Assembly: GCA_020073665.1 (NCBI GenBank)
Contig: JAIQEU010000009.1
Coordinates: 1 to 64,000, forward strand
Origin: Terriglobia bacterium
GTDB taxonomy: Bacteria; Acidobacteriota; Terriglobia; Terriglobales; Acidobacteriaceae
DNA length: 64,000 nt
Direction: 5' to 3'
Shown here: in pieces, positions 1 to 64,000 of the stretch
How the letters are laid out: every line of letters begins with the position of its first letter
How positions within the stretch are numbered: the stretch's first letter is position 1
Made by a program: the position numbers and the translations under genes
The notes under the pieces: model-generated
The model's input: the letters and a program-made list of their open reading frames with translations, nothing else
What the model was told of the DNA's origin: nothing
Database searches by the model: none

Positions 1-112
1 GCACGCGAAGAGTGTCGAACAGTTTGCCCCGCAGGCGGATCTCCTCGTTATCACGAAGCAGCCTTCGCTCGTCCACATCGAGGAGGTAATTACCAAAGAG
101 GTATTTGGCCAT
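1..112 (-). CDS. Winged-helix transcriptional regulator, N-terminal fragment
   Basis: Thirty-seven codons are visible, starting at ATG (complement of 110-112) and running off the left edge. The translation begins MAKYLFGNYLLDVDERRLL and continues with a charged strand and KLFDTLRV. This is the usual opening of the OmpR/CadC-type winged-helix DNA-binding domain placed at the N-terminus, as in CadC-like one-component regulators that continue into TPR or beta-propeller domains. Everything beyond the first half of the winged helix lies outside the window, so the effector part cannot be judged. It lies downstream of the amidohydrolase gene in the same direction, but 455 bases away, so it is probably transcribed separately. 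Confidence 0.65.
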   Translation of the reverse strand, partial: MAKYLFGNYLLDVDERRLLRDNEEIRLRGKLFDTLRV

Positions 113-567
113 TGTCAAACCGCGGCCGGCGTCGGTGGACGCACAGGAAGGCCGCAGGTCCCCCACATGGCTCGCTATTCTACCAGCGCCACGACACCTG
201 TGACGCCGGTGTGACGCAAAACCTGCCATCACTGCCAAAGTTGACATCATTGACACTTCACGCGACTGATTTCAAATAACTTGTCTGTTTGCAACGCAGC
301 CCGGCGAATTCGGCTTACAGTCCGGCTGCCACGAGTCCGCCTTTTTTGCGAGGACTTTTGAACCCGCCAACTCTGGCTGGTCCCGCTCCACATCATTAAA
401 TGGCTTGGTACTTCAAAAGTGCGGAAGAGCCGGTCTTGGCGATCCCCAGGGAACGCGGCCAGTACGAGCCAGTTGCGGGAGAAAAGCAAGCCGCATGAAC
501 GGCGTCCACCGCCGTTCTGCGGGCCGGCGCAGCGAATCGTCGCCGCTTTCGTTGACAGGACGATAGA
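113..567. other. Gene-free stretch between the regulator and the amidohydrolase gene
   Basis: No open frame here has family resemblance or a convincing ribosome-binding site. Two TTGACA hexamers start at 241 and 250 on the plus strand, but there is no good -10 element or downstream gene to use them. The part next to 112 presumably holds the promoter of the winged-helix regulator. Confidence 0.4.
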
Positions 568-1671
568 TTACAGACCCGGAATCCATCGTTTCGCATTGTC
601 GTGAAATATCTTCCGGAGTACCGGCTGGGGCAGATCTAACCCGCGCACCTGCTTGCCATCCAGCTTCACGGTTTCAGCGGTCGCCAGAAACTCCCAGTCA
701 CGGGCGTAGGTTGACTGCCAATCATGCAATGCCTCTGAAACGCTCGCGGTCGCGAGCACATCGAGATCGGTGCCGTAGAGAATCCGGTCCTGGTACTTGA
801 TCAGAAAATTGCGCACTTGCTCGCGGGGCATCAACATCAGGTACTCCATCCTCGCCGCCGTATCAATCGCGAAATTGGGATAGCGGTCCAGATGCTTGGC
901 GATGTCGTCGAGGCTTTTTTCCATGCTGCCCAGGTGGACTCCCACGACCCGCAATTCAGGATTTTTCTCAAGCACACGGTCGCGCGCCGCCAAGATTGTC
1001 TGCTTGGAGGGAAACCCCGCCTTATCCCCGACGTACCACTGCGGGTTTTCCTGATAGTAAGACCAGGACGGATCGGCTGGATCGGGCGGTCCCCACGCAA
1101 CATCCGGTTCCGCCTGGTGCGACAGCAGAGTTTTGTGGTGACGGGCGATGTCCTGATAGATGGGTTCGAACTTTGGATCGTCAGCCAGGACGTACTTCCC
1201 GCCAGGGTCCCGAATTTCCATCCCGATGTTCTTCCAGATCTTCACCGCGACCGCGCCTTCGTCGAAATTCTGATCGACCTGCTTGATGGCATCCGCCGTG
1301 AACGAGGGATTGTCTAACTTGTACGGATCGAAGGTTGTGCACAGCGCGATGTGGCCGCGACTGGATCGCACCAGGGCGAGCGCATCTTTAACCTGCGGCT
1401 GCAGCTCCTTTCGGTAGGAGAGCGTGTCATCCATGACCAGGATGTTCAACAATTTCACATTCAGCCGTTCGAGCATGGCCTGGAATGCGGGATCGGTCTT
1501 GAACACGTGTACGTGTGCGTCGATGGGATCCAGGGCCGCGAACGACTTCAGGGCCCGTTCCTCGCTACTCTGCCCGGCCGCAGGAGCCGCGGAAAGCAGC
1601 ATCTGCGACACACACAGGATTGCAGTGACTATGCTCAATAGGAAAACCAAACCGCCTCTTGACGAACGCAT
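568..1671 (-). CDS. Secreted amidohydrolase-family metal-dependent hydrolase
   Basis: The 367-residue protein has an N-terminal signal peptide (a hydrophobic core at about residues 8-28, then an Ala-rich cleavage region near 33), so it should act in the periplasm or outside. The rest fits the amidohydrolase_2 TIM barrel: His53-x-His55 after strand 1, a likely ligand His185 in LLSHQAE, His246 in GVHLGS and Asp302 in LYGTDLD. These are the usual places for metal ligands and the catalytic Asp. An AAGGAG sequence precedes the ATG. It is the last gene of the aldolase-kinase-isomerase operon (14 bases after the isomerase gene), so it may hydrolyse a lactone, ester or amide linked to the same sugar. 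The substrate is unknown. Family assignment is firm, role is not. Confidence 0.8.
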   Translation of the reverse strand: MRSSRGGLVFLLSIVTAILCVSQMLLSAAPAAGQSSEERALKSFAALDPIDAHVHVFKTDPAFQAMLERLNVKLLNILVMDDTLSYRKELQPQVKDALALVRSSRGHIALCTTFDPYKLDNPSFTADAIKQVDQNFDEGAVAVKIWKNIGMEIRDPGGKYVLADDPKFEPIYQDIARHHKTLLSHQAEPDVAWGPPDPADPSWSYYQENPQWYVGDKAGFPSKQTILAARDRVLEKNPELRVVGVHLGSMEKSLDDIAKHLDRYPNFAIDTAARMEYLMLMPREQVRNFLIKYQDRILYGTDLDVLATASVSEALHDWQSTYARDWEFLATAETVKLDGKQVRGLDLPQPVLRKIFHDNAKRWIPGL

Positions 1672-1685
1672 GGCAAGCTCCTTCC

Positions 1686-3068
1686 CTAAGGCAAAATTGC
1701 TTTTATTCCAGTCAACTCACAGAAATCCACCAGCACCGGGAAAATGTCTTTTCCATACCCGAGGCAGGCATATTCATTGGTCCAATGCTGCAGAAGTTTG
1801 TTCACATCGCAATGGGCGGTGACGAATCCATGGGGCCAAAACGGAATGCCGCACTCATTCAACCGTTCGGCGAGTTGTGCGGCCGGGGGCTCGAACACGG
1901 TTGCACGCGTGATCACCATCTGAAATTCGCCATTGACGCGACCCAGGCGCGCCAGCACTCCTTCGCCGACTTTGCAGACCAGCTTTACCGATAGCCCGCC
2001 GGCTTCGCCCTCGGTCGGAATTCCATGTTCGGCAAAGCCCGCGGGGCCGAGTTTCCCGGCCAACGACGGCGGACATGCCCCATCCCCGATGATCTTGATT
2101 TCTTTCGTTTTCGTGTCGAGGTGCTGAAGATCGCCGTAGTACACCCGCTCCTTGCTGAGCTTGGTTAGCAGCAGTACCGTGAGACCAGTATTGAAGTCAC
2201 CGAGAGTGGAGGTCCCGTGTCCGTCCTCGAGCATCATGCTTTGCGCAAAGCAGGTGGCAGAATAATCATCGCCCAGGCCAGGGAACGACTGGATGGTGTA
2301 GAAGTCGAACCGCTCGCGTTCCACGACCTTCTTCAGGGCGAGATACAAGCGGATGGAGCGCTCGTTGACTATCGTCGGGTCGGGAGCCTTGCCGAACAGC
2401 TTCTGCAGCCTGGGCGTGAGAGCCGCCACTTCGGCTTGCGGGATCGCTTGGGCAGTGTGGATGAGTTCGGTGGTGTCGCGCGAATCAATATCCACGCCAA
2501 ACATGCGCATCCACTGCGACGGATCCGCCACGCCGCAAGTCTGCCCCATGCCCCTGCCGCCGAAAGCGCCGAAGGTGGAGAGGTTCAACCAGTTTTTCAG
2601 GTGCGCGGCTCGCGCGTAACTGACGATCTGTTCGATGACTTCCGCGTTTCCGGCCGCGCCGTACACGAACTTGTGAGGGACCCCGATTTCCAGCAGTCCT
2701 CCGTGCATGACCAGGCCACCTACCGGCCGCCAGCCTTGCGACCCGGGGTGGGTCCAGAGCAGCACTCCTTTCCCCGTGCTGGCATAATCGCGAATCGCTC
2801 CGACCAGATGCGCCGCCCACACCCAAGTGCCGGAAAAAAGCACGACGGCGTCAATCTGCTCATCATTCTTCATGCGACGCAGCGCCGCAATGGCTTCCTC
2901 TTTTGAAGCGATTACGATCTCGTTGCTAACCAGCTTGAGCCCAGCATTTGTGAGCGCAGTTCTTGATTGCTCCACCAGTTTTTCATCGATGAACGGCTGG
3001 CCCATGGGATCTTTGAGGCCGTCTTTGTGCACGCCATAAACAATGAACCCGATCCTTGGCTCGATCAT
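1686..3068 (-). CDS. L-fucose/L-arabinose isomerase-like protein
   Basis: The 460-residue protein resembles the fucose/arabinose isomerase superfamily, which interconverts aldoses and ketoses with a divalent metal. The start MIEPRIGFIVYGVHKDG and the segments GGRGMGQTCGVADP, FPGLGDDYSATCFAQSMMLEDGHGTSTLGD (residues roughly 265-295, with acidic and His residues that could be metal ligands) and HGFVTAHCDVN near the C-terminus fit that fold. It is shorter than E. coli FucI (about 590) and AraA (500), as in the poorly characterised FucI-related subgroup. GAGGAGG lies just before the ATG. Only 9 bases separate it from the kinase gene upstream. The order isomerase, kinase, epimerase/aldolase across the locus is the classic logic for L-arabinose, L-fucose or D-arabinose. 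The exact sugar cannot be read from the sequence. Confidence 0.75.
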   Translation of the reverse strand: MIEPRIGFIVYGVHKDGLKDPMGQPFIDEKLVEQSRTALTNAGLKLVSNEIVIASKEEAIAALRRMKNDEQIDAVVLFSGTWVWAAHLVGAIRDYASTGKGVLLWTHPGSQGWRPVGGLVMHGGLLEIGVPHKFVYGAAGNAEVIEQIVSYARAAHLKNWLNLSTFGAFGGRGMGQTCGVADPSQWMRMFGVDIDSRDTTELIHTAQAIPQAEVAALTPRLQKLFGKAPDPTIVNERSIRLYLALKKVVERERFDFYTIQSFPGLGDDYSATCFAQSMMLEDGHGTSTLGDFNTGLTVLLLTKLSKERVYYGDLQHLDTKTKEIKIIGDGACPPSLAGKLGPAGFAEHGIPTEGEAGGLSVKLVCKVGEGVLARLGRVNGEFQMVITRATVFEPPAAQLAERLNECGIPFWPHGFVTAHCDVNKLLQHWTNEYACLGYGKDIFPVLVDFCELTGIKAILP

Positions 3069-3077
3069 TCTTCCTCC

Positions 3078-4595
3078 TCAGTTGCAGGCGACTTGTGCGC
3101 GCCTTACCGGCGCGAGACTCGAGTACAAAAGGCGGTATTGCAGCATCTGAGCCTTGTAACTTTCAGCGACCGTGGTGTCGGGAGCTACGGTTTCGGAAAT
3201 GCGAACCACTTGCTTGACCGCTTCTGCCAGGCCGCCATACTTGCCAGCTGCCACTCCCGCCAGGATCGCGGTCCCCAGACAAACGGCTTCGGGACACTGC
3301 ATCATGTGGAGCTCGAGCCCAGCCATTGCGGCCCGCAACTTCAAACCAAGAGGCGACCGCGCCCCTCCGCCGCTGACGTATACATCCCTGTATCCCCCGG
3401 CTGCCTCGCGCAGCAGTTCGACCATGTTCGCGAATTCGCACGCGATTCCTTCGAGGATGCCCTTGTACAAATCCGCGCGGCTCGTACTCGGACGAATCCC
3501 GGCTATCACTCCGGTCGCGGCCGGGTCGAAGTCGGGATTACATGTTCCAAGCAGATGTGGGGCAATGCATAACCCGCTGGGCCCCTGCGGTACATCGGCT
3601 TCCAGTTGCGCACAGAGTTGTCCGATTGACGCTGAGCTGGTCAGCTCTCCCGGTGGGCATATCAGTCGAAGAAACCACTCGAGCATGATCCCCGAGGGGA
3701 AATAAGCCAGCGTGACGTAGTGATCCGGAACGACATGGCAGTAGGAATTCAAGTGGGCGGCGAAAGCGCAGTCACTCAGCTTCGGCGCTCGTGACGCAGC
3801 GACCAGGCATTCATAGGTTCCGAAGGATGCCGACACGCGTCCTGCTTCGAGTACTCCCGAGCCCAGCGCCCCGCAGGGCTGGTCGTGGCCGCCTACCACC
3901 ACGAGCGTGCCGGCTCTGAGCCCGAGCATGCCGGCGACGCTGGCCACCAACTGTCCAGCGACACTCCCCGCGGGAACCGGCACCGGCAACTGTTCAGGGC
4001 CCAGTTGGCAGGCGGAGAGAATTTCTGCTGACCATGTGCGTTTTGCAATATCGAACGCCAAGAAACGGGAGGCAAGCGAGTAGTCGATGTAGGCCGGCAG
4101 ACCCAGACGGGTCAGGAGGTAATCGGGAACTGCCAAGAAACGTGCGGCGGAGGCAAACACACGCGCTTGATGTTTCCGCAGCCACTGTATTTTGGCCGCC
4201 GGATACATGGGGTGCGCCGTGAGTCCGGTGATCTCGAAGATGCGTCGTCGCCCCAGTGTGTCCGCGAGCCAGTTGGTCTCGGCAACTGCCCGACTATCGA
4301 TGTTGAGGATGGCCGGTGCCACAGCCTGCTGCTGCGAATCAACAGGAACGAATGTCTCACCATGCGAGCTGATGGCAAGGACTTCAACCGGATCTTGGGG
4401 TACCTCTGCGGAAATGGCTTGGGCTACGGTCACCAGCGCACGCCAGAAGTTCTCGGCTGGCATCTCGGCCCAGGAAGGGTGCCGTGATTCTGGCGGTGAG
4501 TAGGTACAGGTTTTCTGAACCAGAGCCCGGCCGTCTTCTGAAAAAGCCACTGCCTTGCAACTGCTCGAGCCCATGTCTACAGCCAGCAGGCTCAC
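3078..4595 (-). CDS. FGGY-family carbohydrate kinase
   Basis: The 505-residue protein is an FGGY kinase (ribulokinase, xylulokinase, fuculokinase and relatives), which phosphorylates a ketose with ATP in the cytoplasm. The first phosphate loop is LLAVDMGSSSCKAV at residues 3-16. A GGHDQPCGALGSG segment with the probable catalytic Asp lies near 230-245. The second nucleotide-binding region, GILEGIACEF to VSGGGARSPL, lies at about 385-418. Length is typical (XylB about 485, AraB about 565). The gene starts 3 bases after the aldolase gene ends and is followed by the isomerase gene, so it presumably phosphorylates the isomerase product. Sub-family cannot be fixed by eye. Confidence 0.85.
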   Translation of the reverse strand: MSLLAVDMGSSSCKAVAFSEDGRALVQKTCTYSPPESRHPSWAEMPAENFWRALVTVAQAISAEVPQDPVEVLAISSHGETFVPVDSQQQAVAPAILNIDSRAVAETNWLADTLGRRRIFEITGLTAHPMYPAAKIQWLRKHQARVFASAARFLAVPDYLLTRLGLPAYIDYSLASRFLAFDIAKRTWSAEILSACQLGPEQLPVPVPAGSVAGQLVASVAGMLGLRAGTLVVVGGHDQPCGALGSGVLEAGRVSASFGTYECLVAASRAPKLSDCAFAAHLNSYCHVVPDHYVTLAYFPSGIMLEWFLRLICPPGELTSSASIGQLCAQLEADVPQGPSGLCIAPHLLGTCNPDFDPAATGVIAGIRPSTSRADLYKGILEGIACEFANMVELLREAAGGYRDVYVSGGGARSPLGLKLRAAMAGLELHMMQCPEAVCLGTAILAGVAAGKYGGLAEAVKQVVRISETVAPDTTVAESYKAQMLQYRLLYSSLAPVRRAQVACN

Positions 4596-4598
4596 TGG

Positions 4599-5411
4599 TC
4601 ACTGTCCTTGCGCCGAGGCTTTGCCGGCCAGCGCGGAGCGCACCCGTTGCAACAGGTCGGGCATGTTGTCAGCCTGGAAAATGTTCCGGCCAAAAAACAC
4701 GCCGGCCGCACCCGCCTCGACGATACCGCGGACCGTGTTCAGTACCTCCTCATCGGAACCGGTGCGACTCCCTCCCAGCACGAGGATGGGCACAGGGCAG
4801 GCGTCGATTACAGTGCGCAGAGTCTCGACATCCCCGGCGTTCTCCGTCTTGATCACATCCGCCCCCAACTCAGCCGCCATCCGGGTGTGAAGCATGAGCC
4901 ATTTCGGGTCGCGTGGGTTCCGCACCTGGGCCCCGCGCGCCAACGACTCCACCACCAGGGGCATGCTCACTCGCTCACACGCACGCGCAAGACTGCCCAC
5001 CCGCTCGACTTCTTTCCTCTCGAACTCGGCATCACCGCTGCCCACCACCAGGAAGGTGATGACCGCATCGGCACCCGCCCGAAGCGCGTCCTCGGGGTGA
5101 GCCACCAGGCAAGTTTGGAAACCATGCGGGGTTGTCTTGGCTGTTTCGTCGAACGCGGTCGTCCAGTCCAATCTCGCGATCAACCCAGGTTGGTGACGTG
5201 GCGAAGCTGCTTCCGCGAAATATCGGAAATTCCCCAGGTTGAGCAGAATCGCATCGGCTTTTGCCTCCACGAAGCGGCGGATCTGTCCCGCCGGATCGAG
5301 GGTCCCGGGAATCGGGCCGAGCACCAGTCCATGATCAAAGGCAACGACCAGCGTACCCCGGTCTGGCTGCAGGATGCGTTTCAAACGGATCGTCTTTCCA
5401 GAATCTCCCAA
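4599..5411 (-). CDS. Class I (DhnA/LsrF-type) phosphosugar aldolase, TTG start
   Basis: The 270-residue TIM-barrel protein belongs to the DhnA/FbaB/LsrF family of Schiff-base aldolases. Motifs are VVAFDHG (residues 22-28), the probable Schiff-base Lys188 in ELGADVIKTE, and a C-terminal phosphate-binding region GGSRTGSDEEVL (213-224) followed by GVFFGRNIFQ. The open frame extends far upstream, but homology begins just after a TTG at 5409-5411. That TTG has GGAGA six bases before it and lies immediately downstream of the operator, so TTG is taken as the start. It is first in the minus-strand operon, with its own promoter and LacI-type operator, and presumably cleaves or remodels the phosphorylated sugar made by the kinase. 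Confidence 0.82.
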   Translation of the reverse strand: MGDSGKTIRLKRILQPDRGTLVVAFDHGLVLGPIPGTLDPAGQIRRFVEAKADAILLNLGNFRYFAEAASPRHQPGLIARLDWTTAFDETAKTTPHGFQTCLVAHPEDALRAGADAVITFLVVGSGDAEFERKEVERVGSLARACERVSMPLVVESLARGAQVRNPRDPKWLMLHTRMAAELGADVIKTENAGDVETLRTVIDACPVPILVLGGSRTGSDEEVLNTVRGIVEAGAAGVFFGRNIFQADNMPDLLQRVRSALAGKASAQGQ

Positions 5412-5424
5412 GCTTTTTCTCCGG

Positions 5425-5474
5425 TGAAACGTTACAATACCCGTAAATCTAGACTTCTGGCGCGTGGCTGTCAA
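5425..5474 (-). promoter_or_regulatory. Promoter and LacI-type operator of the aldolase operon
   Basis: Read on the minus strand, TTGACA (5474-5469), a 17-base spacer and TAGATT (5451-5446) form a good sigma70-like promoter. Nine bases after the -10 comes TGTAACGTTTCA (5436-5425; plus strand TGAAACGTTACA), a near-palindrome covering the expected transcription start. The same 12-mer occurs at two other promoters of this locus (8109-8120 and 10343-10354). Centre CG and flanking TGAAA/TTNCA match typical LacI/GalR/CcpA-family operators. A repressor bound here would block initiation. Confidence 0.8.
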
Positions 5475-5558
5475 CCGTTCGCGCCGGGTGCGGATCCCGA
5501 TGCACGATTCCAGCGCTCGCCGGCCGCTCTGCGGGTCCGAACGCTGAAGGAGACGCGA

Positions 5559-6251
5559 ATGAAAAACTTGACCCAGCTCCGTGAACAAGTGCTCGAGGCA
5601 AATCTGGGGATTTATCGGGCTGGACTGGTCACCATGCACAGCGGCAATGCCAGCGGCATCGACCGCGACACCGGAATCGTGGTGATCAAGCCGAGCGGAA
5701 TCGACTATGAGAAGCTCACCGCGTCTCTCCTGGTGGCGACCGACCTCGCCGGGCGTAGGGTTATCACCGGAGAACCGGGTGATCGGTTGAAGCCCAGCGT
5801 CGATTTGCCGCACCACCTTTATCTCTATTCCAATTGCCCCGACATCGGCGGTATCGTCCATACCCATTCGAACTACGCCACCAGCTTTGCCTTGCTGAAC
5901 CGCTCCATTCCGGCGTATCTGACAGCGATTGCGGATGAGTTTGGCGTGGAGATTCCCTGTGCTCCCTATGTGGACAATGTGGCCAATCATATTGGCGAAG
6001 CGATCGTGAAATGCCGTAAGGATGCTCCCGCGGTATTGCTCGCGCACCATGGCGCGTTTACTTTCGGCGGGACACCTCGCGCGGCTCTAAAGGCTGCGGT
6101 CATGCTGGAGGACGTGGCCAAAACCTGCCACCTGGCGATGCTATTAGGCACGCCGTCGGCGCTTCCGGCAGAAGAAGTCCGCAAATGGTATGAGCGCTAT
6201 CATACGACGTACGGACAGGAGGGATCCGCCGAGGGGCAGCGGTCAACCTAA
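5559..6251 (+). CDS. araD: AraD-type L-ribulose-5-phosphate 4-epimerase / class II aldolase
   Basis: The 230-residue protein is of the zinc-dependent AraD/FucA family. Seen residues: Asp82 in LKPSVDLPHHL, the zinc ligands His101-x-His103 in IVHTHSNY, a third ligand at His163/164 in LLAHHGAF, and a C-terminal YGQ (Tyr218). E. coli AraD has Asp76, His95, His97, His171 and Tyr229 in the same places, whereas FucA has Glu at the first. The Asp and the final YGQ favour an epimerase over an aldolase. AAGGAG precedes the ATG. It diverges from the aldolase operon across 147 bases and begins the series that carries the HAD and LacI-family genes. It may act on the phosphate ester made by the FGGY kinase. 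Confidence 0.82.
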   Translation: MKNLTQLREQVLEANLGIYRAGLVTMHSGNASGIDRDTGIVVIKPSGIDYEKLTASLLVATDLAGRRVITGEPGDRLKPSVDLPHHLYLYSNCPDIGGIVHTHSNYATSFALLNRSIPAYLTAIADEFGVEIPCAPYVDNVANHIGEAIVKCRKDAPAVLLAHHGAFTFGGTPRAALKAAVMLEDVAKTCHLAMLLGTPSALPAEEVRKWYERYHTTYGQEGSAEGQRST

Positions 6252-6264
6252 GGCCGGTTCAGGT

Positions 6265-7023
6265 ATGGAAGAGCCACGCAGAGACAGATCGGGCGATGCG
6301 AGCCTCACCGCACAACCTTGTGCGCTCAACGCTGTGGCTGCGGTCATTTTTGACTGGGATGGCGTGCTGGTTGACTCCGGCCAAAATTATTATCGGGCCT
6401 ACGAGATGGTCCTAGATGAGATAGGGATAACCACTACGCCACGAGAAATCTACTTGCGCGAAGGACAGCCCACTCCCCAACTGATCGCCACGCTGTGTGC
6501 TGAACGAGGGATTCGTGTCACTGATGCCGAGGTGAAGGAGCTGGTCCGGCGGCGTCGCGAATATGACATTGCGCTGGGCCCACGATCATTCTTTCCGGGC
6601 ATCTGGGATTTCCTGGACCGGCTCCGCAACTCGGGCTGCAAACTGGGCATGGTGACCGGATCATCGCGAAAGTCGGTGGACTTAGTACTGACACCCGCGC
6701 AGGAGCGCTGGTTCGATGCGGTGGTCACAGCCGATGATGTTGCACGGCCGAAGCCTGATCCGCAGCCCTTTCTTAGGGCCGCGGAAATCATGGGCGTGCC
6801 GCCGTCCAGATGCGCGGTTATAGAGAATGCGCCGCTGGGCGTGCGCGCAGCTCGTGCCGCGGGCTGTCGCGTCATCGCGATTTGTACCACTCTGGGCCCC
6901 GAAGATCTGTGCGAGGCGGATTCCATCGTGAGCGATCACCACGAACTCGAACTGCTGTTTTCGGCCAGGGTTAGGAACTCGTTGTCCAGCCCAGTGTGCC
7001 GAGCCGCGGAGGGAGAACGATGA
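6265..7023 (+). CDS. HAD-superfamily hydrolase, beta-phosphoglucomutase-like
   Basis: The 252-residue protein shows the four HAD motifs. The nucleophile loop is FDWDGVLVDS with Asp30 and Asp32, motif II is in VTGSS (131-135), Lys163 lies in ARPKPDP, and motif IV is in IENAPLGVRAARAAG (186 onward). The cap domain lies between residues 38 and 110, as in the beta-phosphoglucomutase/phosphatase group. The start is uncertain: the ATG at 6265 follows the araD stop by 13 bases, but an in-frame ATG at 6190 would overlap araD by 62 bases. The gene ends in an ATGA overlap with the lacI-family gene, so both are probably translated together. It is a likely sugar-phosphate phosphatase or mutase of the same pathway. 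Confidence 0.78.
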   Translation: MEEPRRDRSGDASLTAQPCALNAVAAVIFDWDGVLVDSGQNYYRAYEMVLDEIGITTTPREIYLREGQPTPQLIATLCAERGIRVTDAEVKELVRRRREYDIALGPRSFFPGIWDFLDRLRNSGCKLGMVTGSSRKSVDLVLTPAQERWFDAVVTADDVARPKPDPQPFLRAAEIMGVPPSRCAVIENAPLGVRAARAAGCRVIAICTTLGPEDLCEADSIVSDHHELELLFSARVRNSLSSPVCRAAEGER

Positions 7024-8063
7024 TCACCATTCGCGACGTTGCGGGAGAGAGCGGGTTCTCGGTTACGACCGTCTCCATGGTGCTGAACGATGGCCCCGCC
7101 GCCAACCGCATTTCCCCTCGTACCAGGACGCACATCTGGAAAATCGCACGCCGGTTGGGATATCGCCCGAACCTGTTCGCGCGCTCGCTGCGCAGCCAGC
7201 GCAGCCACACCATCGGCGTGATTGTCTTTGACATCACCGATGCGTACTGCACCCAGATCCTGCGCGGCATTGAAAACTATCTCCGGCCCTCCGGTTATTT
7301 CCCCATTACCACCGACCTGCAGAACGACCGGTCACAGTTTCGTCGCTGTGTGGACCTGCTGCTGGGCCGGCGCGTGGAAGCAATTATCGCCATCGCCAAC
7401 CCGGTTTACCTGGATACGGGACTGCTTGCCGAGCTTTCCGAAAGATCCATTCCTGCGGTTGCCATCGGTCGTGAGTTAAAACGAGGACCGGTCAGCTCAA
7501 TTGTTGTCGACAACGAATCGGGTACAAGGCAGGTCCTCCAGCATCTGTATGAGCTGGGACACAGCAAGGTCGCATTCATAAAAGGCCCAAAGTTTCTCAT
7601 CGACAGCCAGCAGCGCTGGCAAGGAATCGAGAGTTTCGCCCGGGAAGTTGGTTTACAGATCGATCCAAACCTGGTGTTGGAGATCAAGGGCCGCAACTCC
7701 ACGTATGTGGAAGGCTGCGATTTGACCGAGGAATTATTGCGGCGGCGCCACGAGTTCACCGCCCTGGTCGCCTTTGATGATCTGACCGCCTGTGCGGCGA
7801 TTCGCGCTCTGAGCAAGGCAGGCCGCAGGGTCCCGAAAGACTGTTCGGTGGTTGGGTTCGACGATCTTCCCGGCTCGGCATTCTACAATCCGCCGCTCAC
7901 GACCGTGCAACAACAGTTGGAGATGCAGGGTTCGCTAGGAGCGGAAATCGTCGAAGGGTTAATCCGGGCTTCCATCGAAAAGCGAGCCGTGGTGGCGAAG
8001 CACCGTAAGGTCTCGCCCAAGTTGATGATTCGTGATTCCACGTGTCCGGCGCCCCGTCCCTGA
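7020..8063 (+). CDS. LacI/GalR-family transcriptional regulator
   Basis: The 347-residue protein has the LacI helix-turn-helix at residues 2-26 (ITIRDVAGESGFSVTTVSMV), the hinge-type segment LGYRPNLFARSLRS at 47-59, and a periplasmic-binding-protein-like effector domain from SHTIGVIV onward. The C-terminal part is typical (VVGFDDLPGSAFYNPPLTTV). GGGAG precedes the ATG at 7020, which overlaps the HAD stop codon (ATGA). It is the only LacI-type regulator in the window and lies among the genes whose promoters carry the shared 12-bp operator, so it is the obvious candidate to bind them, with a pathway sugar or sugar phosphate as inducer. A separate promoter starts the next gene 22 bases after its stop. 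Confidence 0.9.
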   Translation: MITIRDVAGESGFSVTTVSMVLNDGPAANRISPRTRTHIWKIARRLGYRPNLFARSLRSQRSHTIGVIVFDITDAYCTQILRGIENYLRPSGYFPITTDLQNDRSQFRRCVDLLLGRRVEAIIAIANPVYLDTGLLAELSERSIPAVAIGRELKRGPVSSIVVDNESGTRQVLQHLYELGHSKVAFIKGPKFLIDSQQRWQGIESFAREVGLQIDPNLVLEIKGRNSTYVEGCDLTEELLRRRHEFTALVAFDDLTACAAIRALSKAGRRVPKDCSVVGFDDLPGSAFYNPPLTTVQQQLEMQGSLGAEIVEGLIRASIEKRAVVAKHRKVSPKLMIRDSTCPAPRP

Positions 8064-8085
8064 GGCTTGGCAACGAGCGGGCCAC

Positions 8086-8120
8086 TTGACACCTATCCGG
8101 TTGCAGAGTGTAACGTTTCA
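8086..8120 (+). promoter_or_regulatory. Promoter and LacI-type operator of the NagB-like/PfkB pair
   Basis: TTGACA at 8086-8091, a 17-base spacer and TGTAAC at 8109-8114 form a promoter whose -10 element is the left half of the operator TGTAACGTTTCA (8109-8120). This operator is the exact reverse complement of the plus-strand sequence found at 5425 and 10343. Repressor binding would cover the -10 directly. The start codon of the NagB-like gene follows at 8148 with GGAG at 8140-8143. Confidence 0.75.
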
Positions 8121-8147
8121 CCGGAATTTCGAGTCGCACGGAGTCCT

Positions 8148-9035
8148 ATGAGCCCCATCCGGAAGGCTGATCTTTACCGCTGGTGCAAAATCCCTGGTGA
8201 CGAACTCGTTGGCCATCCGCTTCTCCGCGCCCGCTTTCGCATGGTGCACGACTCCGCCGAGATGGGGCAGTTGATGGCGCAAGAACTGGGCGAGGTGATC
8301 GAAGCGAATAATCGGAGGGGAGCGCCCACCCGCGCCATTATTCCCTGCGGCCCAGTCTGCTGGTATACCCCGTTCACCAAACTGGTCAATACTCGGAGTC
8401 TTTCCCTGCGGAGCCTTTCGGTATTTCACATGGATGAATGCCTGGACTGGCAAGCTCGCCCTCTGCCCCTCGCACATCCCTACAACTTCCGTACCTTCAT
8501 GGAGAAGCATTTTTATGGTGGCATCCGGCCTGAGCTGCAAGTGCCCCCAGAGCACAGATTCTGGCTTCTGCCTTCGACGGTCGACCAAGTCGCAGCCGCG
8601 ATTGAGAGCGCGCCGATCGATATCACCGTTGGCGGATGGGGGCAGGATGGGCACATCGCATACAATCAGGCACGACGTCACGCCTACAATTCCATCACTC
8701 TGGAAGAACTCTCGAGCTCGACCATTCGCATCCAGGAGAACAACGTCGACACTATTCTTGCGCTGGCGCAGCGCACCTTTGGCAGTGCTTACCAGTTTGT
8801 GCCGCCGATGTCAGTAACCTTGGGCATGAAGCAGTGTCTATCAGCGGCGAAGGTGCGGGTTTACAGCGACACCGGCGCCTGGAAGCAAACCGCTCTTCGA
8901 GTCGCGCTGTTTTCCGAACCCACCGTGGAATATCCCATGACACTTTTGCAGTTGCATTCTGACGCGGTCATTACCGCAACCGCGGAAACCGCTCGCCATC
9001 CCATCAGCGAGAACCCTGACTGGGAGCTACTGTGA
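8148..9035 (+). CDS. NagB-like (glucosamine-6-phosphate isomerase/deaminase family) protein with altered active site
   Basis: The 295-residue protein aligns by eye with GlcN6P deaminase over most of its length. FHMDECLD (Asp96) matches the ring-opening Asp72 of E. coli NagB. HPYNFRTFM matches HPESYYSFM. GGWGQDGHIAYNQ (Asp167, His169) matches GGVGNDGHIAFNE, with Asp141 and His143. LLQLHSDAVI matches CLQLHPKAIM. The catalytic Glu148 of NagB is replaced by Gln174, and the following PASS is absent. The isomerase base is kept but a residue of the deaminase triad is lost, so it may isomerise or hydrolyse a non-amino sugar phosphate. It has its own operator-bearing promoter and is followed 9 bases later by a PfkB kinase gene. 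Fold assignment is strong, activity open. Confidence 0.78.
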   Translation: MSPIRKADLYRWCKIPGDELVGHPLLRARFRMVHDSAEMGQLMAQELGEVIEANNRRGAPTRAIIPCGPVCWYTPFTKLVNTRSLSLRSLSVFHMDECLDWQARPLPLAHPYNFRTFMEKHFYGGIRPELQVPPEHRFWLLPSTVDQVAAAIESAPIDITVGGWGQDGHIAYNQARRHAYNSITLEELSSSTIRIQENNVDTILALAQRTFGSAYQFVPPMSVTLGMKQCLSAAKVRVYSDTGAWKQTALRVALFSEPTVEYPMTLLQLHSDAVITATAETARHPISENPDWELL

Positions 9036-9044
9036 GGAGAGCCC

Positions 9045-10169
9045 ATGCGGTCTCTGCGCATTGACGAGCATTCTCCTTACCAACAGCTGGTGGGCGTTGG
9101 CGGCCTGGGCACGGGTATGTTGTTTGCGCTCGAGGGTGACCACACGCTGGGGCGCAATGAAAGCCGGGCCGGCCGCCTGCTCGATGTCAGGGACTACTGC
9201 AAGCTGCACATCGTGATCCACTATGTCGCAAAGCTGCTGGGGGCGCGGTGTTCCGGGCTGCCATTTCATGTCGTGCCCGTCGGAAATGTGGGCGGCGATC
9301 CTGCTGGGAAGTATGTCCTCGAGCAGATGAGGGACACAGGCATCGACACCAGCCATGTCCGTGCGATTCCCGCGACTCCGACTTTGTTCAGTGTCTGCTT
9401 CCAGTACCCGGATGGGACTGGCGGCAACATCACGACCAGCAACTCCGCCGCAGGCGCCCTGTGCAAGAGTGACATCGACAATATTGCGGGCTTGCTGAGG
9501 GCGGGCCGGCGGCGCGTTATCGCACTCGCGGTGCCGGAAGTTCCGCTCGAGGTGCGGCAGTATTTCCTCGAGGTGGCGTCACGCACAGGCGCTTTTCGTG
9601 CAGCCTCGTTCGTGGCCGCCGAAGTGCAACCGGCGCGCGATGCCGGCATGTTTGACCTGCTCGACCTGGTGGCACTCAACGAAAGTGAAGCTGAACAACT
9701 GGTGGGGCGTCCGTTCTCACCCGAATCACCGGAGCCTTTTATTCGCAGCTGTCAGGAGTTGCTCCGCAGCTCCTACACCAACCTGAAGATGATCGTCAGC
9801 GCGGGCAAGGCGGGCGCCTACGGGCTCACTGCCAGGACTTGGAACTTCTGTCCCGCGCCACCAGTAGAGGTTGCTTCCACAGCAGGGGCGGGCGACTCGC
9901 TGCTGGGGGGCGTGCTGGCTGCGCTCGCTGCGGGCATTCCTTTCCTGCGCACAGAAGACTCCAAGGGCGATCGTCCGGACCGATCGGTTCAAACTGCGCT
10001 CCAGCTTGGCATATTGCTGGCCAGCTACAAGTGTTTATCGCCGCATACCATCCACCCGTCCGCTTGCGTCGATACTTTGGTGGAGTTTGCGGGCAATCTG
10101 GGCATCTCGGTTTGTCCGGAAATTGGGAGCCTTTTCGTCAGCGATGTTTCCGCGCAGCCTGCCGACTGA
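9045..10169 (+). CDS. PfkB-family carbohydrate kinase
   Basis: The 374-residue protein is a ribokinase/PfkB-family sugar kinase. The signature VASTAGAGDSLLGGVLAAL contains the catalytic Asp at about residue 284 and the anion hole GAG. Upstream, the segment GNVGGDPAGKYVLEQMRDTGIDTSHV is the usual middle region of the family. The N-terminal start (LVGVGGLGTGMLF) is less canonical than the GGNxxNxA form and the protein is about 60 residues longer than typical. It follows the NagB-like gene by 9 bases under the same operator-controlled promoter. It may phosphorylate the NagB-like protein's substrate or product. Which sugar it takes cannot be seen. Confidence 0.82.
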   Translation: MRSLRIDEHSPYQQLVGVGGLGTGMLFALEGDHTLGRNESRAGRLLDVRDYCKLHIVIHYVAKLLGARCSGLPFHVVPVGNVGGDPAGKYVLEQMRDTGIDTSHVRAIPATPTLFSVCFQYPDGTGGNITTSNSAAGALCKSDIDNIAGLLRAGRRRVIALAVPEVPLEVRQYFLEVASRTGAFRAASFVAAEVQPARDAGMFDLLDLVALNESEAEQLVGRPFSPESPEPFIRSCQELLRSSYTNLKMIVSAGKAGAYGLTARTWNFCPAPPVEVASTAGAGDSLLGGVLAALAAGIPFLRTEDSKGDRPDRSVQTALQLGILLASYKCLSPHTIHPSACVDTLVEFAGNLGISVCPEIGSLFVSDVSAQPAD

Positions 10170-10302
10170 CATACGCCTCGATGATGTCTTCTCATCGCAC
10201 CTTCGGTGACGGTGGTCACGGAGTTGGCTGTGGCAACCTTGCGTGTGTGGAATCGCTGTGAGAATCAGTCAAGTGTTGTGACCTGCCGCGGCGGATTTCT
10301 TC

Positions 10303-10354
10303 TTGACAACGGGTTCTGTTGGGTATATTTACTTCTGTCTAGTGAAACGTTACA
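10303..10354 (+). promoter_or_regulatory. Promoter and LacI-type operator of the GH36/TonB-receptor unit
   Basis: TTGACA at 10303-10308 is followed, with a 17-base spacer, by TATTTA (10326-10331); TATATT at 10324 would give a 15-base spacer. Eleven bases later comes TGAAACGTTACA (10343-10354) at the expected start of transcription, the same layout as in front of the aldolase operon. The untranslated leader to the ATG at 10404 is about 60 bases. Confidence 0.78.
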
Positions 10355-10403
10355 CCTGCGGATTCTCTCGTTTCCGCCGTTCCAAGGGAAGAGGGATATT
10401 GGA

Positions 10404-12656
10404 ATGCCTCAGGCTGTTGTCTCGCCTCGCCCATGCAGTTACCCGTTGGTAGCACTTTGCCTGGCGCTCCTATTCTCGGCCGCGCTCGTCGGCTGCAATC
10501 AACAGCGTTCGGATCGTGCCTCCGAACAGGGGAACTCTGTCATCAGAGTCACTGTAACCTCCGCCGGTCCCATTACGATCAAAACGCCGTCGGCAGAATT
10601 CCAACTGACCACGGCGGGCTATCTGCAAGCCAGCCTGCTGCAGGACGGTCAAGCTTTGACCCTGGATGACGCTCAAGCGGATTCCGGGGGCGGAGCGGAC
10701 TCGGTGGTGAGCGCCGCGAAAGAGATCAGTGACTTCGTGCTGGACTTCGCCAACGCCCGCGTCACCAGCGCTTCAGGCAGGCTGGGCGCCCAGGGAAAGC
10801 GAGTCGAAATCCGAGGGAAGAGCCAGTCCGCCCCCTCGCTCGAGAAGGATCTCGCGATCGAAGTCTACGATGACCTGCCCAACCTGGCGCTCACCAGCAC
10901 CTCCTACAAGAATGTCGGAACAGGCGAGATTCCTATTGAGCGCGTGGTCACGCAGCAGCACGTTTTGAATGCTTCGCTGAGTGACAGGAATGCGGCGCCG
11001 TTTGCTATGTGGTCCTTCCACGGATCCAGCGAGGCGTGGGGGAAGGACGACGTGATGCTCATCAACGACAAGTTCACCCGCGCCAACCCCATGCAAGCCG
11101 TCATGCACAATGACGAAAACCAGACCGGCGGCGGCATCCCAGTGGTGGCCTTCTGGACCGGCGCGGTAGGGGAAGCGATAGGCCATGCCGAGACCGTGCC
11201 TCTGCCCTTGAGCCTGCCGGTGCGTACGCGTCCGGATCGTCGCGTAAACGCCGAAATAACTCTCGAGACTGATGTGCGGCTGCAGTCCGGCCAGGTCTAC
11301 ACGACGCCGCTGACCTTTGTTTCCGTTTTTCATGGGGATTTTTACGAGCCACTAAGCCTGTACTCGAAAATGCTCCGAGTCAAAGGCCTGAGCCTTGCCC
11401 ACCCCACCGACGCCGATTACCAAGCCAATTGGTGTGGCTGGGGCTACGAAATGGATTTCACACCCAAGCAGATGCTGGGAACCATTCCAAAGCTGAAGGA
11501 ACTGGGTCTGAAATGGGCCACGCTGGATGCGGGCTGGTTCAAAGCCCGGGGAGACTGGGAACCGCGCGCCGATACGTTTCCGGACGATTCCCTTCAGAAA
11601 GTAGTGAAGGCCTATCACGACGCCGGAATCCACATCACCCTGTGGTGGATCCCGCTCGTCGTCGAGGATGGCCATGGGAAAGACATCCTGAATCACCGCC
11701 CGTATCAGTTGTCTACCGTCGTCAAAGAGCATCCTGATTGGTTAATCCTGGATAAGGATGGCAAGCCGGCCCGAGCGACTGCGGATCTGGGCGCTCTGTG
11801 TCCGGCAGTGCCCGAGGTGCAACAATACTATAAGCAGCTCACGGAACGGTTCATTCGTGATTGGGATTTTGACGGCCACAAGCTGGATTTTTCCTACACC
11901 GTGCCAGCCTGCTATAACCCGAAGCACCACCACAAGTCACCCAATGATTCCATCCAGGCGGTGGGAGATGTTTACAAAATCATTCTCGAGACCACCCGGG
12001 CGCTTAAACCTGACAGCGTAACGCAGGCGTGTCCCTGCGGAACGCCTCCAAGCCTGGCCTGGCTTCCGTACATCGACCAGGCAGTGACGGCGGATCCGGT
12101 CGGATCGAGGCAGGTACGTCTGCGGACCAAGATGTACAAGGCCCTGCTAGGGCCCGAAGCCGCGGTCTACGGAGACCATGTCGAACTGACCGAAGTTCAA
12201 CTCAGCAATTCGCTCCACGAGGTAGATAAAGGCCGGGATTTTGCGTCCGAGCTGGGGGTCGGCGCGGTTCTCGGGACCAAGTTCACATGGCCGGAGTATG
12301 GTCCGAAATTCAAGATTGTTGAACTGACGCCCGAGAAGCAGACACACTGGAAGAAATGGATCGATCTGTACAACGCCAAGATGCTTTCGCGCGGCACGTT
12401 TCTTAACCTGTACAACTACGGCTACGATGCGCCGGAAGGGTACGCTATCCAGAAGGACGGCCGGATGTATTACGCGTTCTTCGCTCCGAAAGGGAAGCCA
12501 TGGGCAGGTGACATCGAGTTACGCGGGCTGAAACCGGGCAGTCACCAGGTGGTGGACTACGAAGATGGAAAGTCCATGGGTTCAGTTGATGCTGGTAACC
12601 CGAAACTGAAGGTCTCGTTCGCCGAGCACCTGCTGTTGGAAGTGAGTCCCCTGTAG
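10404..12656 (+). CDS. GH36-like alpha-galactosidase-type lipoprotein
   Basis: The 750-residue protein starts with a lipoprotein signal (hydrophobic 15-29, lipobox ALVG-Cys31), so it should be anchored to a membrane facing the periplasm or surface. A beta-rich N-terminal region comes before a TIM barrel with melibiase features: NWCGWGYEMDF, LGLKWATLDAGWF, and DGHKLDFSYT, where Asp495 fits the GH36 nucleophile. Asp591 in VYGDHVELTE is a candidate acid/base. A C-terminal beta domain follows. The open frame reaches back to 10206, but the ATG at 10404 gives a proper lipoprotein signal and lies after the promoter, with AGGG upstream. It probably releases a sugar from a glycoside for uptake by the receptor encoded next. 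Confidence 0.82.
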   Translation: MPQAVVSPRPCSYPLVALCLALLFSAALVGCNQQRSDRASEQGNSVIRVTVTSAGPITIKTPSAEFQLTTAGYLQASLLQDGQALTLDDAQADSGGGADSVVSAAKEISDFVLDFANARVTSASGRLGAQGKRVEIRGKSQSAPSLEKDLAIEVYDDLPNLALTSTSYKNVGTGEIPIERVVTQQHVLNASLSDRNAAPFAMWSFHGSSEAWGKDDVMLINDKFTRANPMQAVMHNDENQTGGGIPVVAFWTGAVGEAIGHAETVPLPLSLPVRTRPDRRVNAEITLETDVRLQSGQVYTTPLTFVSVFHGDFYEPLSLYSKMLRVKGLSLAHPTDADYQANWCGWGYEMDFTPKQMLGTIPKLKELGLKWATLDAGWFKARGDWEPRADTFPDDSLQKVVKAYHDAGIHITLWWIPLVVEDGHGKDILNHRPYQLSTVVKEHPDWLILDKDGKPARATADLGALCPAVPEVQQYYKQLTERFIRDWDFDGHKLDFSYTVPACYNPKHHHKSPNDSIQAVGDVYKIILETTRALKPDSVTQACPCGTPPSLAWLPYIDQAVTADPVGSRQVRLRTKMYKALLGPEAAVYGDHVELTEVQLSNSLHEVDKGRDFASELGVGAVLGTKFTWPEYGPKFKIVELTPEKQTHWKKWIDLYNAKMLSRGTFLNLYNYGYDAPEGYAIQKDGRMYYAFFAPKGKPWAGDIELRGLKPGSHQVVDYEDGKSMGSVDAGNPKLKVSFAEHLLLEVSPL

Positions 12657-12657
12657 T

Positions 12658-12678
12658 GACGCTGGCTTAACCAGCGTC
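12658..12678 (+). other. Intergenic hairpin between the GH36 and TonB-receptor genes
   Basis: Directly after the GH36 stop, GACGCTGG and CCAGCGTC form an 8-bp perfect stem with a 5-base loop. No U-run follows, so it is not a typical terminator. It could stabilise the upstream mRNA or dampen read-through into the receptor gene, which starts 45 bases later with its own GGAGGT. Confidence 0.55.
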
Positions 12679-12722
12679 GTGCCGTGAAGATCATCCGCCA
12701 TTAGCAGTGTTTGGAGGTCACT

Positions 12723-15700
12723 ATGACGCGCAACCCTAAGTACATTCATTTTCTCCGGGCAAGTGTTGTACTTATCCTGCTGACCGGCCTGTGCTGGGCA
12801 CAGAAGGACACAGGCAATATCGTAGGCACGGTGCGGGACAAGTCGGGTGCAGTCATCCCCAACGCCGCCGTTACGATCGAGGATGTGGATCGCGGCACCA
12901 CGTTCCAAACCACAACGAATAGCAGCGGTGAATATGTTGCCGGTCCGCTGAAGATCGGACGCTATCGCGTCGTGGTCGTGAAGCAGGGCTTCAAAAAGAC
13001 GTCAATCGGACCGGTAGAGTTGAACTTGCAGGAGCGGCCGTCGGTAGACGTGACCCTGCAGGTTGGAGCGATCAGCGAACAGGTGATGGTGACCAGCCAG
13101 GGGCCGCAACTGGAAACCGAGAACTCCGACCTTGGCCAGGTGGTGACCGGCCGGCGCATTGTGAATCTGCCTCTGAATGGCCGGAATTACGCGCAACTGG
13201 CGCAGTTGAGCGCCGGGGTGGCGCCTGCGGAACCCGGATCGCGCGCGGAAAAAACCTTCGGTTTCAGCGCCAACGGCGCCCGTGCCCTGCAAAACAACTT
13301 CCTGCTTGACGGCATCGACAACAACGCCAACCTGGGCGACGTGCTAAACGAGAGCACCTACGTCATCCAGCCTTCGGTGGATGCCATCGCCGAATTCAAA
13401 GTCCAGACCAACTCCTACACCGCCGAATTCGGACGCGGCAACGGCGCAATCATGAACGCCGCGATCAAGTCGGGCACCAATGAGTTTCACGGCGATGTGT
13501 ATGAATTTCTGCGCAACGACGTAGTTGACGCCCGTAACGCCTTCGGCTCGTCGACCAAGCAGGCTTACAAGCAGAACCAGTTCGGCTTTACCATTGGCGG
13601 TCCGATCATCAAGAACCGGACTTTCTTTTTCGGGGATTACGAGGGTTTCCGCGTCCGGCAAGCGATCCCCATCCTGTCTACGATTCCCACCTCTGACATG
13701 ATCGGAGGCGATTTCCAGAATCTGCTCAGCAGCACGATTGCGCCGCAGGTCGATCCCAACACGGGCCAGCCCATCAACGGCAGCCAGGCTCTGGACTGCA
13801 ACGGAAACGTAACTTTTGTCGGCGAGATCTTCAACAGCCGGCTCACCGAGACCAATCGGACCGATCTCAATCCCAATGGTTTCTGCGGCGTGCCCATTAC
13901 TTCGGACGGGACTCCGAGTGGGGCGCTGAACGTGTTTCCCAGCACTCTCATCGATCCGTTGGCCGCCCGGCTCGCCGCCCTGTACCCGCCGACGAACACC
14001 ACGCTGGGAGGGCAGAATTTTCTGGTGGAGCCGGTGAGGCAGGAAAGCCGCAACAACTTCGATATCCGCGTGGATCACAAGTTTTCCCAGAAAGACGACG
14101 GCTTCGTACGCTTCAGCTATGAAGACCAGCCCAGCACGATTCCCGCGCCCTTCAACAATGCTCTGGACGGCGGAGGTTTTTTCGACGGCATTGAGGATTT
14201 CTCTTACCGCAGCGTTGCGCTGAGCGAGGTGCACGTCTTTACGCCGAACGTTATCAACGAAGTTCGCTTCGGTTACAACCGCATCAATGCTCATCGTTTT
14301 CAGCTGAACTTCGACAAGAACATCGCCGGCGACCCTGCCTTTGGGATTGGGTTCCCGGGAGTGCCTTTCGGCCCGCAGAATGGCGGCCTTCCAGAGATTG
14401 ATTTTGGCGACGGTTCGGCGACCATCGGCAGTTCCACGTTCCTGCCCTCGATAGAGAAGCAGAACAGCTACGTGCTCACCGAAAACTTGACCTGGATCCG
14501 CGGGCGCCATTCGCTGAAGTTCGGCACCGAGATCCGCCGGGAACAGTTCACCATCTTCCAGCCCGCAGCTTCTCGCGGGAACCTGGGGTTTGGCTCCGAG
14601 TTCACCGACAATCCGGCTTCGCCCAGCAGCGGGGGATCAGCCTTTGCTTCCATGCTGCTGGGGATCCCGGATTTCGGCGAAATCACGAGCTTGCACAACG
14701 TGGACTACCGCCGCCAGATCTATGCTGGATATGTGCAGGACGATTTTCGCGTCACTCCCCGTTTAACCCTGAACCTGGGCCTGCGCTATGAATTGTTCAG
14801 CACCATCAAGGAAGCAAGGGATGAGGCCGCGACTTTTGACTATGCCTCCAAAGGTCTGCTGGTCCCGAAGGGCCAGCAACTGGAACTCACCCCCACGCTG
14901 GGCCAAAGCATCCCCATCCTGCGCACCGGATCGCGCGGCTTGATCAATCCTGACCTCAACAACTTCGCGCCACGTATAGGACTCGCGTACGAGATCACCG
15001 ACAAGTTGGTCCTGCGCAGCGGGTATGGCATCTTCTACGGCGGCCAGGAAAACGGTCCTTTCTCCAATCCCAGCCCGGGATTCAATCCCCCGTTCTTCTC
15101 CATCGAATCGTTTAACGTCCCGTGCACGGCTCAGTCCGCCAATCCGGCCCTGGGCCAGATCGACTGCTCGATTCCGAACTTTAACGTGCTGGCCAACGGT
15201 TTTCCGGCCAATTCGCTGAGCGATCCGAATACTCCGCTGCTGTTTTCGGTCGATCCTAACCTGCGCACGCCGTATAACCAGCAATGGCACTTGGGACTGC
15301 AGTACCAGCTACCGGCGGAAACGGTGGTGGAGGTGTCGTACGCAGGTTCCCGCGGCCTGAAGCTGTTTGCCTTCTACAACGGAAACCAGGCCGTGCCGAC
15401 GGCCGATCAAACCGCCCCTTTCGCCCCACGACGCCCGGTGCACACCTGTAACACGACGCTGCTTCCCGGGTGCGACCCCTCCGTGTTTGACACGACTATC
15501 AACACCTTCCGCTCCAACGCGTTCTCCTACTACCACTCGCTCCAGGCGCGTCTGGAAAAGCGGCTGACCCACGGCTTGACCTTCCAGGCTTCCTACACCT
15601 ATAGCCACGCGCTGGACAATGCTTCCAGCGCCAACCTGGGATCGTTCGCCACCGGGGACTTTCGTGACCAGCGTTTTCCCAAACTGGAGTACGGCAACGC

Positions 15701-16343
15701 GGATTTTGATGTCCGGCACCGCTTTGTTCTGAGTTATTCCTACGAGTTGCCCTTTGGGAAAGGTAAGCGTTTCGCGGGGAACGCGAGCGGCGTGCTCGAC
15801 CAATTCATCGGGGGCTGGCAGGTCAGCGGCATCACCTCCGCTTCTACCGGAAACTACTTCACGCCTACTGACATCGCCACCAACTTGTCGAACTCAGACG
15901 GAGGCGGCGACGTGGCCAGTTCTGCCCGGCCCAATCGCGTCGGCGATCCCAATGCCACGCCCTGCATACCCGGAACACTGTTCAATACCTGCGCTTTCGC
16001 TACCAACACGGTGCTGGGCACGTTCGGAAACGCAGGACGGAACATCATCCGCGGTCCCGGTTACCAGAACTGGGACATTTCGCTCCTCAAGAACTTTCCC
16101 GTGGGCGAAAAATACCGGTTCGAATTCCACGTCGACTTCTTCAACGCCTGGAACCATGTGAACCCGCAGCTGTTCACATCGAAGTTTCTGTTCGACAATC
16201 CGTCCACCGACCACGGCCTCGATCTGCAGCCGGGAGAGAGTGGGTGCCCGATCGACAATCACAACGAGAATTGCGCCTGGGGCTTCGCACAGTCGGCACG
16301 CGACCCGCGGTTTATTCAGTTTGCGTTGAAGTTCTACTTCTAA
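12723..16343 (+). CDS. Oar-like TonB-dependent outer-membrane receptor
   Basis: The 1206-residue protein has a signal peptide ending near GLCWAQ, then a carboxypeptidase-regulatory-like beta-sandwich at about 27-110 (GNIVGTVRDKSGAVIPNAAVTI onward). A plug-like region follows (LPLNGRNYAQLAQL, FKVQTNSYTAEFGRGNGAIMNAAIKSGTNEFHG) and then a long beta-barrel with many aromatic strands, ending in a C-terminal Phe (FALKFYF). This architecture is typical of the large Oar/CarboxypepD_reg TonB receptor family, expanded in Acidobacteriota and Bacteroidota. GGAGGT lies 4 bases before the ATG; a TTG 12 bases upstream is less likely. It follows the GH36-like gene under the same operator, suggesting uptake of an oligosaccharide or glycoside. 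The ligand is inferred from context only. Confidence 0.88.
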   Translation: MTRNPKYIHFLRASVVLILLTGLCWAQKDTGNIVGTVRDKSGAVIPNAAVTIEDVDRGTTFQTTTNSSGEYVAGPLKIGRYRVVVVKQGFKKTSIGPVELNLQERPSVDVTLQVGAISEQVMVTSQGPQLETENSDLGQVVTGRRIVNLPLNGRNYAQLAQLSAGVAPAEPGSRAEKTFGFSANGARALQNNFLLDGIDNNANLGDVLNESTYVIQPSVDAIAEFKVQTNSYTAEFGRGNGAIMNAAIKSGTNEFHGDVYEFLRNDVVDARNAFGSSTKQAYKQNQFGFTIGGPIIKNRTFFFGDYEGFRVRQAIPILSTIPTSDMIGGDFQNLLSSTIAPQVDPNTGQPINGSQALDCNGNVTFVGEIFNSRLTETNRTDLNPNGFCGVPITSDGTPSGALNVFPSTLIDPLAARLAALYPPTNTTLGGQNFLVEPVRQESRNNFDIRVDHKFSQKDDGFVRFSYEDQPSTIPAPFNNALDGGGFFDGIEDFSYRSVALSEVHVFTPNVINEVRFGYNRINAHRFQLNFDKNIAGDPAFGIGFPGVPFGPQNGGLPEIDFGDGSATIGSSTFLPSIEKQNSYVLTENLTWIRGRHSLKFGTEIRREQFTIFQPAASRGNLGFGSEFTDNPASPSSGGSAFASMLLGIPDFGEITSLHNVDYRRQIYAGYVQDDFRVTPRLTLNLGLRYELFSTIKEARDEAATFDYASKGLLVPKGQQLELTPTLGQSIPILRTGSRGLINPDLNNFAPRIGLAYEITDKLVLRSGYGIFYGGQENGPFSNPSPGFNPPFFSIESFNVPCTAQSANPALGQIDCSIPNFNVLANGFPANSLSDPNTPLLFSVDPNLRTPYNQQWHLGLQYQLPAETVVEVSYAGSRGLKLFAFYNGNQAVPTADQTAPFAPRRPVHTCNTTLLPGCDPSVFDTTINTFRSNAFSYYHSLQARLEKRLTHGLTFQASYTYSHALDNASSANLGSFATGDFRDQRFPKLEYGNADFDVRHRFVLSYSYELPFGKGKRFAGNASGVLDQFIGGWQVSGITSASTGNYFTPTDIATNLSNSDGGGDVASSARPNRVGDPNATPCIPGTLFNTCAFATNTVLGTFGNAGRNIIRGPGYQNWDISLLKNFPVGEKYRFEFHVDFFNAWNHVNPQLFTSKFLFDNPSTDHGLDLQPGESGCPIDNHNENCAWGFAQSARDPRFIQFALKFYF

Positions 16344-16433
16344 GAGTCTTGTCGGCCCTTCGGGAGCGGGCACGCTCCGGCGGGGTTCGTGTGGGTTGTA
16401 GGCGCTTGATCCTCGGTTGTCGAGTCACACCGC

Positions 16434-17819
16434 ATGGCCGCTAGCCAACCCGGTTCCGTAGAAGGTGCGCCCAGGCTGCGGAGAGCGCTTGGGCTCTGGG
16501 ACCTCATTCTTTACGGCATGATCGTGATCCAGCCTACCGCGCCGATGCCGGTGTATGGCGTGATGAGCCAGCGTGCTCACGGGCATGCGGTTACGACCGT
16601 GCTCATTGCTATGGTCGCCATGCTTTTCACCGCGATCAGCTACGGGCGGATGGCACGCGTCTATCCCAGTGCCGGCTCGGCTTTCACCTACGTCGGATCG
16701 GAGATCCATCCGGCGCTGGGATATGTTACCGGCTGGAGCATGGCGATGGATTACATGTTGAATCCCATCGTGTGCACCATCTTGTGCAGCAAGTTTGCAC
16801 TCAACTTCTTTCCTGAGATCCCGTATGCGGTACTCGTGATCATCTTCATTACGCTGTTTACTGGAATGAACCTGTTTGGAATTCGCACCTCCGCGCGGAT
16901 CAACGAGACGCTCGCCGCTGCGATGGGCGTGGTCATTGTCATCTTCCTGGCGGCGGCTGCGCGCTACGTGCTCAAGATGCCTCATGACGGGTTGGCATTC
17001 TTCACTCGTCCGTTTTACGACCCGCAGACCTTCGCGATGCCTGCAGTCCTGGGTGGGACGTCGCTGGCCGTCCTGACATACATCGGTTTTGACGGCATCT
17101 CGACGCTCTCCGAAGAAGCGGAGAATCCCAAGCGCAACATTCTGCTGGCGACCGTCCTGGTGTGCCTGATCACCGGCGTGCTGGCCTCGGTCGAAGTCTA
17201 TGCGGCGCAACTGGTGTGGCCCGGTTCGCAACCGTTTCCCGACGTGGATACGGCGTTTGTCCATGTGGCCGGGCGCGCAGCCGGAGCATGGCTATTCACC
17301 TTGATCAACGTCACGCTGCTGGTGGCTACGGTCGGCTCGGGCATGGGATCGCAACTCGGAGCGGCGCGCTTGCTCTACGGGATGGGGCGCGGCAATGCAT
17401 TGCCAAAGTCTTTTTTCGGCGCGATTGAACCGAAGCGGCGCATTCCACAGAACAATGTCGCCTTTGTCGGTCTATTTGCGCTGGCAGGAACCGCCGTGCT
17501 GACCTTTGAACGCGCTGCCGAGTTGCTGAATTTCGGCGCGCTACTGGCCTTCATGGGCGTCAATGCGGCGTCATTCACCCATTATTTCCTGCGCGGCCGG
17601 CGGCGGACGCTGACCCATTTTCTGGTGCCGATTCTGGGCTTCATGATCTGCTTGCTGCTCTGGCTCAACCTGAGCTGGCCGGCGAAGATCGCAGGGACCA
17701 TATGGATGATTCTGGGCATCGCATATGGCGCTATCCGGACACGCGGGTTCCGCTCGGACTTGGTCTCGTTTGATGTTCCGGAGGAAGTTGAATGCGGCGC
17801 GGGAGCAGCTGCGAATTAA
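16434..17819 (+). CDS. APC-superfamily amino-acid permease
   Basis: The 461-residue protein is almost entirely hydrophobic, with about 12 predicted membrane helices, and starts with the APC signature region LGLWDLILYGMIVIQPTAPMPVYG. The unwound helix-1 and helix-6-type elements are seen as the Gly/Pro-rich start and SLAVLTYIGFDGISTLSEEAENPKRN (about 203-228), the latter a hallmark of amino-acid/polyamine permeases. It would move an amino acid or amine across the inner membrane by proton or sodium coupling. It starts 90 bases after the TonB receptor; a GGAGCG/CGCTCC hairpin at 16363-16378 lies between. There is no clear ribosome-binding site. Whether it belongs to the sugar regulon is doubtful. 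Confidence 0.82.
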   Translation: MAASQPGSVEGAPRLRRALGLWDLILYGMIVIQPTAPMPVYGVMSQRAHGHAVTTVLIAMVAMLFTAISYGRMARVYPSAGSAFTYVGSEIHPALGYVTGWSMAMDYMLNPIVCTILCSKFALNFFPEIPYAVLVIIFITLFTGMNLFGIRTSARINETLAAAMGVVIVIFLAAAARYVLKMPHDGLAFFTRPFYDPQTFAMPAVLGGTSLAVLTYIGFDGISTLSEEAENPKRNILLATVLVCLITGVLASVEVYAAQLVWPGSQPFPDVDTAFVHVAGRAAGAWLFTLINVTLLVATVGSGMGSQLGAARLLYGMGRGNALPKSFFGAIEPKRRIPQNNVAFVGLFALAGTAVLTFERAAELLNFGALLAFMGVNAASFTHYFLRGRRRTLTHFLVPILGFMICLLLWLNLSWPAKIAGTIWMILGIAYGAIRTRGFRSDLVSFDVPEEVECGAGAAAN

Positions 17820-17847
17820 AGGTTGGCTTCCGCCGAGGAGGAATGTT

Positions 17848-18156
17848 ATGGCCATTATTCTGCGCCTGGTGCAGCGCTTTCAACATGCGAAGAAAGATGA
17901 ATTCATGACGCTGGAGAAGCAGTTTGCGGAGTTGGAACATCGGGGAATCCTTCCCCGCGGCGAGCGCCTCGTTCCGATCTCCGGGCGTGATCCCGGTAAC
18001 ACTGTGATCTGGCAGGCACGGTTCAAAGATCTGGGCGCAGCGGAAGCCGCGCTCAAGCTCTTTGAAGCCAACCCGGAACACACCGAGTTGGCCAATCGGC
18101 AGAAACATTTCTTCGAAGGTACCTGGGTAGAGTTCTACGAGATCCTGGAGTATTAG
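17848..18156 (+). CDS. Small conserved-looking protein of unknown function
   Basis: The 102-residue protein begins at an ATG with GAGGAGG 7 bases upstream. The frame extends upstream into the permease gene, but this start is far better supported. It is soluble and mixed alpha/beta, starting with a strand (AIILRLVQRFQ), then charged helices and a C-terminal WVEFYEILEY. That pattern would fit a NIPSNAP- or dimeric alpha-beta-barrel-like fold, but this is only an impression. It is 28 bases after the permease stop and likely co-transcribed with it. Confidence 0.6.
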   Translation: MAIILRLVQRFQHAKKDEFMTLEKQFAELEHRGILPRGERLVPISGRDPGNTVIWQARFKDLGAAEAALKLFEANPEHTELANRQKHFFEGTWVEFYEILEY

Positions 18157-18218
18157 CTGCAGTACCGCGATCACTCGGATGGGGGAAAATGGAATAGGAA
18201 GCCACGGCTGATGGCGCC

Positions 18219-19022
18219 TCAGACCTCCGGGATCAGCTCGTCGCCCTTACGATAGGCATCGGTGAAGTTGCGTAGTCCGTGGGTGCCGCCGTTCACCAGT
18301 CGGCGTGCGGCCGCCAGGTTGTCCGCCAAAAGCGCTTCCTTGATCGTTTGTTCTTTGCTCTTCAGAAATCTCGCCAGCAGGGCGGCAGCAACCTTCGGGT
18401 TGTTGGCCAGTTCCGGGTTTTCGACCAGTTGATTGCCCATCCCGATGGCTGCACCGTGAAGTTGGTAATTGGCGCGGCCGGTGAGCTGGATGAAGCCCCG
18501 CCCGCGGTAGCTGGCGCCATCGGGCGGTCCCTGGTTGCCGAGGTCCTTGCGATTGTCATAGAGGTCGAAAGGATGGCCTCCGGGCGAAGTATTGAACACG
18601 GACTGGAACTCGCTGACCGGCTGAAAGCTTTCGGTCTCGGCGCGAATGGTGGCCAGCGCCATCATGACCATTTTCTTTTCTATTAGCTGCGGAGCGACCA
18701 GTGCCTCAAGAACCGCCGGGAGGTTGCGCCGGATGTTCTTCACCGGGGTGTCGGGGAAGATCTTGGAGACTATGGTCACGGTCACCCCGGGAATTACGCT
18801 GGGTATCCCAGGCGGATTGGGCAAGCCCAATACCCGGGCGGTGCGGGCTCCCACGATTCCATCTGCCAGCAGCCCCTCACTGCGCTGGAGCGCGATCACG
18901 GCTACCTGGGTGGCAGGTCCAAAATCTCCATCGCTGGGGCCGGGGTTGAATCCCCGCTCTCGCAAAGCGTCTTGCAGGGTGGAAACATCCGGGCCGCTGC
19001 TTCCGAGCCTCAGCACGACCAT
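18219..19022 (-). CDS. Peptidoglycan-binding protein with GH19 (chitinase/endolysin-like) domain
   Basis: The 267-residue protein starts at an ATG with GGAGG 6 bases upstream; the longer frame to 19115 lacks such a site. Residues 1-65 are a PG_binding_1 domain (LRLGSSGPDVSTLQDALRE, DGDFGPATQVAVIALQ). The rest is a GH19-like lysozyme/chitinase fold: IRAETESFQPVSE with the probable catalytic Glu, then the family signature YRGRGFIQLTGRANYQ near 195-210. No signal peptide or membrane segment is visible. That is typical of phage endolysins or type VI secretion effectors rather than of exported chitinases. No other phage or secretion genes lie nearby, so it may be a domesticated endolysin. Confidence 0.82.
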   Translation of the reverse strand: MVVLRLGSSGPDVSTLQDALRERGFNPGPSDGDFGPATQVAVIALQRSEGLLADGIVGARTARVLGLPNPPGIPSVIPGVTVTIVSKIFPDTPVKNIRRNLPAVLEALVAPQLIEKKMVMMALATIRAETESFQPVSEFQSVFNTSPGGHPFDLYDNRKDLGNQGPPDGASYRGRGFIQLTGRANYQLHGAAIGMGNQLVENPELANNPKVAAALLARFLKSKEQTIKEALLADNLAAARRLVNGGTHGLRNFTDAYRKGDELIPEV

Positions 19023-19247
19023 CCTTTGCCTCCAGAATGCCAGCAGCAATGCCCGGCGTGGTTGCAACATGACCCGCTTGCAGGTGTCAGCGGGGCAGGC
19101 GCCAACCTCGTCCAACGAGGTTCATTGGCCTGGTATTCGCGGTCGGGATCGGCCTAAGGGGAAGTGGAACGGATTGTCCTATCCGGAAAAGCCGGAGTCA
19201 AGCGATAAAATGGTACAGTCATAAAGACCACAGAGGAGCTAACGCCT

Positions 19248-19427
19248 ATGTCCGCACCCAGCCGGCGGCCCGAGATTCGCCGCCGCCGCACTCGCAAAGA
19301 GAAAGTTCTCAAGCTGCAGAAGCGTCATGCTGCGGCTACCTCCGACACTGAGAAGAGCCGCCTCGAGGCTAAACTGCACCGTCTTTCCCTGCGCTCCCCG
19401 GGATATTCGCTGGTCAAGAACGGCTGA
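19248..19427 (+). CDS. Small highly basic protein, 59 residues
   Basis: An ATG with GAGGAG 9 bases upstream opens a 59-codon frame ending at TGA. The protein begins MSAPSRRPEIRRRRTRKEKV and continues as a charged, probably helical chain rich in Lys, Arg and Glu, ending RSPGYSLVKNG. Similar short proteins with an EIRRRRxRKEK start are known as small uncharacterised families in Planctomycetes and Acidobacteria (a resemblance to DUF6800 is recalled, not checked). It could bind RNA, DNA or ribosomes. Its neighbours (endolysin-like gene and glycosyltransferase, both on the minus strand) give no hint. Confidence 0.6.
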   Translation: MSAPSRRPEIRRRRTRKEKVLKLQKRHAAATSDTEKSRLEAKLHRLSLRSPGYSLVKNG

Positions 19428-19463
19428 GTCGGACGCAGGCCAGCGCGGTTTGGATTGACGCCT

Positions 19464-20657
19464 TTAGGAATTCGCCACTCTTGGTGCCGGTCCTTCCGCG
19501 GGCTGATCTTCCTGCGCCGGGCGGGAACGTCCTGCCACCCGCTCGTACACGCGCAAAATCTGCTGGGCTGAGGCATCCCAGGAGAATTTCTTCGCCTGCT
19601 CGTAGCCCCGTTGCTTGAGTTTGTCCCGCAGCGGCTGATCAATCAGCACCCGGTGCAAGGCGCGCATGATCTCAAACACGTTCTCCGGATTCACCAGCAC
19701 GGCGGCTTTGCCTACCACCTCGGGAAGCGACGAGGTATTGGAGGTCACGACCGGCGTGCCATGCGCCATGGCTTCCAGCGGTGGCAGCCCGAACCCCTCG
19801 TAGAGCGAGGGAAACACGAACACCTTGGCCACGTCGTAGAAGATGCGCAACACTTCGATGGGGACGAATCCCATGAAGCGCACATCATTCTGGACGCCCC
19901 CCCGAATCACCGTGCGCCGCAGGTCGGGATGCTTGGAAAGCTCATCGCCAATGATGATCAGTTTCAAATCGGGGAATTTCCCGTCTTTCTCCAGCTCAGC
20001 CTTCAGCGCGGAGAAAGCCTCGATGATTCGCACCAGGTTCTTGTGTGGCCGGATTCGACCCGCGTACAGCAGGAAGGGATAATTCACCAGGTAGCGGTCG
20101 GCAAGGGATTGACGGTCGGCGTCGGAGGCGTGACCGTGCAGAAAGCGCTCGTCAATCGCATTGTAGATCACCTCGATGCGGTCGTCCTTGATCCCGAACA
20201 GCTTCTCGATCTCGCTCTTGGTGAACTTCGATACCGCAAGTATGCATGCCGCACCCTTCAGCACTCGCCGTGTCAGGTGAAAGTGCAACGATCGCCGCAG
20301 GCCGGAACGGTCACGGGCGCCGTACATGTGTTCCACCACATCGTGGACGGTCACCACGTAAGGACAAGGCAGGGTCCGAGGCAGCGAGAACAGGTGCGGG
20401 ATGTGCACCACGTCACAGTGCAGTCGCTTGAGAATGGCGCGGCACTCCACGTAGCTCTTGAAAGTCGTATCCCTCCCCAGCAGGGGGACGGTGTGGAAGT
20501 TCGGCGGTAGCGGCCCGATTTCGGATACTTTGCCCGGCGAACCGATGAGGAAGTACTTGTTGGCGCGATCCAAGCGGCCCAGCGCACGCACAATGTTGCG
20601 GGTGTAGGTGCCTACGCCGAACTCCGTCATGCGGCGGATGTCGATGGCAACCTTCAC
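19464..20657 (-). CDS. Glycosyltransferase family 4 (GT-B) protein
   Basis: The 397-residue protein is a retaining GT-B glycosyltransferase. The N-terminal half has [26 protein letters not shown], with the Gly-rich acceptor loop, and [12 protein letters not shown] near 110-122. The C-terminal Rossmann domain has [21 protein letters not shown] (about 191-211) and [24 protein letters not shown], which carries the conserved ExxxxxxxE pair that contacts the nucleotide sugar. It probably adds a hexose or similar sugar to a cell-surface glycan or lipid on the cytoplasmic side. No other polysaccharide genes are adjacent, so the acceptor is unknown. Confidence 0.88.
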
Positions 20658-20786
20658 GTGGACGATTTAATCACAATGGGCGCGCCAACCGCCTAAAGAT
20701 TTCCTTGGCACACCTTTGCAACAGATTGGCGTGCGTGTTTGCAGGGAAAGCCCTCCTCCGTGCCCGCAGAGGGGGGCCGGGCATGG

Positions 20787-22073
20787 TTAAGCGCGTACTT
20801 CCGCCTGCGCCTTGGCTCGGCGATCGGCATACAACGGAAAGGTCTCGGCCAACTCCAGGACCTGCTGGCGGACCTTGGTGAGTACCGCGGCCTCGCTGCG
20901 ATGGTGGAGCGCTTCGGAGATCCAGAGTCCGACTTGCCGCATTTCGGCCTCTTTCATGCCGCGTGTGGTCAAAGCGGGCGAACCGATACGAATCCCGCTG
21001 GGCTTCATCGGCGGGTTGGTATCGAAAGGAATAGCATTCTTGTTGACGGTAATGCCGGCCTCGCCGAGGGCCTTCTCGGCTTCGCTGCCTAGCATGCCCT
21101 TGGAGAAAACGTCTACCAGCATGAGATGGGTATCGGTGCCGCCCGAGATGATGCGAAAACCTTCGGCCGCGAGTGTCTCGGCTAGCACTTTGGCGTTGGC
21201 CACAACCTGTCGCGCGTAGTCCTTGAAACTGGGCTGCATGGCTTCATGGAAGCACACGGCTTTGGCGGCAATGATGTGCACCAGCGGTCCGCCCTGCATG
21301 CCGGGAAACACCGTTTTATCGATGGCGGCGGCGAACTCCTGTTTCGACAGGATCATGCCGGCGCGCGGCCCGCGCAGGGTCTTGTGGGTGGTGGAGGTCA
21401 CGATGTGGGCATGCGGCACCGGCGAAGGGTGTGCCCCACCCGCCACCAGTCCAGCGAAGTGGGCCATGTCCACCAGGTAGAGCGCGCCCACCTTGTCGGC
21501 AATCTGCCGCATGCGAGCGAAGTCGATGATCCGCGGGTACGCGCTCCCGCCGCCAATGATCAGCTTGGGCCGTTCCTTCTCCGCCAGTTTCTCGAGATCG
21601 TCGTAGTCGATCGTCTCGCTTTCCTTGGTCACGCCATAGGGAACGATGCGGTAGGTCTTGCCGGAAAAATTCAAATGATGCCCGTGGGTGAGATGCCCGC
21701 CATGGGCCAAATTCAGGCCCAGAATCGTGTCGCCCGGCTGCAGGATGGCGGCGTACGCCTCCATGTTGGCTTGCGACCCGGCATGGGGCTGCACGTTGGC
21801 GTGTTCCGCGCCGAAAAGCTGCTTGGCCCGGTCGCGCGCCAGGTCTTCCACCACGTCCGCATATCCGCAGCCGCCGTAGTACCGTTTGCCCGGATACCCC
21901 TCGGCATACTTGTTGGTAAACACCGAACCCATGGCTTCGAGCACGGCTTCGCTGACGAAATTCTCGGAGGCAATCAGTTCCAAACCCTCGTGCTGGCGGC
22001 GAACTTCGTTGTCAATGGCGGCGGCAACTTGCGGATCAACCTGATAGAGCGGGCGGTACATGGGGTTGTTCAT
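20787..22073 (-). CDS. glyA: Serine hydroxymethyltransferase
   Basis: The 428-residue protein (usual length about 415-430) converts serine and tetrahydrofolate to glycine and 5,10-methylene-THF with PLP in the cytosol. Recognised parts: [20 protein letters not shown] (31-50), [43 protein letters not shown], the PLP-lysine segment [14 protein letters not shown], and [15 protein letters not shown] near the C-terminus. All key residues expected for the family appear present. The start at 22073 lacks a clear Shine-Dalgarno; an ATG four codons on is possible. It heads no obvious operon; the GNAT gene ends 81 bases upstream. Confidence 0.96.
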
Positions 22074-22154
22074 GGTTCTCAGCTTTCGGCTCGACCGGCG
22101 AGCTTCTGGGTGCGTCTACCATAATAACGGGCTGGACGGGAGGACACCACCACA

Positions 22155-22625
22155 CTAGGGATTCTTCCGGTCGCGGGCGTGCTCGTAAACGCTGGGATTG
22201 TGCCGCTCCATGTGTCTCTCCGGGGCGCTGAGCGGGGTGAATCCAGACTGCGCGTACAGCCCGTGGGCATCGCGTGTGACCAGGCCCCAGCGGCGCAGTC
22301 CCTGCAGCAGAGGATGTGCCATGATGCACTCCATCAGCCACTTTCCCAGTCCGCGGCCGCAGTGGGAGTCCAGCACAAACACGTCGCCGATATAGGCGTA
22401 GGTGGCGTAGTCCGAAATCACCCGCGCAAACCCGATCTGCTTTTCATCCCAATACAAGCCGAAGCACAGCGAGTTTTCGATCGACCGAGCCACCACGTCC
22501 CGGGGAATGCCTTTCGCCCAATAGCACTTGGTGAGATAGCCGTGAATCAAGTCCAGGTCGAGCCGCGCACGATCGGTGGAGATAACGAACTCGCCTTTGC
22601 GGTATTCCGCGGGTTGGCCTGCCAT
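22155..22625 (-). CDS. GNAT-family N-acetyltransferase
   Basis: The 156-residue protein has the GNAT fold: an N-terminal substrate region (ISTDRARLDLDLIHGYLTKCYW), strand 4 with YAYIGDVFVLDSHCGRGLGKWLMECIMAHP (the R/Q-x-x-G-x-G/A acetyl-CoA loop at HCGRGLGKWL), and a C-terminal LVTRDAHGLYAQSGFTPL that closes the site. This matches the small YjgM/YesJ-like acetyltransferases annotated as GNAT domain proteins of unknown substrate. It lies between rpiB and glyA, all minus strand. A 7-base word array (22639-22673) sits just upstream of its start. Confidence 0.85.
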   Translation of the reverse strand: MAGQPAEYRKGEFVISTDRARLDLDLIHGYLTKCYWAKGIPRDVVARSIENSLCFGLYWDEKQIGFARVISDYATYAYIGDVFVLDSHCGRGLGKWLMECIMAHPLLQGLRRWGLVTRDAHGLYAQSGFTPLSAPERHMERHNPSVYEHARDRKNP

Positions 22626-22638
22626 GGCGGTCTTGCTC

Positions 22639-22673
22639 GGTACAGGGTACTCAGTACTAGGTACTGGCAGCAG
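22639..22673. repeat. Array of degenerate 7-base words (GGTACTC type)
   Basis: Five consecutive heptamers in exact register are read on the plus strand, for example GGTACAG, GGTACTC, AGTACTA and GGTACTG. They fill the gap between the GNAT gene start and the rpiB stop and run 17 bases into the end of rpiB. This is one of many such arrays in the 22-46 kb part of the window. Confidence 0.7.
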
Positions 22674-23106
22674 TTTCGATTTCGCTGATCTTGTCGATGC
22701 GGCGTTGGTGGCGGCCGCCGCCGAAGGCCGTATTCAGCCAACGATCCACGATGCGGATCGCGATGCCTTCGTCGAGCATCCGTCCACCGAGGGTGAGCAC
22801 GTTGGCGTTGTTGTGCTCGCGGCTGAGCTGCGCCTCGATTTCACTGTGGATGTTCGCTGCCCGGATCCCCGGGACTTTGTTCGCGGCAATCGCCATGCCG
22901 ATGCCGGCCCCGCACACCAGGATGCCCCAGTCCGCCCTGCCCGCGGCCACATCCTCGCCGACGATGCGCGCGTAGTCAGGATAGTCCACCGATTCGGGGG
23001 AATGGGTTCCCCGGTCATTCACCTCGAAGCCCTGAGTGAGCAAGTGCTGCTTGATCTTCTCCTTCATTTCGAAGCCGGCATGGTCCGCGCCGAGAGCGAT
23101 CTTCAT
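22657..23106 (-). CDS. rpiB: Ribose-5-phosphate isomerase B
   Basis: The 149-residue protein is of the RpiB/LacAB family, interconverting ribose 5-phosphate and ribulose 5-phosphate. Motifs: MKIALGADHAGFEMKEKI (1-18, with Asp8 and His9 of the site), YPDYARIVGEDVAAGRADWGILVCGAGIGMAIAANKVPGIRAA (catalytic Cys in CGAGIG), and SREHNNANVLTLGGRML. Length is typical. An unrelated RpiA lies at 57292-57981, so both isozyme families occur in this genome segment. The last codons overlap a heptamer array. Confidence 0.93.
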   Translation of the reverse strand: MKIALGADHAGFEMKEKIKQHLLTQGFEVNDRGTHSPESVDYPDYARIVGEDVAAGRADWGILVCGAGIGMAIAANKVPGIRAANIHSEIEAQLSREHNNANVLTLGGRMLDEGIAIRIVDRWLNTAFGGGRHQRRIDKISEIETAAST

Positions 23107-23121
23107 GGGAATATTCTAACA

Positions 23122-23242
23122 AGCTATTAGCTCCTAGCTCTTGGCTTTTAGCCTGACATCGCGAGGCTGACCCGTGAGGCGTGGACGAGTCCTGCTGGCT
23201 CCAGGTCATTGAGATCTAGAAGGTTGGAAGCTAAGAGCTACG
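23122..23242. repeat. Inverted pair of 7-base word arrays (AGCTCTT type)
   Basis: At 23122-23156 five heptamers follow in register (AGCTATT, AGCTCCT, AGCTCTT, GGCTTTT, AGCCTGA). At 23219-23242 the inverse words (GGAAGCT, AAGAGCT) appear. About 60 bases lie between the arms. The element fills the gap between rpiB and the alpha/beta hydrolase gene and could fold into a large imperfect hairpin in either transcript. Confidence 0.68.
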
Positions 23243-24380
23243 CACTTTCAAACGCAGTCCGCATAAACGACGCCAGGTGCCAGCCGTCCATGTATTTGTA
23301 CGGCGCTTCTCCGGTGGTGTAGTGGCCGCAGGGGAGTTCCACTACCTTGTAGTCCAGATGGTGGCGGGCAAACTGCTTCACCACTTCATGGGAGAACTCG
23401 GGCAGGAAGGTCAGGTCGTACTTGGCGTACACGATCAAGCTCTTCTTAGGCCAGCGCGCGAATTGTTCGAAATATGACATGGGGCTGATGGCGCTCCACA
23501 GTTGGCGCAAGCGGTCGACATCGATCCGGGACTCGATTCCCTCACGAACGTGGCGGGTGGATTGTCCGTGCCACACCACATCAGAGACGTAGGTGGAGGC
23601 GTGATTGAAGGCGGCTACGCGGATGCGGGGATCGTGGGCGCAGGCCAGGAAGGCGTAGCAGGAGCCCAGGCTGGTGCCCAGGATGCCGAGCCGGCGGTAT
23701 CCCCGGTCTTCGAGCCAATCCAGGCAGCAGCGCACGTCAATTACCCCCTGGCGGCTGGCGTCCAGGGTGCGGCCGATATTGGCGGAGACGGCGTAGTCGG
23801 CGCGTCGAATCTCCGCCGGCCGGCGGATGTCGTGGTACGGCATGCTCAGGCGCAGCACCGAGATGCCCAGCAGATTGAGTACCCGGCACAACCCGGTGTA
23901 CGCCAGCGCATCGGAATTCCAGTGCGGCAGCAGCACCACGGCACGCCGGCCACGAGCCGGGAACCAGCGCGCGTTGACCAGGTTGTTTTCGGGATAAGGC
24001 GTCTGCACCGGCGAAGTGAAACGAAGAAAGTCGGCAGATGTGCCGCGAACCTTTTCTTCCAGAGCCGGGTCGGGGACTTCCCGGGTGCTGAACACCTGGA
24101 CCTCGCGACGCTCCAGCCGAAAATCTGTGGGCCGCGCGTATGCGTAGAATTCGTCGCTGGAAGAGCTGGAAGAGATGATGCGTCGATTGTAGTCGCGCAG
24201 GTACTTCTCGCCGTCCTCGGGCACCTGCCCCGGAGCGTAGCCGTTGCGGCAGGGCCAGTCTCGCGCCCATTCCGTGCCCCACTCCAGGGGACGGACCACG
24301 CGGTTGTTGTCCACCGACGTGAGGCGGTGCTCCCAGTCGTGCATCCACTGTGCGTAACGTGCGGAAATCACTGATTCCAC
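23238..24380 (-). CDS. Alpha/beta-hydrolase-family protein
   Basis: The 380-residue protein has an alpha/beta-hydrolase core from about residue 120 on. RAVVLLPHWNSDALAYTGLCRVLNLLGISVLRLSMPYHD gives the oxyanion-hole strand and GILGTSLGSCYAFLACAHDP holds the nucleophile elbow (Ser in GTSLGS). Near the C-terminus, IVYAKYDLTFLPEF gives the acid and CGHYTTGEAPYKY the His. The N-terminal 120 residues (MHDWEHRLTSVDNNRVVRPLEWG) are of the uncharacterised type seen in ABHD18-like or DUF-class hydrolases. No signal peptide is seen, so it is cytoplasmic. Substrate unknown; it sits downstream of alr across an inverted repeat element. Confidence 0.78.
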   Translation of the reverse strand: MESVISARYAQWMHDWEHRLTSVDNNRVVRPLEWGTEWARDWPCRNGYAPGQVPEDGEKYLRDYNRRIISSSSSSDEFYAYARPTDFRLERREVQVFSTREVPDPALEEKVRGTSADFLRFTSPVQTPYPENNLVNARWFPARGRRAVVLLPHWNSDALAYTGLCRVLNLLGISVLRLSMPYHDIRRPAEIRRADYAVSANIGRTLDASRQGVIDVRCCLDWLEDRGYRRLGILGTSLGSCYAFLACAHDPRIRVAAFNHASTYVSDVVWHGQSTRHVREGIESRIDVDRLRQLWSAISPMSYFEQFARWPKKSLIVYAKYDLTFLPEFSHEVVKQFARHHLDYKVVELPCGHYTTGEAPYKYMDGWHLASFMRTAFESA

Positions 24381-24426
24381 TATAACAAAGGGCTTTCGGT
24401 AGCGCTCGGGTGAGCAATCGAACGGT

Positions 24427-24544
24427 AGCTATTAGCATTCAACAGTCAACACTCAGCATTCAGCAAGTGCAGGTCAGAGGTGCGAACTGCGGGAAAATCT
24501 CGGATATGCGGGGTGTGGCTGAATGTCTAGTGCTGAATGCTTGC
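24427..24544. repeat. Inverted pair of 7-base word arrays (AGCATTC type)
   Basis: Six heptamers in perfect register occupy 24427-24468 (for example AGCATTC, AACAGTC, AACACTC). After 48 bases, inverse words such as TGCTGAA and TGCTTGC occupy 24517-24544, ending at the alr stop codon. The whole intergenic space between alr and the hydrolase gene is this element. Confidence 0.7.
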
Positions 24545-24545
24545 T

Positions 24546-25724
24546 CTAGCTGATGTGCCGACGCGGCACTCTTTTCGATATGCCGCAGAGGATCTCGTAC
24601 GGGATGGTGTGGGCCAGTTCCGCGTGCTCGCGCGCGTCGAAACTCAGGCCATCGGACGCTCCCAGTAGGATCACTTCGTCGCCAACAGAAATGCCTTCGA
24701 GACCGGTCACGTCGATGAGCGTGAGGTCCATGGAGATCCTGCCGACCATAGGCGCGTAGTGTTCACGGACAATGACCCGTCCGCGAGAAGACAGTTGCCG
24801 GTTGAGTCCGTCGGCATAGCCCACGGGTAGCACTGCGATCCTGGCTGGTGCCTTGGTCACGTAGGTTCCGCCGTAGCCGAGGGCCTGGTTCGCGGCGATA
24901 TCGCGCAGCGACAGGATGCGGGTTTTCCAGGTCAACACTGGCTTTACGGCCAGGCGCAGTCCGCTGCCGCTTACTTCCTGGCCGGCGCGCTCGAAGGGCA
25001 GATGATAGCCGTACAAGGCAATGCCGGGGCGCACCATGTTGTGCCAGCTCTGTTTGCGCGAGATGATCGCGCTGGTGTTGGCGGCATGCACCAGGGGCGG
25101 TTCGAAGCCTTCGCGGCTCAACGCCTGCCGTGCCTCGGAGAAGCGCTTCAACTGCTCTTCGACCGATGGGGCATCCAGTACTTCAGACGATGCCAGGTGA
25201 GTCGATAGCCCCTCCAGCACCAGGTGCGGTGAAGACTTCAGCGTGGCCAGCACCAGCGGTAACCCTTGCGGCGGAACCCCCAAGCGGCCCATACCGGTAT
25301 CCAACTTCAGGTGGACAGAGTGCTGCGCCTCGCCTAGCCGGGCGGTGGCTCGTTCGAGCAGAGATACTTGTTCGGGTTCCCAGACGGTCGCGGTCAGGCG
25401 GAGGCGAACAATTTCTTCCTCTTCTCCGCGCCAGAAACCGGTCATCAGGAGGATGCGCCCTTCCACGCCGGCTTCGCGCAGCGGGATGGCCTCGTCGAGC
25501 GAGGTTACGCCGAACCACTGAGCACCCTCTTCTTCCAGAGCTACGGCGCAGGGAGCAGAACCGTGTCCGTAGGCGTCGGCTTTCACCACGGCGCACACGT
25601 TCACGTCCTTGCCCACGTGTCGCTGTAACAGGCGGTAGTTGTGCCGCAAGTTGGCCAAAGAAACTTCGGCCCATGTGGGGCGGGTGGCGTGTCTTACCTT
25701 CGCTTCTACGGCAGTGCTGCTCAC
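24546..25724 (-). CDS. alr: Alanine racemase
   Basis: The 392-residue protein is a fold-III PLP enzyme that makes D-alanine for peptidoglycan. The PLP-lysine is Lys48 in VNVCAVVKADAYGHG (42-56). HLKLDTGMGRLG carries the phosphate-side elements, HAANTSAII and RPGIALYGYHLP are conserved, and the opposite-subunit Tyr lies in ANQALGYGGTYVTK. The C-terminal beta domain has VLPVGYADGLNRQLSSRG and MVGRISMDLTLIDVT. Length is in the normal range (360-390). It follows the TonB-like gene on the same strand by 91 bases. Confidence 0.95.
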   Translation of the reverse strand: MSSTAVEAKVRHATRPTWAEVSLANLRHNYRLLQRHVGKDVNVCAVVKADAYGHGSAPCAVALEEEGAQWFGVTSLDEAIPLREAGVEGRILLMTGFWRGEEEEIVRLRLTATVWEPEQVSLLERATARLGEAQHSVHLKLDTGMGRLGVPPQGLPLVLATLKSSPHLVLEGLSTHLASSEVLDAPSVEEQLKRFSEARQALSREGFEPPLVHAANTSAIISRKQSWHNMVRPGIALYGYHLPFERAGQEVSGSGLRLAVKPVLTWKTRILSLRDIAANQALGYGGTYVTKAPARIAVLPVGYADGLNRQLSSRGRVIVREHYAPMVGRISMDLTLIDVTGLEGISVGDEVILLGASDGLSFDAREHAELAHTIPYEILCGISKRVPRRHIS

Positions 25725-25815
25725 TATTCCGCGATTATATCGGCTGGGCGGGGCCAGCGGAGGTTACCCCGGTTACTAATCCGCTTTGCCGGCCCCGCCG
25801 CGCTCTCGCCCTTGC

Positions 25816-26550
25816 CTATCCGCCCGAGAGCACGAAGTTGACCGTAACCTGGGTCTCTACTTCCACCGGTTCGCCATTCAGAAAGTAGGGCCGATAACGC
25901 CATTGCCGGATGGCATTAAGCGCCGCCGGCACCAGCATCGGGTGGCCGCTGAGCACGCGCAGGTTTTCGATGCTGCCATCTTTGGCGATCACCGCCCGCA
26001 CCAGGACCTCGCCCTGAATGCGCGCGGCCTTGGCCAGCGGCGGATACTCCGGCTGCACGCGGTGAACGAGATAGGCCTCCATGGCGTGCGAGGTGATTGG
26101 TGCACGCACCACTGGCGCAGGCGGCACAATCACGCTGGGACCTTTCCCGACGGATTCAAACACCGGGTTGCGCGTCGCCGGACCGGGCATTCCGCCCGGG
26201 ACGAACCAGCCTCCCGGTACTTCCGCGGTGGGTGGCGGCGTGGTCTCGGTTATGTGCGCAACCACGGTGGGTATGTGAGTTGGCGTGAGCAGATGCTGGC
26301 CCATCATGTTGCTCTCAGACACCACGGGTATGTGCTCCTGTGCCGGCGGAGGCGCCGCTGGCCCTGGCGGTGGGGCGGGCGCAACCAGTGCCGCCATAAG
26401 CTGCAACTGTGGCAGGCCTTGGGTGTACAGGAAGGGAAGCAAGAGCAGCCCACCAACGGCGAGTGCCTGCACGGCGAATGAGGCCAGGGTGGTCCAGCCT
26501 TGGTGCGAACGATTGGCCCAGGGAGAGTCACACAGCAGATCGGCAAACAT
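25816..26550 (-). CDS. TonB-family energy-transducer-like protein
   Basis: The 244-residue protein starts at an ATG with AGGAGG upstream; the frame extends 27 codons further but without such a site. A single membrane segment lies at about residues 25-43 (LASFAVQALAVGGLLLLPFLY). A Pro-rich periplasmic stretch follows (APAPPPGPAAPPPAQ) and the C-terminal TonB domain of about 80 residues ends with YLVHRVQPEYPPLAKAARIQGEVLVRAVIAKDGSIENLRVLSGHP and WRYRPYFLNGEPVEVETQVTVNF. That domain contacts TonB boxes of outer-membrane receptors. No ExbB/ExbD genes are adjacent. It could energise receptors such as the one at 12723. Confidence 0.88.
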   Translation of the reverse strand: MFADLLCDSPWANRSHQGWTTLASFAVQALAVGGLLLLPFLYTQGLPQLQLMAALVAPAPPPGPAAPPPAQEHIPVVSESNMMGQHLLTPTHIPTVVAHITETTPPPTAEVPGGWFVPGGMPGPATRNPVFESVGKGPSVIVPPAPVVRAPITSHAMEAYLVHRVQPEYPPLAKAARIQGEVLVRAVIAKDGSIENLRVLSGHPMLVPAALNAIRQWRYRPYFLNGEPVEVETQVTVNFVLSGG

Positions 26551-26633
26551 GGCGGCCTCCTGAGATGGATTGCGATCACCTCTAAAGACACCGCGGCCTG
26601 CTGTTCCGCGCCGGCGCTGCGGCCGCAACACAA

Positions 26634-26664
26634 AAGAAAAAAGGCCGCAAGTAACGCGGCCTTT
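26634..26664 (-). terminator. Rho-independent terminator of ompH
   Basis: On the minus strand, AAAGGCCGC and GCGGCCTTT form a 9-bp stem with a 7-base loop, followed by a run of T residues. It lies 34 bases after the ompH stop and separates it from the TonB-like gene. Confidence 0.85.
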
Positions 26665-26697
26665 CGGGAACCTTCAGGGTGTTTCGGGTGTCGCGAA

Positions 26698-27420
26698 CTA
26701 TTTCGGAGGGGCAGTAGCCTGCGGCTTGGTGGCCGGAGTAGTTGCCGGCTTGGTGGTAGGGGCCGGCTTGCTGGCAGCAGGCTTGGACGCCGAGGGTGCA
26801 GGTGCGGGCACACCCGACTGCACGTTGTATGCATCCACGACAACCTTGGTGATATCCACAGACGGCCCGGCCCAAAGCACTGGTCCCTGTGGCCAGGGAT
26901 TCGAAGTGTCAATGATCACGCCGAAGCCGTTCTCGCCGGCGTACTTCACCAGCAGCGGCGCCATCTTCTGCAGAATCTTCTGGGCAATCTCGTTCTGCTG
27001 GTTCTGCGCATCGTCGCGGGCATCCTGCATGGCGCGCTCGAACGACTTCTGCTTCTGTTCGACCTGCTTCACCAGGGTGCCGCGGGATTCGTCGTTGAGC
27101 TTGTCCCCCTGGGTGTTGAGCTGTTTTTTCAAGCTCTCCAGCTCATCGTTCATGTTCTTCAGTTCGTTCTGCTTGGGCTCCAGCTTCTTGCTGAGCGCTT
27201 CGAAATCGCGCTGGCCTTCGTTGGTGGCAAAGATGGCCTGCTCCACGTTGATGGTGCCAATCTTGGTTCCGCCGGCACCGGTGGTGGTGGGAGCAGCCGC
27301 GGCCGCGCTGGGTGCGGATGGCATGGGCTGAGCGGCGGCAGCGCTATCGGTCTGCGCCAAGGCTGTAATCGAGATGATAAACGCGGCGGCAATCAGTACT
27401 CGCGCAAACTTGCTTGTCAT
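26698..27420 (-). CDS. OmpH/Skp-family periplasmic chaperone
   Basis: The 240-residue protein has a signal peptide (VLIAAAFIISITALAQ) and an Ala/Pro/Ser-rich linker. The Skp fold follows: a strand KIGTINVEQAIFATNEGQRDFEAL (about 52-75), long charged coiled-coil arms (LEPKQNELKNMNDELESLKKQLNTQGDKL and on to about 150) and the closing strand FGVIIDTSNPW. Skp holds unfolded outer-membrane proteins in the periplasm for BamA. A Pro/Ala/Lys-rich tail of about 35 residues is added. It lies 304 bases downstream of bamA on the same strand, the classic bamA-skp order, and ends in a strong terminator. Confidence 0.88.
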   Translation of the reverse strand: MTSKFARVLIAAAFIISITALAQTDSAAAAQPMPSAPSAAAAAPTTTGAGGTKIGTINVEQAIFATNEGQRDFEALSKKLEPKQNELKNMNDELESLKKQLNTQGDKLNDESRGTLVKQVEQKQKSFERAMQDARDDAQNQQNEIAQKILQKMAPLLVKYAGENGFGVIIDTSNPWPQGPVLWAGPSVDITKVVVDAYNVQSGVPAPAPSASKPAASKPAPTTKPATTPATKPQATAPPK

Positions 27421-27648
27421 GGGGTGGCTTTGAACTCCTTGAAATTGTCGGGAAATTGTTCAGATCTCTTCACAGGCAATGCTGGGCCGCATCCCGAAGT
27501 CTATCCACTCATTCGATGTGCCGGGAAAAGCGGGCCGGATTTTCAGCACCTCACGCCGAACCTGAAGGCGTGGTGGCCACCCCGTGCTCTGTCATTTTCA
27601 GGGTGTGGATGCCTAACATTATAGGAACACTCCGTGCTTAAGGTCAAA

Positions 27649-27716
27649 CTTCGCACTCCGCCCTCAGCCCTCGGACTTTAGACACCGGGACCGACGTATG
27701 AGGTCCGAGGCCTGAC
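27649..27716. repeat. Inverted pair of 7-base word arrays (CTCAGCC type)
   Basis: The 304-base gap between ompH and bamA holds no gene. At 27649-27683 five heptamers run in register (CTTCGCA, CTCCGCC, CTCAGCC, CTCGGAC, TTTAGAC). At 27696-27716 three inverse words follow (GTATGAG, GTCCGAG, GCCTGAC). The element lies just after the bamA stop and might form a hairpin at the 3' end of its mRNA. Confidence 0.62.
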
Positions 27717-27724
27717 ATCCGCTT

Positions 27725-30625
27725 CTAGAAAGTCGTCGCCACCGTAAAGCGAAAAGTCTTACGCGGTTCTCTCAACGTGTAGGTGGGGGAAGCCGCTGCA
27801 ATAGCCTGCTGGAAGGTGAAGTCGCCGGCTGCGCCCGCCGGGAACATCTCGCGCGTAATCCTGACCGGGGAATTCGCGCTGGTGTTTAAGCGCAGCGGGT
27901 TATACGCCCAGTAGATGCGGAACGGAGCGTTGATGACCGGCAGGAACATCTGCAACTCCAATCCGGCCGACATTCTGGGGACCCAGTTGGTCCCAGCCAC
28001 CGGTTGCAGAATTCCGGAAAACTGGATCGATTGCCCCCCCAGGCAATTCAGCACAAAATCCCGCACCGGACAGCCAAACTCCGTGTTATTGATGCTGTTC
28101 AATTGCCCGGAGGCAATGCGCAACTGTGAAGGCCGGATGATTGGGTCCACGCCGATATCCATGAACGGTGCCAGGGCAACCGGGCCGGCGATGGTAATGC
28201 GATATTCGACGTTGCCCACCAGTTGGGTGTCGCCACCCGGAAACACGATGCGCTCGAAGGGGATGGGAATGGTGTACGGACAGGGTTTTACCGCACAGTT
28301 GCCGGCATTCGGGTTGCTCGGATCCAGAGGTACCGTGCTGCCGTCCGGATTTCTCAGCGGAACATCGATCCGGCTGGGGAGGAACGAAACCGGCGAGATG
28401 GAACGGATGTCGAAGCCGCGCAGGTCATTCTCCCCGCCCAGATAGAAGCGCTCAAACGGCGGGGCAACCAACCCGCCGTACCCCGTCAGGTACGAGCCTT
28501 GAAAATTAATGCCCAGGGCGTTCCGCCCTTTGTTCATGGGGATGAAGTGCTTGTACTGGATGATGGGGCGCACCGATTTCACGGTCCCGCCGATTCCGGC
28601 AATTTCCCCCCCCAGGAACATGCTGGTTCCATGGTGTGGTGAATACGCGCTGTCCAGCCGGTTAGACGAAAAACTGGGCAGAATCTTGCTGGTGATAATG
28701 CCGTTCAACGAGTTTGGCCCGGTGATTCCGGAGAATGCCAGATTCTCAAATAATGTTCGAGAAGCCGCGCTGAGCGCGGTCACCGAGGAGCGGTCGAAAG
28801 AATAGGTGATACCCACCCGCTTGAAGGAACGGTGCAGCGGGTAGCTCAGCGAGGTGGTGAATCCCGTACTCGCCTGGGTGTAGTTCTGCAGGTTCTGCAG
28901 GAATGGTGACGGCAAGTTGAGTCGTTGTCCGGTCAGAATCTGGGTTTGCTGCGCTTGGTCGAAGTTGTAACGGCGCGTGTACACGGTGAAACCCAGTTGC
29001 AGCGGGCGGTCCCAAAGATAAGGCTCGGTGAAGCCGAAGAGCAAGTCGCGCTGACGGTTGCCGATATTGGCCTGCACCGTGAGGGTCTCGCCTAGTCCGA
29101 GAAAGTTGTTGGTGCTATAGCTGAGCCCGATGAAAGAACCGGACAAGCCGCTGACGCCGCCGGTCAGGCCGATGCTGTTCTTGCCCTTCTCATGCACCTT
29201 GAGGGTCAGGTCGACGGTCCCGTCTTTCTCGTTCAGGTGCCGGTCCGTGACGTTGGGGTCGTCGGGCTTGAGCTGATCAAAATAGCCCAACTGGTTAAGT
29301 CGTAACAGGCTCAGTTCCCACAACCGGGAGTTGTAGACCTGACCCTCTTCGAGTGCGATTTCGCGGCGGATGACCTTGTCTCGCGTGGTGGTATTGCCGG
29401 TGAACTCGATTCGTCGTACATAGAACTGCTTGCCCTCATCCACGTCTATTTCGAGGAAAACCTGTTTCTTGTTCTCATCGAAGGTGGTGTTGGGGATGGA
29501 CGTGAAATTGATGTATCCCAGCTCTCCGTACGCCTTGCGCAGGCTCTCCAACCCCTTCGCGATTTTTTCGCGGCTGAAGATCTCTCCGTCCTTAATCGCA
29601 AACAAGCGGCGCAGGGCTGCGGTGTTGGTGACCGCTTTATTGTTCTTGAAGGTGATGCTGCCCAGGGTGTAGCGCTCGCCTTCTTCAATGGGAATGGTGA
29701 TATCGACCGCTTTGCCCGGCCCTTTCATCAGCAACGGAATGTGAACGCCGGTGTGCCCGGTATCGCGTATCGCGGTTTTGGGATCCTGCACCAGCACCTT
29801 GAAGTAGCCACGATTCTGATACTCACTGCGCACCCGCTCGGTATCTTCGTCGAGCTTGCTGGCGTCATAGGTTTTCGCGAACAGACCCTCCAGGAAGATG
29901 GAGTGGGGGATCCCAAGGGGCTTCAGATTCTTCATCGCGCGGCGCAGGGTGCGGCTGTTGACGTTCTTGTTGCCTTCGAACTTGATACGGCCCACCTTGA
30001 CCTTGGGGCCTTCCTTGACCACGAACGTCACGCTGACGGCGGCGGGCGGAATGGGGTGAATCTCGGTGCGCACGGTCGCGAACTGGCGGCCATGCTCGGA
30101 AAGCAGCTCTCGGAGGGTGACTTCGGCTTTCTTGATCTTGGTGGGATCGTACTGGCTCTCCGGCGACAGTCCCACCTTCCGTTCTTTGAAGCGGTCCAGC
30201 ACGTCGCTGGTCGAAACCGAACTGAGTCCGGTGTAAGTGATCTCGCGGATGGTGGGTCGCTCTTTCACGTAAACGTGAATCAGCCAGCCCTTGGGGGTCT
30301 GTTCCCGTTCGAATCGTATGTCCTCGAAGTACCCCGTATTCCACAACGAGTTGAAATCGCGCTCGATGGCTGCCTGGTCGTAAATGTCGCCGGGCCGGGT
30401 GAAGATGCGCGCCTTGATGGTGTCGGCGGGGATACGGCGATTGCCGCGAATGTCGACGCCGGTAATCACATCCTGCTGCGCGAAGGCCAGCGACGCTGAC
30501 AGGAGCAGGCCGAGCAACAGCGCGAGTGCGCGCCGCCTGACCCCAGAACATCTTGAGAATGAGCAGGATGGAAGGGCCGCGAGAGCCAGGGCAAGCCGCG
30601 CGCGGCCACCCCTGCTCTTCGTCAC
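27725..30625 (-). CDS. bamA: Outer-membrane protein assembly factor BamA
   Basis: The 966-residue protein (E. coli BamA is 810) carries a long basic N-terminus, then a hydrophobic signal (ALALLLGLLLSASLAFAQ, about 33-50). POTRA repeats follow from QDVITGVDIRGNRRIPADTIKARIFTRPGD through several segments of the form VKVGRIKFEGNKNVNSRTLRRAM, FYVRRIEFTGNTTTRDKVIRREIALEEGQVYN. The C-terminal barrel contains the L6-type region LRGFDIRSISP and ends in a Phe (RFTVATTF). It folds beta-barrel proteins into the outer membrane. The start is a GTG at 30625 with AGGA upstream; an alternative start closer to the signal peptide cannot be excluded. Followed by ompH. Confidence 0.93.
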   Translation of the reverse strand: MTKSRGGRARLALALAALPSCSFSRCSGVRRRALALLLGLLLSASLAFAQQDVITGVDIRGNRRIPADTIKARIFTRPGDIYDQAAIERDFNSLWNTGYFEDIRFEREQTPKGWLIHVYVKERPTIREITYTGLSSVSTSDVLDRFKERKVGLSPESQYDPTKIKKAEVTLRELLSEHGRQFATVRTEIHPIPPAAVSVTFVVKEGPKVKVGRIKFEGNKNVNSRTLRRAMKNLKPLGIPHSIFLEGLFAKTYDASKLDEDTERVRSEYQNRGYFKVLVQDPKTAIRDTGHTGVHIPLLMKGPGKAVDITIPIEEGERYTLGSITFKNNKAVTNTAALRRLFAIKDGEIFSREKIAKGLESLRKAYGELGYINFTSIPNTTFDENKKQVFLEIDVDEGKQFYVRRIEFTGNTTTRDKVIRREIALEEGQVYNSRLWELSLLRLNQLGYFDQLKPDDPNVTDRHLNEKDGTVDLTLKVHEKGKNSIGLTGGVSGLSGSFIGLSYSTNNFLGLGETLTVQANIGNRQRDLLFGFTEPYLWDRPLQLGFTVYTRRYNFDQAQQTQILTGQRLNLPSPFLQNLQNYTQASTGFTTSLSYPLHRSFKRVGITYSFDRSSVTALSAASRTLFENLAFSGITGPNSLNGIITSKILPSFSSNRLDSAYSPHHGTSMFLGGEIAGIGGTVKSVRPIIQYKHFIPMNKGRNALGINFQGSYLTGYGGLVAPPFERFYLGGENDLRGFDIRSISPVSFLPSRIDVPLRNPDGSTVPLDPSNPNAGNCAVKPCPYTIPIPFERIVFPGGDTQLVGNVEYRITIAGPVALAPFMDIGVDPIIRPSQLRIASGQLNSINNTEFGCPVRDFVLNCLGGQSIQFSGILQPVAGTNWVPRMSAGLELQMFLPVINAPFRIYWAYNPLRLNTSANSPVRITREMFPAGAAGDFTFQQAIAAASPTYTLREPRKTFRFTVATTF

Positions 30626-30743
30626 TGCAGGGCTTTCCTGATGATAACGAAGAATCGCGACTACCTCAGATGCTGGGAGTATGGAAAACGGCCATTATAC
30701 GGTAGAGCAGTGGGCACCGTCCAAGTTCAAGCGCCTCATTCCA

Positions 30744-32882
30744 CTAAGATGCCGGCTTGGAGGGCTCCACCTCCACCAAGACGGAATAAAATGTGGCCGA
30801 GTTGCCTAGGTCGGTGAGTTTTTCAGAAGTCAGCACGTTAATGTTCCGGCCCTGGCTAGTAAGTTTTGCCCAATACAGCCGCGCGCAGACCACTCCGGGC
30901 TGCACCGTGCCGTCCACCCGTGCCTTCAGCAGGATGTCTCCCCGGTGGTTGAACACCCGCACGGGGTCGCCATCAGCGATGCCCCGGCTCTGGGCATCAT
31001 GGTGGCTGATCTCCAGCAGTCCAGGCTCTTCCATCTCCTGCACCACCGGCAGGTTAGAGAAAGTCGAGTTAAGAAAATTGTCGGACTTGCGTGCCAGCAG
31101 TTCCAGTGGAAACGGCGTTGCCAGTGAACCATGCCGCGACTCGGCAGGCGGCTTGAATTCGACCACCGGATCCAAGCCCAGAGCTTTGAGCGATTCGTTG
31201 TACAGCTCGGCTCTACCACTGGGCGTGGCGAAGTTGCCGTGAGCGAAGGGAAGGAAAGCATCCGTCTCTGGCGGTTGGAGGCCAGCCGCCCCGGGCGATT
31301 GGGCAAAGTTCATTCGCACGTGCCCCTCGCGCTCCAGCCGTGGCCGGTCAATTCCCCTGAGCCATGGATTATTCGAGGCGAGCGCGGAGTCGATCATCTC
31401 GTCCACAGATTCGTGGAAGCAATCGTCGTCGAAGCCCATTCGCTCCGCCAAGCTCCGGAACACTTCTACGTTGGACCGGCATTCGCCTAGCGGGTCGATA
31501 GCCTGGTGCGACATCTGCACAAAGTAGTGGCCGTAGCCCAGCTGCAAGTCCTTGTGCTCAAAGAATGTGGTTGCGGGTAGAAGGATATCGGCGTAGTCGG
31601 TGGTGTCGGTGAAGAACTGTTCGTGCACGACCGTAAACAGGTCCGGCCGCCGCAGGCCGCGGATCACCTCGTTATGGTTGGGGCAAACTGCCGCGGGATT
31701 GGAGTTGTAAACGAACATTGCCTTGACCGGAGGATGGTCGAGCGTGTTCAGGGCCTTGCCCAACTCCACCATGTTGACGACCCGCGCCGCGCGGCCCAGC
31801 GCAGCGGTCATCAGGTCAGGACGGTCCAGCGCGTCCCGGTTCAGCCCCCAGGCGCCGCTGAGCGAAAGCTGCAGGCCCCCGCCGACCTGTTTCCAAGAGC
31901 CGGTGATGCAGGGCAACATGGCGACAGCGCGGGTCGCCATCCCGCCACCTTCCGAGCGCTGTACACCATAGTTTAGCCGGATGGCCGCGGGCGCAGTGGT
32001 CGCGTACTCCCGCGCCAGCTTCACAATGTCGGCCGCGGCAATTCCTGTCCACTGCGCCACACGCTGGGGCGGATACTCCTGCACCTTCCGGCGAAGCTGG
32101 TCGAAGCCCAAGGTGTAACGGGCGACATAGTCGGCGTCGTACAGGCTTTCATTGATGATGACGTGCATCATGCCCAACGCCAGCGCCGCATCGGTGCCGG
32201 GATTGATAGGGAGATACCAGTCCGCGCATTGCGCGGTGCGGGTGCGGTAGGGGTCAATGACCACCAGTTTGGCGCCGTTCCGGCGGGCTTCCTCGACGAA
32301 GGGCCACAGGTGGACATTGTTGCCGTGAATGTTCGCGGCCCAGCCAATGATGTAGCGCGAGTGGCGGAACTGCTCCGGTTCGGTTCCCAGCTTCACCCCG
32401 AGGACAGACTTCAGCCCCGCTTCTCCGGCCGCCGAGCAGATGGTGCGTTCAAGCTGCGAAGCTCCCAGACGGTGGAAAAAGCGGCGATCCATGGAAGAGC
32501 CGCTCAATACTGCCAGCGTGCCGCCGTAGGAATAGGGAAGAATGGCTTCGCTGCCGAATTCGGCAATGATGTTCTTGAACTGGCTGCTGATCTCGTCGAG
32601 CGCCTCGTCCCAACCGATCCGCTTCCAGGTATTGATGGCGCGGTTGCCGCTGCCCGCGGGCGCTGGCCCTTTCGGCCCAACCCGCCGCATTGGGTACAGA
32701 ACGCGATCGGGGGAGTACACGCGGTCGAGGTACTTGGCCACCTTGGCGCACAGAAATCCGCGGGTTACGGGATGCGCCGGATCGCCCTGGATGCGGGTGG
32801 CGCGTCCACCCTCAACCGTGATCAAGACCCCGCACGCATCCGGACAGTCATGCGGGCAGGCCGCGTGGACCACCTTCTTCAT
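30744..32882 (-). CDS. Molybdopterin-dependent oxidoreductase with 4Fe-4S site
   Basis: The 712-residue protein belongs to the DMSO-reductase/formate-dehydrogenase superfamily. Cys9-x3-Cys13-x3-Cys17 and Cys45 (GFLCAKV) bind a 4Fe-4S cluster. Regions typical of bis-MGD binding are WDEALDEISSQFKNIIAEFGSEAILPYSYGGT, YIIGWAANIHGNNVHLWPFVEEARRNGAKLVVIDPY, LNYGVQRSEGGGMATRA and the C-terminal molydop-binding domain from about 590 (LLARKSDNFLNSTFSNL, DGDPVRVFNHRGDILLKARV). No Tat signal is seen, so it is cytoplasmic. No electron-transfer partner gene is adjacent. It is the kind often annotated simply as molybdopterin oxidoreductase; the substrate is unknown. Confidence 0.88.
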   Translation of the reverse strand: MKKVVHAACPHDCPDACGVLITVEGGRATRIQGDPAHPVTRGFLCAKVAKYLDRVYSPDRVLYPMRRVGPKGPAPAGSGNRAINTWKRIGWDEALDEISSQFKNIIAEFGSEAILPYSYGGTLAVLSGSSMDRRFFHRLGASQLERTICSAAGEAGLKSVLGVKLGTEPEQFRHSRYIIGWAANIHGNNVHLWPFVEEARRNGAKLVVIDPYRTRTAQCADWYLPINPGTDAALALGMMHVIINESLYDADYVARYTLGFDQLRRKVQEYPPQRVAQWTGIAAADIVKLAREYATTAPAAIRLNYGVQRSEGGGMATRAVAMLPCITGSWKQVGGGLQLSLSGAWGLNRDALDRPDLMTAALGRAARVVNMVELGKALNTLDHPPVKAMFVYNSNPAAVCPNHNEVIRGLRRPDLFTVVHEQFFTDTTDYADILLPATTFFEHKDLQLGYGHYFVQMSHQAIDPLGECRSNVEVFRSLAERMGFDDDCFHESVDEMIDSALASNNPWLRGIDRPRLEREGHVRMNFAQSPGAAGLQPPETDAFLPFAHGNFATPSGRAELYNESLKALGLDPVVEFKPPAESRHGSLATPFPLELLARKSDNFLNSTFSNLPVVQEMEEPGLLEISHHDAQSRGIADGDPVRVFNHRGDILLKARVDGTVQPGVVCARLYWAKLTSQGRNINVLTSEKLTDLGNSATFYSVLVEVEPSKPAS

Positions 32883-32943
32883 GGTCTTGAGATTATAAGG
32901 TCAATCGGGTGAAAAGCCACATCGAGAAGCGAGGTCATAACAC

Positions 32944-33038
32944 GCGTTGGTTGTAAGGTTGTGGGGGCAGAAGGTGGCCTTTTCGGGCCGAGTGCCGCGC
33001 GGAAGCGCCGCCTGCTCTTGACCAACGACCAACGACTA
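32944..33038. repeat. Inverted pair of 7-base word arrays (ACGACCA type)
   Basis: At 33018-33038 three heptamers in register (TTGACCA, ACGACCA, ACGACTA) run into the frr stop codon. At 32944-32964 inverse words (GCGTTGG, TTGTAAG, GTTGTGG) occur. Between them is a short GGCC/GGCC hairpin. The element separates frr from the molybdopterin gene. Confidence 0.6.
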
Positions 33039-33626
33039 CTTGATTTCCATCACTTCCCTTTCCTTCACCTTGCTCATGTCTTCCATCTTCTTGATCTCGT
33101 CGTCGGTCAGCTTCTGGATCTCGTCCAGCGCGCGTTTCTCTTCGTCTTCGGTGATCTTCTTGTCTTTCATCGCTTTCTTGATAGCGTCATTGCCGTCGCG
33201 GCGAATGTTGCGTACCGCGGTGCGGTGTTCCTCGAGCACCCGGTGCAGGTGCTTGACCATGTCCTTGCGCCGTTCCTCGGTGAGCGGCGGGACGGGCACG
33301 CGAATCAGCTTGCCGTCGTTCATGGGGTTCAGGCCGAGGTCGCCGGCGCGAATCGCCTTTTCAATCGCCCCCAGCGATGTGGGGTCGAAGGGCTGCACGG
33401 TGATTAACTGGGCTTCTGGGGCGTGTACCTGGGCGATCTGGTTGAGCGGCATCTGCGATCCGTAATAGTCCACGCTGACGGCGTCCAGCATGTGCACCGA
33501 AGCGCGCCCGGTGCGGGTGGCCGCCATGGCCTTGCGGAAGTCCTCTACTGCCTTATCCATCCGGGTTTTGAGTTGGACGTACGTTTCTTTGAGGCCGGCT
33601 ACCGCCGCCATGCTGCTTTGAGCCAT
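33036..33626 (-). CDS. frr: Ribosome recycling factor
   Basis: The 196-residue protein (usual about 185) splits post-termination ribosomes together with EF-G. The family pattern is clear: MDKAVEDFRKAMAATRTGRASVHMLDAVSVDYYGSQMPLNQIAQVHAPEAQLITVQPFD, then IRAGDLGLNPMNDGKLIRVPVPPLTEERRKDMVKHLH, and a charged C-terminal coiled coil with IQKLTDDEIKKMEDM. In most bacteria it follows pyrH in rpsB-tsf-pyrH-frr. Here a two-gene plus-strand insertion (M16 peptidases) lies between pyrH and frr, so frr must have its own promoter in the 246 bases upstream. Confidence 0.95.
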   Translation of the reverse strand: MAQSSMAAVAGLKETYVQLKTRMDKAVEDFRKAMAATRTGRASVHMLDAVSVDYYGSQMPLNQIAQVHAPEAQLITVQPFDPTSLGAIEKAIRAGDLGLNPMNDGKLIRVPVPPLTEERRKDMVKHLHRVLEEHRTAVRNIRRDGNDAIKKAMKDKKITEDEEKRALDEIQKLTDDEIKKMEDMSKVKEREVMEIK

Positions 33627-33872
33627 TGGTCAGCTCCGCAATCGGAATGATCAAAACGTTGCATTATAAACCCAAGGTCAGCGTTCCTGCGGAGTTAAGC
33701 CTTCGGGCGCGACCGCGGCTAACCACTTCACCGCCAGCACGTCCATCCAAGGGTCAGGGAAATACCACTACCGTAGTCCCCGCGCTTGACACCGGCGCAG
33801 ATTGCTCGTTAGCTTGGATGCTTCCCGCCCGCGGTCTTCCATGGAGACATGTCCGGCGCCTGCGAGGGCTTC

Positions 33873-35243
33873 ATGAATAAATATCTCGTCCGTCTTACGC
33901 TTGCCTGCTTTTCTCTCTTCATCACATCGGCTTTCGCAGCGGATGCTGGTCTTCCGCGCGTAGCTTTCACCGAAACCCGCCTGGATAACGGGCTGCGGGT
34001 GATCCTGGCGCCCGATCACAGTGCTCCGGTGCTGGCGGTCAACGTGATTTATGACGTGGGCTCGCGCAACGAGCGTCCGGGACGCACCGGCTTTGCGCAT
34101 CTGTTCGAGCACATGATGTTTCAGGGCTCCGAGAACGTGGGCAAAGGCGAACACTTCATGCTGCTGGAGAACAACGGGGGCGACTTCAACGGCACCACCA
34201 ACGAGGACCGCACCACCTACTTCGAAATTGTCCCCAAGAACCAGCTGGACCTCGCTCTGTTCCTTGAGGCGGACCGCATGGGCAAGCTGGCGGTTAACCA
34301 GGTCAATCTGGATAACCAGCGCAACGCGGTGCAGGAAGAGCGCCGCCTGGGCATCGACAACCAGCCTTACGGCAAGGCGCAGCTGGAGATTGACAATCTC
34401 ACCTACGACTGCTTCGCCTACAAGCACTCTACGATCGGTTCCATGGCGGACCTGAACGCCGCCAATCTCCAGGACGTCCAGGACTTCTTCCGCACCTACT
34501 ATGCGCCCAACAATGCTGTGCTTTCGCTGGTGGGAGACTTCGACCCCGCAGAAGCTATTGAGAAAGTGAAGAAGTATTTCGGCGCGATCGCCCGCCAGCC
34601 CGCACCTCCGCCCCCACCCGTCTGCGAGGAAGACCGCTACGGTGAGCGGCGGGAGACGGTCATGGACCCGCTTGCACGGCTGCCTCTGCTGATCATTTCC
34701 TACCAGATTCCCCCCGGTAACACGCCCGATAACTACGCCGCCCGCGTGCTAGGCGACGTACTCGGGACAGGGAAGAGTTCCCGCTTCTACCAGCATCTGG
34801 TCAAAGACAAGCAACTGGCGACCGATGTGGGCGTGCAAGTGGACGCGCGCCGCGGCATAAGTTCGTTCTACATCAATGCCACCCCTCGACCGGGGGTGAA
34901 TCCGGAGGATATGGAAAAGGCGATCTATGAGGAACTCGATGCTGTCGCCAAGAGCGGCGTCAGCAACGACGAGATCGAAAAGGCGCGCATGCAGTTCCGG
35001 CACCGCATGGTACAAGGGCGTGAGTCAGCCCTCATCACGGCGATACGCCTGGGGCAATATGCGGTCTACTTCAACGATCCTGACCTGATCAATACCATGG
35101 TTGCCAAATACAACGCAGTAACCACCGAAGACGTGAAAACTGCCGCACGGAAGTACTTCGTCGTTAACCAGCGCGCCGTAGTGGTCGCGATGCCAGAACC
35201 CCAGGCCGGATCGGCCGCCGGGCAACCAGGAGGCCAGCAATGA
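33873..35243 (+). CDS. M16-family zinc peptidase, catalytic subunit
   Basis: The 456-residue protein has a signal peptide (LVRLTLACFSLFITSAFA) and is probably periplasmic. The inverted zinc motif HxxEH is HLFEH at residues 76-80, and the third ligand fits Glu155 in AVQEERRLG, 75 residues later as in the family. The second half (LGTGKSSRFYQHLVKDKQLATDVGVQVDARRGISSFYI) lacks the GYxYG of complete enzymes. The ATG at 33873 is preceded by GAGGG; an upstream in-frame ATG is less likely. Its stop overlaps the next start (ATGA), implying coupled translation of a two-subunit peptidase. Confidence 0.88.
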   Translation: MNKYLVRLTLACFSLFITSAFAADAGLPRVAFTETRLDNGLRVILAPDHSAPVLAVNVIYDVGSRNERPGRTGFAHLFEHMMFQGSENVGKGEHFMLLENNGGDFNGTTNEDRTTYFEIVPKNQLDLALFLEADRMGKLAVNQVNLDNQRNAVQEERRLGIDNQPYGKAQLEIDNLTYDCFAYKHSTIGSMADLNAANLQDVQDFFRTYYAPNNAVLSLVGDFDPAEAIEKVKKYFGAIARQPAPPPPPVCEEDRYGERRETVMDPLARLPLLIISYQIPPGNTPDNYAARVLGDVLGTGKSSRFYQHLVKDKQLATDVGVQVDARRGISSFYINATPRPGVNPEDMEKAIYEELDAVAKSGVSNDEIEKARMQFRHRMVQGRESALITAIRLGQYAVYFNDPDLINTMVAKYNAVTTEDVKTAARKYFVVNQRAVVVAMPEPQAGSAAGQPGGQQ

Positions 35244-36706
35244 AGCGGACCCTGCCATCATGCATTCAAGTAGTGCTCGCGGTTTGCGTGCTTGTCTCCG
35301 CAGCGCTCGCGCAGCAGGACAAGGGCACTTCGGTCAAGGCGGTGCAGCGGCTGAATCGTGCCCCGGTGAATCGCGAAGTACTGCAGGTAAAGCTGCCCCG
35401 TCCCACCACGATCAAGTTGCCGAACGGGCTGACGGTGTTGCTGTTGGAACGCCACAAAGTGCCAACGGTGAATTTCAGCCTGTGGATCGGCACCGGCTCG
35501 CTCGACGATCCCAAGGACCAGCCTGGCTTGGCCAAGTTCACCGCCGACATGCTGCGGGAGGGGACGGCGCACCGCACCAGCGCGCAACTTTCCTCCGAAA
35601 TTGATGCCATGGGCGGGACCCTGAACGCCGAGTCCGAATTCGGAGCCACCTACACCGAGATCAGCGCTTCGGGATTTGCGGAGAATGCTGACAAAGTGCT
35701 CGACTTGATGGCCGATGTCGTCCTCAACCCCGCATTTCCGGGCGACGAACTGGACAAATACAAGAGACGGCTGCTGGCTGAACTTGAGGAACAGCGCTCG
35801 GACCCGTCTTTCCTTGGCCAGGAGCGTCTCTACCGGGCACTCTATGGTAATGGTCCGGCAGCTATCGTGTCGGCTACTCCTGCGTCGGTGCAGGGAGTGA
35901 CCGCGGAGCAGCTGAAGCAGTTCCATGACCAGCACTATGCTCCCAACAACTCCATGCTGGGAGTGGCTGGCGATTTCGATACCCGGCAGATGACTGCGCT
36001 GATCGAAAAGTACTTTAGCGGCTGGAAACAGCAAAAATCAGCGGGCGCAACCCCAGTCCCAGGCGCCCCTGCGCCTTACAAGATTTACCTGGTCGACCGG
36101 TCGGACTCGGTGCAAACCAACATTCTTACCGGCGAGTTGGCGGTTCCGCGCAACCACCCTGACTACCTTCCCCTGCGGGTGATGAACCATGTGTTGGGCG
36201 AGGGGACCACGGGACGGCTCTTCATGAACCTGCGCGAAGACAAGGGATATACCTACGGGGCCTACAGCTCATTGGACGCCGATACCTATGCCCGGCCACT
36301 GATTGCGAACACCGAGGTTCGGACCGCCGTCACCGACGGTTCCATGCACGAACTGCTGGGAGAGCTGAAGCGCTTGCGTGAAGAGCCCGTCCCCAGCGCC
36401 GAACTGGACGACGCGCGCCGAGCCATGGTGGCTGGCTTCGCCCTTTCGCTGGAGCGTCAAACCGAGTTGCTCAATCTGTGGATGCGCGTCAAGCACAACG
36501 GCTTGCCAGAAGACTACTGGGATCGCTACCCGGCCGAAATCGCCAAGGTCGACTCGGCCGCGGTGCAGCGAGTTGCCAAGAAGTATCTCGATCCAGAGCA
36601 TTTGCAGGTGGTATGTGTTGGCAGCGGAAAGGAGATTAAGGACGTGCTCGCCAAGTATGGGCCGGTCGAAGTTTACGACGTGGATGGAAAGAAGGTCGCG
36701 CCCTAA
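35240..36706 (+). CDS. M16-family peptidase-like protein without zinc motif, partner subunit
   Basis: The 488-residue protein has a signal peptide (VVLAVCVLVSAALA) and the same two-domain M16 fold. Where the HxxEH should be (DQPGLAKFTADMLREGT) there is KFTAD, so it cannot bind zinc. It keeps the substrate-side R/Y element GRLFMNLREDKGYTYGAYSSLD at about 326-347, which its partner lacks. This division is known from heterodimeric M16B peptidases and mitochondrial processing peptidase, where one subunit supplies zinc and the other the Arg/Tyr pair. It overlaps the upstream gene by 4 bases and should form a heterodimer with it. Confidence 0.88.
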   Translation: MKRTLPSCIQVVLAVCVLVSAALAQQDKGTSVKAVQRLNRAPVNREVLQVKLPRPTTIKLPNGLTVLLLERHKVPTVNFSLWIGTGSLDDPKDQPGLAKFTADMLREGTAHRTSAQLSSEIDAMGGTLNAESEFGATYTEISASGFAENADKVLDLMADVVLNPAFPGDELDKYKRRLLAELEEQRSDPSFLGQERLYRALYGNGPAAIVSATPASVQGVTAEQLKQFHDQHYAPNNSMLGVAGDFDTRQMTALIEKYFSGWKQQKSAGATPVPGAPAPYKIYLVDRSDSVQTNILTGELAVPRNHPDYLPLRVMNHVLGEGTTGRLFMNLREDKGYTYGAYSSLDADTYARPLIANTEVRTAVTDGSMHELLGELKRLREEPVPSAELDDARRAMVAGFALSLERQTELLNLWMRVKHNGLPEDYWDRYPAEIAKVDSAAVQRVAKKYLDPEHLQVVCVGSGKEIKDVLAKYGPVEVYDVDGKKVAP

Positions 36707-36765
36707 GCAGCTTCAAACAGTCGCTGCTGTCAGCGCAAACCTTTGGAGAGCGGTGACAGGATTTT

Positions 36766-37485
36766 TCAGGCGCTTACCAGCGATCCAATCTTCTCGCCGG
36801 TTACTACCCGGCGAATATTGCCGCGCTGGTTCAGGTTGAAGATGATGATCGGCAGGTTATTGTCTTTACACAAGGAGATGGCGGTCGAGTCCATCACCTT
36901 CAGGCCTTTTTTCAACACATCCATATAGCTGATCTCGGTGAACTTCTTGGCGTCTTTGACCAGCATGGGGTCCGCGTCGTAGATGCCGTCCACTTTGGTG
37001 GCCTTCAGAATGGCCTCAGCCTTGATCTCCATGGCGCGCAATGATGCCGCTGTGTCGGTCGAGAAGTAGGGATTCCCTGTGCCGCCGGCAAAAATCACGA
37101 CCCGTTCTTTTTCCAGATGACGGATGGCCCGGCGGCGGATGAAGGGTTCGGCGACCTGGTTCATCTCGATAGCGGACTGCACCCGAGTGTAGACACCCTG
37201 TTTCTCCAGTGCATCCTGTAGGGCGAGGGCATTGATCACGGTTGCCAGCATGCCCATGTGGTCCGCGGACACGCGGTCCATCTCCCGCGCCTGCTCGGTC
37301 ACTCCGCGAAAAAAATTTCCACCTCCGACCACGATGGCAATCTGCACGCCCAGCGAGCGGACGTCCGCCAGTTCCGCGGCTATTTCGTGGATGCGAAAGG
37401 GATCGACACCAAAGCCCTGGTCGGCGGCCAGGGCCTCACCGGACAGCTTCAGCAGAATGCGCTTGAAAATGGCACGGTCGGGCAT
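36766..37485 (-). CDS. pyrH: UMP kinase
   Basis: The 239-residue protein (typical 235-245) phosphorylates UMP with ATP. Motifs of the amino-acid-kinase fold: [107 protein letters not shown], and [29 protein letters not shown]. The ATG at 37485 is chosen; a TTG three codons earlier is possible, and neither has a strong ribosome-binding site. It follows tsf, from which it is separated by an inverted 8-base word array, and converges on the M16 gene pair. Confidence 0.95.
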
Positions 37486-37503
37486 GCAGTTCAAGATTAT
37501 CAG

Positions 37504-37594
37504 GTTTCAAAGTTTCAAGGTTTCAAAGTTGCAAGGCAAGCCGGAGCTATGCACGAAACCTGAGAAACCGTGAAACCTCTGAAACTTTGAGACC
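37504..37594. repeat. Inverted pair of 8-base word arrays between tsf and pyrH
   Basis: At 37504-37535 four 8-base words follow in exact register (GTTTCAAA, GTTTCAAG, GTTTCAAA, GTTGCAAG). At 37555-37594 the inverse type (GAAACCTG, GAAACCGT, GAAACTTT) continues up to the tsf stop. The arms can pair over most of their length with a loop of about 20 bases, giving a long imperfect hairpin just upstream of pyrH. Confidence 0.7.
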
Positions 37595-38263
37595 TTACTT
37601 CTTAACTTCACCACTGTCATCCTTGCTGGATGTGGTGAAGGCGATCGTCGCTCCCGTTTCACCCACCTTGAAGCGGGCAAAGCGGCGGACCGCGATGTTC
37701 TCGCCCAGCTTGCCCACCTTGGTGGCGATGAGTTGCGCGATGCTGACCGTCTGGTCCTTGATGAAAGGCTGCTCCAGCAGGCAAACCTCTTCGTAGAACT
37801 TGCCCATCTTGCCTTCGACGATCTTCTCGACCACCTGGGGCGGTTTGCCGGTGGCAGCGGCCTGGGCGCGGTAAATGTCTTTTTCACGCTCGAACGCCTC
37901 TGGCGTGACGTCTTCCTTGCGGACAAACTTCGGATCGCTGGCCGCAATGTGCATGGCGATGTCGTGTACCAGTTCCTTGAAGTCCTCGGTACGGGCGACG
38001 AAATCGCTCTCGCAGTTGACTTCCACCAGCACGCCGATCTTGCCCCCGGCGTGAATGTAGCTGGCAACGGACCCTTCACTGGTCACACGTGCCGCCTTCT
38101 TGGCGGCCACCGACACGCCGCGCTTGCGCAGCAGGACCACGGCCTGCTCCAAATCGCCTTTGGCTTCGGTGAGCGCCAGTTTGCAGTCCATCATGGGCGC
38201 TCCGGTTTTCTCCCGGAGTTCTTTCACTTGTGCGGCGGAAATATTCACGGTAGTTGTGCTCAT
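37595..38263 (-). CDS. tsf: Translation elongation factor Ts
   Basis: The 222-residue protein is the GDP-GTP exchange factor for EF-Tu. Recognised: VNISAAQVKELREKTGAPMMDCKLALTEAKGDLEQAVVLLRKRG (UBA-like N-terminal domain), GSVASYIHAGGKIGVLVEVNCESDFVARTEDFKELVHDIAMHIAAS (core, with the CESDFVAR hallmark), and QPFIKDQTVSIAQLIATKVGKLGENIAVRRFARFKVGE. It is a short form lacking the extended C-terminal region of E. coli Ts (283 residues). Start at ATG 38263; the frame extends nine codons further upstream without support. Order rpsB-tsf-pyrH is conserved. Confidence 0.95.
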   Translation of the reverse strand: MSTTTVNISAAQVKELREKTGAPMMDCKLALTEAKGDLEQAVVLLRKRGVSVAAKKAARVTSEGSVASYIHAGGKIGVLVEVNCESDFVARTEDFKELVHDIAMHIAASDPKFVRKEDVTPEAFEREKDIYRAQAAATGKPPQVVEKIVEGKMGKFYEEVCLLEQPFIKDQTVSIAQLIATKVGKLGENIAVRRFARFKVGETGATIAFTTSSKDDSGEVKK

Positions 38264-38267
38264 AAAA

Positions 38268-38357
38268 TCGTTTCCAGTTGCGAGTTTCAAGTTTCGGGTG
38301 TTCGGTGCTGCATCGGATGGCTCGAGTCACTCGAAACTTGAAACCTGGAACTCGAAA
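38268..38357. repeat. Inverted pair of 7-base word arrays upstream of tsf
   Basis: At 38268-38295 four heptamers in exact register (TCGTTTC, CAGTTGC, GAGTTTC, AAGTTTC) begin 5 bases before the tsf start. At 38330-38357 four inverse ones follow (CTCGAAA, CTTGAAA, CCTGGAA, CTCGAAA). The element would be in the tsf 5' leader. Confidence 0.72.
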
Positions 38358-38442
38358 CCGCTCCACAAAACTCGACCCGCGCCGGACGACCCGCGCGGGT
38401 CACATTGCCCTCAGGGGCTATAGCCCGGATTGTTGGTAAGCT

Positions 38443-38470
38443 CTGAATGCTGACGACGGACGACTGAAGG
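38443..38470. repeat. 7-base word array after rpsB
   Basis: Four heptamers in register (CTGAATG, CTGACGA, CGGACGA, CTGAAGG) end exactly at the rpsB stop codon. The words differ from those of the neighbouring tsf arrays. Confidence 0.6.
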
Positions 38471-39385
38471 CTAGTACGTCTGCGTCTCTACCTGCGGGAC
38501 ATCGGCTGCGCTCTCCTTGGCGGCGGGCCGCTTGCGCGTTCCACTGCCCAGCACGTCTTCCATGCTGATGTCTTCCGCGCCTGCTTCCGCTTCCGCGGGC
38601 AGGGCTTCAGCAGCCACGGCAGCAGCGGCTTCGCTGGCAGCCTGTTCGGCCTGCCGGGCGGCTCCGGCCGCAGCGGCCAGTTCCTCGGTTTGCTTGTCGG
38701 TGGCCACTTGCGAGCCTTCCACCACTGAATCCGCAATCTTCGAAGCGAACAAGCGAATCGCGCGCAGCGCGTCGTCGTTGCCCGGAATCACGTAATCCAC
38801 TTCGCTGGGATCGCAGTTGGTGTCGACTACGGCGACCACCGGAATGCCCAGCTTGCGCGCCTCGCGCACCGCAATCTGCTCTTTGTTCGAGTCGATCACA
38901 AAGATCGCGTCGGGCAGGCGGCTCATGTTCTTGATGCCGGCCAGGTTGGCCTGCAGATGTTTGCGCTCGCGCTCGAGCTTGATGACTTCTTTCTTGGGCA
39001 GCAACTCGTAGCGGCCGTCGGTGGCCATCTCGTCGAGTTCCTTCAACCGCTTCACCGACTTCTGCACCGTCACCCAGTTGGTGAGCAGTCCGCCCAACCA
39101 GCGCTGGTTCACGTAGAAGCCGCCGCAGCGGGTGGCCTCTTCGGCAATCGCGTCCTGGGCCTGGCGCTTGGTACCCACGAACAGGACGATTCTCCCGTCA
39201 GCAGCCAGATCCTGCACGAACTTCGACGCTTCTTTGAACATCTTCAGCGTCTTCTGCAGATCGATGATGTAAATCCCGTTGCGCTCTCCGAAGATGTATT
39301 CCTTCATCTTGGGATTCCAGCGCTTGGTCTGGTGCCCGAAGTGAACGCCCGCTTCGAGCAACTCCTTCATGGTGATGTTAGCCAA
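38471..39385 (-). CDS. rpsB: 30S ribosomal protein S2
   Basis: The 304-residue protein contains the whole S2 core: [44 protein letters not shown] (3-46), [94 protein letters not shown]. It has about 65 extra residues at the C-terminus that are rich in Ala and Glu ([38 protein letters not shown]). Such acidic Ala-rich tails are common in Acidobacteria and other phyla. Its start is preceded by AAGGAGG, and tsf follows. Confidence 0.97.
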
Positions 39386-39492
39386 TCAACCTCCTTATTT
39401 GGTCTACATCCTTCGCGTGCCCACCGGGCCGCTCCGGATTGCCATTCCCGCCCCCGCGCCGCGAGGCACGAGAAGAATTGAACATCTAAAAT

Positions 39493-39524
39493 CAGTAGCA
39501 GGCAGCTGGTAGCTAGGAACTGCC
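39493..39524. repeat. 7-base word array after rpsI
   Basis: Four heptamers in register (CAGTAGC, AGGCAGC, TGGTAGC, TAGGAAC) end directly at the rpsI stop. With the array at 39921-39955 upstream of the same gene, rpsI is bracketed by related words in opposite roles. Confidence 0.6.
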
Positions 39525-39920
39525 TTACCGCTTCGAGTACTGGAAGCGCTTGCGCGCGCCTTTCTGTCCGTACTTCTTGCGTTCCTTGGAGCGCGAGTCG
39601 CGGCTGACCATGCCTTCCGCTTTCAGCTTTTTGCGCAGCTCCAGGTTGAACTGCATCAGCGCGCGGGCAATGCCCAGCTTGACCGCGTCGGCCTGACCGT
39701 TCACGCCACCGCCGCTGACCCGGCAGACCACGTTGAACGTGGCCGCGGTCTCGGTCGAGAGTAACGGCTGCCGCGCACTGGCGCGTTGTGATTCGGTCAC
39801 GAAATAGGTTTCAAACGCGCGTCCGTTGACTTTGAAGTCTCCGCTGCCCGGACGCAGATAGACGCGCGCGATTGCCCTCTTGCGCCGTCCCGTACCGTAA
39901 TATTGAACCAGTTCAGCCAT
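39525..39920 (-). CDS. rpsI: 30S ribosomal protein S9
   Basis: The 131-residue protein shows [28 protein letters not shown] (8-35), [25 protein letters not shown] and the basic tail [25 protein letters not shown], whose last residues reach the P-site tRNA. Length is standard. It follows rplM as in most bacteria, with 77 bases between. The five-copy heptamer array 39921-39955 lies immediately before the ATG, so no ordinary Shine-Dalgarno is visible; AGCTAA directly precedes the start. Confidence 0.96.
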
Positions 39921-39955
39921 TTAGCTGTTAGCTTCTAGCTCTTAGCTTCTAGCTC
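39921..39955. repeat. Perfect-register 7-base word array before rpsI
   Basis: Five heptamers, TTAGCTG, TTAGCTT, CTAGCTC, TTAGCTT, CTAGCTC, abut the rpsI start codon. Two of the 14-base units are identical. Because it takes the place of the ribosome-binding region, it may influence S9 translation. Confidence 0.75.
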
Positions 39956-39997
39956 TTGTGGAGCCGAGGCGAGCTGCCTTTCCAAAGAATTTGAAAC

Positions 39998-40438
39998 TTA
40001 CGCTCTTACTTCCAGCGCCTTCGCTTCCGGCTTTTGGGCCTCGTGCGGGTGTTTCTCCCCGCGATAGACCTTCAGCTTGCTCGCCATGTGCCTGCCCATC
40101 TTGGTCTTGGGAAGCATGCGGATAATGGCGTCTTCAATAATCATTTCGGGCTTACGCGCGAAGCGCTTGCGGAAATCTTCCGACCGCAACCCGCCCGGGT
40201 AGCCGGTGTAGTGGTGATAGGCCTTCTGCTCGGCTTTCATGCCGGTCACCTTCACCTTTTCGGCGTTGATGACGATCACATGATCGCCGGTGTCAATAAA
40301 AGGCGTGTATTGCGGGCTTTCTTTGCCCATCAAAATGCGGGCGACCTGCGAAGCCAGACGGCCGAGCGTCTGCCCCGAGGCGTCCACGACATACCACTTG
40401 CGCGCAATTTCCCCTTCTGTAGGGAAATAGGTTGACAT
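39998..40438 (-). CDS. rplM: 50S ribosomal protein L13
   Basis: The 146-residue protein has [71 protein letters not shown], typical of L13, and [31 protein letters not shown] near the C-terminus. The ATG at 40438 has GGGAG 6 bases upstream; the frame runs 29 codons further but without homology. It probably heads the rplM-rpsI unit from a promoter in the 252-base gap before the ABC permease. Confidence 0.96.
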
Positions 40439-40635
40439 GCAAATCTCCCAGAAATAATAAAAGCCAAGAAGACCGCTGAGTGCCACTCGCGCCGGAAGGC
40501 GCCAAGGTATCAGGCGGGCAACCACAGTACTGCCGAAGCCCTAAAGATAACGCAGCCAGCGGCGAAATGTCAATAAACTCCGCACGTTACCGCTGGCAAA
40601 ACCGTCTTCTATCGCCCGAAAACAGTGATTTCTAA

Positions 40636-40655
40636 GGCCCCGCCATCAAGGGGCC
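40636..40655 (-). terminator. Hairpin downstream of the FtsX-like permease gene
   Basis: On the minus strand GGCCCC and GGGGCC form a 6-bp stem with an 8-base loop, 35 bases after the permease stop. The following TTAGAAAT is only moderately T-rich, so termination is plausible but not certain. Confidence 0.45.
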
Positions 40656-40663
40656 ACCGGCGA

Positions 40664-40684
40664 GCGACCAACGACCTGCGACTG
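40664..40684. repeat. Short 7-base word array (GCGACCA type)
   Basis: Three heptamers in register (GCGACCA, ACGACCT, GCGACTG) lie between the hairpin and the permease stop. The words resemble those at the end of frr (ACGACCA). Confidence 0.55.
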
Positions 40685-40690
40685 CCTTTT

Positions 40691-41794
40691 CTATTCGTAT
40701 GCCAGCGCGTCAATCGGGTCTTTTTGTGCGGCTTTGTAGGCCGGGTAGATGGCCCCCAGGATTGCGCCCACAATGGCAATCACGGTGGCGCGCACGATCC
40801 ACTCGCCGGTTACCACCACCGGCAGCGTGGGCAGCCGGCTATGCAAACCCAGCCTTGCCACCAGGCTGACTGCAACTCCCACCACGATCCCGCCAATCGC
40901 CAGCAGCACCGTCTCGCGCAGAATCACATTCACAATGTATAGCTTGGAAGCGCCCATCGATTTCAGGATTCCGATTTCGCGAGTGCGCTCCATCACCGCC
41001 GTGTACATGGCCTGGAAGATCACGATGAAGCCAATAATCACGGAAATGCCGATCACCACGTTGATGAACGTCGACAGGCCGGGATAGCTGGTCGTGGTCA
41101 TCATGGAGAGGTATTCGCGCATGGAACGCACGGAGTAATTTTGCATCCCGGGCACGTTTTTGACAGCCTGTACCACCGCATCGGCGTTTGCGGGGTCATC
41201 CAGCTTCACGTAGAACACCGAAGCCTTACCCGCGGAGCCGATCAGATCCTGCAGCGTGGCCATGGGAATGAATTTGCGCGCCCCCCGGCCATGTTCCACG
41301 ATGCCCGCCACCCGAAAGTTGTGGTTGAGAATGGCCAGCGTATCACCTACCTTGACGTGCCTGGACTGAGCCAGGTAGTCGTCGATGAGGCAATCATCCG
41401 GGCCGTGAAATCCTCCTCCATCCACGAAGCGGAACGGAACCAGGGCCTCAAAACTCTTCAGATCGATGCCGTAGATGACTTCCAGATTGCCGGCAGTGGA
41501 CAATTGCCAGATCACCGGCGCAACCACGCTGACGTGTGGCAACTTCTCGAGAATTGCGCCCACCTTGACCGACATGGGAGCATTGCTGACCCCGGCCATG
41601 AAAGATGTGTTCGGGGGCTGCACGATGACGTCGGCGCCGATGCCGGCTTGCCGCTGCCGGGCATCGTTCAGCATGCCGACGGAAAGCCCGACGATCAGCA
41701 GGATTAGCGTCACTTCCAGCGCGATGGCCACGATACTGATCAGCGACCGGATCGGCCGGTGGACCAGGTTGGCAACAATCATTCGATTCATCAT
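40691..41794 (-). CDS. FtsX/MacB-like ABC transporter permease
   Basis: The 367-residue protein has one N-terminal membrane helix (LISIVAIALEVTLILLIVGLSVGM, about 15-38), a periplasmic MacB_PCD-like domain (about 45-240), and three C-terminal helices that form the FtsX domain (FINVVIGISVIIGFIVIFQAMYTAVMERTREIGILKSMGASKLYIVNVILRETVLLAIGGIVVGVAVSLV). ERTREIGILKSMGA is the family signature. Such permeases work in lipoprotein export, antimicrobial efflux or cell-division signalling with an ATPase, which is not found within the window. The lipoprotein gene at 41917-42840 lies upstream on the same strand. Confidence 0.88.
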   Translation of the reverse strand: MMNRMIVANLVHRPIRSLISIVAIALEVTLILLIVGLSVGMLNDARQRQAGIGADVIVQPPNTSFMAGVSNAPMSVKVGAILEKLPHVSVVAPVIWQLSTAGNLEVIYGIDLKSFEALVPFRFVDGGGFHGPDDCLIDDYLAQSRHVKVGDTLAILNHNFRVAGIVEHGRGARKFIPMATLQDLIGSAGKASVFYVKLDDPANADAVVQAVKNVPGMQNYSVRSMREYLSMMTTTSYPGLSTFINVVIGISVIIGFIVIFQAMYTAVMERTREIGILKSMGASKLYIVNVILRETVLLAIGGIVVGVAVSLVARLGLHSRLPTLPVVVTGEWIVRATVIAIVGAILGAIYPAYKAAQKDPIDALAYE

Positions 41795-41850
41795 GGTTAG
41801 CTACTAGCTGCTGGCTTCTCGCTTTCGGCTCTCAGCCTTCAGCTGTCAGG
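41795..41850. repeat. Eight-copy 7-base word array upstream of the permease
   Basis: Eight heptamers in uninterrupted register, nearly all ending in AGC, GGC or CGC (for example TACTAGC, TGCTGGC, TTTCGGC, TCTCAGC, CTTCAGC), start right at the permease start codon. This is the longest array in the window. A short related run (GGTTGAG, TGTTGAA) lies at 41901-41914 before the upstream gene's stop. Confidence 0.75.
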
Positions 41851-41916
41851 CAAAACAAGGCTGAAATCAATTGTTGAAAATCCTTCCCCGGGCTCCTGGC
41901 GGTTGAGTGTTGAATG

Positions 41917-42840
41917 CTACTTGGGCCCGCCATCCGCCGACGAACTGGCAGTGGGCTGGCCCAGATGCACGACTTCGGCCCCGGGCGGTTGAGGCAACGC
42001 GAACTTCTCATCCGGCAGGGGTTGGTTCATTTCCATCTTCACCAGGGTCAGGGTGATGTCGTATTCCTCCTGCGGACGCCAGATCTCGATCTGCGATGGA
42101 AAACTTATTCCGTTGTAATCTTTGTAGTCGTCGTAGCGCGCGTTGGTGGCCAAGTCGCCGTTTTCGTCGTAGATCAGCTGGCGGTGCGGCAACAGGTCGG
42201 TACGGCTGAAGATAATCTTGCGGGACAAATACCAGCCGCTACCGGCTTTCCGAATGACCGCAACTTCGTAATCTGGCTGTTCCACACGGTGGCCCTTGCC
42301 GTCGGTCACAATTTCAAAAGCGTTTTCCATGACTGCGATTTCATTCTGCGGGTCGATCTCCGGCACCAGCAGCGCCTCGTAGATCTGTTGTGGGCGGATG
42401 TTTTCCAAGGGTTGTTTGGCGTTAGGGCTGCGCACGTCATTTCGGCCCTCGACGAACCGGTTCTTGGGAGGGATCCACAACTTGAAGTCCAGCCCATCGC
42501 TTACCATGTCGAACGCCCGGTTGCGCACCACCGGCATCAGCCCGATCATGCGCAGCATGGCCGGCTTACGCGCCAGCACGTATCCCCGGATCTGCTGGTA
42601 ATCGGTGACTTTGCCGTTCTTTACCCCGCCCACGGAGGTGTCAATGTCCACCGTGGCCTGGAGCGACTTAACCTTGGCGGCCTGGGCGTTGACGTAATCG
42701 AGCAACTCCTGCTGGGTCGCCGACTTCAAGGGTGCCTTGCTGTAAAGCACTTCCACCTTGCGCGCGCGGAACAGGCAACCGGTAAGCGGCAACACGCCGA
42801 CCAGGAGCAGGAGACCTCGATATAAGACAGTACGACGCAT
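41917..42840 (-). CDS. Outer-membrane-type lipoprotein, LolA/DUF4292-like
   Basis: The 307-residue protein has a lipoprotein signal from the ATG at 42840 (MRRTVLYRGLLLLVGVLPLTG-Cys22); the frame to 42888 would put extra residues before it. The mature part is beta-rich (SLQATVDIDTSVGGVKNGKVTDYQQIRGYVLARKPAMLRMIG, RNRAFDMVSDGLDFKLWIPPKNRFVEG, WYLSRKIIFSRTDLLPHRQLIYDENGDLAT), as in LolA/LolB or DUF4292 half-barrels that hold lipids. The C-terminus is low-complexity. Next to an FtsX-like permease, a role in lipoprotein or lipid handling is a reasonable guess but unproven. Confidence 0.75.
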   Translation of the reverse strand: MRRTVLYRGLLLLVGVLPLTGCLFRARKVEVLYSKAPLKSATQQELLDYVNAQAAKVKSLQATVDIDTSVGGVKNGKVTDYQQIRGYVLARKPAMLRMIGLMPVVRNRAFDMVSDGLDFKLWIPPKNRFVEGRNDVRSPNAKQPLENIRPQQIYEALLVPEIDPQNEIAVMENAFEIVTDGKGHRVEQPDYEVAVIRKAGSGWYLSRKIIFSRTDLLPHRQLIYDENGDLATNARYDDYKDYNGISFPSQIEIWRPQEEYDITLTLVKMEMNQPLPDEKFALPQPPGAEVVHLGQPTASSSADGGPK

Positions 42841-43005
42841 CAATTGAGTTCGATTCCGGTAGAGGCTGCGATACTGCACGAACCTCAAGTAAATGAGTAT
42901 ACCGAAGGAAAGCAGGTCGCAGGTGGGGGCCCCAGCTTCGAGCGAGGCAGATCATGGTCTGCTCTGTAGAAATACGGATAATCTTCCAGCCGCCTGCCAG
43001 CTGAT

Positions 43006-43995
43006 TTACCGCCCCCTCATCGCTTTCCGATAGGCGGCCACATTGCGGTTGTGTTCTTCCAGGCTGCTGGCAAAGCGGTGGCGCCCGTCGCCGTCGCTGA
43101 CGAAGTAGTAGTAGTTGGTCTCCGCTGGGTGCAGGGCGGCTTCCAGGGAGGTTTTTCCCGGATTCCCAATCGGGCCCGGCGGCATGCCGGGATGCCGGTA
43201 GGTGTTGTACGGAGAATCGATTCGCATATCCGCGTGATGCAACGCTCCTGCATAAGTTCCCTGCAGCAGTTCGGCGTAGATCACGCTGGGGTCGGCCTGC
43301 AGGGCGATGCGCCTTGCCAGCCGGTTGTAATACACGCTGGCCACCAGGGGGCGCTCTTCGGGCACTGCAGTCTCCTTTTCAATGATCGACGCCATGGTGA
43401 CAGTCTCCTGTACCTCCACGGTCAAGCCGATCTCGTGGGCCGTCTGTCGGAACTGCTTGACCATGGCGGCCACCATGTCGTTCATGCTCTGCGTGCGGGT
43501 GAACTCATAGGTGCTGGGAAACAGGTATCCCTCTAGCGTTTTTGCCTCGGGTGCGAGGTCCGCGACCAGCGCCGTGTCCGACGTGACGGCAGTCAGGAAA
43601 TCCTGGCTTGATCCCAAACCGGCGTCCTGTACCGCCTGTGCGATGTCGAACATGGTATAGCCCTCGGGGATGACTACGGTGTGGACGTAGATATCTCCGC
43701 GGGCCAGGCGGGCATGCACATCGAGGGCGTTTGCGGGCCGCTCAAACAGGTATTCGCCGGCTTTCAACGAACGCTTGTGGTGAAAGTAGTGCCACAGGAC
43801 AAATGCATTGGTGCTGCGAATGACGCCTGCCGACTGCAGTTCGGTGGCGATGCGGCGAGTCGAATAGCCGGCATGCAAGAGAACAAACTTCTGCCCGGAT
43901 GGCGTAAGCGGCAGCCACAAAGCCCACGCCAGCCAGCCGCCGACCGCAAGCGCGGCCAGCAGAACGATTGCCAGGAAGGTACGCACCTTCCGCAT
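43006..43995 (-). CDS. mltG: Endolytic murein transglycosylase MltG
   Basis: The 329-residue protein has one N-terminal membrane helix (FLAIVLLAALAVGGWLAWALWL, about 7-28). The YceG/MltG domain follows: HAGYSTRRIATELQSAGVIRS (LysM-like part), VVIPEGYTMFDIAQAVQDAGL, EGYLFPSTYEFTRTQSMNDMVAAMVKQF, and the catalytic segment TVTMASIIEKETAVPEERPLVASVYYNRLARRIALQADPSVIYA, with the essential Glu in EKETA. YNTYRHPGMPPGPIGNPGKTSLEAALHP closes the site. It cleaves nascent glycan strands and sets their length. Length matches the family (330-340). Confidence 0.94.
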   Translation of the reverse strand: MRKVRTFLAIVLLAALAVGGWLAWALWLPLTPSGQKFVLLHAGYSTRRIATELQSAGVIRSTNAFVLWHYFHHKRSLKAGEYLFERPANALDVHARLARGDIYVHTVVIPEGYTMFDIAQAVQDAGLGSSQDFLTAVTSDTALVADLAPEAKTLEGYLFPSTYEFTRTQSMNDMVAAMVKQFRQTAHEIGLTVEVQETVTMASIIEKETAVPEERPLVASVYYNRLARRIALQADPSVIYAELLQGTYAGALHHADMRIDSPYNTYRHPGMPPGPIGNPGKTSLEAALHPAETNYYYFVSDGDGRHRFASSLEEHNRNVAAYRKAMRGR

Positions 43996-44068
43996 AGTTT
44001 AGATGATGTGCGGCGAGCGGTAAGTAGTCACCAGGGATACGGCTTCAGTCACTTGCAGCCAAGATAAA

Positions 44069-44359
44069 ATGGCTCTCCGGAATTGCAGGGCCATGACCTC
44101 GCACTTGAGAATCCGGTTATCGGTCTATTTTGGTGTCGCCGTGATGTTGATTTGGCCAGTCTGGATGCTCCAGCTGGCTTGGAGAGAATCGGCGGGAACT
44201 GGCAGCGTTCTCTGTACTGCCGTGATCGTGGCCTTCTTCTGGTTGATCGGACGCTGGGATCTAACCAGCTATTGGCTACAGTACCCGTTCCTGCTCCCAA
44301 GCGCCGGCTACTCCGCGACTTTCTCCCGCTTCATTCGACGCAGCAGCGAGGTCGGGTGA
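44069..44359 (+). CDS. Possible small membrane protein
   Basis: The 96-codon frame lies in the 312-base gap after mltG (divergent to it) and ends 52 bases inside the 3' end of the sigma54 regulator on the other strand. The translation has two strongly hydrophobic segments, YFGVAVMLIWPVWMLQLAW (about 19-37) and VLCTAVIVAFFWLIGRW (about 47-63), with Arg before the first. That would be unusual for a random shadow frame. No good ribosome-binding site is visible, and an internal ATG at 44093 is an alternative start. No family is recognised. Confidence 0.3.
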   Translation: MALRNCRAMTSHLRIRLSVYFGVAVMLIWPVWMLQLAWRESAGTGSVLCTAVIVAFFWLIGRWDLTSYWLQYPFLLPSAGYSATFSRFIRRSSEVG

Positions 44360-45690
44360 ATTCCCAGGATCCGGCAGGCCTGGGCCTTGTTGTTGCCGGT
44401 TGCGGTCAGTACCTGCTCGATGTAGTTGTCTTCCACTTCCCGCAGGCTGACGAAATGGCGTCCGCTGCCGGGAATTTGCTCCACCGCCATCGGTTCGCCC
44501 TTCCCCTCCAGCGGATGATCGCGGATTTCCTCCGGGAGGTAGGCCGCGTCAATGTCGCCCTCGGGCGCCAGGATCATGGTGCGTTCGATCACGTTCTTCA
44601 GTTCGCGGATGTTGCCCGGCCAGGAGTAGTGCTGCAGCATATCGGCGGCAGCGGGAGTGAATCCGGTGAACTTCTTGTTCAGTTCGCGGTTGAAGTGTTG
44701 CAGCATGTCGAGGGCCAGGGGCAGGATGTCTTCGCGGCGCTCGCGCAGCGGCGGGATGTACAGCGGCACCACATTCAACCGGTAGTAAAGATCTTCCCGA
44801 AAATGTCCCTGGGCGACCGCCTGTTTCAGGTTGGCGTTGCTGGCTGCTACCAAGCGCACATTGACTTTGATAGTGCGGGTGCCGCCCAGCCGCATGAAAG
44901 TGCCGTCTTCCAGCACCCGCAGCAGCTTGGCCTGCACGCTGGCCGACATGTTGCCGATCTCATCGAGAAACACCGTGCCGCCATTGGCGCGCTCCAGCAG
45001 GCCTTCTTTGCGGCGCCGCGCGTCGGTGAAGGCTCCCGGTTCGTAGCCGAACAGTTCACTTTCCATCAACGTATCGGGCAGGGCCGCGCAGTTCAGTTCC
45101 AGCAGAGGCATGGATGCTCGCGGACTGCCGTAGTGGATGGCTTTGGCCAGCACGCCCTTTCCGGTGCCACTTTCGCCCTGGATCAGGATGGTGGTGTGGT
45201 CTGCTTCCGCCGCCTTGCGGGCCATTTCCAGCATCTTGGTAGTGGTGGGGTTCTGCGTCACTACGCGTCCGAAATCGTAGCGGCCTTTGGCCGACTCCAC
45301 CGTGTCACGCACCCGCACCCGCAAGGCCAGCATTTCGGTGGCACGGTGCATGGTGGCAAGCGCGTCCGCCAGGTGAAACGGCTTGATCAGGTAATCGTAG
45401 GCCCCCAGCTTCATGGCTTCCACCGCCCGGTCCACCAGGTGGTAGGCGCTCATCATGATGACGATAGCAGCGGGGTTGTTCTGCTTGATCTGGCGCAGAA
45501 CCTCAACCCCATCGATTCCGGGCAGGACGATATCCAACACCGTGAGATCGGGCTTCTCCTCTTGAAACAACTTCAGCGCGTCCTCGCCCGACCCCGCCGT
45601 AAGTACATCGAACCCCTCCTGGCGAAGCCCGCGAGACATGGTCCGCAGGGTAAGTTCTTCGTCATCCACGATTAATACCGAGTAAGACAT
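44308..45690 (-). CDS. NtrC-family sigma54-dependent response regulator
   Basis: The 460-residue protein has a receiver domain (1-120; phospho-acceptor Asp53 in LTVLDIVLPG, Lys in YDYLIKPF), an AAA+ domain (about 140-375) and a Fis-type HTH (VEDNYIEQVLTATGNNKAQACRILGIHPTSLLRRMKREK). The AAA+ part shows Walker A GESGTGKG, the sigma54-contacting loop ESELFGYEPGAFTDARRR, Walker B GGTVFLDEIG and the arginine finger region. The ATG at 45690 is used; the longer frame lacks support. The cognate kinase gene lies 103 bases upstream on the same strand. It activates unknown sigma54 promoters. Confidence 0.94.
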   Translation of the reverse strand: MSYSVLIVDDEELTLRTMSRGLRQEGFDVLTAGSGEDALKLFQEEKPDLTVLDIVLPGIDGVEVLRQIKQNNPAAIVIMMSAYHLVDRAVEAMKLGAYDYLIKPFHLADALATMHRATEMLALRVRVRDTVESAKGRYDFGRVVTQNPTTTKMLEMARKAAEADHTTILIQGESGTGKGVLAKAIHYGSPRASMPLLELNCAALPDTLMESELFGYEPGAFTDARRRKEGLLERANGGTVFLDEIGNMSASVQAKLLRVLEDGTFMRLGGTRTIKVNVRLVAASNANLKQAVAQGHFREDLYYRLNVVPLYIPPLRERREDILPLALDMLQHFNRELNKKFTGFTPAAADMLQHYSWPGNIRELKNVIERTMILAPEGDIDAAYLPEEIRDHPLEGKGEPMAVEQIPGSGRHFVSLREVEDNYIEQVLTATGNNKAQACRILGIHPTSLLRRMKREKVAE

Positions 45691-45703
45691 ATGGGCCTTT
45701 CCA

Positions 45704-45731
45704 GGTGGCAGGTCGCCGGTCGCCGGCACGG
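45704..45731. repeat. 7-base word array upstream of the sigma54 regulator
   Basis: GGTGGCA, GGTCGCC, GGTCGCC and a weaker GGCACGG follow in register 13 bases before the regulator start, between it and the kinase gene. Confidence 0.5.
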
Positions 45732-45793
45732 CATCCGAACTTCATGACAGAGCGGCAGTCACAGCCACCTGTGCCCTGCCCCTGCGCCCTAAC

Positions 45794-46828
45794 TCACACC
45801 ACTACTTCCGCCGCCTCCTGGGCTGCTTCTTCGGATTGCTCTTGCCGTATCGGCAGCGTGAGGGTCACGGTGGTGCCGTGGTTCAGCACGCTGTCCACCC
45901 TAATGTCGCCATTGTGGCTGCGCACATAAGTCTGGCTGATGCTCAAGCCGAGTCCTGTTCCTTTGCCGCGCTTGGTGGTAAAGAAAGGCTCGAACACGTG
46001 CGGCAATATGTCGGGTGGAATGCCGCTGCCGGTGTCGCTGACGCGCAGCTCGATGCTGTCCACAAAAGTCAGTTTGCTGGCCGAGATGGTGATGCTCCCC
46101 CCCTCGGGCGTGGCTTCGGCGGCGTTGAGCAGCAGGTTCATCAGTACCTGGGAGAGTTGGTTCGCGTCTGCACGTATATGCGGCAAGTCTGCTGGCACCT
46201 GGTTTTCCAGCGTCTTCCCGTTCAACATGGGCTGCCCTTCCAGGAAACTGAGGGTATCGGTGACCAGGCGCTGCAAGCTGATCTTGCTCAGCATCAGGGG
46301 GCCGGGCCGCGCATAGTTGACCAGTCCACGCAACGTGGCCGAGATGCGCTTGGCCCCGGCAATGCACTGCTCGATCTCCACGCGCTGGTCCGCATCAACG
46401 GCCGCCTTCAACTCCAATTCCAAGTGGGAAAGAATGCCCAGCAGGGGATTGTTGATCTCGTGGGCGGCGCCCAGCGCCAGGCGCGCCAGGGCGGCGTATT
46501 TTTCGTATTCGGCCAGCTGCGCCTGGAACTGCGTTTTTTCCTTGTTGAGTTCGCGCTCTTCATAGAGGCGGCGAAACAGCTCTTCCTGGGCGAGGTCGCG
46601 CTCATGTTGCAATTGGTGGCCCAACTCATGGGCTTTCCTGAGCTCCTCGGAGAGCTTCTGCAGGTCGTGCCGGCGCCAATACCAGGCCACAAACAACACT
46701 GCCAGAATCGCAAACATGACCGGGAGCAGGTACAGTGCGACCCTTTGCTGTGGATGGAACTCTAATGGCGGCAATAACTTACCGAACATTACCGCCAAAG
46801 AGACCGAGGCTTCCATGAGCGTGCTCAT
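45794..46828 (-). CDS. Membrane-bound sensor histidine kinase (NtrB-like)
   Basis: The 344-residue protein has a single membrane helix (VALYLLPVMFAILAVLFVAWYW, 30-51), then a coiled coil (52-110) and a kinase core. His123 lies in ALGAAHEINNPLLGILSHLELEL. The N box is LSQVLMNLLLNAAEATP, G1 DTGSGIPPDILPHVFEPFFTTKRGKGTGLGLSI. The AHEINNP form is typical of NtrB/ZraS-type kinases paired with sigma54 regulators. No periplasmic sensor domain is present, so sensing is probably through the membrane or coiled coil. It transcribes ahead of the NtrC-type gene and should phosphorylate it. Confidence 0.92.
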   Translation of the reverse strand: MSTLMEASVSLAVMFGKLLPPLEFHPQQRVALYLLPVMFAILAVLFVAWYWRRHDLQKLSEELRKAHELGHQLQHERDLAQEELFRRLYEERELNKEKTQFQAQLAEYEKYAALARLALGAAHEINNPLLGILSHLELELKAAVDADQRVEIEQCIAGAKRISATLRGLVNYARPGPLMLSKISLQRLVTDTLSFLEGQPMLNGKTLENQVPADLPHIRADANQLSQVLMNLLLNAAEATPEGGSITISASKLTFVDSIELRVSDTGSGIPPDILPHVFEPFFTTKRGKGTGLGLSISQTYVRSHNGDIRVDSVLNHGTTVTLTLPIRQEQSEEAAQEAAEVVV

Positions 46829-46958
46829 CCAGCTACCACGATGAAACGGCTTGTCTCAGAAAGCTGTGATTCGAGTCACAGAGCGAAGTGAGGTGGGCGG
46901 TCGATGCCGGTGATGGAACGGGTGAAGAAACCCCGTACTCTCAGTGATGCTGCGGGCG

Positions 46959-47684
46959 TCAGCGGTTCGGTTCGCGCTGCCGCAACCAATCCAGGAACAT
47001 CTGCTCGATCGGTTTGTCATAAGTCATCATCATGTGGCGAACGGTGTGGCCGCTCACGAAGTGGCAAACTTCTTCGGCGATGTTCTTGGCGTGGTCGCCG
47101 GCGCGCTCCAAGGACTGGGTCATGAAAATGACCTGCAGGCTGGCTTGCCGCTGCAGGTTCTCCGGGTTCTCGATGTGTCGCAGGAAAATCAGGTTGCGCA
47201 GGCGATCCATCTCGGCGTCGGCGCGTAGGACGTCAATCGCCTTCTTGACGTCGCGGCCGGAGAACGCCGCCCCCACGTCGGTGAGCATTTTCTCCAGGAT
47301 AGTCGCCATCTGGGTCAGATCCCGGGTGTCCTGCGGATCCAGGCGCGTGCCGGCGCCCTGGGCGCTGCTGGCGAAGCTGAGCAGCAAGTCGCCAATGCGC
47401 TCCACGCCGATCGTGATCTTCATGCAGGCCAGCAATTCCCTGGCCTCGGTCGGGCCCACTTGCGTGATGGCTAGGGTCACGCCATCATCAATTTCCCGGT
47501 CAAGATTATCGAGTTCCTTCTCCCGCTGGCGCAGGCTGCTGAGCAGAGGAGAAGACGCGGTGGCTATGCCCTCGGCAGCGGCGCCAGCCGCCTCTTTGGC
47601 TAAGCGGCAAGCCTCAATCGTGAGTCTCACCAAGTGAGCGTAAGAGGGGTCTGGCGCCTCGTTCGTCACACTGGCAGTACTCAT
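46959..47684 (-). CDS. phoU: PhoU-family phosphate signalling protein
   Basis: The 241-residue all-helical protein has two PhoU repeats. The first includes LLSSLRQREKELDNLDREIDDGVTLAITQVGPTEARELLACMKITIGVERIGDLLLSFASS. The second includes EKMLTDVGAAFSGRDVKKAIDVLRADAEMDRLRNLIF and SLERAGDHAKNIAEEVCHFVSGHTVRH. The ERIGD and ERAGDHAKNIAEEV metal-site motifs are clear. PhoU links Pst transport to PhoR. The start at 47684 is picked for spacing to GGAGG; an ATG 6 bases upstream is also in frame. It follows phoB-phoR on the same strand, separated by 168 bases. No pst transporter genes are in the window. Confidence 0.92.
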   Translation of the reverse strand: MSTASVTNEAPDPSYAHLVRLTIEACRLAKEAAGAAAEGIATASSPLLSSLRQREKELDNLDREIDDGVTLAITQVGPTEARELLACMKITIGVERIGDLLLSFASSAQGAGTRLDPQDTRDLTQMATILEKMLTDVGAAFSGRDVKKAIDVLRADAEMDRLRNLIFLRHIENPENLQRQASLQVIFMTQSLERAGDHAKNIAEEVCHFVSGHTVRHMMMTYDKPIEQMFLDWLRQREPNR

Positions 47685-47852
47685 GCGCATATCCCTCCGC
47701 TGGACAATTGGCCGTAGGCGAGCCTGGCCGGTCCACGTCCGCTGGTTAGTTAGATTCGTCGCCAAGATGAAACGATAGGTTGTTTTTTCATGCCCATGGT
47801 TAAAAACAGGTGAATTTTTCGATTGTCAGTGGGCGACGTTCAACGACGCGCC

Positions 47853-49571
47853 TCAAGCAGCGTTGGCCGTGGGCAAGGTAAACAGGAAGGTGGAGCCATG
47901 GTTCAGTTCGCTTTCGGCACGAATCGTACCTCCATGGGCGAGCACAATGTGCTTGGCGATAGCCAGGCCGAGGCCGGTGCCTCCGGACTCCCGCGAGCGG
48001 GCTTTGTCTACACGGTAGAAGCGCTCGAACAATCGCGGCAGGTGCTCTGATGGGATGCCGGGTCCAAGATCGCGAACGTAGAATTCCATCGCATTGCCGG
48101 ATGCGCGTGCTCCCAACAGGATCCGTTTTCCGGAACCACCGTACTTCAGGGCGTTGTCGATGAGGTTCGAAAACACCTGGTGAATGGCCTCGCGGTCGGC
48201 TAGCACGGCACCTGGTGTGCTGTTTTCGACGGCCAGCTCAATCCCCAGCGCGCGCGCCACTTCGCGAAAGCTCTGCATGGCTTCCTGCAGCAGTTCTTCC
48301 GAGCCTACCGGCTGAACGTCGAAGCGATGTTCCCCGGATTCCACTCTGGCCAGGGTCAGCAAGTCTTCGGTCAGGCGCGACATACGCGTGGCATTTTTGC
48401 GAATAATCTCCAGAAAATCGCGCGCGTGATCGTTCTCGGGCGTGGTGTCGAGCAAGGTCTCGGTGTAACCCTGGATCGAGGTCAACGGGGTCCGCAGTTC
48501 GTGGGAGACATTGGCGATGAAGTCGCGGCGAGTTTTCTCCACGCGCTCAGTCTCGGTAAGGTCGCGGAGCACGGCCACCGAGCCGCCGCCGGGCAGGGGG
48601 GCGGCGGTGACGTCGAAGGTGTGTCCCGGAAGGATGGAGGCGGCGCGGGCGGTAAGCACCTTACGAGTCTCGCTGGCGCCGCGGACTGCCTGCAAGAAGT
48701 CAGGATCGCGAACCGTTTCCACCAGCGGTGCCTGCAAGCGGGTGCGCTGCGGCACCAGTTTGTCCATGGTCTGATTGGCCCACTGCACGCGATCGTCGGG
48801 GCCCACCGCGATCACAGCGTCTTGCATGCTGTTAAGCAGCGTTTCCAACTGGCGCTGGCTGGTCTGCAGGGCCGCGAAGTTTTCCTCAACGTGGTGGGCG
48901 GTCTTGTCCAAGGCTGCGGCTAACTGTCCGATTTCATCGCCCGAAGTCTCCTCGATGCGGGCCCCGAGTTCTCCAGCCGCCAACCGGCTGGCAAAGCGCT
49001 CAATCCTCTGCAGTCGCTTTGCCGTCGACCGGGCGGCGATTGCGGCGATCACGATAGCTACCAGGAAGGCCAGCGCCGACCCCAGCAGCAGCCTCCGCCG
49101 GCTAGTCGCCGTGGCTGCCTCGACATCGGAAAGCGGGTACGCCAGGCGGACTGCGCCGCCGGAAATCGGGGCCGCGACGTACAAGAAAGGTACCCCGAGG
49201 GTGTGACTGGTCCGCGTGTTGCTGCCCACCTCCCCTTTCAACGCCGCCACAAACTCCGGACGCCGGGCGTGGTTCTCCATGGAGGAGGCCACGGCTTCGG
49301 AATCGGCCAGAACCTTGCCCTTGGCATCGATCACGGTGGCACGGGCGCCAGCGGCCTGCCCTTCCTGGGCGGCGATGTCCTGAATGTTGTGCTCGCGGTC
49401 GGTGTTGACCCGGTTGGCAAACAGCAACGTCTTTTGGGTGAGATTGCGCTTGATCTCGACGTTCAGAGAATCTTCCCAGGCACGCCGGATAGAAAAATCC
49501 AGCGTCAGCGTGGCGGCCAGAATCACCAGCGCAAACGCTGCCAAGAGCTTGAAGAAGATGCGATTCCTCAC
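47853..49571 (-). CDS. phoR: PhoR-type sensor histidine kinase
   Basis: The 572-residue protein has a membrane helix at about 7-28, a periplasmic region of some 130 residues, and a second helix near 160-182 (LLLGSALAFLVAIVIAAIA). Then come a HAMP domain (RIERFASRLAAGELGARIEETSGDEIGQLAAAL), a PAS domain (LETLLNSMQDAVIAVGPDDRVQWAN) and the HisKA/HATPase core (FIANVSHELRTPLTSIQGYTETLLDT, FSNLIDNALKYG, FYVRDLGPGIPSEHLPRLFERFYRVDKARSRESGGTGLGLAI). The PAS-HisKA layout is that of PhoR. Its ATG overlaps the phoB stop (ATGA), so the pair is translationally coupled. It senses phosphate status, probably via PhoU. Confidence 0.92.
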   Translation of the reverse strand: MRNRIFFKLLAAFALVILAATLTLDFSIRRAWEDSLNVEIKRNLTQKTLLFANRVNTDREHNIQDIAAQEGQAAGARATVIDAKGKVLADSEAVASSMENHARRPEFVAALKGEVGSNTRTSHTLGVPFLYVAAPISGGAVRLAYPLSDVEAATATSRRRLLLGSALAFLVAIVIAAIAARSTAKRLQRIERFASRLAAGELGARIEETSGDEIGQLAAALDKTAHHVEENFAALQTSQRQLETLLNSMQDAVIAVGPDDRVQWANQTMDKLVPQRTRLQAPLVETVRDPDFLQAVRGASETRKVLTARAASILPGHTFDVTAAPLPGGGSVAVLRDLTETERVEKTRRDFIANVSHELRTPLTSIQGYTETLLDTTPENDHARDFLEIIRKNATRMSRLTEDLLTLARVESGEHRFDVQPVGSEELLQEAMQSFREVARALGIELAVENSTPGAVLADREAIHQVFSNLIDNALKYGGSGKRILLGARASGNAMEFYVRDLGPGIPSEHLPRLFERFYRVDKARSRESGGTGLGLAIAKHIVLAHGGTIRAESELNHGSTFLFTLPTANAA

Positions 49572-50260
49572 TTCGGCCCCTCGAAGCGATAGCCTGCGCC
49601 ACGCACCGTTTTCAGGTAACGCGGATTTTCCGGATCTGGTTCAATTTTCTCGCGGATGCGCCGCACATACACATCCACCGAGCGCGGCGTCACATACGCG
49701 GTGTCGCGCCACACCGAGTCAAGCAGTTGGTCGCGGGTAAAGACCCGCCCTAAATGCCGCACAAAATAGTCCAGCAGGCGAAACTCGGTCGCTGTGGTGG
49801 TCACGGTCTTCCCCTGCACGGTGAGCGTCATCGCGCTGGGATCAATCACGATGTCGCCCACCTGGACCGGCGACTGCGGCAGTGGCCGCTCAAAGCGGCG
49901 CAGCACCGCCTTTACCCTGGCCACCAGTTCGCGTGGGCTGAAGGGTTTCGGGATGTAGTCGTCCGCGCCCAGTTCCAGGCCCAGGATGCGGTCGGCTTCG
50001 CCGCTCTTCGCGGTCAGAAAAATCACCGGTGTGGGGGCCAGGGACTGCGTCTGGCGGATCTGGCGGCACAATTCCAGGCCGTCTTTCCCCGGCACCATGA
50101 TGTCCAGAACGAATAGTGCCGGACGTTGGCGCTCGGACTCGCTGATCACCGTGTTGCCTACGGCGAACACCTTTACCGCGAATCCTGCCCCTTCCAGGTG
50201 ATGGCGCACCAGGCGGGAGATATCCGGATCGTCTTCGACCACAAAAATGCTTGGCTTCAC
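49568..50260 (-). CDS. phoB: PhoB-type response regulator, GTG start
   Basis: The 230-residue protein matches PhoB in length and layout: receiver domain with Asp53 in LFVLDIMVPGKDG, Thr/Lys switch residues in VIFLTAKSGEADRILGLELGADDYIPKPFSPRELVARVKAVLRR, and an OmpR-type winged helix ending VWRDTAYVTPRSVDVYVRRIREKIEPDPENPRYLKTVRGAGYRF. The GTG at 50260 gives the standard N-terminus KPSIFVVEDD; the frame could begin 16 codons earlier at a TTG that overlaps the upstream gene. No clear ribosome-binding site is visible. It is the first gene of the phoB-phoR(-phoU) series. Confidence 0.92.
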   Translation of the reverse strand: MKPSIFVVEDDPDISRLVRHHLEGAGFAVKVFAVGNTVISESERQRPALFVLDIMVPGKDGLELCRQIRQTQSLAPTPVIFLTAKSGEADRILGLELGADDYIPKPFSPRELVARVKAVLRRFERPLPQSPVQVGDIVIDPSAMTLTVQGKTVTTTATEFRLLDYFVRHLGRVFTRDQLLDSVWRDTAYVTPRSVDVYVRRIREKIEPDPENPRYLKTVRGAGYRFEGPK

Positions 50261-50294
50261 GGGGGTATTGTAGCGTTTACCGAGTCCCAGCGGA

Positions 50295-52322
50295 CTATCC
50301 CAGTTCAATCACCAGGTTGCCGGAGCGGTCCAGGCTGAAACGCTTGCCCTCCGGAACCACCGTCGTCGCGCTGTATTCAGTCACCACCGCGGGGCCGGAA
50401 TATTTCTTTCCTGTGGGCAACAGTTCGCGGGCATGAATCGCCGTCGAGATCTTTCTCCCGTCGAACAGCACTGGTGTGCGCTCGGGAGGCGCATAGTGGG
50501 CGCGGCCGGAGGCGCTAGTCCCCCAGCGATTGGCGACGTGAGTCGACTTCATGGTCGCCCGCAGCCGCAGCGTGACCAGTTCCACTCCACGATTGGGGTA
50601 GCTGTAACCGTAGCGACGCTGGTGCTCGGCCTGGAAGCTCTCCATCAATCCGCGAGTGTAGGGCACGTTCAACTCGTAACCCTGGCCGGGATAGCGGACA
50701 TCCACGCTGCACTGGTGCCGGATCGCGCCCTTCCAGCGTTCCTGGCGGAAATCGTGTTCTGCCTTACGCCGCAAAACCGAAAATTCGCGATCCGCCTGCG
50801 CGAACGGTAATTTCCCGGAGGTTCGCCAGAGAACGGTGCGCGAATAGTCCTTCACCACGTCGCTGACCAGAATGCCAAACGCTGAAAGCGCGCCCGGCAT
50901 GGCTGGCACCACGACCCGGGGGATACCTAGGGCGTCGGCTAGTTCGCAGGCGTGCAGTCCGCCTGCGCCGCCAAACGCTACCAGTACGAATTCCCGCGGG
51001 TCATTGCCTCGCTCGATTGAAACCACGCGCATGGCTTTCTCCATAGTGGCATTCACTACTCGGACTACTCCGGCAGCAAACTGCTCGAGGGTGAGTTTCG
51101 ACCTCGACTTCTTCAGCCAGTCTGTGCAGATCCGCCGCGTGCGCTCCAGATCGAGTTCGAATTCGCCGCCCAGAAAGCGGTGCGGCTGCAATCGGCCCAG
51201 GATCAGGTTGGCGTCGGTGACGGTGGGCTGGGCACCGCGGCCGTAGCAGATGGGGCCGGGATCGGCTCCGGCGGACTCCGGGCCGACGCGCAAAGCTCCA
51301 GCCGTGTCGAAGCGGGCAATCGAACCGCCACCGGCGCCCACGGTATGGATGTCGAGCATGGGCACGCCTACGGGAAGTCCGGCAATTTCGGCTTGACTAC
51401 TGGCCCGAGCTTCGCGGTCCACCAGCGCGACGTCGGTGGAGGTGCCGCCCATATCGAACGAAATGATGCGTTCGAAGCCGCTGCGCCGTGCCATGGCTGC
51501 CGCGCCCACGACCCCACCCGCGGGCCCGGAAAGCACGGTGCGCACTGGTTCGCGCGACGCCGCCTCCAACGCTGTAATTCCCCCGCTAGATTGCATCACG
51601 AAAATGTTCGCGGATGTTTTTCGCCGGAGAGACCTTTGCTGGGTCTGCTGCCGGGTACGGCGTCCGAGATTCTCGAGATAGCGCTGCATGACCGGTTGCA
51701 GGTATGCATTTACCACCACCGTGCTGGTGCGCTCGTACTCGCGGAACTCGGGCAGGATCTGGTGCGAAATCGATAGGGGAACTCCCAGTTTCCGCAGCGC
51801 CGCGGCTACCGCGCCTTCATTCGTTGGGTTGGCAAATGAGAAGAGAAAAGAAATCGCGATCGCATCGGGATTCTTCCGCTGAAGTTGCTTTACGAGCAAG
51901 TGCAGATTCCTGCGAGATGGCGCCTGCAGGATTTCGCCATCGCTGCCCGTGCGCTCCTCCACTCCAAAGCGCATGTCCCCGGGTACCAGCGGGGGAACCC
52001 GGTCAAAGAAAAAATCATAGAGCTTGGGCCGTGCCTGGCGCCCGATTTCGATAGCGTCCTCAAATCCGGCCGTGGTTACCAGGGCCGCGCGCGCGCCTTT
52101 GCGCTGCAGCAGAGTGTTGGTGCCAACCGTGGTGCCGTGCAGCAAAATCAACGAACCGCGCAGGCCGATCGTCTTCAGGGCCTCGACAATCGCTTGCGAA
52201 GGATCGCCAGGAGTCGAAAAAACCTTGAGCACGCGAACTTTGCTGCCTTCCACCCAAACACAGTCGGTGAAGGTGCCGCCGGTGTCGATGGCGATGCGCA
52301 GGGAGTGGTCGCGACGTGGCAT
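50295..52322 (-). CDS. Hydantoinase A/oxoprolinase-family protein
   Basis: The 675-residue protein is of the HyuA/N-methylhydantoinase A family, which uses ATP to open 5-membered cyclic amides or, in acetone/acetophenone carboxylases, to activate ketones. LRIAIDTGGTFTDCVWVEG (N-terminal Hydant_A_N) and the actin-like ATPase regions FERIISFDMGGTSTDVALVD and VAFGGAGGLHACELADALGIPRVVVPAMPGALSAFG are clear, with a C-terminal domain ending GPAVVTEYSATTVVPEGKRFSLDRSGNLVIELG. The HyuB partner normally encoded next to it is absent; phoB follows after 34 bases. It may work alone or with a distant HyuB. Confidence 0.9.
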   Translation of the reverse strand: MPRRDHSLRIAIDTGGTFTDCVWVEGSKVRVLKVFSTPGDPSQAIVEALKTIGLRGSLILLHGTTVGTNTLLQRKGARAALVTTAGFEDAIEIGRQARPKLYDFFFDRVPPLVPGDMRFGVEERTGSDGEILQAPSRRNLHLLVKQLQRKNPDAIAISFLFSFANPTNEGAVAAALRKLGVPLSISHQILPEFREYERTSTVVVNAYLQPVMQRYLENLGRRTRQQTQQRSLRRKTSANIFVMQSSGGITALEAASREPVRTVLSGPAGGVVGAAAMARRSGFERIISFDMGGTSTDVALVDREARASSQAEIAGLPVGVPMLDIHTVGAGGGSIARFDTAGALRVGPESAGADPGPICYGRGAQPTVTDANLILGRLQPHRFLGGEFELDLERTRRICTDWLKKSRSKLTLEQFAAGVVRVVNATMEKAMRVVSIERGNDPREFVLVAFGGAGGLHACELADALGIPRVVVPAMPGALSAFGILVSDVVKDYSRTVLWRTSGKLPFAQADREFSVLRRKAEHDFRQERWKGAIRHQCSVDVRYPGQGYELNVPYTRGLMESFQAEHQRRYGYSYPNRGVELVTLRLRATMKSTHVANRWGTSASGRAHYAPPERTPVLFDGRKISTAIHARELLPTGKKYSGPAVVTEYSATTVVPEGKRFSLDRSGNLVIELG

Positions 52323-52400
52323 GCGGTTTCTGTGGATTGCTAGGGTAACATTTCGACAGGCGTGTTATCCGTAGACGGCCGCTTCCAGCTGGGGACTGCC

Positions 52401-53012
52401 ATGAAATACGAATTCTTGATCGCTACGTACGAAACCGAACGCCTCAAAGTCGTCAGCGTCTGGAGCGAGTTCGAGGACCAAGACCTTCCCGCGCGCCCAC
52501 ACCCCACCGATCCCCGCGGTCGCAGTGTCCACGAGCACATGGTGCACCAGTGCGTCAGCGAGGATCTGTGGTTCCGCAACATGCTGGGCATCGATGTGGG
52601 GGCGCCGCCGCTGCCGGAGCAGGAAACTCGGCTCGAGTTCATCAAGAGTTACGCCGACCTCAGCGGCAAGCGACTCGCCAGCCTGCGCGAGAAACCGGAT
52701 GCCTGGTGGGAAGAGATGGTGAATTTCTTCGATGCCCGGCGCTCGCGGGCCTGGATCATGACCCGCCGCCTGACGCATACCGCCCATCACCGCGGACAGC
52801 AGATGGCGATTCTCCGTATGCTAGGACGCGATCTGCACAGCAATTACGGTCCCACGGCCGATACCGGCGGCCTGATGCAAAACCACGCGCCTACCATCTA
52901 TGCCTATTCCAACCTGGAATCGCTCATTCGGGCAGAGTCGAGCGGAGGCGCCAAGGCCCCATTGCCGGGGCCGGGCGAGAAGCCGTCCACGGAGCGACCC
53001 GCGCGGGGTTAG
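52401..53012 (+). CDS. DinB-like putative metal-dependent hydrolase
   Basis: The 203-residue protein resembles the DinB/YfiT four-helix bundle family. The three metal-binding His would be HEHMVHQ (helix 2, about residue 48) and RRLTHTAHHRGQQMAILRMLGRD (about 125-147), the last being the typical HxxHHRxQ end motif. Such proteins are often thiol transferases or stress proteins, and function here is unknown. The ATG at 52401 follows a GGGGA; an upstream in-frame ATG at 52362 is less convincing. Its last 4 bases overlap the convergent sucA gene. Confidence 0.75.
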   Translation: MKYEFLIATYETERLKVVSVWSEFEDQDLPARPHPTDPRGRSVHEHMVHQCVSEDLWFRNMLGIDVGAPPLPEQETRLEFIKSYADLSGKRLASLREKPDAWWEEMVNFFDARRSRAWIMTRRLTHTAHHRGQQMAILRMLGRDLHSNYGPTADTGGLMQNHAPTIYAYSNLESLIRAESSGGAKAPLPGPGEKPSTERPARG

Positions 53013-55501
53013 CCCTTTGTCGTAAAGGCCAAAGCCAGCAGGGTGGTCTGCTCCACCTCGTGCGCTTTGGCTGAACCTGTGGCCGGACTGGCACTCGCGG
53101 ACCGTTTCACCGAGAGCACTGAACGCTCCCCCGCGATGCGGTGCAGGCGCGGCGACATGTAAGACAGGCCGCCCATGTTGGCCGGTTCCTCCTGCACCCA
53201 GACAATGTCCCGCGCCGCAGGGTGGGCTTCCATCGCGGCCACCAGTTCTTTCTCGGGGAACGGATAGAGCTGTTCGAGGAATAGAATCGCCGTGGAATCG
53301 TCTTTCCTCTTCTTGCGCTCCATGCGCAATTCGTGGCCGATCTTTCCAGTGCAGATCAAGATTCGCTTGGCATCGCTGACATCTGCATCCGGCAAGACAT
53401 TCCGAAAACGCTGGTGAGTGAAATCCTCAATCGGCGAAGACGCATCCGGATGGCGCAGCATGCTTTTGGGCGTAAACACGATCAGCGGCTTGCGCCACGA
53501 GCGCAATGCCTGCCGCCGCAACAGATGAAAATACTGTGCGGCATTCGACGGCTGGCAGATCTGGAAATTGTCTCTCGCCGCCAGTTGCAGGAATCGTTCA
53601 ATGCGGGCGCTGGAGTGCTCCGGCCCCTGTCCTTCATAACCGTGGGGAAGCAACAACACGACGCCGGACAGCAAACCCCACTTGTCTTCTCCCGCGCTGA
53701 TGAACTGGTCGATCACCGCTTGCGCCACGTTGACGAAGTCACCGAACTGCGCCTCCCAAAGCACCAGTGCCTCGGGATAGTCGCGGCTGTAGCCGTATTC
53801 GAATCCCAGCACTGCCGCTTCCGACAGCGTCGAGTTGTAGATGTCGCAACGGGCCTGGCCTTCGGAAACGTGCTGCAGCGGGACATACTCTTGCTCGTTT
53901 TCGATATCGAGCAACACCGAGTGGCGCTGGTTAAACGTGCCGCGCCGACAGTCCTGGCCGCTTAGGCGTACCGGCACGCCCGCTTTCACCAGGCTGGCGA
54001 ACGCCAGCGCTTCCGCCATGCCGTAGTCTACCGCGCGCTTGCCCACACCCATTTCCGCCCGCTGCTCCAGCAACTTCTTCACCTTGGCGTGGATGTGGAA
54101 GCCTTCGGGATAGGTCGTGAGCCGCTCGCTGATTTCGCGCAACTCCTCGGCGGGCAGGCCGGTATCCACTTCGTAGTCCGGCTTGAATCTACCTCCCTTG
54201 AAGTTGTCCCAATAACTGGGCAGGTCGCGCAGCGTGGGTTTCTTAGTGATGGAGCCGGCTTTTTTCTGGGCCGCTTCGAATTCCGCCCGAATTTCCTTCA
54301 CCCGCTCCTGCACATTTCCCGCCCCGGTGTCGTCGGCGTAAACCTCCCACAGCGGCGGGTGCTCCTTGATCGCCTTGTAGAGCAACGGCTGTGTGATGGT
54401 AGGATCGTCCACCTCACTGTGCCCGTGGCGGCGGTAGCCAATCATGTCCACCACCACGTCACTGCCGAACTGGTAGCGATACTCGGTCGCCATCCGCCCT
54501 ACCCGCACCACCGCGTCCACATCCTCGCCGTTGACGTGGAAGATGGGCACCGATTGTCGCCGCGCCAGTTGGGCTGCAAACCGGGCGGAATGCAATTCAC
54601 GCGGCAGCGTGGTAAAGCCCAGCAAGTTGTTCACAATGACGTGGACCGTGCCACCGACGGTGTAGCCTGCGACGTCGGCGTAGTTCAGAGTTTCGGCAAA
54701 GATGCCCTGCCCGGCAAAGGCGCCATCGCCGTGCACCAGCAGCGGCACGAACTTCGCACGGCCACCATCGCCGGCGCGGTCCTGCTTGGCCTTGGTGCGG
54801 CCCACGGTCACCGGATCCACAGCTTCGAGGTGGCTGGGATTCGACACCAGGTGGATATGAATTTTCGCTCCGCTGCGAGTGACGTATTCACCAGTCGCGC
54901 CCATGTGATACTTCACGTCACCGCCGCCCAGGACGCTGCGTGGATCAACGTCTTCAAATCCGGCGAAAACTTCTTCCGATGCACGCTTGGCGACGTGCAC
55001 AATCACATTCAACCGGCCGCGGTGGCTCATGCCCATCACCAATTCCACCGCGCCCTGTTGCCCGGCTGCGTCCAGGATTTCATCTACCAGCGGCAGCAAC
55101 GCGGTCACTCCTTCCAGAGAAAACCGCTTGGTGCCGAGGTAGCGCTGCTGCAGGACTTGCTCGAACAAGTCGGCCCGGATCAGCTGATCGAGCGCGTGTT
55201 CTTGCGCGACGACTGGTTGCGGACCCTCCATGCGTTCCTGGATCCAGCGGCGCCGCTCGACATCAGCGATATGCATGAACTCGGCGCCGACGGTGCTGCA
55301 GTACACGCCGCGTGCTTGGTGGGCCAAGTCGCCTTGCAACCGCAATTCAGGATGGGGCTGCGGACGCAGGAAGCCGAGGGGGTCGAGGTCGGCCTCCAGG
55401 TATCCCCAGCGGCGGAACGCGTCGAATACGCGCTCACGCTCGCTGGCTGGTGAGGGTATCGCGTCACCGGCAGTTGATACAGTCTTTGGTCGAGTCGCCA
55501 T
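53009..55501 (-). CDS. sucA: 2-oxoglutarate dehydrogenase E1 component, N-terminally short
   Basis: The 830-residue protein decarboxylates 2-oxoglutarate with thiamine diphosphate in the OGDH complex. Seen: GAEFMHIADVERRRWIQERME, VELVMGMSHRGRLNVIVHVAKR, GDVKYHMGATGEYVTRSGAKIHIHLVSNPSHLEAVDPVTVG, VPLLVHGDGAFAGQGIFAETLN (ThDP-Mg), MIGYRRHGHSEVDDPTITQPLLY and the transketolase-like C-terminal half (LSGQDCRRGTFNQRHSVLLD). E. coli SucA has 933 residues; here the about 85-residue N-terminal segment is missing, and an in-frame TAG lies four codons before the ATG, so the truncation is real. AGGAG lies upstream. E2 and E3 genes are not adjacent. Confidence 0.94.
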   Translation of the reverse strand: MATRPKTVSTAGDAIPSPASERERVFDAFRRWGYLEADLDPLGFLRPQPHPELRLQGDLAHQARGVYCSTVGAEFMHIADVERRRWIQERMEGPQPVVAQEHALDQLIRADLFEQVLQQRYLGTKRFSLEGVTALLPLVDEILDAAGQQGAVELVMGMSHRGRLNVIVHVAKRASEEVFAGFEDVDPRSVLGGGDVKYHMGATGEYVTRSGAKIHIHLVSNPSHLEAVDPVTVGRTKAKQDRAGDGGRAKFVPLLVHGDGAFAGQGIFAETLNYADVAGYTVGGTVHVIVNNLLGFTTLPRELHSARFAAQLARRQSVPIFHVNGEDVDAVVRVGRMATEYRYQFGSDVVVDMIGYRRHGHSEVDDPTITQPLLYKAIKEHPPLWEVYADDTGAGNVQERVKEIRAEFEAAQKKAGSITKKPTLRDLPSYWDNFKGGRFKPDYEVDTGLPAEELREISERLTTYPEGFHIHAKVKKLLEQRAEMGVGKRAVDYGMAEALAFASLVKAGVPVRLSGQDCRRGTFNQRHSVLLDIENEQEYVPLQHVSEGQARCDIYNSTLSEAAVLGFEYGYSRDYPEALVLWEAQFGDFVNVAQAVIDQFISAGEDKWGLLSGVVLLLPHGYEGQGPEHSSARIERFLQLAARDNFQICQPSNAAQYFHLLRRQALRSWRKPLIVFTPKSMLRHPDASSPIEDFTHQRFRNVLPDADVSDAKRILICTGKIGHELRMERKKRKDDSTAILFLEQLYPFPEKELVAAMEAHPAARDIVWVQEEPANMGGLSYMSPRLHRIAGERSVLSVKRSASASPATGSAKAHEVEQTTLLALAFTTKG

Positions 55502-55621
55502 ATCAGTCCGCTCCTAGGATAAAGGATGGGGGCCGAAGTAGGCGATTCGCGGGCCGCATTTTCATTTGCCAATCGCCGCCCGACAATCGAGAATCTTGTA
55601 CATCTCAAACTGGAGACCGGA

Positions 55622-56449
55622 ATGTCTCTGCGTGCTGCGAATACTGCCCGGCCAGGGAAACCAGAGCTTTTAGGAATTCCTTTCGACGCCAACTCATCTT
55701 TCTTGCGCGGCGCCGCAGGTGCGCCGCCACTTATTCGCGAGGCCTTCCGCTGCGACGCGTCCAATCTCTGGACTGAAACCGGGGTTGATCTGGGAGAGGA
55801 ATCTGCGTTTGCGGATGCTGGCGACCTGGATCTTTCCTCTGGCGACGCCTTCGCGGCCATCGAGCGTGGGGTCGGTAACCTGCTGGACGCCGGGCATCGG
55901 CCGCTCTGCCTGGGCGGCGACCATTCGATTACTTATCCTATCCTGCGAGCCGTCGGCAGAAACTACAAAGACCTCACCATCGTTCACTTCGATGCGCATC
56001 CCGATCTCTACGACGAATTGCAGGGCAACCGTCTTTCTCACGCTTGTCCCTTCGCAAGGATCATGGAGGAACGCCTGGCCAAGCGTCTCGTCCAGATCGG
56101 CATCCGCACCATGAATGGGCACCAGCGGGAGCAGGCCGATCGTTTTGGGGTGGAAGTCGTGACTATGCAAGACCTGCCGGCCCTCGACGAACTGAAACAA
56201 TTGCAGGGGCCCATCTACATCACCTTCGACATGGACGTTCTCGATCCTGCGTTCGCCCCGGGAATCTCACATCGCGAACCGGGAGGCATGTCGGTGCGGG
56301 AGGTGATTGCGCATCTCCATGCCATCAGCGGCCGGATCATTGCGGCCGATCTGGTCGAGTACAACCCACAGCAGGATGTTTCGCAACTTACTGCCATGGT
56401 CGCAGGGAAAATCCTGAAGGAAGTTCTGGGCAAAATGATTGCCGGCTAA
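55622..56449 (+). CDS. Agmatinase/arginase-family ureohydrolase
   Basis: The 275-residue protein has the binuclear manganese site of ureohydrolases: LCLGGDHSIT, TIVHFDAHPDLYDE and ITFDMDVLDPAFAPGISHREPGGMSVREVI. These match agmatinase (SpeB) and related enzymes better than classical arginase. It would split urea or a guanidino group from agmatine or a similar compound. GGAGA lies 5 bases before the chosen ATG; the frame runs 32 codons further upstream. It diverges from sucA by 120 bases. The true guanidino substrate cannot be fixed from the motifs. Confidence 0.85.
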   Translation: MSLRAANTARPGKPELLGIPFDANSSFLRGAAGAPPLIREAFRCDASNLWTETGVDLGEESAFADAGDLDLSSGDAFAAIERGVGNLLDAGHRPLCLGGDHSITYPILRAVGRNYKDLTIVHFDAHPDLYDELQGNRLSHACPFARIMEERLAKRLVQIGIRTMNGHQREQADRFGVEVVTMQDLPALDELKQLQGPIYITFDMDVLDPAFAPGISHREPGGMSVREVIAHLHAISGRIIAADLVEYNPQQDVSQLTAMVAGKILKEVLGKMIAG

Positions 56450-56487
56450 ACTGCACCACTGGCTTTGATCTAAAGAGATGGTGATCT

Positions 56488-56880
56488 ATGAATTCCACTG
56501 ACAACGGCGTGGTCCACGACCCGAGCCCAAGCTCCGTTCCGGAAACCTTGCAGAAACTTGAGGCTGTCCTCGCGGCCCGCGGCCTGACCGTCTTTGCCCG
56601 GGTAGGCCACAGCGGTGAAGCCGAAAAAATTGGGCTCAACATGCGTCCCACACAGCTATTGATTTTCGGTAGTCCAAAAGCCGGGACACCGCTCATGGTT
56701 GCCGCGCCCAGCCTCGCGATTGACCTGCCGCTGAAAGTGCTGGCCTGGGAAGATGAGCAAGGCAAAGTCTGGCTCTCCTACAACAGTCCCGAATACCTCA
56801 AGCAGCGACACCAGGTGCCTGAAAGCCTGATCAAGAACATCGCGGGAGTTGGTGCGCTGGTGCAAAAGGCGGTAGAGTAA
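56488..56880 (+). CDS. DUF302-domain protein
   Basis: The 130-residue protein carries a DUF302 fold: VPETLQKLEAVLAARGLTVFARVGHSGEAEKIGLNMRPTQLLIFGSPKAGTPLMVAAPSLAIDLPLKVLAWEDEQGKVWLSYN. These small alpha/beta proteins occur widely, alone or fused, and their function is unknown. No signal peptide is present. It lies 38 bases after the agmatinase-family gene in the same direction and 19 bases before a DUF202 gene. Confidence 0.85.
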   Translation: MNSTDNGVVHDPSPSSVPETLQKLEAVLAARGLTVFARVGHSGEAEKIGLNMRPTQLLIFGSPKAGTPLMVAAPSLAIDLPLKVLAWEDEQGKVWLSYNSPEYLKQRHQVPESLIKNIAGVGALVQKAVE

Positions 56881-56899
56881 TCGGTCGCAAAAACGCTGA

Positions 56900-57286
56900 A
56901 TGCCAGACCAACAATACCCCGCTCGGGCCCGCGATCACCTGGCCAATGAACGCACGTTCCTGGCTTGGGTGCGCACAGGTGTGGCGGTGGTCGTTTTCGG
57001 ATTTGCCATCGGGCGTTTCGCGGTCGCCATACGCGAACTGTTCCAGTTGCAGGGTCACGCCCCCCGAACCGCGGGCTTGTCGGTATGGTTTGGAATCGTG
57101 GCCATTGTTACCGGAGTCATACTGGTATTCGCCGGCTTGAACCGCTACCGGAGGACACGGGCTCAACTGGATTCAGGTTCGTTTGAGCCGGCCGGTTTCG
57201 TGATTGACCTGGTGGCCATCTTCACCGTGGTATTCGGCCTCGCACTGGCCGGATATCTGTTTTATATCCAGCGGAGCTTGCGGTAG
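56900..57286 (+). CDS. DUF202 membrane protein (YidH family)
   Basis: The 128-residue protein has the family signature RDHLANERTFLAWVRTGVAVVVFGFAIGRFAV (about 9-40), then two more membrane helices (SVWFGIVAIVTGVILVFAGL and FVIDLVAIFTVVFGLALAGYLFYI). DUF202 proteins such as E. coli YidH are small inner-membrane proteins of unknown role. It starts 19 bases after the DUF302 gene and ends 5 bases before rpiA, so the three are probably one transcript. Confidence 0.88.
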   Translation: MPDQQYPARARDHLANERTFLAWVRTGVAVVVFGFAIGRFAVAIRELFQLQGHAPRTAGLSVWFGIVAIVTGVILVFAGLNRYRRTRAQLDSGSFEPAGFVIDLVAIFTVVFGLALAGYLFYIQRSLR

Positions 57287-57291
57287 TCCCC

Positions 57292-57981
57292 ATGCCCAAC
57301 GATCAGGAAAAGGAAGCCGCCGCCCGCGCCAGCTTGCGCTTCGTCCGGGACGGCGACATTGTGGGCCTGGGCTCAGGCTCGACCGCTGCCTGCGCCATTC
57401 GGTTGCTGGGCGACAAGGTTAAAGCGGGACTCAGGATTCGCGGCATCGCGACCTCGGTGCGCTCTCAGGAACTGGCCGCTAGCTTGGGAATCCCAATAAT
57501 AACCTTCGATGAGTGTCAGCAGTTAGACGTGGCCATTGACGGCGCCGATGAAATCGATCCCCAACTCTGCCTGATTAAAGGCGGAGGCGGCGCCCTGTTG
57601 CGGGAAAAGGTTGTGGCTTCGGCGGCCCGGCAATTTGTAGTGATCGCGGATTCCAGCAAGCAGGTCTCGCTGCTGGGAAAGTTCCCGCTGCCGGTCGAAG
57701 TCATCCCCTTCGCGCAGATACTGGTCGCAAGAAGGATTACCGCCCTAGGGGCAGCCGTCAACCTCCGCAAATCTCCCCAAGGCAATCCCTACACCACCGA
57801 CGAGGGCCATCACATCCTGGACTGCACCTTCGGCCAGATTCCTGATCCCGCCGCGCTCGCGCGCGTGCTGAGCGATATGCCGGGCGTGGTGGAGCACGGG
57901 CTTTTCATCGGGATGGCGAACGTGGTGCTGATAGGAAAGGGAGACAAGGTACTGGAGCTCAGCCCGACGACTAAGACCTAA
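57292..57981 (+). CDS. rpiA: Ribose-5-phosphate isomerase A
   Basis: The 229-residue protein has the RpiA active site: GDIVGLGSGSTAACAIRLLGDK (phosphate loop), VAIDGADEIDPQLCLIKGGGGALLREKVVASAARQFVVIADSSK (catalytic Asp/Glu pair and Lys) and YTTDEGHHILDCTFGQI. Length is normal (220-230). Unrelated in fold to RpiB encoded at 22657-23106. It ends a short plus-strand run with the DUF302 and DUF202 genes. Confidence 0.95.
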   Translation: MPNDQEKEAAARASLRFVRDGDIVGLGSGSTAACAIRLLGDKVKAGLRIRGIATSVRSQELAASLGIPIITFDECQQLDVAIDGADEIDPQLCLIKGGGGALLREKVVASAARQFVVIADSSKQVSLLGKFPLPVEVIPFAQILVARRITALGAAVNLRKSPQGNPYTTDEGHHILDCTFGQIPDPAALARVLSDMPGVVEHGLFIGMANVVLIGKGDKVLELSPTTKT

Positions 57982-58010
57982 CGGGCCGCCCCAGTACCTT
58001 GCTTCTGCGA

Positions 58011-59234
58011 TCAGTGAATCGGGGGTGGAAGATTCGCGTCCAGAGTGAATACCACGCCATCCGGCACACCCTGCGACACCGTACCGCCGCCAAACGTTGC
58101 TCCGACGAGGCTCCCGTCCGCTGCCTGGATTAGTTCCGACTGCGGGAACGCGCCGTTCGTGCCACTGAAAGAGATGGTCTGCAGCACGCTGCCATCATTC
58201 GCAGAAACCTGCACAATAGTGCCGTCGTTGCTCTGCCCGCCATTCCCCTGAGTGCTCCAGAAGTTCCCGTCGCTGGCCAACAATAACCGGCTTCCGTTAA
58301 GGCTGTTAGAGAGTGTTATGTCGGGAAACGTTTGGAAGTTGCTGCCGTCGAGTCCGACCTCAAACAAGGCCTGAATGCTGCGGAACGCCGGAGTGGTCAA
58401 GCCAAAAAGATTACCGTTTGTGCCCTGGGTAAGAGGAGTGAGCGGAATGGAAAGCTGTTCGATGTGGGTGACGATGGAGAACCTGCCCGCCGGAGTAACC
58501 TTGTAGACGTTGCCGTCGGTGTTAAATCCTTCGTCACTGCCGTAGAAGTTTCCATCGGACGCCTGGATGAAACGGGTGGGCTGGAAGCCTTCGGTGGGCC
58601 CTCCCAGGGAATGAATCACCCTGAACGAGCCAGTGGCCACCGTGACCTTAAAGATCGTGCCGCATCCGTTGCTAAGCGGGCAACCGCTGTTGCTTCCTCC
58701 TGTAGCGGTGACGCCATAGATGTTGCCATCGGTGGCGGCGGTCACACCCACAGGATTGGAGCCGTCGGCGCACCCCGCCGCCGAGCAGAACGTGTGCAGA
58801 ACCCTGAATCCAGCGCCGTTCTTGGCGATACGAAACAGGACGCCAGCACTGTGCGTGCCCCCGAAAACGGTGGTGCCGTATAGGTTCCCGTCCGCGCCTT
58901 CGACCATTTCGCCCGGCTGGGTTCCTCCCGGGAAGTTCTTGTTTACGCCCGGACGAAATGTGTGCAGCAGTGTGAATTGCCCGCCGGGAGTGATCTTGAA
59001 CAGTGATCCGCCCTGGGGGTTCGAAGTGCCGACTGAACTGGCTAAAGACAAGCCGTAGAAATTGCCGTCGGAAGCCTGGATGACTCTGTCAGGATTGCCG
59101 CCGTTGGGGCAGCTCTTGAGCTGACCGCTTCCTTGGCAGGAAAACGCGAATAACTGCACGGGCACAGGGGTTTGGCCAAAAGCCTGTGCGAAAACGAACA
59201 GTGTGAGCAAGAGTGGGAGAACCAGATATTTCAT
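58011..59234 (-). CDS. Secreted GloVer-type tandem-repeat protein
   Basis: The 407-residue protein has a signal peptide (YLVLPLLLTLFVFAQAFGQ) and then repeats of about 50-60 residues with the pattern G-x-LY/FG-x(1-4)-G-G... LFKIT...FTLLHTF, for example DGNLYGTTVFGGTHSAGVLFRIAKNGAGFRVLHTF and DGNIYGVTATGGSNSGCPLSNGCGTIFKVTVATGSFRVIHSL. This is the GloVer (Gloeobacter-Verrucomicrobia) repeat, expected to form a beta-propeller-like structure on the cell surface or outside. Six or so repeats are present. GAGGAG lies 7 bases before the ATG at 59234. Function is unknown; such genes are common in Acidobacteria. Confidence 0.88.
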   Translation of the reverse strand: MKYLVLPLLLTLFVFAQAFGQTPVPVQLFAFSCQGSGQLKSCPNGGNPDRVIQASDGNFYGLSLASSVGTSNPQGGSLFKITPGGQFTLLHTFRPGVNKNFPGGTQPGEMVEGADGNLYGTTVFGGTHSAGVLFRIAKNGAGFRVLHTFCSAAGCADGSNPVGVTAATDGNIYGVTATGGSNSGCPLSNGCGTIFKVTVATGSFRVIHSLGGPTEGFQPTRFIQASDGNFYGSDEGFNTDGNVYKVTPAGRFSIVTHIEQLSIPLTPLTQGTNGNLFGLTTPAFRSIQALFEVGLDGSNFQTFPDITLSNSLNGSRLLLASDGNFWSTQGNGGQSNDGTIVQVSANDGSVLQTISFSGTNGAFPQSELIQAADGSLVGATFGGGTVSQGVPDGVVFTLDANLPPPIH

Positions 59235-59407
59235 GCCATCGCTCCTCATTGGTAAACGTCGTGGATATGAGGAAGGCTTGTATAGGGATGGCGCGAAGGG
59301 TATGTCGCGAAAATGTAAAAACTTTGCAAAAAACTTCGGGCATGCGATCGCATCTGATCAGGATTGATCGAGCCGACGAGGGTTCTCCGGCCCGAACACC
59401 CGCGGAC

Positions 59408-60676
59408 TTAACTGACAATCTCTGCAAGCGCCGCCAGCAATCGATCCACCTCTTCCGCCGTGTTGTAGTGCGCCAAGCCAATGCGCAGGAACCCACCGTC
59501 CTTTTCCACATCAAGGCGCTCGGTTAGGTTCAGCGCGTAATAGTTCCCGTCCCAGGTGAAAAAGCCGCGCTCTCCCAGCTTGGTGGCAAGTTCCAGCGGC
59601 GTGTGTCCCTGGATGCGCACCGCCACCGTCGGACAACGTTGCTCGAAGCGTGCAGCGTCGCGAATGCCGTAGAGCGTCAGCCCGGTAATTTTCAGCAACC
59701 CACTCACCAGGCGCTCGCACAGTCCACGCTCGTAGGACTGGATCGCTGAGTAGGCGGCCAGCACGGCGGCCCGCCTGGTGCCCGCTGCCGGGTCCACGCG
59801 CCGCCCGAGATCGGCCAGATACTCCACGCACGCCGTAATTCCGGCAATGCATTCGTGGTTGAGTGTGCCCCATTCCCAGCGATTGGGAATTGCGTTCGTG
59901 TTCGCTCGTACTTTGTAGGGCTGCAGCCGCTTCAGGTGCTCGCGCTTGCCGTAGAGCACGCCCATGTGCGGCCCGAAGAACTTGTAGGTGGAGCAAACCA
60001 GGAAATCGCAATCCAGCGCGCGGACATCAATCGGCCCGTGGGGCGCATAGTGGACAGCGTCGATGTATGCCATCGCCCCGGACGCGTGGGCAATGCGCAC
60101 GATTTCTTTCACTGGATTAACAGTGCCGACTGCATTTGACGCGTATCCCGCCGCCACCAGCCGGGTATGGCCGGTCACTTTGCGGGCCATGTCAGCCATG
60201 TTGAGGGTGCAATCGGCCTCATTCACGTCCACGAACCGCACCGTGGCGCCGGTCTCCTGCAGCGCGCGCCAGGGCGAAACGTTGGCGTCGTGATCGAGTT
60301 GGGTCAGGACGATCTCATTGCCCGGCCCTAATTCGCGCCCGATAGCCCGGCTCATGGCGAAGGTCAACGTGGTCATGTTGGGGCCAAAGACGATTTCATC
60401 CGCGTCACAGCCCAGCAGGTCGGCCATGGCCGCGCGGGCTTCGTCGAGCACTGCGTTCGTCCGGTAACTGGTGGCATAGGCGCCATTGGTATTGGCGTTG
60501 GAGTGCTTCAGGTAATCGCTGATCGCTGAAATCACTCGCTGCGGGACCTGGGTGCCGCCGGGACCGTCCAGAAATACCACGGGATACCCGTTGACTGTCT
60601 CCGCCAGAGAAGGGAATTGGGAACGGATCCAGGTGAGATCCAGTGTCGTAGTCACAGCACTTTGCGTAGTCAGCAT
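59408..60676 (-). CDS. Cysteine desulfurase-like class V aminotransferase
   Basis: The 422-residue protein is a fold-I PLP enzyme of the SufS/class V group. Seen: VVFLDGPGGTQVPQRVISAISDYL (cofactor entry), ANTNGAYATSYRTNAVLDEARAAMADLLGCDADEIVFGPNMTTLTFAMSRA, IDAVHYAPHGPIDVRALDCDFLVCSTYKFFGPHMGVLYG with the PLP Lys in STYKFFG, and RIGLAHYNTAEEVDRLLAAL. The LDGPGGTQVP opening is that of the cysteine desulfurase-like subgroup, not of housekeeping IscS/SufS. No scaffold or SUF genes lie nearby. It follows homoserine dehydrogenase by 50 bases on the same strand. Confidence 0.85.
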   Translation of the reverse strand: MLTTQSAVTTTLDLTWIRSQFPSLAETVNGYPVVFLDGPGGTQVPQRVISAISDYLKHSNANTNGAYATSYRTNAVLDEARAAMADLLGCDADEIVFGPNMTTLTFAMSRAIGRELGPGNEIVLTQLDHDANVSPWRALQETGATVRFVDVNEADCTLNMADMARKVTGHTRLVAAGYASNAVGTVNPVKEIVRIAHASGAMAYIDAVHYAPHGPIDVRALDCDFLVCSTYKFFGPHMGVLYGKREHLKRLQPYKVRANTNAIPNRWEWGTLNHECIAGITACVEYLADLGRRVDPAAGTRRAAVLAAYSAIQSYERGLCERLVSGLLKITGLTLYGIRDAARFEQRCPTVAVRIQGHTPLELATKLGERGFFTWDGNYYALNLTERLDVEKDGGFLRIGLAHYNTAEEVDRLLAALAEIVS

Positions 60677-60726
60677 AAGAGTCCTTGTCCGCTTTCCAGT
60701 GTTTCCTTATTAGGGGCCAGCTTGCT

Positions 60727-61740
60727 TCAGCCCGTCACTGCCCTGACAAAATCAGCCAGCATGCCGTAGGCGGTTGCGTCCACTCCCGGATGGTTCTCGG
60801 TAATCGCCAGCCCGGGAAAAATGTCCGTCTCAAAATACACGATGGACGAGGTTCCCGCGACCCACGCCATGGGGTCGCTCAACGGCACGTGCTCCGGGCG
60901 GACGCTAGCCTTCACTGTATTCCCATCGCGGCGGGCGCGGCACACCAATTTGTAGGGCCTGCCTTCGGCGCGAGCGGCACGCACCTTTTCGCCCGTCAGG
61001 CCGCCGATTCCTTGGCGTTGGATGTCGGTGAGCGCAATTCGCGTTTCCATCAGCACCGTGACCAGCGCAGCCACCTTCACTGCCGCATCCCAACCCTCAA
61101 TATCGTGACTGGCATCGGTTTCCGCGACGCCGATCTCCTGGGCCTTCTGCAGTGCCTGCTCGAACGTGAGCCCTTCCTCCATACCGCTGAGAATCACGTT
61201 GGTGGTGGAGTTAAGAATCCCATGAAAGCCGCGCAGCTGGATCGCCGGCAGACTGTCCCGGAACATCGAGAAGATCGGTACTCCGTCCATCACCGTGGAT
61301 TCGAACAGGAACCGTTTGCCCTTAGCTGCAGCCAGCGCGCGCAATTCCTCGTAGGCATGAACGATGGGGCCTTTATTGGCGGTGATGGCATGCGCTCCCA
61401 CCTCGAGGGCAGCGCGGATGTGATCGATGGCTGGCTGGCCGGTCGCGGGATTTAGAGACGTGGCCTCAAACAGCACGTCGCACCGCGCGGCTCGCAGCCA
61501 CTCGCCGGTATTGCGAGGCGCAGGCACTCCCGCCCGGGCAGCGGCCGATGGCTCACCTACCCAGTCAGAAACGTTCAGTCCTTCGGGATCCGCAATCCAA
61601 CCCAGCCTTCGCGTAGCCACGCCGGTCACGCGCCAGGCGATGCCTTTTGCCGCGAGCTCTGGTTGCTTGTCACGGAGCAGGCGAACCAAGGTCCGGTTCA
61701 CATTACCGAATCCGAGCAGGCACAGGTTGTAGGTCTGAAT
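60727..61740 (-). CDS. Homoserine dehydrogenase, probable ATT start
   Basis: The protein (337 residues from the ATT) reduces aspartate semialdehyde to homoserine. HITANKGPIVHAYEELRALAAAKGKRFLFESTVMDGVPIFSM, LNSTTNVILSGMEEGLTFEQALQKAQEIGVAETDASHDIEGWDAAVKVAALV are typical of the short archaeal-type enzyme. The first standard start, GTG at 61701, lies inside the NAD(P)-binding GxGxV motif (LLGFGNVNRTLV). In-frame sequence upstream to the TAG at 61772-61774 has no ATG, GTG or TTG. An ATT at 61740-61738 gives IQTYNLCLLGFGNV and has AGGAG 5 bases before it, so it is the likely start. Confidence 0.85.
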   Translation of the reverse strand: MQTYNLCLLGFGNVNRTLVRLLRDKQPELAAKGIAWRVTGVATRRLGWIADPEGLNVSDWVGEPSAAARAGVPAPRNTGEWLRAARCDVLFEATSLNPATGQPAIDHIRAALEVGAHAITANKGPIVHAYEELRALAAAKGKRFLFESTVMDGVPIFSMFRDSLPAIQLRGFHGILNSTTNVILSGMEEGLTFEQALQKAQEIGVAETDASHDIEGWDAAVKVAALVTVLMETRIALTDIQRQGIGGLTGEKVRAARAEGRPYKLVCRARRDGNTVKASVRPEHVPLSDPMAWVAGTSSIVYFETDIFPGLAITENHPGVDATAYGMLADFVRAVTG

Positions 61741-61779
61741 GGTAGCTCCTGGGATTCTCGCCGTCGGACTTGGCTATGC

Positions 61780-62178
61780 CTACCCCATCATGCTGGCGTG
61801 TTCGGGTTGGATCTTGTACAGCACCCGCACCTCTCCGGGCTGCCCGTAGGGATACTTGTCCGCATCCAGATACTTCTTCGCCATCTTGTCGATGTGCTGC
61901 AGGGCGCCCTCCTCCGTGATCTCTACCACTCGGCCGCGAATTTCCAGGTAACGGTAGGGATTGTCAGGATCGATGATGGCCAGAGCCACTCGCGGATCAC
62001 GGCGCAGGTTGCGATCCTTCTGGCGGCCCTTGGCGGAATTGATTATTACGTGCGAGCCATCAAAGTCGCACCACACTGGTGTCACCTGCGGACGGCCATC
62101 GGGCATGATGGTGGCCAGGCTGGCAAAGGCGCGCTTGTTGAACAGATCGCGGTATTTCTCGGGAATGGCTTCAGACAT
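61780..62178 (-). CDS. PPOX-class (pyridoxamine-oxidase-fold) F420/FMN-dependent protein
   Basis: The 132-residue protein is a split-barrel flavin or F420 protein: LFNKRAFASLATIMPDGRPQVTPVWCDFDGSHVIINSAKGRQKDRNLRRDPRVALAIIDPDNPYRYLEIRGRVVEIT. The PDGRPQVTPVW and RKDRNLRRDPRVAL-type segments match the PPOX-class F420-dependent oxidoreductases (TIGR03618-like). Length is typical. It could reduce an unsaturated or nitro compound with F420H2. Whether this organism makes F420 cannot be judged from the window. Confidence 0.85.
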   Translation of the reverse strand: MSEAIPEKYRDLFNKRAFASLATIMPDGRPQVTPVWCDFDGSHVIINSAKGRQKDRNLRRDPRVALAIIDPDNPYRYLEIRGRVVEITEEGALQHIDKMAKKYLDADKYPYGQPGEVRVLYKIQPEHASMMG

Positions 62179-62490
62179 GAATGCCTCCTCGAAATGTGAG
62201 CAGATGGAAAAGGTCCACGGGAATTATAGCTGGTGCGTCCTCGAATCGATGCTTTGCTCATCAGGCGTATCTCCGCGATGGGAGCGATTTTCTCCGCGAT
62301 ATTCACAATGGTTGGCACCGGTGCCGCAGCCGATTCTTCCGCTCCCAGAATTTCGTTGCTTCGAAAAACCGCGCCCCGGCTGGTCGCCCCGCAGCGATGC
62401 CGGCCTGGCGCTGCACCAGTTTCGGTTCATATGCCTGTGAACCAGCTGCACTCGATTGATTTGTGGATAGATACAGCCGCACTGTTTTTG
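62179..62490. other. Gene-free stretch upstream of the PPOX gene
   Basis: No convincing gene. Frames on both strands (for example 62234-62544 plus, 62224-62763 minus) lack family resemblance and a good ribosome-binding site. The region next to 62178 must hold the PPOX promoter. The rest leads into the structured-RNA candidate. Confidence 0.4.
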
Positions 62491-62518
62491 TTGACTCGAA
62501 GAATGGAAAGAGTAAAAA
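62491..62518 (+). promoter_or_regulatory. Possible promoter of the structured-RNA candidate
   Basis: TTGACT (62491-62496), a 16-base spacer and TAAAAA (62513-62518) resemble a sigma70 promoter pointing right, with transcription expected to begin near 62525, just ahead of the first RNA-like domain. No open frame of note follows. Confidence 0.45.
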
Positions 62519-62521
62519 CAT

Positions 62522-62682
62522 ACTCGTTCTTTGACAGCTTCTGAAGTTTTTCCGGTTGGCGCGGCGTCCGGGGCTCGAGCGTAGTCACTCTCCACATCGC
62601 AAGATGATGGAGGGAGGGCGAGTGAGGGTCTATAGCAAAGCGCTGGTCGAGGAGAACAGGAAGATTTGTTGAAGGCAAGATA
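62522..62682 (+). ncRNA. Candidate structured RNA, first domain
   Basis: TCCGG (62551-62555) pairs with CCGGG (62568-62572) across a 12-base loop that starts TTGGCG. A hairpin at 62590-62612 has a 9-bp stem with one bulge and a GCAA (GNRA) tetraloop, closed further out by CACT/AGTG (62586-62624). Then come the shared words AGGGTCTA (62625), AAAGCG (62637) and CTGGTCGAG (62643). The ends can also pair in short blocks: CTTC/GAAG (62538, 62671), TCTT/AAGA (62528, 62677) and ACTC/GAGT (62522, 62683). The last GAGT also belongs to the next domain's closing stem. No known class was recognised. Confidence 0.5.
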
Positions 62683-62850
62683 GAGTCCCGAGGCGTTACG
62701 CTGGTTTGTCCGGTTGGCGGTGAGCCCGGAGCCCGAGCAACGATCGCGCGTCGTAACCCGCAAGGAAGCGACGCAGACAGGTCGGCAAGGGTCTAAAGCG
62801 AGCTACTGGCCGAGAGGAATGAGCGTAACACCACCTCGGGACTCTTATTT
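62683..62850 (+). ncRNA. Candidate structured RNA, second domain
   Basis: A long-range stem closes the domain: GAGTCCCGAGG (62683-62693) with CCTCGGGACTC (62834-62844), 11 bp. It continues after an internal loop as GTTACGCT (62695-62702) with AGCGTAAC (62822-62829). Inside, TCCGG/CCGGA (62709/62726) again has a 12-base loop starting TTGGCG. A hairpin GCGTCG/CGACGC (62748/62769) has a GCAA apex. AGGGTCTA (62788), AAAGCG (62795) and CTGGCCGAG (62806) occur in the same order as in the first domain. T-rich sequence follows the closing stem. The helices are kept while their sequences differ, which favours RNA structure. Confidence 0.55.
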
Positions 62851-62932
62851 TCTTGCGGTGGCTGGGTGGTCAGCGCGGCCTCATACATCCTCTCCTCCCC
62901 CGATCGTGGCTCGCTGACCACTAGCCGCTCCG

Positions 62933-63616
62933 TTACGGCCCCTGCTTCACCTGCAGCTTCTCTTTCGTCACCAGGCGCGCGCGGTAGATCTGATTGATGG
63001 GAGCCACCTCGGCGACCGCATCCACGTTCACCTCGTAGGTGCCATAGGGCAAGGTCTCTCCGAACGCAATCTCGAACTCGCGTGCGTTCTTCTTCAGCTT
63101 GAAATGCTGGTATCCGAGCGCTGTGGCGCGCCCGGTCTCGTTCACGGCCACCACGATCACTGTTAGATCAAAATCTTGGGCGGTGTCATTGGAGGCCTTG
63201 ATTGCGCCTTCGATTCTTTGGCCCGTGATCCGGGGATACCGACTCCACTCGACGAACAGCGGGCTCACTACCAGCAACGTCAGGGCCTGGCTTCTCTGGT
63301 ACGCGGGGCGGCCGCTGTCGGTGACAGTGACCGTGAAGTGGAATTCCCCCGGCGCCGAGGGAGCGCCGCTCAGCATTCCATCCTTACTCAGCCCAACGCC
63401 GCCCGGCAGCGCGCCATCGGTGACCTCCCACTTCAAAGGGGCGATCCCGCCCTCCGCCTGTAACTGAAACCGGAACGGCTGACGCAGGAACGCTTTGGGC
63501 AACGTAGTCGTCCGGACAGCCAGGGGTGGCCCGGTGGCAGCCCCTTGTTGCCCCACTGCCAGCCCCGCCAGGCAGGCGCTCAAGAACATGGCCAAAATTG
63601 CTTTGCTCGGCATCAT
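62933..63616 (-). CDS. Secreted protein with Ig-like (He_PIG) domain
   Basis: From the ATG at 63616 the 227-residue protein has a signal peptide (KAILAMFLSACLAGLAVGQ). A putative Ig domain follows (LPKAFLRQPFRFQLQAEGGIAPLKWEVTDGALPGGVGLSKDGMLSGAPSAPGEFHFTVTVTDS), the He_PIG pattern of bacterial surface proteins. The C-terminal 110 residues (LFVEWSRYPRITGQRIEGAIKASNDTAQDFDLTVIVVAVNETGRATALGYQHFKLKK) look like a second beta sandwich. The frame extends to 63850, but the upstream part has no signal or homology; the 79-residue extension is judged noncoding. Likely periplasmic or extracellular, function unknown. Confidence 0.72.
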   Translation of the reverse strand: MMPSKAILAMFLSACLAGLAVGQQGAATGPPLAVRTTTLPKAFLRQPFRFQLQAEGGIAPLKWEVTDGALPGGVGLSKDGMLSGAPSAPGEFHFTVTVTDSGRPAYQRSQALTLLVVSPLFVEWSRYPRITGQRIEGAIKASNDTAQDFDLTVIVVAVNETGRATALGYQHFKLKKNAREFEIAFGETLPYGTYEVNVDAVAEVAPINQIYRARLVTKEKLQVKQGP

Positions 63617-63852
63617 GATGATTTTCGAACGCCACAGCTCCGAGAACTTGCAATAGCGACACACCCAACCCATGGCAAACCACGAAACGGCCAGCTGTGC
63701 CTCTGGGACATTATAGGGTCGCATGCCAACTGCCTCTGCAATTACCCTCCTGGGGCCGCCCCAGCTCTTCCAGCGCACCCTCTGGCGGGCCCCCTCGACG
63801 CCCCCTCCGCCCTCACGATAAGCTAGATAGTTTTCGGAGGGAGGTCGCAAGC

Positions 63853-64000
63853 ATGCGTGAAGCAGTTGGCCGGTTGTGGCCCGAGATCCAGTGGATCGAG
63901 AACCCGAAATTGCGCGAGCAAGTCACCCAGACCTGGATCAAGGCGCTGGAGCGCAGTCCCCTGAAGCCCGATGACCTGAACCACATTCCGTTCACGCTGC
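63853..64000 (+). CDS. Probable HD-domain hydrolase, N-terminal fragment
   Basis: An ATG with GGAGG about 10 bases upstream opens a frame that runs off the right edge: MREAVGRLWPEIQWIENPKL, then a tryptophan-containing helix and LNHIPFTL. The pattern (PExxWIxxPxLREQVxxTW, PxDLxxIPFTL) resembles the start of small metal-dependent HD phosphohydrolases, but the HD residues themselves would lie beyond the window. It diverges from the Ig-like protein gene. Confidence 0.5.
   Translation, partial: MREAVGRLWPEIQWIENPKLREQVTQTWIKALERSPLKPDDLNHIPFTL

Follow-up and report, generated by a model that had tools for sequence, protein, structure and literature searches.

A homoserine dehydrogenase gene of Terriglobia with a well-supported ATT start codon, a codon class found in most orthologues from two families

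Background

The window analysed here (the whole stretch of 64,000 nucleotides from a Terriglobia bacterium) contains a frame for a homoserine dehydrogenase, hom, whose first canonical start codon falls inside the NAD-binding motif of the protein, and this raises the question of where translation of the gene begins. The original prediction placed the start at an ATT further upstream. Experimentally supported non-AUG starts outside infC were few in the literature searched, and gene finders limited to ATG, GTG and TTG would truncate or miss hom.

Non-canonical starts under IF3 control are of a known kind, represented by infC and, in the available part of PMC5472188, by sigR of Streptomyces. According to that part, sigR has a GTC start (GTC in 32 of 34 species) that is repressed by IF3, has a strong Shine-Dalgarno (SD) sequence and is mis-annotated in available genomes; repression of non-canonical starts by IF3 is described there for both E. 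coli and Streptomyces. For Listeria, the accessible portion of PMC13068326 describes six conserved genes with fixed non-canonical starts, including infC (ATT) and rnhC (ATC), and an rsbW reporter with the order ATG > ATA > ATT. Literature searches found no published report of a non-canonical start for any homoserine dehydrogenase or any acidobacterial gene, and no published biosynthetic enzyme with an AUH start kept over whole bacterial families.

The hom frame and its start site

The following features of the locus were located in the window.

61780..62178, minus strand: F420-dependent PPOX-class oxidoreductase, upstream neighbour, ATG start (TIGR03618, 2e-36)
61774..61776, minus strand: in-frame TAG stop, 12 codons 5′ of the hom ATT (read directly)
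61746..61750, minus strand: Shine-Dalgarno AGGAG with a 5-base spacer to the ATT (read directly; an SD word in 60/67 ATH orthologues)
61738..61740, minus strand: predicted hom start codon ATT (lines up with orthologue Met1; no canonical start from the upstream stop to the NAD-binding motif)
61699..61701, minus strand: GTG, first canonical start in the hom frame, inside LLGFGNV, not taken as the start
60727..61740, minus strand: homoserine dehydrogenase (hom), 337 residues from the ATT (PF00742, 4.5e-45; PF03447, 1e-09)
59408..60676, minus strand: cysteine desulfurase-like class V aminotransferase, downstream neighbour (TIGR01976, 1e-143)

The open frame of hom begins after the TAG at 61776–61774 and ends with a stop codon at 60729–60727 on the minus strand. 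The leader reads TAG CCA AGT CCG ACG GCG AGA ATC CCA GGA GCT ACC and is followed by ATT (61740–61738), then by CAG ACC TAC AAC CTG TGC CTG CTC GGA TTC GGT AAT and GTG (61701–61699), the last of which encodes the V of LLGFGNV. When the frame was read codon by codon, no ATG, GTG or TTG was present from the TAG at 61776–61774 to the GTG at 61701; both this and the position of the GTG within the motif had been described correctly in the original prediction, which had placed the TAG at 61772–61774, 2 bases off. The AGGAG that it reported 5 bases from the ATT was found at 61750–61746.

The PF00742 catalytic domain of the product scored 154 bits (curated cut-off 22.9, E 4.5e-45), and reading from the ATT gave a complete NAD-binding domain (PF03447 positions 1–116 of 116, residues 10–147), restoring the Rossmann strand as had been claimed. 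All 14 PDB matches at E ≤ 0.001 were named homoserine dehydrogenase. The domains and two lysine positions align with those of short homoserine dehydrogenases (PRK06270 type; PDB 3do5 and 2ejw), the motifs ITANK and DAAVK of hom pairing with ITANK and DAAHK of 2ejw; we take the two aligned lysines to be catalytic. The PRK06270 match, at 282 bits, is below the curated cut-off of 373, and only the start codon is unusual. Judged by its domains, the window gene encodes a full-length homoserine dehydrogenase of predicted enzyme function. The nearest named protein records came from metagenome-assembled Terriglobia and Acidobacteriales (Acidobacteriota), at no more than 77% identity.

Start codons of the hom orthologues

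A hom orthologue was detected in 32 of 150 relatives at E ≤ 1e-40 and, at E ≤ 1e-60, in 70 of 398 genomes of the family and 93 of 399 of the class; the sets overlap, and that of the class takes in distant homologues. The loci were aligned on the glycine motif, redundant rows (first 300 bases the same) were removed, and rows of at least 300 bits were kept, with Chloroflexi and Firmicutes loci left out, giving 93 distinct orthologues, of which family f1 contributed 67 and family f7 contributed 26. Three rows with a missing N-terminus (L026, L075 and L177) were left out, as were rows below 300 bits, including L187 and L188 (ATT and ATC) and the canonical-start homologues of families f6 and f10. 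No stops were found inside the matched orthologues among the matches listed; one copy (G341) was split over two frames.

The Met1 position was set by reference to the Chloroflexi orthologues (type MPHYKLALLGFGNV), in which codons −3 to +1 included a canonical start at all 30 loci. The codon aligned with it was ATT in 37, ATC in 30 and ATA in 1 of the 93 orthologues, that is, ATH in 68 (47/67 in f1 and 21/26 in f7), and in the other 25 it was ATG (8 rows, in two clades), GTG (2) or another codon (15). The original prediction had pointed to orthologues as the place to look for a conserved ATT, and these counts agree with it. ATH orthologues extended down to 54% protein identity. In the distant f6 homologues (14 loci) a canonical start lay three codons further on (TTG 9, GTG 3, ATG 2), and the f10 homologues (3 rows) had ATG one codon further on. 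Since the homologues of f6 and f10 have canonical starts, the ATH start of hom is, on this alignment, a trait of two families and not of the whole class. In the nine f6 loci with TTG (e.g. L192, L193, L196 and L198) this codon precedes an A, and the resulting TTGA overlaps an out-of-frame TGA, which may reflect coupling to an upstream frame.

In 42 of the 68 ATH rows the frame was free of ATG, GTG and TTG from its preceding stop up to codon 9, and in 50 it was free of them up to codon 5 (the other 18 had one upstream or by codon 5). By a like test at the same loci, neighbour genes without a canonical start numbered 0 of 50 (PPOX-class) and 0 of 56 (cysteine desulfurase-like), against 42 of all 93 hom rows (Fisher p 2e-17). 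Codons −6 to +2 included a canonical start in 4/68 ATH rows versus 22/25 of the other rows (p 2e-14), suggesting that where ATH was lost a canonical start has usually arisen a few codons away. Row L008, with AGT at the start position, had no canonical start nearby, and L015, with GTC, had GTG and TTG only 10–11 codons upstream. The GTC of L015 is the same codon as the start of Streptomyces sigR.

An SD word at a spacer of 3–10 bases was present in 60 of 67 ATH rows and absent, by the rule used, from 7, the leader of one further row being too short to count. At four points shifted 12–30 bases further upstream such a word occurred in 2–6 of the 67 rows, and in shuffled leaders in a mean of 11.4 (maximum 22). 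The core AGGA, GGAG or GAGG preceded ATH in 58/67 rows versus 0–1 at the four shifted points. The anti-SD letters used for scoring were what we take to be the consensus, a pattern search for the 16S tail in the genome of the window having given 0 matches. Position, SD spacing and comparison with relatives make the ATT start of the window hom well supported: as the original prediction proposed, the gene would start at this ATT, which aligns with Chloroflexi Met1, belongs to a codon class present in 68/93 orthologues and is, in such rows, often the only possible start.

Gene neighbourhood, copy number and other AUH starts

In the window and in many f1 loci, hom lies between the PPOX-class oxidoreductase and the cysteine desulfurase-like gene. 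The genome of the window also has a second homoserine dehydrogenase (422 residues, ATG start), beside which are a small frame and a longer frame, presumably MoaD/ThiS-like and threonine synthase-like. At least two PF00742 matches were found in 20 of 21 f1 genomes tested. In f7 the match was single and at the place of the orthologue in all eight genomes tested, so the weakly started hom is, as far as the assemblies show, the only gene of its kind in this family; seven of these eight orthologues have ATT or ATC, and one has ATG (G566, L137).

A scan for AUH starts by codon-usage score and SD word (841 kb, 233 loci) gave 32 hom candidates in 29 loci, infC in 14 loci, one cluster of five in four loci (L195) and six singles; these counts are biased, as the DNA had been chosen for hom, infC and tRNAs, the genomes were partly repeated and many hom rows fell below the threshold. 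The L195 cluster is perhaps an antisense frame.

A leader hairpin, GGGGCTTYAGCCCC or a near variant of it, was considered in 13 of the 93 rows (e.g. L150, L160 and L167), where it lies just upstream of the SD. Its 14-mer occurred in 2–40 copies per genome in nine genomes searched and the hairpin is absent before the window hom, so it was rejected as part of the explanation; it resembles a small dispersed repeat.

infC, initiator tRNA and a model for the weak start

Readable infC loci of the class Terriglobia were obtained from the best 30 of 59 genomes with a match (the genome of the window counted once, two loci cut, leaving 28). The start was ATC in 26, ATA in 1 (L219) and unclear in 1 (L223). 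In the genome of the window it was ATC at L200:1252–1254, and GGAG-type sequence lay upstream there and in the infC loci L201–L230. An ATG, GTG or TTG was present within 24 codons before the infC anchor in 12 of the 28 loci, in the genome of the window as a TTG overlapping the SD region. Given these infC starts (ATC in 26 and ATA in 1 of the 28 loci), IF3 discriminating against AUH is likely at work in these bacteria. In vitro, according to the available part of PMC10158994, IF3 lowers the share of full-length product from an AUU/CAU pair.

A tRNA search of the genome of the window gave 76 matches, of which all but one (contig C34) were read. Among 74 distinct tRNAs there was one initiator-type tRNA-Met(CAU) and no initiator-type Ile tRNA, so that the simplest decoder of AUU is fMet-tRNA. 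An initiator tRNA dedicated to AUH was considered and rejected, the GGG/CCC anticodon stem being found in only one tRNA-Met(CAT) and one tRNA-Gly(TCC) and not in tRNA-Ile(GAT). Beside the ordinary scattered tRNA genes, the 76-kb contig C13 of this genome (G000) carries a dense array of about 30 tRNA genes, many of them low-scoring, at about 47560–48020, 56356–59195 and 65727–66661 (loci L261–L263 and L249); a phage or another kind of mobile element is its probable nature.

Translation of hom would start at the AUU at 61740–61738 with the ribosome positioned by the AGGAG Shine-Dalgarno, and the ordinary fMet-tRNA (anticodon CAU) would be accepted there despite the third-base mismatch. Such a start would hold synthesis of homoserine dehydrogenase low and would make it sensitive to IF3, as for infC. 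From known biochemistry we infer fMet initiation, a low rate and IF3 sensitivity of hom, and IF3-dependent control is plausible. Taken as a whole, a full-length hom started at ATT, with ATH kept among relatives and with low and IF3-sensitive translation, is very probably the best explanation of the locus.

That most closer relatives keep ATT, ATC or ATA suggests that the weak start is being preserved, and since 25 of 93 orthologues are without ATH it is not indispensable. At the third base of the start codon, parsimony gave about 15 T<->C and about 2 Y>G changes, as a rough measure from one quick tree; the corresponding figures over 95 fourfold sites of hom were 531 (T<->C) and 741 (T/C to G) (Fisher p 2e-4). 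An internal Ile codon would likewise avoid G, and this comparison is evidence of selection only insofar as the start has been placed here on other grounds. With the start so placed, the AUH codon has apparently been kept over much of the two families by selection against AUG.

The weak start could also do nothing beyond setting a low, constant enzyme level, IF3 having its general effect on non-AUG starts, and to this we give nearly even chances. The TTG three codons on in nine of the 14 f6 loci is likewise a weaker start, and GTG or TTG also serves in several f1 rows; selection may act on low initiation alone. No signal changing IF3 activity was seen in this analysis. However, IF3 discriminates against AUH and not against GTG or TTG, which would give modest initiation, and yet 68/93 orthologues keep ATH.

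On the reading with an IF3-sensitive start, hom and infC could further form a small AUH-start set under IF3 that ties the supply of Thr/Met/Ile precursor to the balance of IF3 and ribosomes; we offer this extension tentatively, the chances lying somewhat against it. Since hom encodes a biosynthetic enzyme, its product is not expected to act back on the start codon of the gene. If the extension is true, the only homoserine dehydrogenase found in the f7 genomes tested, a growth-essential enzyme, would be IF3-controlled. The natural series of ATT, ATC, ATA, ATG, GTG and TTG in hom orthologues is a ready test of the purpose of the weak start.

Like infC, hom has an AUU, AUC or AUA start with an SD just upstream, kept over a wide taxon; it differs in that its codon is now ATT, now ATC, whereas infC here has nearly always ATC. 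As far as the available part of PMC5472188 describes it, sigR is, like hom, an example outside infC of a conserved non-canonical start with an SD, but it is a GTC/GTT regulator with shown IF3 repression, whereas hom is an ATH metabolic enzyme for which we infer the action of IF3. The Listeria genes, from the portion of PMC13068326 available, share with hom fixed non-canonical starts, theirs within one species and that of hom across two families. The original prediction had called ATT starts known mainly for infC: the likeness to infC held, with ATC in 26/28 loci, and "mainly" was slightly narrow in view of two further starts with experimental support, the sigR GTC (PMC5472188) and the Listeria rnhC ATC (PMC13068326), as given in the available parts of both. 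What makes hom unusual is that it is a biosynthetic enzyme whose start is kept across two families.

Alternative readings of the start site

The ATT might be an internal Ile codon in a frame translated from further upstream, as the ATG, GTG or TTG upstream or by codon 5 in 18/68 ATH rows and a third base that varies as in an Ile codon would allow. We consider this highly improbable. Besides the 42/68 rows without a canonical start to codon 9, an in-frame stop lay no more than five codons 5′ of ATH in 10/68 rows and one or two codons before it in L173, L158 and L131 (in L173 immediately before the ATT), which makes an upstream start hard to hold. The SD stands directly before ATH, with none further upstream; there was hardly any conservation upstream of it (0.04–0.20 bits per base at −30 to −11), and protein-like conservation began at the ATH codon. 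The ratio of ATT to ATC was 37:30 at the start versus 490:1112 at internal Ile codons (p 4e-5).

Removal of an ATG start by a sequencing error or by gene decay has a negligible probability. In its favour, a single base separates ATT from ATG, the genome encodes another homoserine dehydrogenase and the G341 copy is split in two frames, but the same class of codon occurs in 68/93 orthologues from other genomes, the listed matches are free of internal stops, and the orthologue is the sole PF00742 match in the 8/8 f7 genomes tested. A sequencing error, named in the original prediction as what would overturn it, is excluded because other assemblies carry the same kind of codon.

Translation of a shorter protein from the GTG at 61701, although this is the first canonical start in the frame, has hardly any probability either: the NAD-binding domain would lose its first strand and its glycine turn, G.G is present in 93/93 rows, the 13 codons before the GTG include conserved residues, and many orthologues have GTC or GTA in its place. 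Readthrough of the upstream PPOX gene into a fusion protein with hom, for which its TAG (61782–61780) and the TAG at 61776–61774 are in frame with hom, is next to impossible, as it would have to pass two closely spaced stops, and in relatives the PPOX gene is in other frames, farther off or not found in the locus while the ATH stays.
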